A DNA stretch of 35,162 bases. It comes from an uncultured cyanobacterium. Lineage in GTDB: Bacteria; Cyanobacteriota; Cyanobacteriia; PCC-6307; Cyanobiaceae. A program made the position numbers and the translations under genes. Location: contig CAIJRN010000024.1 of assembly GCA_903823115.1 (NCBI GenBank), positions 1 to 35,162 on the forward strand, read 5' to 3'. Positions 1-35,162 of this stretch are shown here, in pieces (within the stretch, counting starts at the first letter, position 1; every line of letters starts with the position of its first letter). The notes beneath the pieces are model-generated. The model was given only the letters and a program-made list of their open reading frames with translations. It searched no databases and was not told the origin of the DNA.

Positions 1-122
1 CCGGCTGCCAGGGACGGAAGGACTTGGGCTTTTGCATGCCCCATTCTCTCGCCTGAATCCATTGCTGTCACAGGGATCTGGGCAGATATGTGGCCGTCTG
101 TGGAGAAGGGGCGCGGTGATCT

Positions 123-515
123 ATGCGCAACAGGCTCCTAGGCCAGACTCCGCCGGTTTCTCAGATGTGTGCGGTAGCAGGGGCCATCCAATGGTCAATA
201 AATCGAGGCCTACAGCTCCCCTATTGGTACTTTGGCAAAATGAACTATCTAGTTCCTCTTTACATGCAAAGTCGGGAAAATATTACACAGGCCCCAGATC
301 TCATTGCGCCAATTCAGGCTAGCCCTGACATGTTATTGGTTCGTACAGTTTTGCTGCCTCATATGCCATACCCAAATGCTCGGGTTTCAGTGCGACGGCA
401 TGATCAGCTCCCCAACTGGCTGCTTGACGCCTGGAATAGACACGCCGATGCTGCGACTACCAGCGAGATCGATGATCCAGAGGCTGTTGCTTCTGCAGGC
501 GGGAATGGTGTGTAA
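123..515 (+). pseudogene. C-terminal part of a DUF3825-like protein, probably truncated or frameshifted
   Basis: The reading frame gives about 130 residues that resemble the C-terminal half of DUF3825 domains. There is an aromatic-rich PYWYFGKMNYLVPL segment (family pattern: a basic/aromatic stretch leading to 'LLPL'), then LLVRTVLLPHMPYPNARV, and then a WL motif near the end of the homology. The function of DUF3825 is not established. Stops occur in this frame just upstream (near 54-56 and around 117), while frame 2 stays open from the left edge of the window to 322. The N-terminal half may therefore be frameshifted, or the gene may be an eroded remnant. The domain call is from memory of the family pattern and is moderate at best. 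The gene lies in a zone with other broken genes. Confidence 0.4.
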
Positions 516-607
516 CACTGCCATGCACTTGACCCGCCTCCGCAGATTTACTCAACCCTCTGAAAAGCTTTTACTTCGGCTCAGTGCGGCCAGGTGATTG
601 CAAGCGT

Positions 608-790
608 TCAATCCTGCGCAACAACCTCCATCGCCACCACCCGCTGACCGCAAGCTTGCACAATCTTCCTCCTCCGCTCTCTGTTGATCCACGGCAGCTC
701 GCCAGCGAGAGTTCTCAGCCACAGCCATTTCTGCTCCCGCGCATGCAGCTCATCAAGCCAGACAGCCGTCTGGTCCCCCTTCCCCCTGGC
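608..790 (-). pseudogene. Tail of a second phage-type sigma-factor gene
   Basis: Read on the minus strand, 608 to about 770 encodes a C-terminus matching the sigma-like gene at 4207-4728. Both have ELHAR.QK, then a shared C-terminal block: here IVQACGQRVVAMEVVAQD, there IVVACSQRVVAMDVVEQE, each followed by TGA. Nucleotide identity is visible too, for example CCATCGCCACCACCCGCTGA at 629 and at 4227. Similarity continues past the stop codon to about 586, matching about 4184. The frame hits a stop just above about 790 and no start or region 2 remains, so only the last 45-50 codons survive. A five-residue gap and many substitutions separate the copies, so this is an old paralog or a remnant of a related element, not a recent duplication. 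Confidence 0.75.
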
Positions 791-840
791 TCAAGCCCTG
801 AGTCTTCAGCTCACCAGAATGGTGCTCTCGAGCCCTACCC

Positions 841-1329
841 ATGACCCCTGTCCCCGGCGTACCCCTGGGCTTCGGCCGACAATCCTCCTCGCCCAGGCCC
901 GCGGCGTGCCCTTGTGGCGGTGGTGCCTACGGCAGCTGCTGCGGGCCATTGATTGCGGGAGAGCAGTTGGCGCTCACGGCTGAGCAGCTGATGCGGTATA
1001 GATACACCGCCTTCGCTCTTGGGGTCAGGGATCCAGAGGCGATTGACCATCTGCTGCGCACCCATCCCGAAACAGGCCAGACGGCACCGGCTCGTCGGAA
1101 GGCTCTGAAGGAAAGCTGCCGCACCATCCAGTGGCTCAGCCTCAAAGTGCTGGATTGCCAGAACGGCGGCCCGCTCGATCAACAAGGAACAGTGACCTTT
1201 GAGGCCCGCTGGCGCGATCGCGATCACCGAGAAGGCGTGCTCAGGGAGTGTTCCCGTTTCGGTCGAGGAGAGTACGGCGAGTGGCTTTATCTCGAGGCAC
1301 TCAGCCTCGGTGATGGACTCGCGGGCTGA
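841..1329 (+). CDS. ychJ: YchJ-like protein with SEC-C zinc motif
   Basis: This 162-residue protein begins with a SEC-C type metal-binding cluster at residues 23-33 (CPCGGGAYGSCC). A YchJ-type NTF2-like domain follows, recognised by EQLMRYRYTAFALG, a central W-L segment (IQWLSLKVLD), a beta-rich VTFEARWRD and a C-terminal RFGRGEYGEWLYL. E. coli YchJ has a second SEC-C motif at the C-terminus. It is missing here, as in many short bacterial homologs. The molecular role is not firmly established; SEC-C motifs are found in proteins such as SecA. The gene appears intact and has host-like GC content, but it is wedged between a sigma-gene remnant and a truncated portal gene, and its stop codon lies at the point where portal homology ends. 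Either it was the left chromosomal neighbour of the element, or it was brought together with these fragments by rearrangement. Confidence 0.75.
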   Translation: MTPVPGVPLGFGRQSSSPRPAACPCGGGAYGSCCGPLIAGEQLALTAEQLMRYRYTAFALGVRDPEAIDHLLRTHPETGQTAPARRKALKESCRTIQWLSLKVLDCQNGGPLDQQGTVTFEARWRDRDHREGVLRECSRFGRGEYGEWLYLEALSLGDGLAG

Positions 1330-1974
1330 ACAGGAAAGCGGTTTTGGCTGTGGCCGGTTCACCGGTTCACGCCAGATGATCCGGCCTGGCAGGCCGTAGG
1401 AGACGGGAAGCTCCCAGTTCAGGCAGTTGGCCCGGGGTACCAGTTGCAGCCGGGGGAGAGAAAGACGATCGCCGCTGCGTAGGGCCTCCTGGCGGTCGCC
1501 CTCGCTGGGCCAGCTGTGCTCGGGAGGCAGGACCAGCACCAAGGCTGCGCCGTCCCGCAGGACGAGCAGGTCTGCCGAGGCCAGGAACACCCCCAGGTCC
1601 GTACCGCGTCCGTCCACGTCGGTCAGCACCGACGCCAGGGTGGCTGGGAGGTTCAGCCAGCTGCCGCGGCTGAGCATCCCCGCGTAGGTGCGCAAGGCAT
1701 CGCGGAAAAAGCCCGAGGGCCGGGCAGCAGCCAGCCGGCGCTCGTAGGCCCCTTGGGGCTCCCGCTCCCCCTGGGGCAGGTAGACCTGCCGCCGGCTGCT
1801 GCCGTCAGTGTCGGAGAGCAGGTTCCAGCAGTCGGACGCGATCTGCAGGGAGGGTTGCAGAACTGTCAGGCTGGTGTGCTGGGTCCATGGGGAAGAGGGG
1901 GCTTGATACACGCGCAGCGGACCGGGCTGCTTGCTTTTGCCACCAGGGTTGTTCAAGCTTGTGTCGCAGAACAA
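1330..1974 (-). pseudogene. N-terminal fragment of a DUF4055-type phage portal protein
   Basis: About 215 residues read leftward from ATG 1974 resemble the N-terminal part of the DUF4055 portal family. The landmarks are VYLPQGEREPQGAYERRL (residues 64-81), RTYAGMLSRG (95-104), DVDGRGTDLGVFLASA (119-134), a hydrophobic GAALVLVLPP (142-151) and IIWREPVNRP (199-208). Portal proteins form the dodecameric vertex through which the terminase pumps DNA, and this family usually exceeds 400 residues. The frame happens to stay open into the antisense of ychJ down to 835, but portal-like sequence ends near residue 210, just before the ychJ stop codon. The remaining half and all downstream head genes are absent. 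It lies on the same strand and downstream of the terminase genes (4732-6959), the usual phage order. Confidence 0.65.
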
Positions 1975-2021
1975 ACAAGTGGTTCTCAGTCCCGTGAACC
2001 ATGGCTATCCCTGATGGAGTT

Positions 2022-2064
2022 GGCCGAAGGGTCCTTGCGTGCGTGTGAGTTTCAGCCTTCGGCC
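2022..2064. repeat. Inverted repeat between portal fragment and abiGi-like gene
   Basis: GGCCGAAGG at 2022-2030 and its perfect complement CCTTCGGCC at 2056-2064 are separated by 25 bases. There is no run of T after either arm, so this is not a classical terminator. It could be a protein-binding site or an RNA hairpin in the leader of the gene at 2200. Nothing else could be recognised between 1975 and 2199. Confidence 0.35.
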
Positions 2065-2199
2065 TTGGCATGGCCGAAATGGTTCTCGGAAAGGAGTGGT
2101 AAGTGTTCCGTGTTTTCCAGAAGCATCGAAGGAAGAGTGAGGTTGTCAGTTTAGTTCCTGCCCTGGACATCTCTTGCACCCACGACGACGACACCGGTC

Positions 2200-2949
2200 A
2201 TGCCATTAAGCGCAAATTCGCTATTTCACTTCACCAAAGAAAAGGATTCTCTTTACGGAATCCTGAATGACACGTTTAGGCCTTCCTATTGCAGGGAGGA
2301 TTTGTCTATTGGTGGAAAGCAGTACTCAATAAGAGCTCCTATGGTGAGTTTCTGTGACATTCCATTATCGGAAATCAAGAGCCATATTGAAAAATACGGA
2401 TCGTACGGGATTGGCTTATCGAAGAAATGGGGTAAACGCAAAAACCTCAATCCTGTCCTTTATGTTGAGCAAGATTCGTTTCTCTCTCGAAGCTACGAAA
2501 GAGCACTCAGTCGCTTCGTCCTAGGGGAAGCACAAGCAAAGGAAGTAACCGATCCAGACAGTCTTGCAGTGCTCGATGTACTTAGATATATCAAGAACTA
2601 TGAGGGCAGTCTCACAAGAAGCAATGGAGAGCACGATCCTATGTACCGATTCTCTGACGAGCGAGAGTGGCGTTATGTGCCCGAAGTCAGCGCAGACTGT
2701 GACATGATTCTTGAAGATAGGCTCTTCCAAAAGGAGGAGATACGCGAGATGGCTATGGAGAAGATCTCTCGGTTGCGTCTAAGTTTTGCTGCGGACGACG
2801 TGCGCTACATTGTCATTGAGAAAGATAGTGAAATCAATGATCTCGTGGGATATCTCAGACAAATCAAGAACCGAAGGTACTCCCCGGAAGTGGTTGATCG
2901 CCTCACAACTCGGATTCTGACGCGTGCTCAGATTATGGAAGACATTTAG
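2200..2949 (+). CDS. AbiGi-family abortive-infection protein
   Basis: The 249-residue product begins MPLSANSLFHFTKEK and contains MVSFCDIPLSEIKSHIEKYG, YGIGLSKKWG and NPVLYVEQ, followed by a central FSDEREWRYVP motif and IVIEKDSEI near the C-terminus. This is the layout of the AbiGi family (putative abortive phage resistance protein, described as the antitoxin partner of AbiGii). The FTK, CDIP and EREWR elements are the strongest matches. No AbiGii nucleotidyltransferase-like toxin follows. The next gene is a nuclease-like protein about 235 bases downstream on the same strand. The gene is clearly more AT-rich than the flanking GC-rich phage genes and reads opposite to the terminase/portal module, which suggests later acquisition as anti-phage cargo. 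ATG at 2200 is used because it sets the family's usual N-terminus. Whether it acts alone or with the neighbour cannot be read from sequence. Confidence 0.82.
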   Translation: MPLSANSLFHFTKEKDSLYGILNDTFRPSYCREDLSIGGKQYSIRAPMVSFCDIPLSEIKSHIEKYGSYGIGLSKKWGKRKNLNPVLYVEQDSFLSRSYERALSRFVLGEAQAKEVTDPDSLAVLDVLRYIKNYEGSLTRSNGEHDPMYRFSDEREWRYVPEVSADCDMILEDRLFQKEEIREMAMEKISRLRLSFAADDVRYIVIEKDSEINDLVGYLRQIKNRRYSPEVVDRLTTRILTRAQIMEDI

Positions 2950-3012
2950 AAGTTATCTCACTGCAACCTAACATCAAGATACAGAAGACGGGCTCGAGGG
3001 CATCCGGCAATG

Positions 3013-3041
3013 TCAAGATCTCTGCCCACTTCTGATCTTGA
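3013..3041. repeat. 8-bp inverted repeat downstream of abiGi-like gene
   Basis: TCAAGATC at 3013-3020 and GATCTTGA at 3034-3041 are perfect complements separated by 13 bases. It lies 64 bases after the abiGi-like stop and about 140 bases before the next start. There is no T-tract, so it may be a weak transcript-end hairpin or an operator for the gene at 3185. Confidence 0.35.
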
Positions 3042-3184
3042 GCGTTAGCAGACTATTCTAGTATGGTTAGCACAACAAGCGTGCGAGTAGCCACTGCTAT
3101 GCTAAGCGAGCTGCTCGGCTGCCAGACTCTATGGGAATCGGTTTATAGTTGATTAGTCCATCAGTTTCATTCGAAATAAATGCA

Positions 3185-3748
3185 ATGGCAACACTAACGG
3201 TAGAGGAGATTAAATTCCTCGTCTCTCAAGACATAGCAGTTACTCAGGTCTTTGATGCATCGTCTTGCAAGAATACTGTGGATCGCGAATCTCAGATGAC
3301 AGATCTGGATATGTGGTTCTACTTCGGTGGTACAACATGTCGCAAAGCCGGCCATAGACTAAGGTCGAAGGCGAGTCACTGCATACAGTGTGACACCTCG
3401 AAAATTGCATTTACAAAACGATATTTCTCAGCGGGACATATTTACCTTGCGTACTCACGTGATCAAGTGCTAGCCAAGATTGGATTCACGAAAAATGATC
3501 CAAGCATAAGAGAAGGCACTCTCTGCAGGGACAGATATGCAAATGCCGTTGACTGGAGTATTGAGAGATCTGTTTTTCTTTCAAAGAATGCTGGACGAAC
3601 TGAGTTCGAGATTCACTCCCGCCTACGGAGATATTGCTCTCCGACATTGTTTGAAAGATTTCCCGGACTATTCGTTGAAGCAAGGGAAATATTCTCATGC
3701 TCGCTGGAAGTTGCATTGCAAGCATTTGACGAGTCCTTTGTCAGATAG
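3185..3748 (+). CDS. T5orf172/GIY-YIG-like nuclease with zinc-finger-like cluster
   Basis: The C-terminal half, about residues 89-187 from ATG 3185, fits the T5orf172 variant of the GIY-YIG fold. It has GHIYLAYSRDQVLAKIGFTK (the 'Y-Y...vKIG.T' strand-turn), a downstream arginine (CRDRYANA), a VDWSIERSVF strand, and a glutamate-histidine motif TEFEIHSRLRRY. Before it sits CRKAGHRLRSKASHCIQC, a likely zinc site (C...H...C..C). A metal-dependent endonuclease or DNA-binding role is the family expectation; no substrate is known. ATG 3185 was chosen over 3149 because the extra 12 residues look unstructured and the conserved-looking part starts later. Like its upstream neighbour it is AT-rich. The pair may be a defence cassette, or this may be an unrelated mobile-element nuclease. 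Confidence 0.65.
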   Translation: MATLTVEEIKFLVSQDIAVTQVFDASSCKNTVDRESQMTDLDMWFYFGGTTCRKAGHRLRSKASHCIQCDTSKIAFTKRYFSAGHIYLAYSRDQVLAKIGFTKNDPSIREGTLCRDRYANAVDWSIERSVFLSKNAGRTEFEIHSRLRRYCSPTLFERFPGLFVEAREIFSCSLEVALQAFDESFVR

Positions 3749-4206
3749 CAAGTAAATTGCAACACTCTTTGAGCGCCAGGGCGCCAGCGTTAGGGAGCCA
3801 TGATTTTTAAAGTATCATGATTAATGATATTTGCGCAAGCAAGATAATGCGGCATGAATCTATCAGCTTTCTGGCAGCAATTCAGAAGCATATATTCATC
3901 CAGTCCTTCTTGGCTCCGCGTTGCTCGAAACAGCCCTTGCGCCTCATTTCGTTTGTCGCAGTGATTGCAAATCCAAATTTGATCGGCTCTTGGTTGCCCA
4001 GCATAATCTCGCTAATTAATGCCTCAATAATCCATATTTAGGCGACAAGGGAGAGGTCGTCGGTACTGGCGAGTAAAATTGTCTCCGAGGCATGTTTCAA
4101 AATCGATGTAAAATCTAACATGGTAATTCACCTGAGCCGCCACAGATGAACTGTGCCATTCGAGTTGCTTTCGCTGCATCCTTCTGCGGCCTAGTAATGG
4201 CAAACG
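3749..4206. other. 458-bp AT-rich intergenic stretch, no convincing gene
   Basis: No reading frame here looks protein-like; the 74-codon frame at 3817-4041 has biased composition and no recognisable motif. A perfect inverted repeat CATGAT (3799-3804) / ATCATG (3814-3819) surrounds TTTTAAAGT and could be an operator or small hairpin. From about 4184 onward the sequence is homologous to 586-607, so the duplication of the sigma-gene tail includes some 3' flanking DNA. Confidence 0.5.
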
Positions 4207-4728
4207 TCACTCCTGCTCCACGACATCCATCGCCACCACCCGCTGACTACAAGCCACCACAATCTCCCTCCACCGCTCCGCATTAACCCCCAACCGCCCC
4301 GGCACCTCCGCCGCTGGCGTACCCAACCTGAGCAACTTCTGCCCCCGCGCATGCAGCTCACGCCAGGAGGCCGGCACCTTGATCAGAAAACCCTTATCCC
4401 GCAGGTAGTGATACACCTCGCCGTTGGCATAGGTGCGGGCAAAGGGTCGGAAGCAGCCCCGCTCAGGTGAGTAGCGGCGAGCGGCCTGCAGGATGCCGAG
4501 CATGGCGATCTGATGCAGATCCTCCCGTGGGTGTCCGGTGCGGCGAGCGATGTTGGCCGCCACCCGTTCGGCGATGTCCTGATGCTGCAGGGCCAGGGCA
4601 TTGGCGGCGGCATGGGGATTCACCGGCCGATGGCGCCGCGGGCGGGCCGGTGTGGCGACGGCGTGGGTCTGGGGCCGATGCGGCGTGGTGGCCTGCGGCT
4701 GCGGCTGCGGTTGGGGCTGCTGATCCAT
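4207..4728 (-). CDS. Short sigma-70 family factor in the terminase operon
   Basis: The 173-residue protein has a low-complexity Q/P-rich N-terminus (about residues 1-35). A sigma-70 region 2-like segment follows: HQDIAERVAANIARRTG, EDLHQIAMLGILQAARRY (polymerase-clamp-binding type helix) and FRPFARTYANGEVYHYLRD (promoter -10 recognition type), then IKVPASWRELHARGQKLL and a C-terminal helical block. Region 4 is missing or unrecognisable, so it is shorter than cyanobacterial group 2/3 sigma factors, although region 2 looks like theirs. It starts 3 bases after the large-terminase stop and so should share its transcript. Known phage logic suggests a late-gene switch, but that is inference. A decayed paralog of its last 45-50 codons lies at 608-790. 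ATG 4728 is the only reasonable start. Confidence 0.75.
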   Translation of the reverse strand: MDQQPQPQPQPQATTPHRPQTHAVATPARPRRHRPVNPHAAANALALQHQDIAERVAANIARRTGHPREDLHQIAMLGILQAARRYSPERGCFRPFARTYANGEVYHYLRDKGFLIKVPASWRELHARGQKLLRLGTPAAEVPGRLGVNAERWREIVVACSQRVVAMDVVEQE

Positions 4729-4731
4729 GGC

Positions 4732-6441
4732 CTACCGGGAGAACACCATTGGCAGCGGTGCCGAGCTGTGGCCCCGCCCGCGCCAGTACTGCGCCTCGAT
4801 CCACAGCACCCCCTGGGTGAAGGCATCCACCTGGTCGTCCACACCTCCGCGGGGTGAGAAGGCCAGCAGCTCCTCGATCAGCGAGTCGGACTTGCGAGAG
4901 AAGCGCACCTGGCCCGCCTCCACCAGCGGAGCGACGGCATGGCCCCTGGAGGCCTTGCTGCCCTTGGGCGTGATGGCGATCAACCCAGGCACCTGGCGCT
5001 TCAGCAGCTGGCAGACCGCCGGCCCATTGGCGGCGTCCTCGATCAGCACCGCATGGGGTCGGAGGCCCTGGCGTTCCAGCGAGGCAAGGGAGGCCAGTAG
5101 GAACTTGATCACCCCCGGCAGGTCCAGCCGCTGCCGGTGGGCCCAGAGCGCCTCGATCTGGAGCTCCGCCCAGGGGTCCTGAGCGCCAGCAGCCTCAGGG
5201 GTATGCGGCCCAGGTCGCTGAGCACCAGCAGCACTGGCCGCCAACGCCAGCCCCAGGCGCCGCGCCTCCATCGCCAGGTGGCGCTGGGGTTCCAGCAGGC
5301 CCAGCAACGCAAAACCACAGGCGTCGTTGTCCTTGCCGTCCTTGAAGCTCAGATCGCAGCTCAGCACCAGCGGGGCGTAGCGACGGGGCTGGCCCGGAGC
5401 TGTGGGCAGGGGGGCCTGAATCCAGGCCTTACGGAACAGCAGGCCCTCGGCCGGACTCGGCCGCTGCTGGTAGAGCGCATTCCACCAGTAGGAACCCAAT
5501 CGGGTACGGATCCGTTGCAGCACCGCCAGCGGCACCCGTTCGGGGCAGAGGGCCTCGCCGGGTTGACGCCAGTCCGGCACCCGCGTGCAGGTGGGTGGGA
5601 TCGGCATCGCGATGCTGATCGGCTCCGCAATGGCCGGCAGGTTGAGCACCGTCCAGTGCTCGGGGTGCTCTCCGCCCTCGGGCCCTTGGCCCTCCTGGGC
5701 CAGGAGCCAGGCGGTCATGTCCTGGTGGTCCCAGCGGGTCTGCACCACCACCTGCGCTGCCGGTAGCCACTGGCCGGTGCTGCTCTGGCCGGGCTCGGCG
5801 CGGGTGAACCAGACGCTCTTGAGCCAGTCGATCAGCCGCTCGCGTTGCAGCGAGCTTTTGGCGTCTTCCGGGCCCTTGTAGGGGTCGTCGATGATGCCGA
5901 GGTTGTAGCCCTTGCCTGTGAACGGCCCGCGCACGCCGGCAGCGATGCAACCGCCCCGTTGGGGCGTCAGCCAGTTAACGACAGCAGCCGAATCCTTGGA
6001 CAGAGCGTGTCCGGTGATCCGGTAGTAGTGGCGGGCTTCCCTTGAGTGGGCATAGGCCAGCTCGGCCGAGTACGAGGCGATCGCGCAGAACAGCTGCGGA
6101 TGGCGGCTCACCCAGTAGGCGGGAAACAGCCGTGAAACCAGAGCCGATTTTCCAGCTCTTGGTGGACAGCAGACGATCAGGCGCGTCAGCTCCCCATCGG
6201 CCACCTGCTGGAGCAGATCGATGAGCAGCTCCGAGAAGCGGCTGAACTGGAAGCTGGGGAAGGCGGCGAGGATGAAGTCCTTGAACAGCAGCCCTTGGCG
6301 CGTAGTTGTCGCCCGGTCTGGGTCGGGAACACCCAGCAGGCCCCAGTCGGCCCAGCGGTCTGTGGCTGGATCGAGCAGCAGGCCGCCCTGGTTGGAAAGC
6401 AGAGCAGCCGGTGGCTGCAGGGTGGAGGCGATGCGGCCCAT
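4732..6441 (-). CDS. terL: Phage terminase large subunit
   Basis: This is the 569-residue DNA-packaging motor. The N-terminal ATPase domain has a Walker A-like CCPPRAGKSALVSRLF (residues 91-106) and Walker B LGIIDDPYKG (181-190). The C-terminal nuclease domain has LSCDLSFKDGKDNDACG, HAVLIEDAANGPAV and GGVDDQVDAF, which place the acidic metal-binding residues of the RNase H-like fold in the expected order. The start at 6441 overlaps the small-terminase stop in a TGATG arrangement; the long open frame upstream of this start overlaps terS and is non-coding. TerL cuts concatemeric DNA and translocates it into the prohead through the portal. The portal gene downstream on this strand is truncated (1330-1974), so this TerL has no partner in the window. 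All key motifs look intact. Confidence 0.9.
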   Translation of the reverse strand: MGRIASTLQPPAALLSNQGGLLLDPATDRWADWGLLGVPDPDRATTTRQGLLFKDFILAAFPSFQFSRFSELLIDLLQQVADGELTRLIVCCPPRAGKSALVSRLFPAYWVSRHPQLFCAIASYSAELAYAHSREARHYYRITGHALSKDSAAVVNWLTPQRGGCIAAGVRGPFTGKGYNLGIIDDPYKGPEDAKSSLQRERLIDWLKSVWFTRAEPGQSSTGQWLPAAQVVVQTRWDHQDMTAWLLAQEGQGPEGGEHPEHWTVLNLPAIAEPISIAMPIPPTCTRVPDWRQPGEALCPERVPLAVLQRIRTRLGSYWWNALYQQRPSPAEGLLFRKAWIQAPLPTAPGQPRRYAPLVLSCDLSFKDGKDNDACGFALLGLLEPQRHLAMEARRLGLALAASAAGAQRPGPHTPEAAGAQDPWAELQIEALWAHRQRLDLPGVIKFLLASLASLERQGLRPHAVLIEDAANGPAVCQLLKRQVPGLIAITPKGSKASRGHAVAPLVEAGQVRFSRKSDSLIEELLAFSPRGGVDDQVDAFTQGVLWIEAQYWRGRGHSSAPLPMVFSR

Positions 6442-6959
6442 CAGGTTTTCGCTTCTGGTGGCTTGAGGGGGGCCCGCAGGATGCCGCCGATCTCGGCAAT
6501 CACCCGGAAGGCACCCACTGCCGCAGAGAACTGCTCGGCGTCCATCGCCCGACGGGCGCAGTCGTAGAGGGCATAGATGTGCTGGGCCTGATGTTCGAGG
6601 CGGTTGCTGATCAGGTCTTCCACCATCCGCTGGCGGGCGGCGTCCAGATAGGAGCGGACCGTGCGGGTGTTGGTGACCCCCCAGCTGGCTCCGGCGTTTT
6701 CGTAGATCCGCAGCAAGGGCATCCGCTGGGCGATCCACAGCTGCGCCTCGGCGATGCGCCGCTCCACCTCCATTGCCGTGGGCCTGGGCGCCACCTTGCC
6801 GCGACGGCGTAGGCGGGGTGGATTGCCCTTGCCGACGGGCCTGGTGGGATCGACGCCGGCCGAGGGGATGAAGGCCCGGCCATCGGCGTCCTGTTCCAGC
6901 GGGGCAGAGCGCAGGGCCTCGATGACCTCGTCGGCAGGTGGCGCTTGCTGGACAGCCAT
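6441..6959 (-). CDS. terS: Probable phage terminase small subunit
   Basis: The product of about 172 residues (ATG 6959) lies immediately upstream of and overlaps terL by one base. Features are a basic N-terminal third (RLRRRGKVAPRP), a helical segment ERRIAEAQLWIAQRMP, a helix-turn-helix-like GASWGVTNTRTVRSYLDAAR, and a C-terminal helical stretch including IYALYDCARRAMDAEQF and GAFRVIAEIGGILR. This matches small terminases that bind the packaging site through an N-terminal HTH and oligomerise through helices. Identification rests on position and fold-like pattern more than on strong motifs. The frame is open further upstream to 7187, but that extension is GC-biased and would run into the repeat region. 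The upstream repeats (7119-7416) are candidate binding sites for this protein. Confidence 0.7.
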   Translation of the reverse strand: MAVQQAPPADEVIEALRSAPLEQDADGRAFIPSAGVDPTRPVGKGNPPRLRRRGKVAPRPTAMEVERRIAEAQLWIAQRMPLLRIYENAGASWGVTNTRTVRSYLDAARQRMVEDLISNRLEHQAQHIYALYDCARRAMDAEQFSAAVGAFRVIAEIGGILRAPLKPPEAKT

Positions 6960-7118
6960 CAGCCGGACAACCAGAGCCGCGGGGACACATCCAGGGAGTT
7001 CGCAGGTGCCATGAGTGAGTTTTGTTTCAGCGAAAGCATAAGCGCTTTGTCCGCGCTCGCCTACCCCCCGACCTGGTGACCGCTCTGGCCGCAAGCCAGC
7101 CGCTTGCCGGCAGGCCCC

Positions 7119-7416
7119 GGAACGGCTGGAACGGCGCCGGAACGGTCTGCGTTCCAGCCAGATCGCTTGCCAGAGCTGCGATCCCACGGTGGTGGAACGG
7201 ATGGAACACTAAATAGAGATATAGATATAGATAGAGGCCTCAAGCTGCATACCAATTGGTGGACCTATTGGGTTACCGATCAGGCTGATCCCTTGCCGAG
7301 GCTCAGGTGCCTATTGATCTAGGGGATGTCCTTGCTGAGCGTTCCACCCGTTCCAACCGTTCCACCCATTGCAGCGCAATGGATCTGGGCATTTGGAGGG
7401 CGGAACGCCGCGTTCC
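7119..7416. repeat. Iteron-like GGAAC/GTTCC repeats in two opposed clusters; candidate origin or packaging site
   Basis: This lies in the 543-bp gap between terS (start 6959) and the primase stop (7503). GGAAC motifs, mostly GGAACGG, lie in one orientation at 7119, 7128, 7139, 7194 and 7203. The reverse motif GTTCC/CCGTTCC lies at 7151, 7341, 7348 and 7357, and GGAACG-CCG-CGTTCC forms a tight inverted pair at 7402-7416. Many spacings are 7-11 bases, about one helical turn. Between the clusters are an AT-rich run of ATAGAT/GATATA units (about 7211-7236) and a perfect palindrome ACCAATTGGT at 7251-7260. Iterons plus an AT-rich block beside a primase-helicase resemble a replication origin; a TerS packaging site or operator array is the alternative. 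No convincing gene is seen in 6960-7502. Confidence 0.6.
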
Positions 7417-7502
7417 ACCTGGATCCAGGCCACCGCGAGGTAACCGACTGGCATCTTGGGCAAGAACGGCTGCGCTGCAGTGGATCTGCGCTATCGAGCC
7501 GT

Positions 7503-10139
7503 TCAGAGGCTATCGATGGGGATGGCGCAGGCCCTGGCCTTGGAACCAGCTCCCTTGAAGCGCACCGAGTTCGTGGTGGGCTGCGCTCCCGGCAATCTGG
7601 AAAGGATCGTGCTCCAGCTGGAGGCCCACGGGGTGCCGTCGAGGATGCGGGCGATCGCCTCGGCGGTGTTGCTCACCAGCAGATGGCCCTCCTGGATGCG
7701 CATGCCATGGCGTGAAAGGATGTCCTCGGCATGGCGAGCGCTCACAGGATCAAGGCCGCCCGGGGTGACGACCGTCTCGACCAGCTCGCCGACGTTGCGT
7801 GTATGGATCCGGTCCTCGGTTTCCACCCGCAGTTCGTATTGCAGGATGCGATTGAGACAGCGCCGTTCATCCGGCAGGCCGATGCTCTGCTGAAAGGTGC
7901 TCCAGTCACTGCCAGCGATCAGGGCCTGGGCCTGCGCGGCTGTCGGGACTTCACTGGACTGCAGGGCCCAGGCGCCGGCGAGCAGCGTGCCGTACTGATC
8001 CCCCTGATGCTGGGAGCCGAAGTGGGCCGCCGCCACGCGGGAGAACACTCGCACCGCCTGACGGATCATCGGGATCAGCACCACGGTTCGGGCGATCAGG
8101 CGCCGGCCTGTCTCGGCGGTGATCTGCTCCTCGAGGTCACGGTCGAGCTCGTCCCAGTGGTGTTGCCGTGCCGGCGGCTGGAGGTGATCCGGGGTCCGCA
8201 GGGTGAGCTGGGAGAAGCGTCGTCTGTCGGCGCCCTGCCTGAGGGCGGTGGAAACGCTGCTGAGCAGAAACATCGAGCGAACGCGGAACCGCTGCACCTC
8301 CCCCGCGGCAGAGCCCTTGCCGATCGAGGCCCTTGTCTCGCTGGAGGCGTAGCGGGCCAGGGCAAGGATCTGCTGGATGCGTTGCTGATCGGCTTTCTCG
8401 TTGCTTTCGGCCTCGTCGATCACCACCGGCAGGGCATCGGAGCGCAGGGCCTGACGGATGAAGGCCTCGGTGGTGTTGCCCACCACCGGCAGAGCGAAAT
8501 CCCCCAGCAACACCCCCACAAAGCGCTCCAGCAAGGTCGACTTACCCGAGCCTGCGGCGGCGGTGAGCCAGAGGTGGGGGCGCCAGCTGAGCGCCCCGGA
8601 AATCGGCGCCAGGGCGACCCAACCTGCAAGCAGGAGCGAGGACGCCGGGATCTCCCAGTGAAACCGCTCGGCGATCGAGAGCACCACGAAGGCCTCCTGA
8701 TCGCTCATGGGAGTGGCATCACCGGGCCCGTGGATGGCCGCTCCGCGCTGGTAGTGAAAGCGTGAGCGGAAGGGCTGGGTGATGGGCTGGCTGCGGCCAT
8801 CGACAACGAGGCGATCACCGAGGTGGAGCACCGATTGCCCTTCATCGGCCCAGGCGCCGCGACCGCGCAGGCATTCCAGATCAAAGATCCCAACGGCGGC
8901 TTGCTGAGTGAAGAGATCAGAGGCGGCGGCAGTCCAGTTGACCCCCGTCTTGGAGGGGAAAAGGGTCTCCCAATAGGCGATCGGCGCCAGGCGGCAGAGG
9001 TTCATGCCGCCGTGGGAGGAGGAAGCCAGCCGCACCACCTGGCCGGTGGAGCGGGGCTGGTAGTAGTAGCCGTCCCCATCGAAGCCGAGGCAGAGAAATG
9101 GCCGTTCGCCTGTGGCGTGGGCTGCCCGCGGCGCCGCTGTTGCACCAGGGGTGAGGCCCGGAATTGCCGGAGCGGCGGAGCAGTCAACTGCGGCGTGATT
9201 CATCCGCCGATGAGCGGCCCGGGCAGCCCGCAGGATCACGCTGAGGCGCTCCTGGATCGAGCCGGGGGCGTCATCAACCGAGCCGCCTGCGGGGAGAGCA
9301 GCCCAGAGCTCGGCGGCCGGTAGATGGAGCAGCGGCAGGGCGGTTTCTGTTGCGGCCTTGATCACCTGCCGGGCCCGCTTGAGGCCCTGCTCGTCGTGGT
9401 CCGAGATGTAGACGATGCCGGCGACACCGGCCTGCCGCAGGGCGCGGTAACGCTCCAGGATCTGGGCAGTTCGGTGGGCGTGGCCGGGCTGGGTGGTGGC
9501 CAAGAAGCCGGCGGCGATCACCAGATCGGCACACTTCTCTCCCTCCAGTTCGATCAACCAGTGGCCGGAGGCCTGCAGCAGAGCCGGCCACTGATACATG
9601 GGCCAGGAATCAGGACCAGCGCCGCGCTGCCAACCCTCCTCGGTGCGGTGGTTGGCGTAGAAGACCTTGCCGCCGGGGCGATCGAGACGGCTGATGCGCT
9701 GGGACGGGGAATAGGCGTACGGGCTGCCGGCGGGAAGGGGCGGATGGTCGCCATCGAGCACGACCAGCCGCAGGGCGGGCAGCTCAGGAGCTGATTGCCG
9801 AGAAGCCGGGAGAGCAGTGGAGCCAGGCCCAGTCGCCCCCGGTTGCCGCAGGCCCAGGCGGGCCTCGATGCGGCGGGCGGCAGTCGCAAAATCCCAGCCG
9901 GTCAGACGCAGCAACAGGTCCATGCCACTGCCGCCACCGCCGCTGCGTTCCCGGCCGCCGCACTGGTTGCAGAACCAGCCGCCGGGACCGTCGTCGCGGT
10001 CCCAGCGGTAGCGATCGGTGCCGCCGCAGGAGGGGCAGGGTTGATGGCGGTCCTGCAGTTGCTCCGGGCTCAGGCCGGCCAGCTCGATCAGCAACCGCGG
10101 CCACTGACCCGATGCGGCCTCCATCAGATCGCCAGCCAT
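7503..10139 (-). CDS. Phage/plasmid-type primase-helicase (zinc finger, Toprim, AAA+)
   Basis: The 878-residue replication protein starts with a CHC2-like zinc site (C35, C38, C57, C60). A Toprim-like primase segment follows (LIELEGEKCADLVIAAGF at 195-212 and YISDHDEQG at 244-252), and then a C-terminal ATPase of the DUF927/superfamily 3-like type. The ATPase has Walker A TAAAGSGKSTLLERFVG (526-542), Walker B LPVVIDEAESNEK (570-582) and a sensor-like FLLSSV further on. This order is typical of element-encoded primase-helicases that initiate replication at their own origin. ATG 10139 overlaps the RHH gene stop by one base (TGATG), suggesting translational coupling; the 48-codon upstream extension would run across the RHH gene in another frame and is rejected. 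The iteron region lies just 3' of it. Key residues appear intact. Confidence 0.85.
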   Translation of the reverse strand: MAGDLMEAASGQWPRLLIELAGLSPEQLQDRHQPCPSCGGTDRYRWDRDDGPGGWFCNQCGGRERSGGGGSGMDLLLRLTGWDFATAARRIEARLGLRQPGATGPGSTALPASRQSAPELPALRLVVLDGDHPPLPAGSPYAYSPSQRISRLDRPGGKVFYANHRTEEGWQRGAGPDSWPMYQWPALLQASGHWLIELEGEKCADLVIAAGFLATTQPGHAHRTAQILERYRALRQAGVAGIVYISDHDEQGLKRARQVIKAATETALPLLHLPAAELWAALPAGGSVDDAPGSIQERLSVILRAARAAHRRMNHAAVDCSAAPAIPGLTPGATAAPRAAHATGERPFLCLGFDGDGYYYQPRSTGQVVRLASSSHGGMNLCRLAPIAYWETLFPSKTGVNWTAAASDLFTQQAAVGIFDLECLRGRGAWADEGQSVLHLGDRLVVDGRSQPITQPFRSRFHYQRGAAIHGPGDATPMSDQEAFVVLSIAERFHWEIPASSLLLAGWVALAPISGALSWRPHLWLTAAAGSGKSTLLERFVGVLLGDFALPVVGNTTEAFIRQALRSDALPVVIDEAESNEKADQQRIQQILALARYASSETRASIGKGSAAGEVQRFRVRSMFLLSSVSTALRQGADRRRFSQLTLRTPDHLQPPARQHHWDELDRDLEEQITAETGRRLIARTVVLIPMIRQAVRVFSRVAAAHFGSQHQGDQYGTLLAGAWALQSSEVPTAAQAQALIAGSDWSTFQQSIGLPDERRCLNRILQYELRVETEDRIHTRNVGELVETVVTPGGLDPVSARHAEDILSRHGMRIQEGHLLVSNTAEAIARILDGTPWASSWSTILSRLPGAQPTTNSVRFKGAGSKARACAIPIDSL

Positions 10140-10324
10140 CAGCAGCGGTGATCCGGCGTGGTGGAAGGCTGCGGATCGTGGTGGCCGGGATGGTTGCAGC
10201 GCTCCGAGCGCATTACCTGCACCAGGGTGCGCCGCACAAAGGAGGCGCGGCTTTCGATGCCATCGGCGTTGTGGTCGATCCACTCGACGACGGCGTAGGG
10301 GAGCTGGAGCTGGACGCGCTTCAT
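10139..10324 (-). CDS. Small ribbon-helix-helix DNA-binding protein
   Basis: This 61-residue protein has a classical RHH (CopG/Arc) pattern: the beta-strand KRVQLQLP, helix A YAVVEWIDHNAD and helix B SRASFVRRTLVQVMRS. A His/Pro-rich tail follows. It is the first gene of the minus-strand arm and shares the intergenic region 10325-10405 with the divergent helicase gene, a position typical of an autoregulator. Its stop overlaps the primase start by one base. RHH dimers bind short inverted or direct repeats, so 10325-10405 and the 7119-7416 repeats are candidate targets (inference). Confidence 0.75.
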   Translation of the reverse strand: MKRVQLQLPYAVVEWIDHNADGIESRASFVRRTLVQVMRSERCNHPGHHDPQPSTTPDHRC

Positions 10325-10405
10325 GGTGGTGGTGCAGTGCTACCGCAAAAGCCTAGCGGCAGTTTTCGCAAGCCCTAAAATCTGGCGTACTGCTGTCGGC
10401 GTGCC
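10325..10405. promoter_or_regulatory. Divergent promoter region between RHH/primase and helicase operons
   Basis: This 81-bp spacer separates the start codons of two outward-reading operons and must hold both promoters, unless transcription enters from elsewhere. TAAAAT at 10376-10381 could be a -10 element for the rightward operon, but no good -35 is seen. No strong inverted repeat was found. Confidence 0.35.
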
Positions 10406-11800
10406 GTGACCATCGCCCTGCGTCCCTACCAGCTGGAGGCTGTGCAGCGGGTCCGGCTTGCCTTCCAGGAGGGACACCGCGCCGTGCTGTTCGTGCTGCC
10501 CACCGGTGGCGGCAAGACGGTGGTGTTCAGCTACATCGCCCAGCAGGCGGCAGCACGTGGCAACCGCATCGCCGTGCTGGTGCACCGCGTCGAGTTGCTG
10601 GAGCAGGCCTCCCGCTCCCTTGCCGCGCTTGGCGTGGAGCACGGCCTGATCGCCTCAGGCCGCTCGATGAACCTGCGGGCGCCGGTGCAGGTGGCCTCGG
10701 TGGGGTCTCTGGTCAGGCGCTTGGAGGTGCTGCCGCCCGATTTCTTCCAGTTGGTGGTGGTTGACGAGAGTCACCACGCGAGCGCATCCACTTGGGGGAA
10801 GGCACTGGAGCACTTCAACACCGCCAAGGTGCTCGGCGTCACGGCGACACCATGCCGCAGCGACGGCCAGGCACTTGGTGCCTGGTTCACAAGCATGGTG
10901 CTCGGCCCCACGCCCGCCTGGCTGACCGACAACGGCTACCTGGCTCCGGCCCGGGTTTATGCCCCTCCGATTGGCTTCTCGGCGAAGGGACTGCGGCGAC
11001 GAATGGGGGATTTCGATCTGCGCCAGGCCGCCGGTGCCCTGGGCGGCAGCCGCATCCTGGGCGATGCGGTCAGCCATTACCAGCGCCACCTGGCGGGCCG
11101 CACGGCGATTGGCTTCTGCTGCTCGATCGCCCATGCCGAGGCGGTGGCCGAGGCCTTCAGCGAGCGTGGCGTAAAGGCGGCCAGCATCGACGGCACCAAG
11201 GATGCGGCAACGCGCAGGCAGCTGCTGGAGCAGCTGAGAAGCGGTGAGCTGCAGGTGCTCACCAGCTGCAGCCTCATCGGTGAGGGGGTGGATGTGCCCT
11301 CGGTGGGAGGCTGCCTGCTGCTGCGGCCCACCCAGAGCCTGGCGCTGCACCTGCAGATGATCGGCCGCTGCCTCAGGCCCCAGCCCGGCAAAGAGGCGGT
11401 GATCCTCGATCACGTCGGCAACATCGAGCGGCTGGGCCACCACCTCGATGTGCAGGAGTGGAGCCTCGATGGAATCAAGAAGCGGGAGCACTCCAAGGCC
11501 CCGTCGGTCAAAACCTGCCCGCAGTGCTTCTGCGCCATGGCCAGCACGCTCAGCCTCTGCCCGGAGTGCGGCCATGCCTTCCGGCCGGAGCGCCAGAAGC
11601 TGGTCACGGTGGAGGGTGAGCTACGGGAGATCAGCCAGCAGGAGCTCCGGTGCAGAAAAAAGCGAGAGCAAGGAGAAGCCCGCAGCCTTGAGGATCTGAT
11701 CGCGCTGGGCACCAAGCGCGGCCTCAAAAACCCCAAGGGCTGGGCACGGCATGTGCTGGCGGGACGCCAGACGCGGGGCCACTGGAGCCGGGTGGCATGA
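10406..11800 (+). CDS. Superfamily 2 DEAD/DEAH-box helicase
   Basis: The 464-residue SF2 helicase has a Q-motif-like LRPYQLEAV at the N-terminus, Walker A LPTGGGKTVV (31-40), motif II VVDESHH (118-124), motif III VTATPC (145-150), a C-terminal RecA-like domain with LIGEGVDVPSVGG, and motif VI MIGRCLRPQPGKE. A zinc-ribbon-like CPQC...CPEC lies near the C-terminus. This is the general phage/plasmid helicase layout (UvsW/RadD/Rad25-like). It probably remodels branched DNA during recombination-dependent replication. GTG 10406 is the start, because the conserved LRPYQ begins within five residues. The stop overlaps the next start in ATGA. The gene opens the rightward early arm. Confidence 0.85.
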   Translation: MTIALRPYQLEAVQRVRLAFQEGHRAVLFVLPTGGGKTVVFSYIAQQAAARGNRIAVLVHRVELLEQASRSLAALGVEHGLIASGRSMNLRAPVQVASVGSLVRRLEVLPPDFFQLVVVDESHHASASTWGKALEHFNTAKVLGVTATPCRSDGQALGAWFTSMVLGPTPAWLTDNGYLAPARVYAPPIGFSAKGLRRRMGDFDLRQAAGALGGSRILGDAVSHYQRHLAGRTAIGFCCSIAHAEAVAEAFSERGVKAASIDGTKDAATRRQLLEQLRSGELQVLTSCSLIGEGVDVPSVGGCLLLRPTQSLALHLQMIGRCLRPQPGKEAVILDHVGNIERLGHHLDVQEWSLDGIKKREHSKAPSVKTCPQCFCAMASTLSLCPECGHAFRPERQKLVTVEGELREISQQELRCRKKREQGEARSLEDLIALGTKRGLKNPKGWARHVLAGRQTRGHWSRVA

Positions 11801-12141
11801 GCGAGCAGGAGCTGCAGCAACGGATCCGGCTGGAGCTGGGCACCGGTCCGGTGCGGCTGTGGCGCAACAACGTCGGCGCCCTGCACGACCAACGCGGCCG
11901 GCTGGTGAGCTATGGGTTGTGCAAGGGCAGCAGCGACCTGATCGGGCTGCGCCAGGTGCTGATCGGCCCGGAGCACCTCGGCCAGACCCTGGCGGTGTTC
12001 AGCGCCATCGAGGTGAAGGCCCTAGGGGGAAGGCTGCGGGAGGAGCAGCGAGCGTTCCTTGCCCTGGTGGAACGCTGCGGTGGCCACGCCGGTGTGGCCA
12101 GGAGCACGGCAGAAGCTGCGAGGGTGCTGAGGCTGAGCTGA
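11797..12141 (+). CDS. VRR-NUC domain nuclease
   Basis: The 114-residue protein is almost entirely a VRR-NUC (PD-(D/E)XK-related) domain. It has EQELQQRIRLEL, LWRNNVGAL, a catalytic-looking GSSDLIGL followed by FSAIEVKALGG (the D...E-x-K arrangement), and a C-terminal EEQRAFLALVERCGGHAGVARS helix-strand unit. Stand-alone VRR-NUC proteins are common next to SF2 helicases in phages and are thought to process branched or replication-intermediate DNA. It overlaps the helicase stop by four bases (ATGA), so the two are probably translated together and work as a pair. Confidence 0.85.
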   Translation: MSEQELQQRIRLELGTGPVRLWRNNVGALHDQRGRLVSYGLCKGSSDLIGLRQVLIGPEHLGQTLAVFSAIEVKALGGRLREEQRAFLALVERCGGHAGVARSTAEAARVLRLS

Positions 12142-12250
12142 ATAGGCCGGCGAGGATTGCCGCTGTCCCCTCCAACCGACGCCCCAAATCAACCTGTCAC
12201 GAAGCCAACGCCTAGGGCTAGCCCTTCGCCAGTGAGGCGGCATACTTTTA

Positions 12251-12270
12251 GGGTTCCCAAACGGTAACCC
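12251..12270. promoter_or_regulatory. Imperfect inverted repeat just upstream of HTH-like gene
   Basis: GGGTT (12251-12255) and AACCC (12266-12270) are complementary, with further inner pairs (CC/GG) in the 10-base spacer. It lies two bases before the TTG start at 12273. Such placement suits an operator used for autoregulation by the downstream HTH-like protein, but no experimental analogue is known to me. Confidence 0.35.
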
Positions 12271-12272
12271 CT

Positions 12273-12956
12273 TTGCAGAGCCTGCCGCACCAGCTCGATG
12301 CCGCACGCGTCCAGTTCGGCAAGTTCCTGCGCAACTGGCGCAAGAGCAACGACTGGTCGGTCACCACGGCCCAGGACTGGGCCAAGGCCTGTCCTGCCCT
12401 GATCCCCTGGGCCCTGCGGGTGGCCGGTGGCCAGTGGGGGAACCTCGAGAACGGCAAGGTGATGCAGCCCCAGCCCAGCACCTTCCTCCAGCTGGGGGTG
12501 CTCAACGAATGCCTGGCCCAAAAGGAGCGGGGCACGATCCGGGACAAGCTGCTCAGGGAGCGGGTGCAGCAGGCCCGGCCGGTGCTCCACGGCGATGGGC
12601 GGCCCTGGGGCGCCGAGGACTGGTTCGCCTGCTACATCGGCAAGTTGGAAGGCCCCGCTGACCTCTGGCCCCGGCAGGAGGAGATCGATGCGGAGGCCGA
12701 AACCAAACGGCTGCGCAGCCTCTTTGATGCGGCCGTCGAGCGCAGTGGCCTGCGGCCGGTTTCAGCCGCGATGCAGGTGCTGCGGCTGGCGGGGGACCTA
12801 CCGATGGAGCAGGTGGTGGCGATCGAGAACGCCCTGTTTGCCGGCGAGCGGCTACCCACCAGCACCGTGGCCACGGCGCGAATGGCGCTGCACAGCTGGG
12901 TGGGGGAGGTCGCTGGCGACCTGTTGCCGGCCGAGGCAGAAGCAGAGAAAGGCTGA
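12273..12956 (+). CDS. HTH-like phage protein, possible XRE-type regulator
   Basis: The product has 227 residues. The N-terminal 75 residues resemble an XRE/Cro-like DNA-binding fold with an enlarged middle: FGKFLRNWRKSNDWSV, a helix, then WGNLENGKVMQPQPSTFLQLG (the 'iE.Gk..P....l..l' pattern). The central part (about 95-150) has KLLRERVQQARPVL and WFACYIGKLEGP. The C-terminal part is helical and acidic at its end. No catalytic motif is visible. TTG 12273 is the likely start, since no ATG or GTG gives a better N-terminus. It is separated from the upstream gene by 131 bp and from the downstream operon by 145 bp, each with an inverted repeat, which suits a regulator controlling its neighbours (inference). 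Confidence 0.5.
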   Translation: MQSLPHQLDAARVQFGKFLRNWRKSNDWSVTTAQDWAKACPALIPWALRVAGGQWGNLENGKVMQPQPSTFLQLGVLNECLAQKERGTIRDKLLRERVQQARPVLHGDGRPWGAEDWFACYIGKLEGPADLWPRQEEIDAEAETKRLRSLFDAAVERSGLRPVSAAMQVLRLAGDLPMEQVVAIENALFAGERLPTSTVATARMALHSWVGEVAGDLLPAEAEAEKG

Positions 12957-13009
12957 TCACCCGTCGAGATGGGCTCTAAGCCAGCGGCTGCAGTCGCAAA
13001 AGCAACACT

Positions 13010-13045
13010 TAGGGCAATTATCCACAAATACCCTTAATTGCCTTA
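13010..13045. promoter_or_regulatory. 11-bp inverted repeat before the recombination operon
   Basis: TAGGGCAATTA (13010-13020) and TAATTGCCTTA (13035-13045) pair over 11 positions with a single G-T wobble and a 14-base loop. It lies 57 bases before the ATG at 13102, in an AT-rich island inside GC-rich DNA. It could be an operator over the operon promoter, or an RNA hairpin ending the upstream transcript. A long T-run is absent, which favours an operator. Confidence 0.5.
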
Positions 13046-13101
13046 GGCGTTCCCGAAAGAGATGTACTCCAGGTAACGTTGGCCGACCCTCGATCCAGCC
13101 A

Positions 13102-13449
13102 ATGCCCCAATCCGAACGTGGCTCCCCGTCGTCCGGCACCCCAACCAAAAACCTCCCACCGCAACACCACAAGACCTGCGGCTGCGAGCTAACGCACTAC
13201 ACCGCAATCCAGGCCGCCTTCTCCCGTTCCCTGGTCGAGTGGCAGCGGCAATGGAATCGCATCACGGCCGAATCGCTGCTGGCTCTCCCCGAGCACGGCA
13301 TCGCGATCAGTTACCGCCAGAGCCTCTGCGGCGGTTATGTCGCCACCCTGTTGCACCGCGATGGCGGCGGCATCGATTCAGGGCTCTGCCCCAGTCTTCT
13401 CGAGGCCCGCTCGATCGTGCTGGGCCAGGGCCTGGAGGACACGCCATGA
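13102..13449 (+). CDS. Phage protein of unknown function, first gene of recombination operon
   Basis: This is a 115-residue protein with no recognised family. The first 30 residues are polar and probably disordered. A cysteine pair (CGC) and a helical segment FSRSLVEWQRQWNRITAESL follow, then a beta-rich part with IAISYRQSLCGGYVATLLHR. ATG 13102 is chosen because it follows the AT-rich regulatory island and gives a compact protein; the frame is open far upstream only because of GC bias. The stop overlaps the next gene by four bases (ATGA). Its place ahead of exonuclease and annealase genes suggests an accessory role in DNA metabolism, but nothing in the sequence proves it. Confidence 0.6.
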   Translation: MPQSERGSPSSGTPTKNLPPQHHKTCGCELTHYTAIQAAFSRSLVEWQRQWNRITAESLLALPEHGIAISYRQSLCGGYVATLLHRDGGGIDSGLCPSLLEARSIVLGQGLEDTP

Positions 13450-14294
13450 GTGCCATGACTTTGGCGGACTATCACCGCCATCCCGCCTGGTCTCCCACGG
13501 CCCTCAAGGCCGCAGTGACCGGCACGATGCGGGCCTGGAGCCATCGTTTCGGGGCGGGGGCCGCCCCGTTTGTCCCCAGCGCCGACATGGTCAAAGGCGA
13601 TCTGGTCGATGCCCTGCTGACGCCGCCCTTTTCCCTTGATGGGCGCTTCCAGGTGTTCAGCACGATCGCGCGCAACACCAAGATCGGCGCCGCCAATTGC
13701 GCAGAAGCCGAGGCCGCCGGACTCACGCCAATCAGCGTCGAGATGCTCGATCAGGCCCAGCGCATCCGTGATGCCCTGCGCGCCGATCCGGTGGTGGGCG
13801 AGGTGCTGGCGGCGCTGGATCCAGCGCTCAGCCAGCAGCCCCACTTCTGGGAGGACCAGGAGGGGCGGCCCTGCCGCTGCTTGCCCGATGTGGTCACCAC
13901 CGATGGGCGGCTGTTTGACCTCAAGAAGACCCGCAGCGCTGTGCCGCGCAAGTTCTACTGGCAGGCCAAGGACCTGGCCTATGACCTTCAGATGGCCCAC
14001 CTGGCCCTGGGCCACGAAAACCGCCATGGGCAGCCGCCGGCGGAAGCCGGTGTGATCGCCTTTGAGTGGCCCACCGATCCGGCCGCCCCGATCGACTGCA
14101 GCCTGCTCATCTTGGATGGGCAGGACCTGCAGAAAGGTCTGCAGCGGCGGGAGGAGGCCTTCCGGCGGATCGCCGAATGCCAGACCACGGGCAGCTGGCC
14201 GAGTCACGGACGCCAGGCATTTCGTCCTGTCTCCCAAGATTTCAGCCTTCCCGAAACCGTAGCAATCGATTTGGATTCCATTGAGCTCTTCTGA
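13446..14294 (+). CDS. RecE/exonuclease VIII-like PD-(D/E)XK nuclease (DUF3799 type)
   Basis: The 282-residue protein matches the exonuclease VIII C-terminal/DUF3799 layout. There is an N-terminal YHRHPAWSPTALKAA (family 'Y....aiS.S.L'), then KGDLVDALLTPPF (residues 50-62, family 'G...H.ll..P'). The nuclease core has PDVVTTDGRLFDLKK (147-161), giving the PD...D-x-K catalytic triad, and FYWQAKDLAYDLQMAH (170-185) corresponds to the trailing Q...Y helix. It should resect one strand of double-stranded DNA to feed the annealase encoded next (RecE/RecT or Red alpha/beta logic). It is coupled on both sides: ATGA with the previous gene and TGATG with the next. Catalytic residues appear intact. Confidence 0.75.
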   Translation: MSAMTLADYHRHPAWSPTALKAAVTGTMRAWSHRFGAGAAPFVPSADMVKGDLVDALLTPPFSLDGRFQVFSTIARNTKIGAANCAEAEAAGLTPISVEMLDQAQRIRDALRADPVVGEVLAALDPALSQQPHFWEDQEGRPCRCLPDVVTTDGRLFDLKKTRSAVPRKFYWQAKDLAYDLQMAHLALGHENRHGQPPAEAGVIAFEWPTDPAAPIDCSLLILDGQDLQKGLQRREEAFRRIAECQTTGSWPSHGRQAFRPVSQDFSLPETVAIDLDSIELF

Positions 14295-15703
14295 TGAACG
14301 ACACCACGTCCAATCCCGCAACAGACCCGTCCTCCTCCTCGGCCCTGGCAGCACCGGGGGAGGTGCTGCAGGTGTTCAGCGGCATCGCCGCCTTTGACGC
14401 CGCCCAGCGCATGGCCCGGGCCCTGTGCTCCTCCTCCCTGGTGCCCAGGGATTACCAGGGGCAGCAGGGCCTGGCCAACAGCCTGATCGCCCTGGAGATC
14501 GCCGCCCGCATGCGCCTCTCGCCGTTGGTGGTGATGCAGAACATGACGCCGATCCACGGCCGGCCGACCTGGAGCAGCAAGTTCCTGATCGCCACCGTCA
14601 ATGCCAGCGGCCGCTTCTCGCCGCTGCGCTTTGTCTTTGACGACAAGGAGAAGCCAACCTGTTGCTATGCGGTGGCCACCGATAAGGCCACCGGTGAGGT
14701 ACTGGAGGGGGAAACCATCACCCTCGAGCTGGCCCGCAAGGAGGGCTGGTGGAGCCGCAAGGACCGCAACGGCAACGAGACCAGCAAGTGGCAGACGATG
14801 ACCGGCCAGATGCTGCGCTACCGCGCTGCCGCCTGGTGGTCCAACGTCTACTGCCCGGAGATCGCCCTGGGGTTGATCACCCAGGAGGAGGCGCTCGACA
14901 TCGAGGCGGTCACGGTCCGAGAGGCTGGCGGGGCCGGCGTCAGTGGGACTGAAATCCAGGCCCCGCCTCAGGCGGTTACGGCGTGGAGCCAGGCCGCTGA
15001 GGAGTCTGCTGGAGCCAACGCCACGGCGCCGGAAAAACCCGGCGTCCAGCGTCCTGCAGCCAGCTCCCGAGCTGCCGCTGTACCCGAGCTTTTACGCCAT
15101 CGCGAAGACGAAGTAACTCTGCAGGATGCCCAGAACAGGGCCGATGGGTGCATCGAGTCGTCCCATGGGGGTAGCGCTCAGGCACCTCAGGAGGTCATCG
15201 ACGCCGAGATTGTGGACGCCAGCAGGGCTGTATCGGAGCCGGCCGCCGCAGCCGGGAAGAAAACCGAACAGCAGGAGGCCCTATCGCTGCTGGCCAGCGA
15301 GGCAACTGCCGCACTCACCCAACCAGCACCGCGGCGATCCAGGAGCCAGGCCGCTCAAGCCACGGCTCCAGGCCAGACTCCAGCTCAAGCTCCTGCCGCA
15401 GCTCCAGAGCCCACACCTGCAGGCGAACCCCCACCGCCAAAAGAGATCAGCACTGGTCCCACCGAGCAGGAGAACCAGGGCCCGGCGCCTGAGCCAGATC
15501 CGGTGGAGAACGGCCTCCGCCAGATCCCACGCATCGCCACCCTGCTGGAGCTCGACAGCGCCTACGGACGGGTCAACCAGCTGCTCAGCGCGGGCCAGAT
15601 CAACGACGAGAACGCCGAGCGGCTCTGGAATGCGATCTCCAGGCGTCGCCTTCAGCTCGAGGACGGCGAGAGCGCCCAGCAGAGCGCGGAGGCGGGAACA
15701 TGA
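14294..15703 (+). CDS. RecT-like single-strand annealing protein with long disordered linker
   Basis: The protein has 469 residues. The first 230 or so match the RecT-like annealase pattern seen in many prophages: LVPRDYQGQQGLANSLIALE, IAARMRLSPLVVMQNM, IHGRPTWSSKFLIATVNASG, RFSPLRFVFDD, TGEVLEGETITLELARKEGW, KWQTMTGQMLRYRAAAWW and YCPEIALGL. Residues about 230-400 are an A/P/Q/E-rich segment that looks disordered, and the last 60 form a helical block (RIATLLELDSAYGRVNQLL, AERLWNAISRRRLQLEDGE). Annealases pair complementary single strands made by the partner exonuclease (13446-14294). The linker plus terminal helix is longer than in simple RecT proteins and may dock SSB or the nuclease (inference). 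Overlaps both neighbours by 1 and 4 bases. Confidence 0.8.
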   Translation: MNDTTSNPATDPSSSSALAAPGEVLQVFSGIAAFDAAQRMARALCSSSLVPRDYQGQQGLANSLIALEIAARMRLSPLVVMQNMTPIHGRPTWSSKFLIATVNASGRFSPLRFVFDDKEKPTCCYAVATDKATGEVLEGETITLELARKEGWWSRKDRNGNETSKWQTMTGQMLRYRAAAWWSNVYCPEIALGLITQEEALDIEAVTVREAGGAGVSGTEIQAPPQAVTAWSQAAEESAGANATAPEKPGVQRPAASSRAAAVPELLRHREDEVTLQDAQNRADGCIESSHGGSAQAPQEVIDAEIVDASRAVSEPAAAAGKKTEQQEALSLLASEATAALTQPAPRRSRSQAAQATAPGQTPAQAPAAAPEPTPAGEPPPPKEISTGPTEQENQGPAPEPDPVENGLRQIPRIATLLELDSAYGRVNQLLSAGQINDENAERLWNAISRRRLQLEDGESAQQSAEAGT

Positions 15704-16086
15704 GCACCACCGTCTACCTGCGCCACGCCCACCGCTTGCTGGAGGCGGCGTTGATGCAGGCCCAGCAAGAGCGTGATCGCGCCGTCTTTGAGGTGGCCCG
15801 TGGTGAGCGGAGCCTCCAGCAGCTGCTGCGGCTGGTGGAACGTGCAGCCCTCGTGCGGTTCCTGGCGCTGCAGACCAGCGCCCTTCTCAACCCGGGCGCA
15901 GAGGCACCGGATCCACCGCACTTCCAACCCGGTGATCACTGGCGCGGCGAGGGGGGCCTCTACCGGGTCGAGGCCTGTCCGCTCATCCCCAGCTGCGTGC
16001 GGCTCGTCCCCCTCGCTGGTGAATCGAGAGCGCCGCTCTACCGCCATCCGCGCAACACCCGCCACTTCCAGAGACTCCAGCCATGA
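15700..16086 (+). CDS. Operon protein of unknown function
   Basis: This 128-residue protein was not recognised. The N-terminal 65 residues are helical (RLLEAALMQAQQERDRAVFE, RSLQQLLRLVERAALVRFLA), perhaps a coiled coil. The C-terminal part has FQPGDHWRGEGGLYRVEACP and SRAPLYRHPRNTRHFQRL, a small beta-rich unit similar in flavour to 'GD.Y+..G..Y.V' modules found in short phage proteins. It overlaps recT by ATGA and the next gene by ATGA, so co-translation is likely. Confidence 0.6.
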   Translation: MSTTVYLRHAHRLLEAALMQAQQERDRAVFEVARGERSLQQLLRLVERAALVRFLALQTSALLNPGAEAPDPPHFQPGDHWRGEGGLYRVEACPLIPSCVRLVPLAGESRAPLYRHPRNTRHFQRLQP

Positions 16087-16328
16087 GCACCTCCCCGCAG
16101 AAACCGCGGCCGCTGCGCCAGCGGATCGGCAACCACAAGAAGACCATCGCCATGAACAACGACACCTTTACGCGGGTCGATGCCTTCGCCCGCAGGCACA
16201 ACATCACCTGGAGCGGAGCGCTGCACGAACTGGTGCGCACCCATCCGCTCATCGGCCTGCCGTCCCTGCTGGCGGTCCAGGAGCGCATCGAGGCCCGCAG
16301 CGGCTCGGCGCTGGAGGTGGAGGCATGA
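16083..16328 (+). CDS. Small RHH-like protein
   Basis: This 81-residue protein has a basic N-terminus (KPRPLRQRIGNHKKT) and a pattern compatible with a ribbon-helix-helix fold: strand TIAMNNDTF, helix TRVDAFARRHNI, then helix WSGALHELVRTH. A C-terminal helix LPSLLAVQERIEARSG follows. Similarity is structural in style only; no family was recognised. It sits between an unknown gene and ssb with ATGA overlaps on both sides. Confidence 0.55.
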   Translation: MSTSPQKPRPLRQRIGNHKKTIAMNNDTFTRVDAFARRHNITWSGALHELVRTHPLIGLPSLLAVQERIEARSGSALEVEA

Positions 16329-16795
16329 GCATCAATGTGATCGTGCTGGTCGGCCATGCCGGCCGGGATCCGGAGCTGCGCTTCTTTGAGAGCGGCAGCT
16401 GCGTCTGTGAGTTCAGCCTGGCGGTGAACCGCCCGCCCCGGGATGGCCAGAACCAGGATCCTTTGTGGGTGAACTGCAAGGCGTGGGGCAAGACCGCCCA
16501 GGTGGCAGGCGACTACCTGCGCAAGGGCAGCAAGGTGGCGATCGTCGGCCGGCTTGAGATCGAGCAGTGGAGCGACCGCAGTAGCGGCGAGGTCCGCAGC
16601 AAGGCCCTGGTGGTGATCGACCGCCTGGAGCTCTGCGGCAGCAGGAACGGCGCCGATGGAGGCTTCAGCAAAGGAGCCGCTGGGATGGCTGCAGCTGCTG
16701 CGCTCGGCGCGGCGCAGCCCAGTACGGCGAGCAGCGAGTGGAAAAGCGGCCCCTCCGGCGGCACCCCGCTCAGCGACGAGGAGGTGCCCTTCTGA
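16325..16795 (+). CDS. ssb: Single-stranded DNA-binding protein
   Basis: The 156-residue protein has the OB-fold of bacterial SSB: INVIVLVGHAGRDPELRF at the start, CEFSLAVNR, LWVNCKAWGKTAQVAGDYLR (the conserved W...G..A......L.KG region), KGSKVAIVGRLEIEQW and ALVVIDRLELCG. A Gly/Ala/Ser linker leads to an acidic tip DEEVPF, the usual partner-docking tail. It would coat single strands made by the element's exonuclease and helicase and hand them to RecT. It is a second SSB specific to the element; the host gene is not in this window. ATGA overlap upstream, TGATG downstream. Confidence 0.92.
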   Translation: MSINVIVLVGHAGRDPELRFFESGSCVCEFSLAVNRPPRDGQNQDPLWVNCKAWGKTAQVAGDYLRKGSKVAIVGRLEIEQWSDRSSGEVRSKALVVIDRLELCGSRNGADGGFSKGAAGMAAAAALGAAQPSTASSEWKSGPSGGTPLSDEEVPF

Positions 16796-17067
16796 TGACC
16801 AGGCATCAACGCGACCTCCGGCTGCCCACCTTCCCCCGGCCCTATCCGCTGAGGCGACCATCCAGACCCGTGGCACCCGAACGGCTGCAGCCCCTGCTGC
16901 TGCTGGTGCTGCTGCTTCAGTGCCTCACCCTGTTGCTCCTGGTGGCGGGGCCAGCCCCGGGCCACCTGCATCCGCCAGGTCTGCCATCGATCTCGCAGCC
17001 CGGCCTCGAGAGCGTTCCCGACAACCAAGCCACTTCATCGACGTTGTTCCGAGGTTTGATCGCATGA
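16795..17067 (+). CDS. Small single-pass membrane protein
   Basis: This 90-residue protein has an N-terminal basic stretch (RLPTFPRPYPLRRPSRP) and one very leucine-rich transmembrane segment, LLLLVLLLQCLTLLLLVAG (about residues 33-51). A Pro/Ser-rich tail follows. The start overlaps the ssb stop (TGATG) and its stop overlaps the next gene (ATGA). Function unknown. Small membrane proteins at the end of early phage operons are sometimes toxins or host-takeover factors, but no motif supports that here. Confidence 0.5.
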   Translation: MTRHQRDLRLPTFPRPYPLRRPSRPVAPERLQPLLLLVLLLQCLTLLLLVAGPAPGHLHPPGLPSISQPGLESVPDNQATSSTLFRGLIA

Positions 17068-17351
17068 GCGCTTACCCACATGAGGGCCACCAGCCCCACG
17101 AGCCGGGCTCTCCCTCCACAGCGACGAGCAGGAGAGGCAGGAGAAGCAGCCCGCGCTCGCCGGCCTGCCTTTGGATCAGCACCGGCGAAGCCAGTGCCCA
17201 CCTCGGGATCAGCCGCAAAACGCTCTTCCGGCTGAAGAAGGGAGGGATCCTCAAGCAGCAGCGCCACTGGGCAAGGAAGAATCCGGCGTCACCCTCCTCA
17301 GACCTGCTCTGGCATGTTCAGCGCTGCGAGATGGCCCTCGGCCGCCTGTGA
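17064..17351 (+). CDS. HTH protein, possible excisionase
   Basis: The 95-residue basic protein has a Ser/Arg-rich N-terminal 35 residues. A MerR/excisionase-like winged helix follows: WISTGEASAHLGISRKTLFR, then LKKGGILKQQRHWARKN, then LLWHVQRCEMAL. The 'W.s..eaa..LgiSr.TL.r....G.l....hw' pattern is typical of small HTH_17/excisionase-type proteins. It ends 20 bases from the convergent integrase stop, the usual company of an Xis. It is the last gene of the overlapping operon, so excision would be tied to expression of the replication genes (inference). Confidence 0.65.
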   Translation: MSAYPHEGHQPHEPGSPSTATSRRGRRSSPRSPACLWISTGEASAHLGISRKTLFRLKKGGILKQQRHWARKNPASPSSDLLWHVQRCEMALGRL

Positions 17352-17361
17352 GTCGGGGCGG

Positions 17362-17378
17362 GGGCTGATCGTCAGCCC
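17362..17378. terminator. Hairpin between convergent xis-like and integrase genes
   Basis: GGGCTGA (17362-17368) and TCAGCCC (17372-17378) form a perfect 7-bp stem with a 3-base loop. The right arm includes the integrase stop codon. The position between convergent genes suits a bidirectional terminator, although no T-tract follows on either strand. Confidence 0.5.
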
Positions 17379-18904
17379 AGGCCGGCGGCCTTGAGCTTTC
17401 GCGCCATCTCGATCAGCTCCGGCGTGACTCCATCAGGCAAGGCAGCAGCTGGCCTGGGGGCGGAAGCCACAGGCGCTGCAGAGGTCAGGCGCTGAGCACC
17501 ACGGCGGCGAGGGGTCGGGATATGGACTCCGCCCTCATCCAGCGCCAGCAGTCGGTTCATGCCCTCCAACCGATGCAGGGCCTGCTCCTCCACCAAGTAG
17601 CGGCGAGTGTGAACTGCCTCGCTGTGGCCCATGGCCATGGCTTTGAGGGTGGTCGACCAGGTGGTGGTTTCCTTCGCCCGCAGAGCCCAGGCATGGCGCA
17701 GGTCATAGACCTTGCAGCGGTCTTGGATGGCCTTGGGCTTGGGGCGACCCGGAATCGCGCGGGGCTGATGCCAGCCGTACAACTTCACGGGCAGCTCCCG
17801 ATCCTCACGGGCACTGTTGCGGAACCAGTGGCTGAGCACCCGGCTCAGAGACTCGTTGTTGTGGAACTGCAGCACCCCGTCGGGGCGCTCCGTCGTGCGG
17901 ATCGGATGGCTACGCCGCAGCTGGTCGAGCATGGCGCGGGCGTGCTCCAGATCATTGAGTCGGTAGCGCTCGAGCCAGGCCTCAGGCAGGGCCAGAGCAA
18001 AGCGATGGCCGGTCTTCGTTTCGCTGCCATGACTGATGGAGCTGAACGAGCCCACGCTGATCATGCGGGGATTGGCGTCGATCTCGCCTGGCAGGGCATC
18101 GACATGCCAGATCTCGTGGTTGCGGAGGCCGTAGGTGGCCACCATCGCCATCACCCAGCCGCGAAACGGATCGAGCGCAACCAGTTGATCCAGCCAGGAC
18201 TCAATTTCGTCGGTTGCGGGGATGTAGCGCGGTTTGGGAGCTTTGCCCTTACCGGCGGTTGTCTTGAGCCCGGCCAGACGCTCCTGCAATTGAGGAGTGG
18301 CGATGTTGATCCCCTTCTTGGCCAGGTAATTCACCATCTGAATCACCTGATAGAACACCTTGGAGTTGTACTCACGAGGCACCAGAGGTGATGAGGGCTC
18401 GGCCCAATGCGCCTGAATGGAATCTGGGGTGTACAGACAGAACTGCTCCAGGTGCTCTGGCTGCGCCGGCAGGGAGTCGGGGTACATCAAGCCGAAGAAC
18501 CCCCTGTCTCGGAAGCAGACAAACGGGTTGCGGTCCCGTGCCTTGGGCCCGCCCGGTGCGATGTCGGCCTTGATGGCGTCCCGAATCTCTCCCCAGGTCA
18601 GGGTGTGGCCGGATGGAGAAGCTGAATCTGCTGCTGGCTTGCCGAGAGGGCTGCTGAGGCAGTCCCAGTCCAAGCCCCTACCGCCAGCAGCGCGGTTCTT
18701 GCCTGCTTCAAGCAGAAGCTCGGTCAGACGCTCACAGGCCTCGTCGTCCTGGATGCGGCAGCAACGGGCGACCTGCTGCCGCTGGGGCGGGTCGAGTTCG
18801 TAGACATAGGCGAAGGGGCTGCGGGCAACCTCACGGAGCCGATAGCAGCAGCCCTCCATCCGGAGCCGCGCCTGCGCCTTCTGGAACCCTGGGACGGCAT
18901 GCAT
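17372..18904 (-). CDS. int: Tyrosine-family site-specific integrase
   Basis: The protein has about 510 residues (ATG 18904; a TTG two codons upstream is possible). Catalytic signatures, numbered from that TTG, are box I ATYGLRNHEIW with Arg263, box II YDLRHAWALRAKE (Arg405; the first His of the H-x-L-R motif is Tyr), MGHSEAVHTRRYLVEE with His429 and nucleophile Tyr438, and a KTGHRFALAL strand with a likely catalytic Lys. The N-terminal 200 residues hold arm/core-binding segments, and about 60 residues follow the catalytic core. It lies 186 bp from the 3' end of tRNA-Lys(UUU), the usual layout when the tRNA gene is the attachment site. It converges with the xis-like gene. The gene appears intact. 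Confidence 0.9.
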   Translation of the reverse strand: MHAVPGFQKAQARLRMEGCCYRLREVARSPFAYVYELDPPQRQQVARCCRIQDDEACERLTELLLEAGKNRAAGGRGLDWDCLSSPLGKPAADSASPSGHTLTWGEIRDAIKADIAPGGPKARDRNPFVCFRDRGFFGLMYPDSLPAQPEHLEQFCLYTPDSIQAHWAEPSSPLVPREYNSKVFYQVIQMVNYLAKKGINIATPQLQERLAGLKTTAGKGKAPKPRYIPATDEIESWLDQLVALDPFRGWVMAMVATYGLRNHEIWHVDALPGEIDANPRMISVGSFSSISHGSETKTGHRFALALPEAWLERYRLNDLEHARAMLDQLRRSHPIRTTERPDGVLQFHNNESLSRVLSHWFRNSAREDRELPVKLYGWHQPRAIPGRPKPKAIQDRCKVYDLRHAWALRAKETTTWSTTLKAMAMGHSEAVHTRRYLVEEQALHRLEGMNRLLALDEGGVHIPTPRRRGAQRLTSAAPVASAPRPAAALPDGVTPELIEMARKLKAAGLG

Positions 18905-18944
18905 GCCCAAGTCACCTCGCCTGCAGCCAGTCTCGCCCGGCCGC

Positions 18945-18970
18945 TTGAAACAGTTTCAAAAAAGTTTCAA
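18945..18970. repeat. GTTTCAA half-site repeats upstream of integrase
   Basis: TTGAAACAGTTTCAA at 18945-18959 is a perfect palindrome with a single central base, and a third half-site GTTTCAA follows at 18964-18970 (11 bases centre to centre). It lies between the integrase start and tRNA-Lys in a short AT-rich patch. Plausible roles are arm sites for integrase/excisionase binding or a repressor operator. Confidence 0.6.
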
Positions 18971-19089
18971 AAAACTGTCCAGATCAGGCTCAGATGGTCC
19001 TCATCTGTCCCTATTCGCAGAGCCGAGAGGACGGGTGAGACTGCCTGCAAGGCCTGGGATTTAACCCAGAATCAAGGCTGAGATTGGAA

Positions 19090-19161
19090 TGGGTCGCCTG
19101 AGATTCGAACTCAGGACCAATCGGTTAAAAGCCGAGTGCTCTACCGCTGAGCTAGCGACCC
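19090..19161 (-). tRNA. trnK: tRNA-Lys(UUU)
   Basis: The cloverleaf reads from 19161: acceptor GGGTCGC pairs with GCGACCC, D-arm TAGCTCAGCGGTAGAGCA, anticodon stem-loop with CTTTTAA (anticodon TTT), T-arm with GTTCGAATC, discriminator A. CCA is not encoded. Its 3' half faces the integrase and is the likely attachment site. Confidence 0.95.
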
Positions 19162-19280
19162 GCAACGTGCCCTTGTTCGGCACAGGTGGAACGTATCACA
19201 CGGGGATGGCGCCGTTCCGGGGATCCTTGGCATAACAAGAAAGTCCGCCAGGACAACGATGATGGCGGGGAAAATGACAG

Positions 19281-19352
19281 TGGGCCGCCTCGGATTCGAA
19301 CCGAGGACCGATCGGTTAAGAGCCGACTGCTCTACCGCTGAGCTAGCGACCC
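19281..19352 (-). tRNA. trnK: tRNA-Lys(CUU)
   Basis: The cloverleaf starts at 19352: acceptor GGGTCGC pairs with GCGGCCC (one G-U), the D-arm is the same as its neighbour's, the anticodon loop is CTCTTAA (anticodon CTT) and the T-arm contains GTTCGAATC. No CCA encoded. It lies 119 bp from tRNA-Lys(UUU) in the same orientation. The 5' half is nearly identical to that of the neighbour, while the T-arm stem and anticodon stem differ. Confidence 0.93.
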
Positions 19353-19476
19353 GTTGGATCCAGCCCCGAGGAAGGAGCTACGCCGTTGTGTTCGCCCCGG
19401 AGAGCTGCACAGAAACGGTTCCCAGTGAAGGTATCACCCAGCAGCCCTGATCCGTTGAAGTCAGGGCCGATTGAAA

Positions 19477-20019
19477 ATGGGCTCAGCAGCAGCTGGTTCC
19501 ATGCCCGACGCCCCCTGGCCAGATCCCCAGGTGCATGCCGATGCCTGGGTGTCCCCTGCGGCTGTGCTGATCGGCGATGTGCGGATGGCGGCAGGATCAA
19601 GTCTCTGGCCGACGGCGGTAGCGCGGGGCGATGTCTGTCCGATCCTGATCGGCGAGTGCAGCAACGTGCAGGACGGCGCGATCCTCCATGGCGATCCCGG
19701 CGTACCGGTGTCGATCGGTGCCTTCGTGACGATCGGCCATCGGGCCGTGATCCACGGCGCCACGATCGAGGATGGCTGCCTGATCGGCATCGGCGCGATC
19801 GTGCTCAACGGCGTCACGGTCGGGGCCGGTTCCCTGGTGGCCGCAGGCTCGGTGGTGACCCGCGATGTCCCTCCAGCCAGCCTGGTGATGGGGGCGCCGG
19901 CCCAGCTGAAACGGCCCCTGCACCCCGAGGCGGTGCAGGAACAACGGGACCATGCCCGCCGTTACAGACAGCTGGCCCTAGCCCACGCCGGCAGGAGCAA
20001 CCAACCTGGATTCCCCTAA
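19477..20019 (+). CDS. Gamma carbonic anhydrase-like hexapeptide-repeat protein
   Basis: The protein has about 180 residues and a left-handed beta-helix (repeats such as VLIGDVRMAAG, CLIGIGAIVLNGVTVGAGS). It carries the three zinc-ligand histidines of the gamma-CA/YrdA-PaaY family (His71 in ILHGD, His88 and His93 in IGHRAVIHG, counted from ATG 19477). Asp/Gln/Arg positions around ARGDVCPI and NVQDGAILHG are also kept. It is a stand-alone family member rather than CcmM, since no RuBisCO-small-subunit-like repeats follow. Whether it has anhydrase activity cannot be told. ATG 19501 is an alternative start. Confidence 0.8.
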   Translation: MGSAAAGSMPDAPWPDPQVHADAWVSPAAVLIGDVRMAAGSSLWPTAVARGDVCPILIGECSNVQDGAILHGDPGVPVSIGAFVTIGHRAVIHGATIEDGCLIGIGAIVLNGVTVGAGSLVAAGSVVTRDVPPASLVMGAPAQLKRPLHPEAVQEQRDHARRYRQLALAHAGRSNQPGFP

Positions 20020-20048
20020 GATCCCGAAACCCTCCTGCCCTTGTCGTC

Positions 20049-20171
20049 ATGGACTTTCGGCTGCTCCTGGTCGCTGCCCCGATCCTCCTGGCTGTGGGCT
20101 GGGCTGGCTTCAACATCGGTCGTGCCGCCGTCGGCCAGCTGCAGCTGATGCTCAAGCGCGCCCGCGCCTGA
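20049..20171 (+). CDS. psbY: Photosystem II protein Y (PsbY)
   Basis: This 40-residue protein, MDFRLLLVAAPILLAVGW followed by AGFNIGRAAVGQLQLML, is the single-helix PsbY of cyanobacteria: an N-terminal MD-R start, one transmembrane helix, then a F-N-I-G motif and basic C-terminus. PsbY sits at the edge of photosystem II near cytochrome b559. It lies between the gamma-CA-like gene and trmFO, all on the plus strand. It is short enough to be missed, because it shares an open frame with unrelated upstream sequence. Confidence 0.9.
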   Translation: MDFRLLLVAAPILLAVGWAGFNIGRAAVGQLQLMLKRARA

Positions 20172-20225
20172 GTTCGCCCCCCCTCCTCCGTGCCTCGCAG
20201 CCCCCATCCGCCGAGCTGATCCCCG

Positions 20226-21656
20226 TTGACCTCTGAGCTCCTGGTCATCGGTGCCGGCCTGGCGGGCACAGAGGCCGCCTGGCAGATCGCCTCCGCCGGT
20301 TTGCCGGTGCGGCTGGTCGAGATGCGTCCAGTGCGCCGCTCTCCCGCCCACCACAGCGCTGAAGTCGCCGAACTGGTCTGCAGCAACAGCTTCGGCGCCC
20401 TGTCCTCGGATCGGGCCGCGGGCCTGTTGCAGGAGGAATTGCGCCGACTGGGCTCCCTGGTGATCCGCACCGCCGACAGCCACGCGGTGCCAGCCGGCGG
20501 GGCCTTGGCGGTGGATAGGGGCCAGTACAGCGCCGCCCTGACGGCCCTGCTCGAGGCCCATCCCCTGGTCACGGTCGAGCGGCGTGAACAGCTGCAGCTG
20601 CCGGACGCGAATCAGATCACCGTGTTGGCCACCGGCCCGCTGACCAGTGATGCTCTGGCGGAGGATCTGCGCGCGTTCACCGGCAGGAACGATTGTCATT
20701 TCTTCGATGCCGCCAGTCCGATCGTGGCCGGCGAGAGCATCGACCTGGTTCGGGCCTTCCGGGCCAGCCGCTACGACAAGGGCGACGCCGACTACATCAA
20801 CTGCCCGATGGACCGGGAGCAGTTTCTGGCTTTCCGCGAGGCGTTGCTGCAGGCGGAACAGGCTGAACTCAAGGATTTTGACAAGGAGAGTGCCAGCTTC
20901 TTCGAGGGCTGCTTGCCGATCGAGGAGCTGGCCCGCCGCGGCGAGGACACGATGCGCTACGGCCCGCTCAAGCCGATCGGCCTCTGGGATCCCCGCTGGG
21001 GCGACGTCAACGACCGTGACGTGCGCCGTGCCAAGCGGGCCTATGCCGTGGTGCAACTGCGCCAGGAGGACAAGGGCGGCCGCCTCTGGAACCTGGTGGG
21101 CTTCCAGACCAATCTCAAGTGGGGCGAACAGGCGCGGGTGCTGCGGCTGATTCCGGGATTGGAGAACGCCGAGTTCGTGCGCTTCGGCGTGATGCACCGC
21201 AACACCTTCCTGGAGTCCCCCCAGCTGCTGGAGGCCACCCTGCAGTTCCGCAGCCGCCCCACCTTGCTGGCGGCGGGCCAGATCACCGGCACCGAGGGCT
21301 ACGCCGCGGCGGTGGCCGGCGGCTGGCTGGCGGGCACCAATGCCGCCCGACTGGCCCGGGGACTGCAACCGATCCAGCTGCCGCCCACGTCGATGATCGG
21401 TGCCCTCACCCACTTCATCGCCTCCGCCCCCTGCGGCACCAGCAGCTCCGGCAAGGGCCGCTTCCAGCCGATGCCGCCCAACTTCGGCCTGCTGCCCGAA
21501 CTGGCCGAGCGCATCCGCGACAAACGCCGGCGCTATGGCGCCTACCGCGACCGGGCCCTGCAGGATCTGGCCCCCTTCACCAGCGAGGGCTCTGAGGCCA
21601 GGGCCGGAGCAGAAGCCGAAATCGAAACCGACAACACCGCCCTCCAGCTGGCCTGA
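20226..21656 (+). CDS. trmFO: tRNA (uracil-54) methyltransferase, folate/FAD-dependent (TrmFO)
   Basis: The 476-residue flavoprotein makes ribothymidine 54 in the T-loop of tRNA, using methylenetetrahydrofolate. Hallmarks are the FAD-binding [18 protein letters not shown] at the N-terminus, then [27 protein letters not shown] (with the conserved Cys), [57 protein letters not shown] and MPPNFGLLP. All are in family order at usual length. The start is TTG 20226; no ATG gives a full Rossmann fold. Confidence 0.95.
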
Positions 21657-21867
21657 ACGATCCGGGGAGGCCCAGCCGGCTTCCCCCTCTCGCCGTATCC
21701 CGAGTGTCGAGGCGGCCCGGACAGACCTCCAGCCGCGCCTGGCAAGCGCGTTTGCGGATCACGGGCGGAAGCGGGCGGCGGCGAAGAGTCATCCAGATCG
21801 GCCGGGGCTGCTCCGCCTGCTGAGCGCCGACAACTTCCTAAGGTCAGCTGGTGCCGAGTTCAACGCT

Positions 21868-23436
21868 TTGACCGCAGCCAACCCGGAGGCGAATCGCTGG
21901 GACGTCATCGTGATCGGTGCCGGCATCGGCGGCCTGGTCACCGCCTCACAGCTGGCCGCCAAGGGGGCGAAGGTGCTGGTGCTGGAGCGCTATCTGATTC
22001 CGGGCGGCTCGGGCGGCAGCTTCAAGCGCGAGGGCTACACCTTTGACGTGGGCGCCTCGATGATCTTCGGCTTCGGTGAGAAGGGCCACACCAACCTGCT
22101 CACCCGCGCCCTCGCCGATGTGGGAGAACACTGCGCCACCATCGCCGATCAGGTACAGCTCGAATATCACCTGCCCGACGGTCTGCAGATCGCCGTCGAC
22201 CGCGACTACGAGCAATTTCTGAGCGAGCTGATCGCCCGCTTCCCCCACGAGGCCAGCGGCATCCGCCGCTTCTATGACACCTGCTGGCAGGTGTTCCGCT
22301 GCCTTGATGCGATGCCGTTGCTGTCGCTGGAAGATCCCGCCTATCTGGCCAAGGTGTTCTTCAAGGCGCCCCTGGCCTGCCTGGGCCTGGCCCGCTGGCT
22401 GCCGGTGAATGTGGGTGATGTGGCCCGCCGCCACATCAGCGATCCGGCGTTGCTCCAATTCATCGACATGGAGTGCTTCTGCTGGTCGGTGATGCCGGCG
22501 GATCAGACGCCGATGATCAATGCCGGCATGGTCTTCTCCGATCGCCATGCCGGCGGCATCAACTACCCCAAGGGAGGCGTCGGCGTCATCGCCGAGCAGC
22601 TGGTACGGGGCCTGGAGCGCCATGGCGGCCGCATTCGCTACCGGGCCCGGGTCACCAAGGTGCTGCTGGAAGGCAACAAGGCGGTGGGGGTGCAGCTGGC
22701 CGGCGGCGAAACGATTCACGCTGAGCGCATCATCTCCAATGCCACCCGCTGGGACACCTTCGCCGCAGAATCCGGCAGCGAGGGGGCGGTGGCCCAGCCG
22801 CTCGTGGATTCGGCCCACACGCCCGCCGCCGAGCGCACCTGGCGCCGGCGCTACAAGCCCTCGCCGTCGTTCCTGTCGTTGCACCTGGGGGTGAAGGCGG
22901 AGGCCATCCCCGACGGCACCCACGTGCACCACCTGCTGCTGGAGGAGTGGAGCGCGATGGAAGCGGAGCAGGGCACCGCCTTCGTCTCGATTCCCACCCT
23001 GCTCGATCCCTCGCTGGCGCCTGAAGGCCACCACATCGTCCACACCTTCACGCCCTCGTCGATGGAGCACTGGCAGGGCCTGTCACCCAGCGCCTATGCG
23101 GCCAAGAAACAGAGCGACGCCCAGCGCTTGATCCAGCGCCTGGAGGCCTTCCTGCCCAACCTGGGCGCCGCCATCAGCCATCGGGAAGTGGGCACACCGC
23201 GCAGCCATCGGCGCTTTCTCGGTCGCGCCGGCGGCAGCTACGGCCCGATCCCGGCCCTGCGCCTGCCTGGCCTGCTGCCGATGCCCTTCAACCGCACCGG
23301 CATCGAAGGGCTGTACTGCGTCGGCGACTCCTGCTTTCCCGGCCAGGGTCTCAACGCCGTCGCCTTCAGTGGTTTCGCCTGCGCCCATCGCATCGGCGCC
23401 GATCTCGGCCTCAACCCCTGGGCGCTGCCGGATTGA
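21868..23436 (+). CDS. crtH: Carotenoid (prolycopene) isomerase CrtH
   Basis: The protein of about 522 residues belongs to the phytoene-desaturase-like FAD flavoproteins. It has VIVIGAGIGGLVTASQLAAK near the N-terminus, LIPGGSGGSFKREGYTFDVG, the CrtH-typical FIDMECFCWSVMPADQTP and INYPKGGVGVIAEQLV, and the C-terminal GLYCVGDSCFPGQGLNAVAF. CrtH converts poly-cis lycopene to the all-trans form in the dark, ahead of cyclisation. TTG 21868 is chosen because it lies just before the Rossmann motif; the open frame continues upstream through trmFO but is not coding there. The 13-bp gap to the convergent gadB leaves little room for a terminator. Confidence 0.9.
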   Translation: MTAANPEANRWDVIVIGAGIGGLVTASQLAAKGAKVLVLERYLIPGGSGGSFKREGYTFDVGASMIFGFGEKGHTNLLTRALADVGEHCATIADQVQLEYHLPDGLQIAVDRDYEQFLSELIARFPHEASGIRRFYDTCWQVFRCLDAMPLLSLEDPAYLAKVFFKAPLACLGLARWLPVNVGDVARRHISDPALLQFIDMECFCWSVMPADQTPMINAGMVFSDRHAGGINYPKGGVGVIAEQLVRGLERHGGRIRYRARVTKVLLEGNKAVGVQLAGGETIHAERIISNATRWDTFAAESGSEGAVAQPLVDSAHTPAAERTWRRRYKPSPSFLSLHLGVKAEAIPDGTHVHHLLLEEWSAMEAEQGTAFVSIPTLLDPSLAPEGHHIVHTFTPSSMEHWQGLSPSAYAAKKQSDAQRLIQRLEAFLPNLGAAISHREVGTPRSHRRFLGRAGGSYGPIPALRLPGLLPMPFNRTGIEGLYCVGDSCFPGQGLNAVAFSGFACAHRIGADLGLNPWALPD

Positions 23437-23449
23437 GACGCTGAGCTGA

Positions 23450-24877
23450 TTACAGATGGGAAAAGGAACAGTGGGTCATCGGCTCCGGCATCGCCACCTT
23501 GAGCGATTCGAACCAGGCCACATCGCGGCGGATATCGTCGAGCAGTTGATCGGCCATGTGGCGGCTGAAGCCGGCCCGCACGACGATGCGCAACACGGAG
23601 CGGTGCTGCTGATCGGGCGGCAGGGTATAGGCGGGCACCAGCCAGCCCCGCTCCCGCAGCTTGTCGGAGAGGTGAAAGACACTCCAGAAACGCACCCGCG
23701 GCTCCAGTTCGAGGCAGAACACCGGCAATTGGCCCAGGGGATGGCTCACCAATCGCAGTGGTGGCAGGGCCGCGAGTGCATCGGCCAGATGGCAGGCGAT
23801 CGCCTCCAGTGATTCCATGCGCTCGCGATAGCCCTGGCGGCCGAGATGGACGAAGTTGAAGTACTGCGCCACCACCTGGGCGCCCGGCCGCGAGAAGTTC
23901 ATGCCGATCGTCGGGGTGACGCCGCCGAGGTAGTTGACATCAAAACGCAACTCCCTGGGCAGCAGGGCGTCCTGGCGCCAGAGCAGCCAGCCCACTCCCG
24001 GCAGCACGCCGCCGTACTTGTGACCACTGGCATTGATCGAGACCACTCTCGGCAGGCGAAAGTCCCAGGCCCACTCCGGCGCGTTGAACGGCGCCACGAA
24101 GCCCCCCGAAGCCGCATCGATGTGCAGGGGAATCGCCAGGCCGCTGCGCTGCTCCAGGCGATCGAGGGCAGCGGCGATCGCCGCGATCGGCTCATAGCTG
24201 CCATCGACGACGCTGCCCACCACCCCCACCACGCCGATGGTGCCGGCATCGCAGTGGGCCGCCGCCACCTCGGCCCCCAGATGCAGCCGATCCGGGCCCA
24301 ACGGCACAAAACGGGGTTCCACCTCGAAGTAGGCGCAGAACTTGTCCCAGCAGACCTGGCGGTTGGCCCCCATCACCAGATTGGGCCGCAGGGCCGGGGC
24401 GCCCCCGCCGCCAGCCGGCTGCCGCTGGCGCCAGTGCCACTTGAGCACCAGGCCCGCCAGCATGCAGGCCTCGCTGGAGCCGGTGGTGGACGTACCGACC
24501 GCATCGTCTGGATCAGGGGCATGCCAGAGGTCCGCCAGGATCCGCAGGCAGCGTCGCTCCAGATCAGTGGTCTGGGGGTATTCGTCCTTGTCGATGATGT
24601 TCTTGTCGGCGCATTCGGCCATCAACCGCAACGCTTCCGGCTCCATCCAGGTGCCCACGAAGGTGGCCAGATTGAGGCGGGCATTGCCATCGAGCATCAG
24701 GTGCCCGTGGATCAACTCATAGGCCAGATCAGCCCGCAGACCCTGATCCGCCAACCGCTGTTCGGGGATGTCAGCCGGCAGCCGGGCCGCCATCGAGCGG
24801 GCCCGTAACTGGCCGCGCAGGCCCGCCGGGACGGTCTTTGCGGCGAGGGGCCGGCGGTTGGCCTGGTTGAACTCCAT
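23450..24877 (-). CDS. gadB: Glutamate decarboxylase
   Basis: The 475-residue PLP enzyme converts glutamate to GABA and CO2. It shows the group II decarboxylase/GAD layout: DEYPQTTDLERRC, VGTSTTGSSEACMLAGL, IGVVGVVGSVVDGSYEPI, HIDAASGGFVAPF (PLP-contacting Asp in HIDAAS), SINASGHKYGGVLPG with Lys287 as the Schiff-base residue, and NYLGGVTPTIGMNFSRPGAQV. The C-terminus is short compared with E. coli GadB but keeps HCSFSH. ATG 24877 starts the conserved protein; the frame upstream is non-coding. It is divergent from the nitrilase gene. Confidence 0.92.
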   Translation of the reverse strand: MEFNQANRRPLAAKTVPAGLRGQLRARSMAARLPADIPEQRLADQGLRADLAYELIHGHLMLDGNARLNLATFVGTWMEPEALRLMAECADKNIIDKDEYPQTTDLERRCLRILADLWHAPDPDDAVGTSTTGSSEACMLAGLVLKWHWRQRQPAGGGGAPALRPNLVMGANRQVCWDKFCAYFEVEPRFVPLGPDRLHLGAEVAAAHCDAGTIGVVGVVGSVVDGSYEPIAAIAAALDRLEQRSGLAIPLHIDAASGGFVAPFNAPEWAWDFRLPRVVSINASGHKYGGVLPGVGWLLWRQDALLPRELRFDVNYLGGVTPTIGMNFSRPGAQVVAQYFNFVHLGRQGYRERMESLEAIACHLADALAALPPLRLVSHPLGQLPVFCLELEPRVRFWSVFHLSDKLRERGWLVPAYTLPPDQQHRSVLRIVVRAGFSRHMADQLLDDIRRDVAWFESLKVAMPEPMTHCSFSHL

Positions 24878-25027
24878 GCCACAAAGTCTGGCGGCAGAGC
24901 CTGACGCCGCCTCGCCTGTGTTCGATCCGTTCTCGAATCGCTTGAGTCTGTTCTGGAATCGGTTGCGCCGGCGCCAGAGCGCTGAACTGCCGCCCAGGAT
25001 GGAGCGAGCCAGCCAGCACTCCCGGCC
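24878..25027. promoter_or_regulatory. Divergent promoter region gadB/nitrilase
   Basis: These 150 bp lie between two outward-reading starts and must carry both promoters. TTCGATCCGTTCTCGAATCG and a later TTCTGGAATCGG form partly repeated TTC..GAATCG units, but no clear operator or -10/-35 pair stands out. Confidence 0.35.
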
Positions 25028-26011
25028 ATGGATCCCGCCCACGCCCGTGTGCTGAGCTACGTGCACCAGCGGCCGCCGTCCAGCGGCGAGGGTCTGCGGC
25101 TGGCGCTATGGCAGGGCAGCGGCAACGCCGCCAGCGCCGCCGCTGTGAACGAAAATCTGGAGCGGCTGGAGCAGGTCTGCGCCCTCGCCGCCGAGCATGG
25201 GGCGCAACTGCTGGCCTTTCCCGAGCTCTATCTGAGTGGCTACATCGTCACGCCGGCACTGGCCGCGGCCCTGGCTGAACCGCTGGATGGCCCCAGCCTG
25301 CAACGAGTGGCGGCCGCCGCCCGCCGCCATGGCCTGGCGATCGCCTGCCCCTACCCCGAGCGGGCTGTGGTGGCCGGAGTGGAGCGCTTCTACGACGCCA
25401 TCGCCATGTTCGGCGCCGATGGCTCGCTGCTGCGCAACTACCGCAAGACCCACCTCTGGGGACCGGAGGAACAACGCTGCTGGAGTGCGGGCTACCGCTT
25501 CGCCGAGGAGGGGCCGGCCCTGACCGTGCAGACGGTCAACGGGATGCTCGTCGGATTGTTGAACTGCTACGAGGCGGAGTTCCCCGAACTCACCCGGGCC
25601 CTGGCCCTCCAGGGCGCCAGGCTGGTGCTGATCCCCACCGCCGCCGACGCCTGGGCGATCCTGAGCAGCGGCGAGCGCACCGATCGCCCCTATCCGGATG
25701 TCTCGCGAACCCTGCTGCCGGCCCATGCCTTCGAGAACGGCTGCTTCATCGCCTACGCCAACCGCTGCGGCCTCGAAACGGTGAACGGCCAGCCGATGGC
25801 CGCCTATCTGGGCAACAGCCTCATCTGCGGGCCCCACGGCGACGTGCTGGTGGCGGCCCGCCCCGAAGCCACCCTGCTGATCGCCGACTGTCGACCGGGC
25901 GACTACGGCCCCACCCACCCGGCCGGCACCCGCTACCTCGACGATCTGCGGCCGGAGCTCTATGGCGCGGTCGCCCCGCATCAGCCACAGCCGGCCAGCG
26001 GCGCTCCATAG
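25028..26011 (+). CDS. Nitrilase-superfamily amidohydrolase
   Basis: The 327-residue C-N hydrolase has the full Glu-Lys-Cys triad: Glu66 (LLAFPELYLSGY), Lys140 (LRNYRKTHLWG) and Cys180 (LLNCYEAEFPE). Family blocks LVLIPTAA, GNSLICGPHGDVL and PLYPDVSRT-like RPYPDVSRTL are present. It probably hydrolyses a small amide rather than a nitrile. The divergent glutamate decarboxylase suggests a link to GABA or omega-amino-acid metabolism, such as an amide that yields GABA or a related acid. That is context inference only; the substrate is unknown. Confidence 0.8.
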   Translation: MDPAHARVLSYVHQRPPSSGEGLRLALWQGSGNAASAAAVNENLERLEQVCALAAEHGAQLLAFPELYLSGYIVTPALAAALAEPLDGPSLQRVAAAARRHGLAIACPYPERAVVAGVERFYDAIAMFGADGSLLRNYRKTHLWGPEEQRCWSAGYRFAEEGPALTVQTVNGMLVGLLNCYEAEFPELTRALALQGARLVLIPTAADAWAILSSGERTDRPYPDVSRTLLPAHAFENGCFIAYANRCGLETVNGQPMAAYLGNSLICGPHGDVLVAARPEATLLIADCRPGDYGPTHPAGTRYLDDLRPELYGAVAPHQPQPASGAP

Positions 26012-26037
26012 GCTGGCGGCCTGCGCGAGCGCCACCG

Positions 26038-26322
26038 ATGAGCTCCAGTTCCCTTCCCAATTCCGCCGATCTGGCCCGCTATCTGGAGAGCCGCGGCGAA
26101 CTGGGCAAACCCTGGATGTGGCATCTGCTGCGCCTGGCCAAGCTCAAGGAGGAGAAGGACTCCATGGAGCCCCAGGAGTTCGTCGAGCGACTTGGCGCGG
26201 CCCATGCGGATCTGATGCGGCTGGGCGAGTTCTGGAAAGGCCGCGAAGCCGAGGTGTTCGAGGGCCGCTACCAGCCAGCCAGCGTGATTGAACCCCTGCC
26301 CGGCTCCGAAGACGACCGCTGA
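26038..26322 (+). CDS. Small protein of unknown function
   Basis: This 94-residue, mostly helical, charged protein has RYLESRGELGKPWMWHLLRL, KLKEEKDSMEPQEFVERL and LMRLGEFWKGREAEVFEGRY, and no family I can name. Codon use and GC match the neighbours, and it starts 26 bases after the nitrilase stop, so it may share that transcript. Confidence 0.65.
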   Translation: MSSSSLPNSADLARYLESRGELGKPWMWHLLRLAKLKEEKDSMEPQEFVERLGAAHADLMRLGEFWKGREAEVFEGRYQPASVIEPLPGSEDDR

Positions 26323-26471
26323 ACCACCCCGGACATTGGCGCTGGCTGCAGACGATCCGGCCCAAGGGCGGAACCTGGAGGCCAACTTGTCTGCGCCTTG
26401 ACTTCTGATCGGCACCATCTGTTCGGTCACGGCCGATCGCCAATCCCTTTCCCACAACGGAATCTGCAGCC

Positions 26472-27179
26472 ATGAGCAGCGCCCCCCGCCTCTATCCGAT
26501 GGCAGCGCTGATCCGCCTGACGTTGATCAGCCTCTATCTGGCGCTGGTGCTGCCCCTGCCGCTGCTGGCCCCCCATGATCTGCGTCCCTGGATGGCCCTG
26601 GCCGTTCCGGCTGGCCTGCTGCTGGTGCTGGCGATCACCAGTGAGCGGGTGGAACTGGATGATCAGGGTCTGCGGGTGGGCCATCCCCGTTGGTGCTCCT
26701 GGTGGCTGCGGCGCGGCTGGAGCCTGAGCTGGGAGGCCATCAGCGGCCTCACACCGGTGGCCACCAGCCAGGGCGGACGGGTCTTCTATGTGCGCAGCCA
26801 GGGGCGTGGCGGTCCAGGCCTGGGGGCGCCGGAGACCAGGGGCAATCAGCAAGTCACTGATGGCAGGGTTGTCGCTGACAACGAGGTTGTCGCTGTGGCC
26901 AGGGCTGGGGGCGCCAGCGTTGGAGCAGGCGTCGGCGGGGCTGGGGGCGGTGGCGGCCGCTCTTACCTGCTGCCGCAGCGGATCGCCGGGTTCGACGATT
27001 TCCTCAGCCGCTTCAGCGCCGCCAGTGGCATCGACACGCGCTCCGTGGGCAGGATCACCCCGCCCTGGACCTACCAGCTCCTGGCCCTGCTCAGTGGCCT
27101 GCTGCTGATCGCTGAAATCGGCATGTTCAGCCTCGGGCCCTTGGGCCTCTTGGCAAGCCCGAACCAGGGTCTGGGCTGA
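26472..27179 (+). CDS. Membrane protein of unknown function with Gly-rich insert
   Basis: The 235-residue protein has two hydrophobic segments near the N-terminus (LTLISLYLALVLPLPLL, MALAVPAGLLLVLAI) and one near the C-terminus (LLALLSGLLLIAEIGMFSL). Between them lies a soluble part starting ERVELDDQGLRVGHP and WSLSWEAISGLTPV, reminiscent of bacterial PH-like modules, then a Gly/Ala/Val-rich insert (about residues 110-160). No precise family is recognised. Confidence 0.65.
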   Translation: MSSAPRLYPMAALIRLTLISLYLALVLPLPLLAPHDLRPWMALAVPAGLLLVLAITSERVELDDQGLRVGHPRWCSWWLRRGWSLSWEAISGLTPVATSQGGRVFYVRSQGRGGPGLGAPETRGNQQVTDGRVVADNEVVAVARAGGASVGAGVGGAGGGGGRSYLLPQRIAGFDDFLSRFSAASGIDTRSVGRITPPWTYQLLALLSGLLLIAEIGMFSLGPLGLLASPNQGLG

Positions 27180-27363
27180 CGCTGGCCTCCCCCCTGAGCA
27201 TGGCGGAGATCATCGCCAGGGCGTTTTGGGTTCGAAGTTGTCCAGGCTGCCAGGGGAGACGCCAAGTCCGCCAAGGCCCAGAAGCCCACCATCTCGGCGA
27301 AGGTCTTGCTGGAGCCCAGCACGGTCTCCCCCCAGCCGCCAGCAGGGGTGTGGCCGACATCAC
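27180..27363. other. Spacer between convergent genes, nothing recognised
   Basis: This 184-bp stretch separates the membrane-protein gene from folK. Frames on both strands lack recognisable motifs and no clear terminator hairpin stands out. Confidence 0.4.
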
Positions 27364-27876
27364 TCACCACGCGCCAGCCAGCCGTTCCACACCACCCGGA
27401 TCGGCAAGCGCTGCGGCCAGCTCTCGCACCGAGCGGCCGGAGTGCGGATCGATCCAGGTCGGGGCAATCTCCGCCAGCGGCAGCAACACGAAACCACGCT
27501 CTGCCATGTGCGGATGGGGAATCTGCAGGCGCTCGCTGCGAAGAAGGAGCTGGCCGTAGAAGATCAGATCGAGATCGAGGCTGCGAGGGCCCCAGCGCTC
27601 GGCCCGGACGCGCCCGAAGCGCTGCTCCGTCGCCTGCAACAGATCGAGCAGGGCCTCCGGCGCCAGTCCTACCTCCAGTACGGCGCAGCCATTGAGGTAA
27701 TCCGGCTGCACCGGCCCGATCGGCGCACTGCGATACCAGCTGGAGCGCGCCAGCAGACGCACATCGGCACTCTGATCAAGGGCTGCCAGGGCCGCTTCGA
27801 GGGTGGCGCGGCTGGCTCCCAGGTTGCTGCCGAGGGCAAGAGCCACCTGCTGGCGCGGTTCAGTGTTGGACAGCAT
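27364..27876 (-). CDS. folK: HPPK, 6-hydroxymethyl-7,8-dihydropterin pyrophosphokinase
   Basis: The 170-residue enzyme transfers pyrophosphate from ATP to the pterin in folate synthesis. It carries ALALGSNLGASRATLEAAL, SSWYRSAPIGPVQPDYLNG, FGRVRAERWGPRSLDLDLIF (the RWGPR.lDlDll signature) and IPHPHMAERGFVLLPLAEI. It follows folB on the same strand with a 15-base gap, so the two consecutive pathway steps are probably co-transcribed. Confidence 0.95.
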   Translation of the reverse strand: MLSNTEPRQQVALALGSNLGASRATLEAALAALDQSADVRLLARSSWYRSAPIGPVQPDYLNGCAVLEVGLAPEALLDLLQATEQRFGRVRAERWGPRSLDLDLIFYGQLLLRSERLQIPHPHMAERGFVLLPLAEIAPTWIDPHSGRSVRELAAALADPGGVERLAGAW

Positions 27877-27891
27877 GGCGTTCGCAACAGC

Positions 27892-28281
27892 TCAGCAAGA
27901 TTCGCCCTTGGAGCGGGTCATGGCGATGGCGATGCGGCCCTGGAAGCGGGGAATGGGGGGAGACACCTTCACCAGGCGCGCCTGCACCTTGCGCACCGGC
28001 TCAAAAGCGAGCACCGCCTCGATGATCACCGTGTTGAGACGTTCAATCGTTTTGAAGCGCGAGGTCTCCAGCAGGGTGGTGACCCGGTCAACGACCTCGG
28101 CATAGTTGAGGGTGTGCTCCAGCTGGTCATCGGCACCGGTGAGCTCAAGATTCATCCAGATGCTGAGATCCAGCTCAAACCACTGGCCGAGGACCCGTTC
28201 TTCCGGGAAATAGCCGGTATAGCCATAGCAGCGAATTCCCGTGATCTCGATCGCGTCCAGCGGAGCACCTTGGCTGTCCAT
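27892..28281 (-). CDS. folB: Dihydroneopterin aldolase
   Basis: The 129-residue FolB cleaves 7,8-dihydroneopterin to 6-hydroxymethyl-dihydropterin. Motifs: IEITGIRCYGYTGYFPEER (active-site-proximal strand), GQWFELDLSIWMNL, HTLNYAEVVDRVTTLLE, and FKTIERLNTVIIEAVLAF. ATG 28281 (MDSQGAPLDAIEITGI) is preferred to the upstream ATG because the extension is not protein-like. First gene of folB-folK. Confidence 0.93.
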   Translation of the reverse strand: MDSQGAPLDAIEITGIRCYGYTGYFPEERVLGQWFELDLSIWMNLELTGADDQLEHTLNYAEVVDRVTTLLETSRFKTIERLNTVIIEAVLAFEPVRKVQARLVKVSPPIPRFQGRIAIAMTRSKGESC

Positions 28282-28938
28282 GATCGGGATCGAATCGATT
28301 GAGGTGCTGGGGAACCCTGGCACGGCCATGGGGATCAGCCGGGATCGTGTGGGGCTAAGGGCTGGCGTCTGAAGTCCAACCACCGTTTTCAGATCGTACT
28401 GGCGTTGCAGCCCAGCATTGAGAAGGTTTCAGGTTCCCCCAGTTCCTTGGCGCCAACGCCCAAGGGCGCCGGTCACAACGGTTGGCCTTGTCTGGCCAGG
28501 TCAAAGCCGCCACGACCAACATCGGCAAGGCAGCAGAGAATTCAACGCCATTGCTCAACCAATTGACCCATCTGCTCCTGCTGTACCAGGAGCAGAGGCC
28601 CACAATCCCTCGGATCTGGCGACCAACATGGGGCTGACTCCCGGCAGTGCGGTATTGCCTCTGGATCCACCCGAGGAGCCGCCCCCTGGCCGCTCAGCCT
28701 TGAGGCCACGATCCAGGAAAGACTGCAATTACGGGAAGAGATCCAGGCGAGCCTGGCAGAAACTTCGGTCTACCAATCGGCTGGGCGCCGGCTTGTCAAC
28801 ATCTATCGAGCTCAGGGACTCAGGAGGGCTCAACCTGGTTGAGATCCAAGTTGCTGCAGCCCTAGACCATGGCTGCCGATGTCAGTGGTGGCCATGAGTC
28901 AACCCTGCCACTGAGCAGGGAAGCCCAGTCGCTGCAGC
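28282..28938. other. 657-bp intergenic region between folB and response-regulator gene
   Basis: It lies upstream of folB and downstream of the response regulator, so it should hold the folB promoter and regulator terminator. Base composition is less GC-rich than the neighbours. Protein-like segments in two plus-strand frames (next entry) suggest an eroded gene. No RNA gene or riboswitch was recognised. Confidence 0.4.
28500..28842 (+). pseudogene. Possible eroded reading frame
   Basis: In one frame (28500-28637) the DNA reads VKAATTNIGKAAENS, then LNQLTHLLLLYQEQRP, then a stop. The adjacent frame continues to 28842 with LEATIQERLQLREEIQASLA and SVYQSAGRRLVNIYRAQGLR. Both look helical and protein-like, but neither has a plausible start and a frameshift would be needed to join them. 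No family recognised. Confidence 0.3.
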
Positions 28939-29718
28939 TCAGCTCAGGCGACTGGCGGGCGACGGGCTGGCCAGCAGACTCGGCGCCGTCAGCGGGGGGG
29001 CATCATCCTGGTCAGGCAGGGTGTCGAGGCTGAAGCGATAGCCCTGCTGGCGCATCGTCTCGATGCCACCGCCATCACCAAGACCGGCCTGCTCCAGCTT
29101 GCGGCGCAGGGTGAGCACCTGGGTGTCGACGGAACGGGGACCACCACTGAAGGGAGGCCAGGCCATGCGCAGCAATTCCTGGCGGGTGCGCACAACGCCC
29201 GGGGGCATCAGCAGGGCGCAGAGCAGGGCGAACTCCCGAGGGCTGAGCTCCACCGGCTGATCGCGCAGGGTGACCTGTCGCAGCAACAGATGCACCTCCA
29301 GGGGCCCGACGCAGACCCGTTCCTGCAGACCACTGCCACTGCGCCGCAACAGGGTGCGACAGCGGGCCGCCAACTCTTCCAGCCCGAAGGGTTTGCGCAG
29401 CACGTCGTCAGCGCCGGCATCGAGCAAAGCCACCACCGGTTCCGAGCCGGAACGAGCCGTGAGCACCATCACCGCACAGTGCAGTTGGCCGGCCAGGCGC
29501 AGGGCTGAAGTCTCCTCCAGCAGTTCGGCACTCACCAACAGATCGGGGGACTGGTCATGGCAGATGTCCAGAGCCTCGCGGGCCGTGGCCACCGCCGCCG
29601 CCAGATGGCCATCCTGGCGGAGCCGCTGGGCCAGCACAGTGCGCAGGGTGGCGTGGGGATCAACCACCAACACACGCTTTGGATGACCTGTGGGTTCGCT
29701 CACCGACTGCTGCACCAT
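28939..29718 (-). CDS. OmpR/PhoB-type response regulator lacking the phospho-acceptor Asp
   Basis: The 259-residue protein has a receiver domain (residues about 14-120) and a winged-helix DNA-binding domain (CVGPLEVHLLLRQVTL, LSPREFALLCALLM, SVDTQVLTLRRKLEQ, GYRFSLD). The receiver keeps Asp20 (RVLVVDPH), Thr87 (VLTAR) and Lys109 (LRKPF). The phospho-acceptor position is Ala64 (PDLLVSA), the second acidic residue next to Asp20 is Pro, and the loop after the active site is about six residues short. It probably does not respond to phosphorylation and may be constitutive or respond to another signal. No kinase gene is nearby. Confidence 0.85.
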   Translation of the reverse strand: MVQQSVSEPTGHPKRVLVVDPHATLRTVLAQRLRQDGHLAAAVATAREALDICHDQSPDLLVSAELLEETSALRLAGQLHCAVMVLTARSGSEPVVALLDAGADDVLRKPFGLEELAARCRTLLRRSGSGLQERVCVGPLEVHLLLRQVTLRDQPVELSPREFALLCALLMPPGVVRTRQELLRMAWPPFSGGPRSVDTQVLTLRRKLEQAGLGDGGGIETMRQQGYRFSLDTLPDQDDAPPLTAPSLLASPSPASRLS

Positions 29719-30016
29719 CCGGAAAGCCTCAACGTCAGGGATGAGGGCTTGGTATCAGAGGGATTTGTCAGATGGCCAACTTCCCCCAACACGGCGCCAC
29801 AAGCATCGATTCAACCCAACTTAACGGTGTTATCGCCACAAAGCACGTATCAGCCGCTGCCTTTGACCTATTTCAACTTGGTTCACTGACCCGGCGGGGA
29901 TCAAGGGGATCGGCGCGGCGGAGTTGGGAGGGCGGGCATCCGACCGGCTCGGCTTGCGGCTCGGACGCGCCACTGGCAGCGTCAAGAGACAGAATGGCCC
30001 CACGGGCTGGAGGCCC

Positions 30017-30283
30017 ATGACATCTCTGCAACACCCCGACGCCATTCGCCACTTCCAGTCGCTCTGCGACGCCTGCCAGGAGTTGGCCCATCGCCACCAT
30101 GGTCCCGGCGAGCTGAGGCTCTATGCCGATGGCTACCTGCACGCCCTGAGGCGCACCGCCGTGCTTGATCCGATCTCCCAGCGGCGCCTGGAGGAGCTGA
30201 TTGATCGTTGGATCATGGATCCATCGGCGTTCATTGGCGCCGATGGTGATCGGCGCACCCTGTTTGAAAGCGGTCGGCTGTAG
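30017..30283 (+). CDS. Small conserved cyanobacterial protein, DUF6761-like
   Basis: The 88-residue protein has HPDAIRHFQSLCDACQELA, ELRLYADGYLHALRRTAVLD and RRLEELIDRWIMDPSAF. The 'LRLY.DGYl.ALR...L.p...rRLEe...r...dps.F' pattern resembles the cyanobacterial family DUF6761, of unknown function. A GGAGG at 30009-30013 lies close before ATG 30017. It converges with grxD 19 bp away. Confidence 0.65.
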   Translation: MTSLQHPDAIRHFQSLCDACQELAHRHHGPGELRLYADGYLHALRRTAVLDPISQRRLEELIDRWIMDPSAFIGADGDRRTLFESGRL

Positions 30284-30302
30284 GGCCGAAACCGCGCTGG
30301 GC

Positions 30303-30626
30303 TCAGGAGGCCAGGGCGATCTCAAGCTTTTCGCGCAGCTCGCCGTTGTTGTACATCTCGATCAGGATGTCGGAACCGCCGAGGAATTCCCCCTTCACGT
30401 AAACCTGGGGGATCGTCGGCCAGTCGGAGAATTCCTTGATGCCCTGACGGATCTCGGGATCGGAAAGCACATCAAAGGTTTCAAACGACACCCCAAGCGC
30501 ATGCAGGATCTGCACGACGTTGTTGGAGAAACCGCACTGGGGCATCAATTTCGTGCCCTTCATGAACACGAGCACGGGGCTGCTGGTGACCAGGGTTTCG
30601 ATGCGTTGCTGGGTGTTCGGATCCAT
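30303..30626 (-). CDS. grxD: Monothiol glutaredoxin, CGFS type
   Basis: The 107-residue Grx4/Grx3-type protein has the CGFS active site at residues 31-34 (MPQCGFSNNVVQIL), KGTKLMP glutathione-binding lysine, WPTIPQVYVKGEFLGGSDI (cis-Pro and glutathione contacts) at usual length. CGFS glutaredoxins bind a bridging [2Fe-2S] cluster and work with BolA partners in iron-sulfur and iron homeostasis. bolA is the adjacent upstream gene on the same strand, 9 bases away. Confidence 0.95.
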   Translation of the reverse strand: MDPNTQQRIETLVTSSPVLVFMKGTKLMPQCGFSNNVVQILHALGVSFETFDVLSDPEIRQGIKEFSDWPTIPQVYVKGEFLGGSDILIEMYNNGELREKLEIALAS

Positions 30627-30635
30627 GGATGGAAT

Positions 30636-30866
30636 TCAGGGAGTGGAGGTCTGCACGGCCAGGGCATGGATCGCTTCGGTGGCCAATTCACTGCGCAGGG
30701 CGCCGTAAACCAGCTGGTGCTGGCGAACCCTGGTGAGGCCAGCGAAGGCGGCTGACACCACCTTCACCTGGAGATGGTCCCCACCGCCGGTGAGATCCTC
30801 GACCTCCACGGCGGCATCGGGCAGGGCGCGGCGGATGGCATCCCTGACCTGATCCGGTTGAACCAT
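30636..30866 (-). CDS. bolA: BolA family protein
   Basis: The 76-residue protein has the class II KH-like BolA fold: [59 protein letters not shown]. The conserved C-terminal His (AIHAL) and the GGDH segment are likely metal ligands shared with CGFS glutaredoxin. Directly upstream of grxD and probably co-transcribed, a conserved pairing for the BolA-Grx complex. Confidence 0.93.
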
Positions 30867-30898
30867 GACGCAGCTGCAACAGCGGGGAAAGCGGGAAT

Positions 30899-31477
30899 CT
30901 AGTTGCCAGCAGCCGCACCGGCGGCATAGGGGGTGGTGACGAAGCCGATCTCCACCAGCTGTTGATAAGCCTTACGGCCCTGTGCGGAGGCCGGCGTGGT
31001 GGCGGTCAACACCTCCACCAGCAGGGGTACGGCCACCTCCGGCTGGCCCTGACGGCGAACCAGGGCAGCGAGACGCATGTTCGCCTCAGCCAGCAGCTCG
31101 ATCGACTGGCGACCCTTGTCGTCCATCTCGCGGGGGATGCGGGCATCGAGACCGCGGAAAGCCCCGGCGATCGTGCGGTAGAAGCCAGCGAGGGCGCGGC
31201 TGGCAACGCGGGCGTTGTCGTAAAGGCGACGGGCCTCCGCCAGGTTGCCGGCGGCGACGGCGGCATCACCGCGGGCCAGCAACTGGCGCACAGCCGCCAC
31301 ATCAAAGGCTGTGCCGGAGGCGGACATCGGTGCGGCAGCCTCACTCTGGGCCCGGACCGGGGGGGCCGTGAAGGGCGACACCAGGGCCAGCAGGCCAAGG
31401 CCCAGCCCCAGCGCCCGACCATGGAAACGAAGTGAAGCCCTGGGGCCTTGGGCGTTGCGGGAATCGGGCCTGGTCAC
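30899..31477 (-). CDS. Secreted helical protein of unknown function
   Basis: The 192-residue protein has an N-terminal signal peptide (basic start, [20 protein letters not shown], probable cleavage after RAQ). The mature part is helical and TPR-like: [78 protein letters not shown]. Probably periplasmic or lumenal. No family recognised. Confidence 0.7.
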
Positions 31478-31504
31478 GTTGACGCCGAAGGGGAGGGCTG
31501 AACT

Positions 31505-32236
31505 CTACGGGCGATCGATGGGGCGACCGACGGCGCTGCGGGCCGCTTGCTCGGCCGACTGCATCGCCTGGCTGAGATCTTCAGTGAACAGACGGGCGGC
31601 ATCCCGCCCCTGGCCACGTGCCAACAGGGGGGGGCCAAAGCAGACAGCGGCGCCATCCCCCGGACGCGGACGGGCATGGCCGTAGGCGATGCCCACCGGC
31701 AGCACCGGTACGGTCACGCCCTGGGTCGCCGCCATCTGGGCCAGGCGAGCCAGTCCTTGCTGCAGCTGGATCGGATCGCCATTGCGGCGAATGTTTCCTT
31801 CGGGAAACACCACCAGCTGCTGCCCCATCGCCAGCAGATCGATCGCATAGCGCAGGCTTGAGAGGGTCGGCCGCCCCTGGTCAACGGGGAAACAGCCGAG
31901 GCGATGCAGAAACCAGCCCTGCAGGCCCTTCATCTCATCGATGGTGACCATGAAGCGGCAATCGCGGCCCGTGGCGCGGCGACCGGCGGCATGGGGGAGC
32001 AGCAACGCATCCCAGCGGGCCCGATGGGTGGGGGCCAGCAGCACGGCGCCATCGCTGGGCAGATGGTGCCGATCGAGGACCCGCACGCGATCGAAGTAGC
32101 CGGGCAGGGCCAGATCCTGGGTGAGGAGGGTCGCCAGAGGGGCCAGCCAGGGGCTGATGCCACTTCCCAGCTCCCGTTCCCGTGCCAGGGCGAGATCGCT
32201 GATCGGCGTGGACTTGCTCCTGCGTGCCGCCAACAC
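31505..32236 (-). CDS. plsC: 1-acyl-sn-glycerol-3-phosphate acyltransferase (PlsC family)
   Basis: The 243-residue acyltransferase has the catalytic HX4D (His71-Asp76 in [11 protein letters not shown]), the glycerophosphate-binding FPEGNIRRN (144-152), and [11 protein letters not shown]. The reaction makes phosphatidic acid for membrane lipids. The family also includes other lysophospholipid acyltransferases, so the exact acceptor is unproven. It is divergent from pdxJ with a 137-bp shared promoter region. Confidence 0.85.
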
Positions 32237-32373
32237 GACTGCATCCTCGGGATCTGTCCGATGAACCTAGGGGCTGCAACCGGCCTGAAGGCAGCCGGAA
32301 CGGGCAGTTGAACCTTCGGCCGATACGGTTGCCTCAGACCTTCTGTTGCCGCGCAACCAGTCGCGCCTCGTCC

Positions 32374-33120
32374 ATGGCCAGCCTCGGCGTCAACATCGAT
32401 CACATCGCCAACGTGCGTCAGGCCAGGCGAACCGTGGAACCGGATCCGGTCAGCTATGCCCTGCTGGCGGAACTGGGCGGTGCCGACGGCATCACCGTGC
32501 ACCTGCGCGAAGACCGGCGTCACATCCAGGACCGGGACGTGGAACTGCTGCGCGCCACCGTGCGCTCCCGGCTCAATCTCGAGATGGCCGCCACCGCTGA
32601 GATGGAGGCGATCGCCCTGCGCCTGCGGCCGGACATGGTCACGCTGGTGCCGGAGCACCGCCAGGAGGTGACCACCGAAGGGGGCCTCGATGTGGCTGCC
32701 CAGGCCGGGGCCCTCGGCGATCTGGTGGGGCGGCTGCAGGCTGAGGGCATCGGCGTCAGCCTGTTCGTCGATGCCGATCCGAGTCAGCTGGATGCCTGCT
32801 GCGCCACCGGCAGCCGCTGGGTGGAACTGCACACCGGCCGCTACGCCGAAGCCGAATGGTCGCAGCAGCCTGGGGAGCTGGCCCGGCTGATCGAGGGCAG
32901 CGCCATCGCCCGCTCCCTTGGCCTGCGGGTGAACGCCGGCCATGGCCTCACCTATCAGAATGTGGAGCCGATTGCCGCGATCGAAGGCATGGAGGAACTG
33001 AACATCGGCCACACGATCGTGGCGAGGGCCCTGGCGGTGGGTCTGGAGACGGCGGTGCGGCAGATGAAGGCGCTGGTTCAGAATCCCCGCCGCGACCCCT
33101 TGTTCGGCCAGCGCCCATGA
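32374..33120 (+). CDS. pdxJ: Pyridoxine 5'-phosphate synthase
   Basis: The 248-residue TIM-barrel enzyme joins deoxyxylulose phosphate with 3-amino-1-hydroxyacetone phosphate to make PNP, vitamin B6. Motifs: [101 protein letters not shown] 32374 starts the conserved [11 protein letters not shown]. The ATGA overlap with ycf54 at 33117 suggests co-translation. Confidence 0.96.
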
Positions 33121-33437
33121 GCACCTACCACTTCATTGCGGCCAGCGAGGCCTTCCTCTGTGAGGAAGAGCCGCTGGAGGAGGTGCTGCGCGAGCGCGTT
33201 CGCAACTACGGCGAACAGCTGCGCCCGATTGATTTCTGGCTGGTGCGCCAGCCGGCCTTCCTCGAGGCCCCCGAGCTGGCTGCCCTGGCCCGGGAAATAC
33301 CGCAACCGGCCGCAGCCGTGGTGTCGAGCGATGAAAAGTTCATCACCTTTCTGAAGCTGCGCCTGGAGTTCGTCGCCCGCGGCAGCTTTGAAGCCCCCTC
33401 CGCCACCATCCCCTCCGCCCAGGCCAGCCGGGAATAG
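33117..33437 (+). CDS. ycf54: Ycf54-like subunit of the Mg-protoporphyrin IX monomethyl ester cyclase
   Basis: The 106-residue protein matches Ycf54 (DUF2488): the N-terminal [83 protein letters not shown]. Ycf54 is needed for assembly or activity of the AcsF cyclase in chlorophyll synthesis. It overlaps the pdxJ stop by four bases, linking a cofactor gene and a chlorophyll gene in one transcript. Confidence 0.9.
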
Positions 33438-33450
33438 AGCCCCGCTGGAT

Positions 33451-33476
33451 CCAGCCCAGGCCTGCAGCAGGGCTGG
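33451..33476. terminator. Hairpin between convergent ycf54 and next gene
   Basis: CCAGCCC (33451-33457) and GGGCTGG (33470-33476) form a perfect 7-bp stem with a 12-base loop in the 43-bp convergent gap. No T-tract is present. Confidence 0.5.
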
Positions 33477-33480
33477 GGCC

Positions 33481-33861
33481 TCAGAACAGCCCGAAAAAGC
33501 GCTTGCGGGCTGGTTCGGCGGCGCCTGGATCGCCCGGCGAGGTGGTGGCCACACCGCTTTCGGGGTCCCGGGGGGCCTTCCTGACGTCCTGCTGGTAGCC
33601 GGGCTTGTTGTCGCCGATCGTCAGCAGGGCCTCCTTGTTCTTCCACCAGATCCAATCGCGAATTGGAGGGGTGTTCTGCAGATCGGCGCGGCTCAGGCCC
33701 AGGCCCAGCTTGGCGGACGCCTGCTGCAGCACATCGAGCATCGCCTCGCCATCAGCACAGCGAGCCAGGGCCTCATTGGTGCGCTTGGCACCGTTGAGGG
33801 CCTTGAGCAGCAGGTTGACCCGCTGCATCACCGGCAGGGTTTTCGGATCGACTCCCTCCAT
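33481..33861 (-). CDS. Small protein of unknown function
   Basis: The protein has about 126 residues from ATG 33861 (MEGVDPKTLPVMQRVNLLLK); the frame is open to 33975 but the extra N-terminus is composition-biased. The core is helical: ALNGAKRTNEALARCADGE, MLDVLQQASAKLGLGLSRAD, then TPPIRDWIWWKNKEALLTIG. A Pro/Gly-rich tail ends in KRFFGLF. The function is not recognised. Confidence 0.6.
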   Translation of the reverse strand: MEGVDPKTLPVMQRVNLLLKALNGAKRTNEALARCADGEAMLDVLQQASAKLGLGLSRADLQNTPPIRDWIWWKNKEALLTIGDNKPGYQQDVRKAPRDPESGVATTSPGDPGAAEPARKRFFGLF

Positions 33862-34053
33862 CACCCCATCTGCGGGTGTCGGCACCGTATCAGCGCTGAC
33901 CGTCGTTGGGCAGCTCCCCGCCCAGGGCCGAATTGCCCGTCCCAGGGCCCCGGGATCAACGCCGGCGATCAGCATCCCTGATCGGGCCCCGTTGACCGGG
34001 GGGCTGACAGATCACCCCATGGCGGGCAAGACTGGTTTTAACGCATCCTTTTG

Positions 34054-34788
34054 ATGACGCCCCCCCACATGTCTGCGGAGCACCCGGTATCGCACTGGGT
34101 CATCGGGGATGTCCATGGCTGCGCTGATGCTCTTGAAGCTCTGATCAACCGGCTTCCCCGCCACGATCGCCTCGTGCTCTGCGGCGATGTGATCAACCGC
34201 GGCCCCCGCATCGAAGCGGCCATGGCTCTGGCCTGGCAGCTGGTCGAGAGTGGCCGGGCCGTCTGGTTGATGGGGAACCACGAGCGCACGCTGGTGGAGC
34301 AGTTGCGTGCCGGTGACTGGCGGGCGCAGCAGTCGCTGGCGGGCTGCGACACCTACCGCCAGCTGGGCGACCTGGGCTGTCGCCGCTGGCTGGAGCGGCT
34401 GGAACATCTGCCGATGGCCTACTGGGGCCGGGGCTGGGTCGCCACCCATGCCGGCTTTGACCCGCTCACCTGGAGGCCCGACCCGACGGTGCGGATGGCC
34501 TTCTGGCAGAGCTACGACGGTCGCTTCGGCGACGTCATCGTCGGCCACACCCCGGGCCCCGACGTGCGCCGCCTGGGTCACCAGGGTCAGATCGTGCTGA
34601 TCGACACCGGCGCCTGCTACGGCGGCCAGCTCACCGCCTACTGCCCGGAAACCGGCGTCAACATCAAGGTGGACGGGGGAACCAGGGGCCGTGAGTTTCA
34701 CCCCGCTCTCCATTCCATCCTTGCCGGCAACCACCTGCCGGAGGCCGGTGGTCCGTCACGGCCACGGCCGCCGATGTGGGCCAGCTAG
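34054..34788 (+). CDS. PPP-type metallophosphoesterase (serine/threonine phosphatase-like)
   Basis: The protein of about 244 residues has all the calcineurin-like motifs: WVIGDVHGCADAL, LVLCGDVINRGPRIEAAM, VWLMGNHERTLVE, WVATHAGFDP and VIVGHTPGPDV, supplying the dinuclear metal ligands. It is close to bacterial PrpA/B-type phosphatases. The natural substrate (phosphoprotein, or dinucleotide as in ApaH-like enzymes) cannot be fixed from sequence. ATG 34054 follows a TTG; ATG 34069 is an alternative start. Confidence 0.85.
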   Translation: MTPPHMSAEHPVSHWVIGDVHGCADALEALINRLPRHDRLVLCGDVINRGPRIEAAMALAWQLVESGRAVWLMGNHERTLVEQLRAGDWRAQQSLAGCDTYRQLGDLGCRRWLERLEHLPMAYWGRGWVATHAGFDPLTWRPDPTVRMAFWQSYDGRFGDVIVGHTPGPDVRRLGHQGQIVLIDTGACYGGQLTAYCPETGVNIKVDGGTRGREFHPALHSILAGNHLPEAGGPSRPRPPMWAS

Positions 34789-34869
34789 CGCCCGCCTGCC
34801 GATGACACGGCCCGCTTCTGAACAGGCAGCCCTGGCGCCGAACCCCACGTATCGCTGAGCGGCAACGCC

Positions 34870-35162
34870 ATGCTCACCGTCTTCCGCAGCAACCGGGCCG
34901 AGCTGCTGGCGCAGATCCTGGCCGCCCAGCTCAGCCTCTCCCCCCCCGACCCGCTGGAAACGGTCCAGGTCGTGGTCAACACCTGGCCCACCAGCCGCTG
35001 GCTCGGCGAGCAACTGGCCAGCCACCTGGGCGGCATTGCCGCCAACCTGCGCTATCCCTTTCCAGGGGCGCGACTGCGTGAGCTGGTGGAGGTGGTGCTG
35101 CAGCAGAGCCCCGGCGCCGAGGGCGATCTGATTGCAGACCGAGCCGCCAACGCAGCCGGCAG
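34870..35162 (+). CDS. recC: Exodeoxyribonuclease V gamma subunit RecC, N-terminal part
   Basis: The frame runs off the right edge, so only about 97 residues are visible: MLTVFRSNRAELLAQILA, VQVVVNTWPTSRWLGEQLAS, LRYPFPGARLRELVEVVLQ. These match the N-terminus of RecC, where the 'nr.e.L...L' start and the 'V...m..WL...lA' segment are conserved. RecC is the Chi-scanning subunit of RecBCD in double-strand-break repair. recB and recD would be expected to the right. Confidence 0.85.
   Translation, partial: MLTVFRSNRAELLAQILAAQLSLSPPDPLETVQVVVNTWPTSRWLGEQLASHLGGIAANLRYPFPGARLRELVEVVLQQSPGAEGDLIADRAANAAG

Follow-up and report, generated by a model that had tools for sequence, protein, structure and literature searches.

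The two genes at positions 2,200 to 3,748 of the window, that is, of the whole analysed stretch of 35,162 nt (contig CAIJRN010000024.1 of assembly GCA_903823115.1, from an uncultured member of the Cyanobiaceae; positions refer to the forward strand), are probably accessory cargo of a prophage. Specifically, an AbiGi-family gene and the T5orf172 gene that follows it appear to be independent integron-type cassettes residing in a variable slot of the prophage, with AbiGi acting alone as an enzyme resembling ADP-ribosyltransferases (ARTs). According to this model, the slot between a sigma-like gene and the portal gene would be stocked with integron-type cassettes, each made of a gene and its attC site, two of which would be AbiGi and T5orf172. 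AbiGi, for which modelling predicts a DarT-like fold and which carries His10, the invariant Tyr88, Glu154 and Glu156, would work alone as an ART-like enzyme and might modify a nucleic acid or a protein upon infection by another phage, so that the infection is aborted. In turn, the T5orf172 protein may be a GIY-YIG nuclease with a zinc finger and would cleave competing DNA.

A broader generalization can be put forward only tentatively. Prophages of one temperate cyanophage family might swap defence cassettes by means of an integron-type slot behind the sigma-like gene, one such cassette being a stand-alone DarT-like ART. This would be the solo AbiGi family, to which the name antitoxin would have been given wrongly, and its branch paired with AbiGii would have lost the histidine of the NAD+ site. 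If true, defence genes would be stored and exchanged in the form of integron-type cassettes by temperate phages too, and not by bacterial chromosomes alone; a family widely annotated as ‘antitoxin’ would consist of enzymes whose active site can be tested. Moreover, picocyanobacterial prophages could be mined for new defence genes simply by looking in the slot.

The two genes and the surrounding prophage

The first gene (2200..2949, plus strand) encodes a protein of 249 amino acids, whose assignment to the AbiGi family by profile comparison is firm: it matches PF10899 (5.6e-35, 121.5 bits against a cut-off of 22.4), the PADLOC AbiGi model (7.3e-51) and PHROG 13416 (1.7e-63), and falls short of the NCBIfam AbiGI equivalog NF042957 (66.7 against the 300 bits needed). 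After 235 bp follows a gene for a zinc-cluster T5orf172 (GIY-YIG) protein of 187 amino acids (3185..3748, plus strand), adequately assigned by its match to PF10544 (7.1e-7, 30.1 bits against a cut-off of 20). Its likely start is the ATG at 3185, which in the alignment agrees with the start in relatives, whereas the mechanically delimited open reading frame begins at 3149. The AbiGii profile lists no gene in the window. In other words, profile searches with both proteins bear out what a preliminary description of this DNA had read from its letters, namely an AbiGi without AbiGii and with a nuclease-family gene next to it. No PADLOC model matched the T5orf172 protein, a promoter and terminator scan of the window returned nothing useful, and the same holds for searches of the two proteins against phages and for single-protein scans of viral contigs.

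The two genes stand out from their surroundings in base composition and orientation. Their GC contents are 0.455 (AbiGi) and 0.445 (T5orf172), with GC3 values of 0.49 and 0.43, respectively, against 0.68 and 0.70-0.85 for four neighbouring prophage genes; the stretch that they occupy has 46% GC inside a window of 65% GC. Moreover, both genes lie on the plus strand, antisense to the genes for the terminase large subunit, the sigma-like protein and the portal, all on the minus strand. The sharp compositional difference and the reading against the phage genes, both pointed out in the preliminary description, are confirmed, and the acquisition as cargo that it proposed is supported.

The terminase large subunit gene (terL, 4732..6492, minus strand; phrog_38, 1.8e-75) is followed by a sigma-70 region-2 gene (4207..4728, minus strand; PF04542, 1.3e-11), which forms one border of the slot. 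The other border is a truncated portal gene (1352..1974, minus strand), which matches phrog_145 over profile positions 12-129 of 493. Between them lies the AT-rich cargo insert (2142..4203), delimited by blastn of other prophage copies against the window and by the GC profile: homology to the other copies stops at or before 4204 and restarts between 2141 and 1794, the one exception within the insert being a hairpin common to some other cargos. Deeper in the prophage are genes for a primase, a helicase, exonuclease VIII, RecT and SSB. The best eight matches of the window terL among isolated phages are cyanophages (S-CRES1-3, S-CBS2 and PSS2) with 33-38% identity, and the order terS-terL-sigma recurs in S-CRES3, S-CBS2 and PSS2 (three records), where the next genes are on the same strand. 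The prophage can accordingly be placed, by inference, in a cyanosiphovirus-like family, with a picocyanobacterium as its probable host.

A few features of the prophage deserve mention in their own right. Homology to the other copies ends at 1352, in the middle of the portal gene, and a YchJ-like gene (841-1329) lies just past that point, so that the prophage seems to be cut there. Beyond the prophage genes, on the opposite side, two tRNA-Lys genes (19090-19352) mark a possible attachment region. In addition, 35-53 bp of the 3′ part of the sigma-like gene are repeated within or past the cargo with 87-98% identity, both in the window (627-679 and about 4226-4278) and in three further copies (L241, L247 and L253). 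Finally, about ten terL-family matches in a single genome (G422) suggest a prophage-rich lineage.

Variable cargo and attC-like hairpins

Relatives of terL were found in 26 of the 149 genomes searched, the genome of the window included, and several genomes hold multiple copies. Twenty stretches behind terL were fetched, 16 of which (from 12 genomes, one being that of the window) hold both terL and portal, while L242, L247, L248 and L254 miss one or the other. The copies are homologous to the window until the sigma-like gene ends, and the homology returns before the portal gene or within it; the terL-portal distance, sigma-like gene counted in, varies from 1.3 to 10.9 kb. The contents of the slot are unlike throughout: each of the 49 cargo open reading frames of at least 80 amino acids, those of the window included, matches only itself (blastp, E 1e-5). 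The cargo has a median GC of 0.50 and terL one of 0.689; antisense orientation is found in 30 of the 40 cargo frames of at least 100 amino acids. The genome of the window itself carries a further prophage copy (L253) with different cargo.

With 16 copies, no cargo protein in common and PADLOC matches at E ≤ 0.001 for five of ten cargo proteins taken from ten copies (the other five matching none), the slot corresponds to a defence hotspot. The matches are to PDC-S15, PDC-S13, an HNH restriction model, SAVED-HNH/PDC-M68A (in part) and PDC-S59; in a small control at the same threshold, none of six non-cargo proteins of the window matched. A wider PADLOC scan, covering 34 of 42 cargo open reading frames, added matches to dGTPase and DrmD, and Pfam searches on 34 of the 42 gave FRG, SLATT, CAP12-TIR, PIN and HNH domains besides IS, resolvase and capsid matches. 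Single copies depart from the common picture: one (L257) has no cargo frame of 100 amino acids, another (L243) contains an apparent IS21 element, and in a third (L258) the stretch measures 10.9 kb and includes an open reading frame that is resolvase-like.

The integron-type character of the slot is suggested by an attC-like hairpin (2968..3048, plus strand), which lies in cassette orientation about 20 bp past the stop codon of AbiGi and has similar sites in L244, L254, L256, L243 and L247. In the L244 cargo, 84 bp are similar to the DNA that separates AbiGi from T5orf172, which is how the element was recognized. The hairpin begins with CTAAC and ends with GCGTTAG; among the window, L244 and L254 the arms are identical, the middle is variable and the flanks are unrelated, and sites of the same build occur in L243, L247, L256 and elsewhere. 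Integron attC sites are imperfect hairpins whose ends read RYYYAAC and GTTRRRY and which contain unpaired spacers and additional bases. The hairpins described here have TAAC and GCGTT end boxes and long paired arms, and the fit of the end boxes to attC is partial, as ACCTAAC fits and GTTAGCA does not fully.

Nine sites were selected visually among the 26 arm hits listed, which include some duplicates, about 6 chance hits being expected in that arm search. When these nine are aligned, their pair cells are complementary in 89.8% of cases, a figure that falls to 35-41% with the partner slid. In eight of the pairs both bases are changed, as in compensatory substitution, and one base of the left arm is unpaired throughout. 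A scan with a fixed hairpin rule, written after the sites had been seen, returned five sites in the cargo (49.8 kb), a single one in the DNA outside it (164 kb) and 0.0 in shuffled cargo; outside this count, L254 has three further sites and L247 one. The window site lies 20 bp behind the stop of an antisense open reading frame; in L244 this distance is 12 bp, in L256 it is 5 bp and in L254 it is 12 and 44 bp, while in L247 the site overlaps the stop. Exceptions are L245, whose site is inside an open reading frame and in the opposite orientation, and L243, whose site is at the end of the sigma-like gene. A generic attC scan found no site in the cargo at a threshold of 13, below which its own known sites fell too, and at 9.5 gave five in cargo, two in flanks and 0.4 in shuffles. 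Most of the 17 cargos show no hairpin site in these scans, and none was found within 250 bp behind any of 136 other AbiGi genes. Nor did the hairpin scan find a site behind the T5orf172 gene of the window, where the AGCGTTAG at 3786-3793 may be half a site.

Since a hairpin separates the two genes and similar hairpins lie behind sibling antisense cargo genes, AbiGi and T5orf172 look like two cassettes; an attC-type build of the sites would account at once for the frequency of antisense genes and for the differences in content between the cargos. The likeness to integron cassettes, or to attC arrays without an integrase, consists in the unit of gene plus hairpin, the TAAC/GCGTT ends, the single orientation and the unrelated cargo. 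Unlike those arrays, the present sites are inside a prophage slot and few per cargo. Integron cassettes are reported to carry phage defence genes. On a separate contig (C38) of the same genome, L254 bears three hairpins, two of them behind antisense frames of 320 (12 bp) and 908 amino acids (44 bp), and it is the most promising candidate for a genuine cassette array.

The hairpins might instead be terminators, or a dispersed palindromic repeat specific to the genus, with the slot being filled by ordinary homologous recombination. Their position just behind stop codons and their occurrence in some cargos only agree with this explanation, which is nevertheless somewhat unlikely: the bases beyond the conserved ends differ, no T run follows the window site, and the fixed rule finds five sites in cargo against one in threefold more outside DNA. 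Furthermore, the end-box spacers and the single unpaired base of the left arm recur, and recurrent spacers and an unpaired base are features of attC sites. A different objection comes from the portal cut at 1352, which would suit a decaying prophage in which both genes are inert debris; that the two frames are open and have kept their conserved residues renders this very doubtful.

AbiGi without AbiGii and its possible enzymatic activity

The preliminary description had gone further, proposing that the two genes could form a system of their own, found elsewhere too, with the nuclease in the role of AbiGii; for this the neighbourhoods of AbiGi homologs give no support. The relatives considered were the best 80 of 372 in genomes (those closest to the window), 47 in viral contigs and those in plasmid records, giving 139 loci with an AbiGi open reading frame; as these include the window and two copies of it, 136 others remain, with flanks of up to 6 kb and often less. 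Apart from the gene of the window, neither the profile of the nuclease itself nor a profile built from 23 varied T5orf172 domains detected a T5orf172 gene at the 139 loci. The latter profile recovers the window gene at 8.9e-9 and was preferred, since a PF10544 search of the genomes missed the window gene itself. By that PF10544 search the domain occurs, at whatever position, in 26 of the 78 different genomes from which AbiGi loci come (L086 left out; L061 and L066 being one genome), and of 27 PF10544 loci fetched from them a single one (L145) has 43 bp in common with an AbiGi locus (L019). The sole frequent neighbour is instead AbiGii: in a clustering of 900 neighbour open reading frames it appears at 13 loci, the next-largest cluster having 6, and its profile finds it at 12. 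Pfam searches on the neighbours (108 of 121 downstream, 110 of 130 upstream) identify AbiGii in 8, and no other family among the first 25 exceeds 3.

The recurrent system was accordingly rejected. What speaks for a two-gene unit with the T5orf172 nuclease as a substitute for AbiGii is that the genes are adjacent, on one strand and of similar base composition, and that AbiGi does pair with AbiGii in one branch of its family. Such a unit is highly improbable, given the absence of T5orf172 genes from the flanks of the 136 other AbiGi genes, the absence of AbiGi from the stretches fetched around four nuclease relatives (L008, L143, L172 and L173) and the attC-like hairpin between the two genes.

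In a quick tree of 134 AbiGi sequences, from which L002, L031 and L052 were left out, the 13 AbiGii-paired members form one group (SH-aLRT 99), and the window AbiGi belongs to a group of 16 without AbiGii (SH-aLRT 95). The term solo denotes here that no AbiGii was seen, 15 of the 121 solo rows having less than 1.2 kb of downstream DNA. Judging from these sequences, absence of AbiGii is the normal condition in the branch of the window gene. The family is rare in the phylum, with three of 386 genomes, two above the cut-off, the genome of the window included. The first gene of lactococcal AbiG (AbiGi/AbiGii) belongs to the same Pfam and PADLOC family as the window AbiGi, which differs in having no AbiGii, in scoring below the NCBIfam AbiGI cut-off and in belonging to a separate branch that carries His10. 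As for the antitoxin role attributed to AbiGi in the preliminary description, the Pfam name does say so, but the label is weak: Dy 2014 (PMC3985639) reports a screen of lactococcal proteins in E. coli, AbiGi and AbiGii included, in which toxicity was seen for AbiEii alone, and the name AbiG is said to be given wrongly to many AbiE genes.

Other members of the family occur in diverse contexts. On E. coli plasmids, AbiGi genes without an annotated AbiGii adjoin avs4 (L005, L006 and L015), and phage-plasmid-like records of Klebsiella and E. coli carry AbiGi as well (L007, L009 and L111), in one case (L009) followed by a 403-aa protein that the AbiGii profile does not list. In three viral contigs (L106, L120 and L122) AbiGi is directly downstream of genes of one cluster, which probably encode repressors.

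The AlphaFold2 model of the window AbiGi (72 sequences) has a mean pLDDT of 93.9. Foldseek returned no significant match for it (E ≤ 0.001) in PDB and BFVD, and comparison with PDB sequences gave nothing useful. When Foldseek's candidates were re-aligned with VIA-align, rows 1-7 were DarT, with Z scores of 6.0-6.6 (a range that at 6.6 the tool calls common) over 131-143 residues; rows 8-29, down to Z 2.9, were Tpt1/KptA and other proteins classed as ARTs, some of which, such as TreX and AvrPphF ORF2, we take to be so; unrelated proteins appeared only at Z 2.5 or below. The first strand of the window AbiGi carries Phe-His-Phe-Thr. Similarly, H13 and T15 of DarT, described in PMC9967889 as contacting NAD+, sit in His-Ile-Thr.

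In the AbiGi alignment, His10 is found in 120 of 121 solo rows, the remaining one having a gap, and in none of the 13 AbiGii-paired rows; for Thr12 the figures are 115 of 121 and 2 of 13. As the difference in His10 follows one clade, it counts as one event. Tyr88, Glu154, Glu156, Trp157 and Arg158 are present in all 134 rows, and the matching of His10 and the glutamate to DarT residues is based on motif and order. The likeness to the DarT toxin of DarTG thus comprises the best structural alignments, a His-x-Thr on the first strand and a conserved late Glu. The differences are that no counterpart of DarT Arg51 was spotted by eye, that the DarT family PF14487 does not match the window AbiGi at E ≤ 1, and that no macrodomain or NADAR partner gene was found among eight window proteins scanned.

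Comparison of the AbiGi and DarT profiles is weak (E 0.019, probability 2.4%), a control comparison with the nuclease giving E 0.18 and 0.3%, while hhalign of AbiGi with DUF2971 gives E 3.6e-4 and 37%. This family of proteins of unknown function (PF11185) shares a Lys...Glu-x-Glu-x-Arg pattern with AbiGi proteins, 18 of 72 of which match it weakly in Pfam at E ≤ 1 (best 0.003), the window AbiGi itself not being among them. A full-text search, to whose scope subscription papers and preprints do not belong, found no literature linking AbiGi or AbiG to ADP-ribosylation.

Taken with the conserved residues, the structural model provides moderate evidence, not proof, that solo AbiGi is an ART-type enzyme. 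AbiGi proteins of the window's branch could otherwise be non-enzymatic, as an antitoxin or a regulator without its partner, in keeping with the Pfam name, the lack of a significant Foldseek match and the low DarT profile score; yet in solo proteins from many phyla His10, Tyr88, Glu154, Glu156, Trp157 and Arg158 are invariant or nearly so, and a non-enzymatic role is for this reason unlikely.

The T5orf172 protein and its relatives

Five aligned rows, the window protein included, share a Cys/His cluster and the T5orf172 domain, and the residues that a GIY-YIG enzyme should have (Tyr, Lys-x-Gly, Arg and Glu) are invariant in all five. Residues 81-187 of a poor model (pLDDT 46.8, two sequences) align best with Slx1 (Z 7.0) and less well with I-TevI and UvrC, and comparison of the family with PDB sequences gave nothing useful. 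The nuclease was found in one of 149 related genomes, that of the window itself. Among other genomes, a set of 398 gave four with a match and a set of 369 gave three; full-length matches came from two genomes, which are identical in the two sets.

According to Barth 2023 (PMC10448857), T5orf172 homing genes with zinc-finger domains are located near essential phage genes. With such nucleases, known from phages such as ICP1, the window protein has in common the domain, the Cys/His cluster and the proximity to terL; it differs in matching no zinc-finger Pfam domain, and homing is for it a candidate activity only. The T5orf172 gene might thus be selfish, in the manner of a homing endonuclease, and have inserted itself close to terL and portal, with AbiGi hitch-hiking. 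The Cys/His cluster and the precedent just cited would agree with this, as would the IS, integrase or recombinase gene that adjoins three of the four relatives (annotated in L008, recognized by eye in L172 and L173). Against it, no T5orf172 gene is present in the other 16 cargos, from which it follows that the slot does not depend on T5orf172, and a homing origin appears decidedly unlikely; independent cassettes are the preferred reading of the two genes.

Two further observations concern the T5orf172 family. In L172 and L173 the zinc-cluster relatives lie next to open reading frames that, by eye, are serine-recombinase-like. Moreover, on another contig (C40) of the genome of the window there is a second, different T5orf172 protein, of about 500 amino acids (L144).
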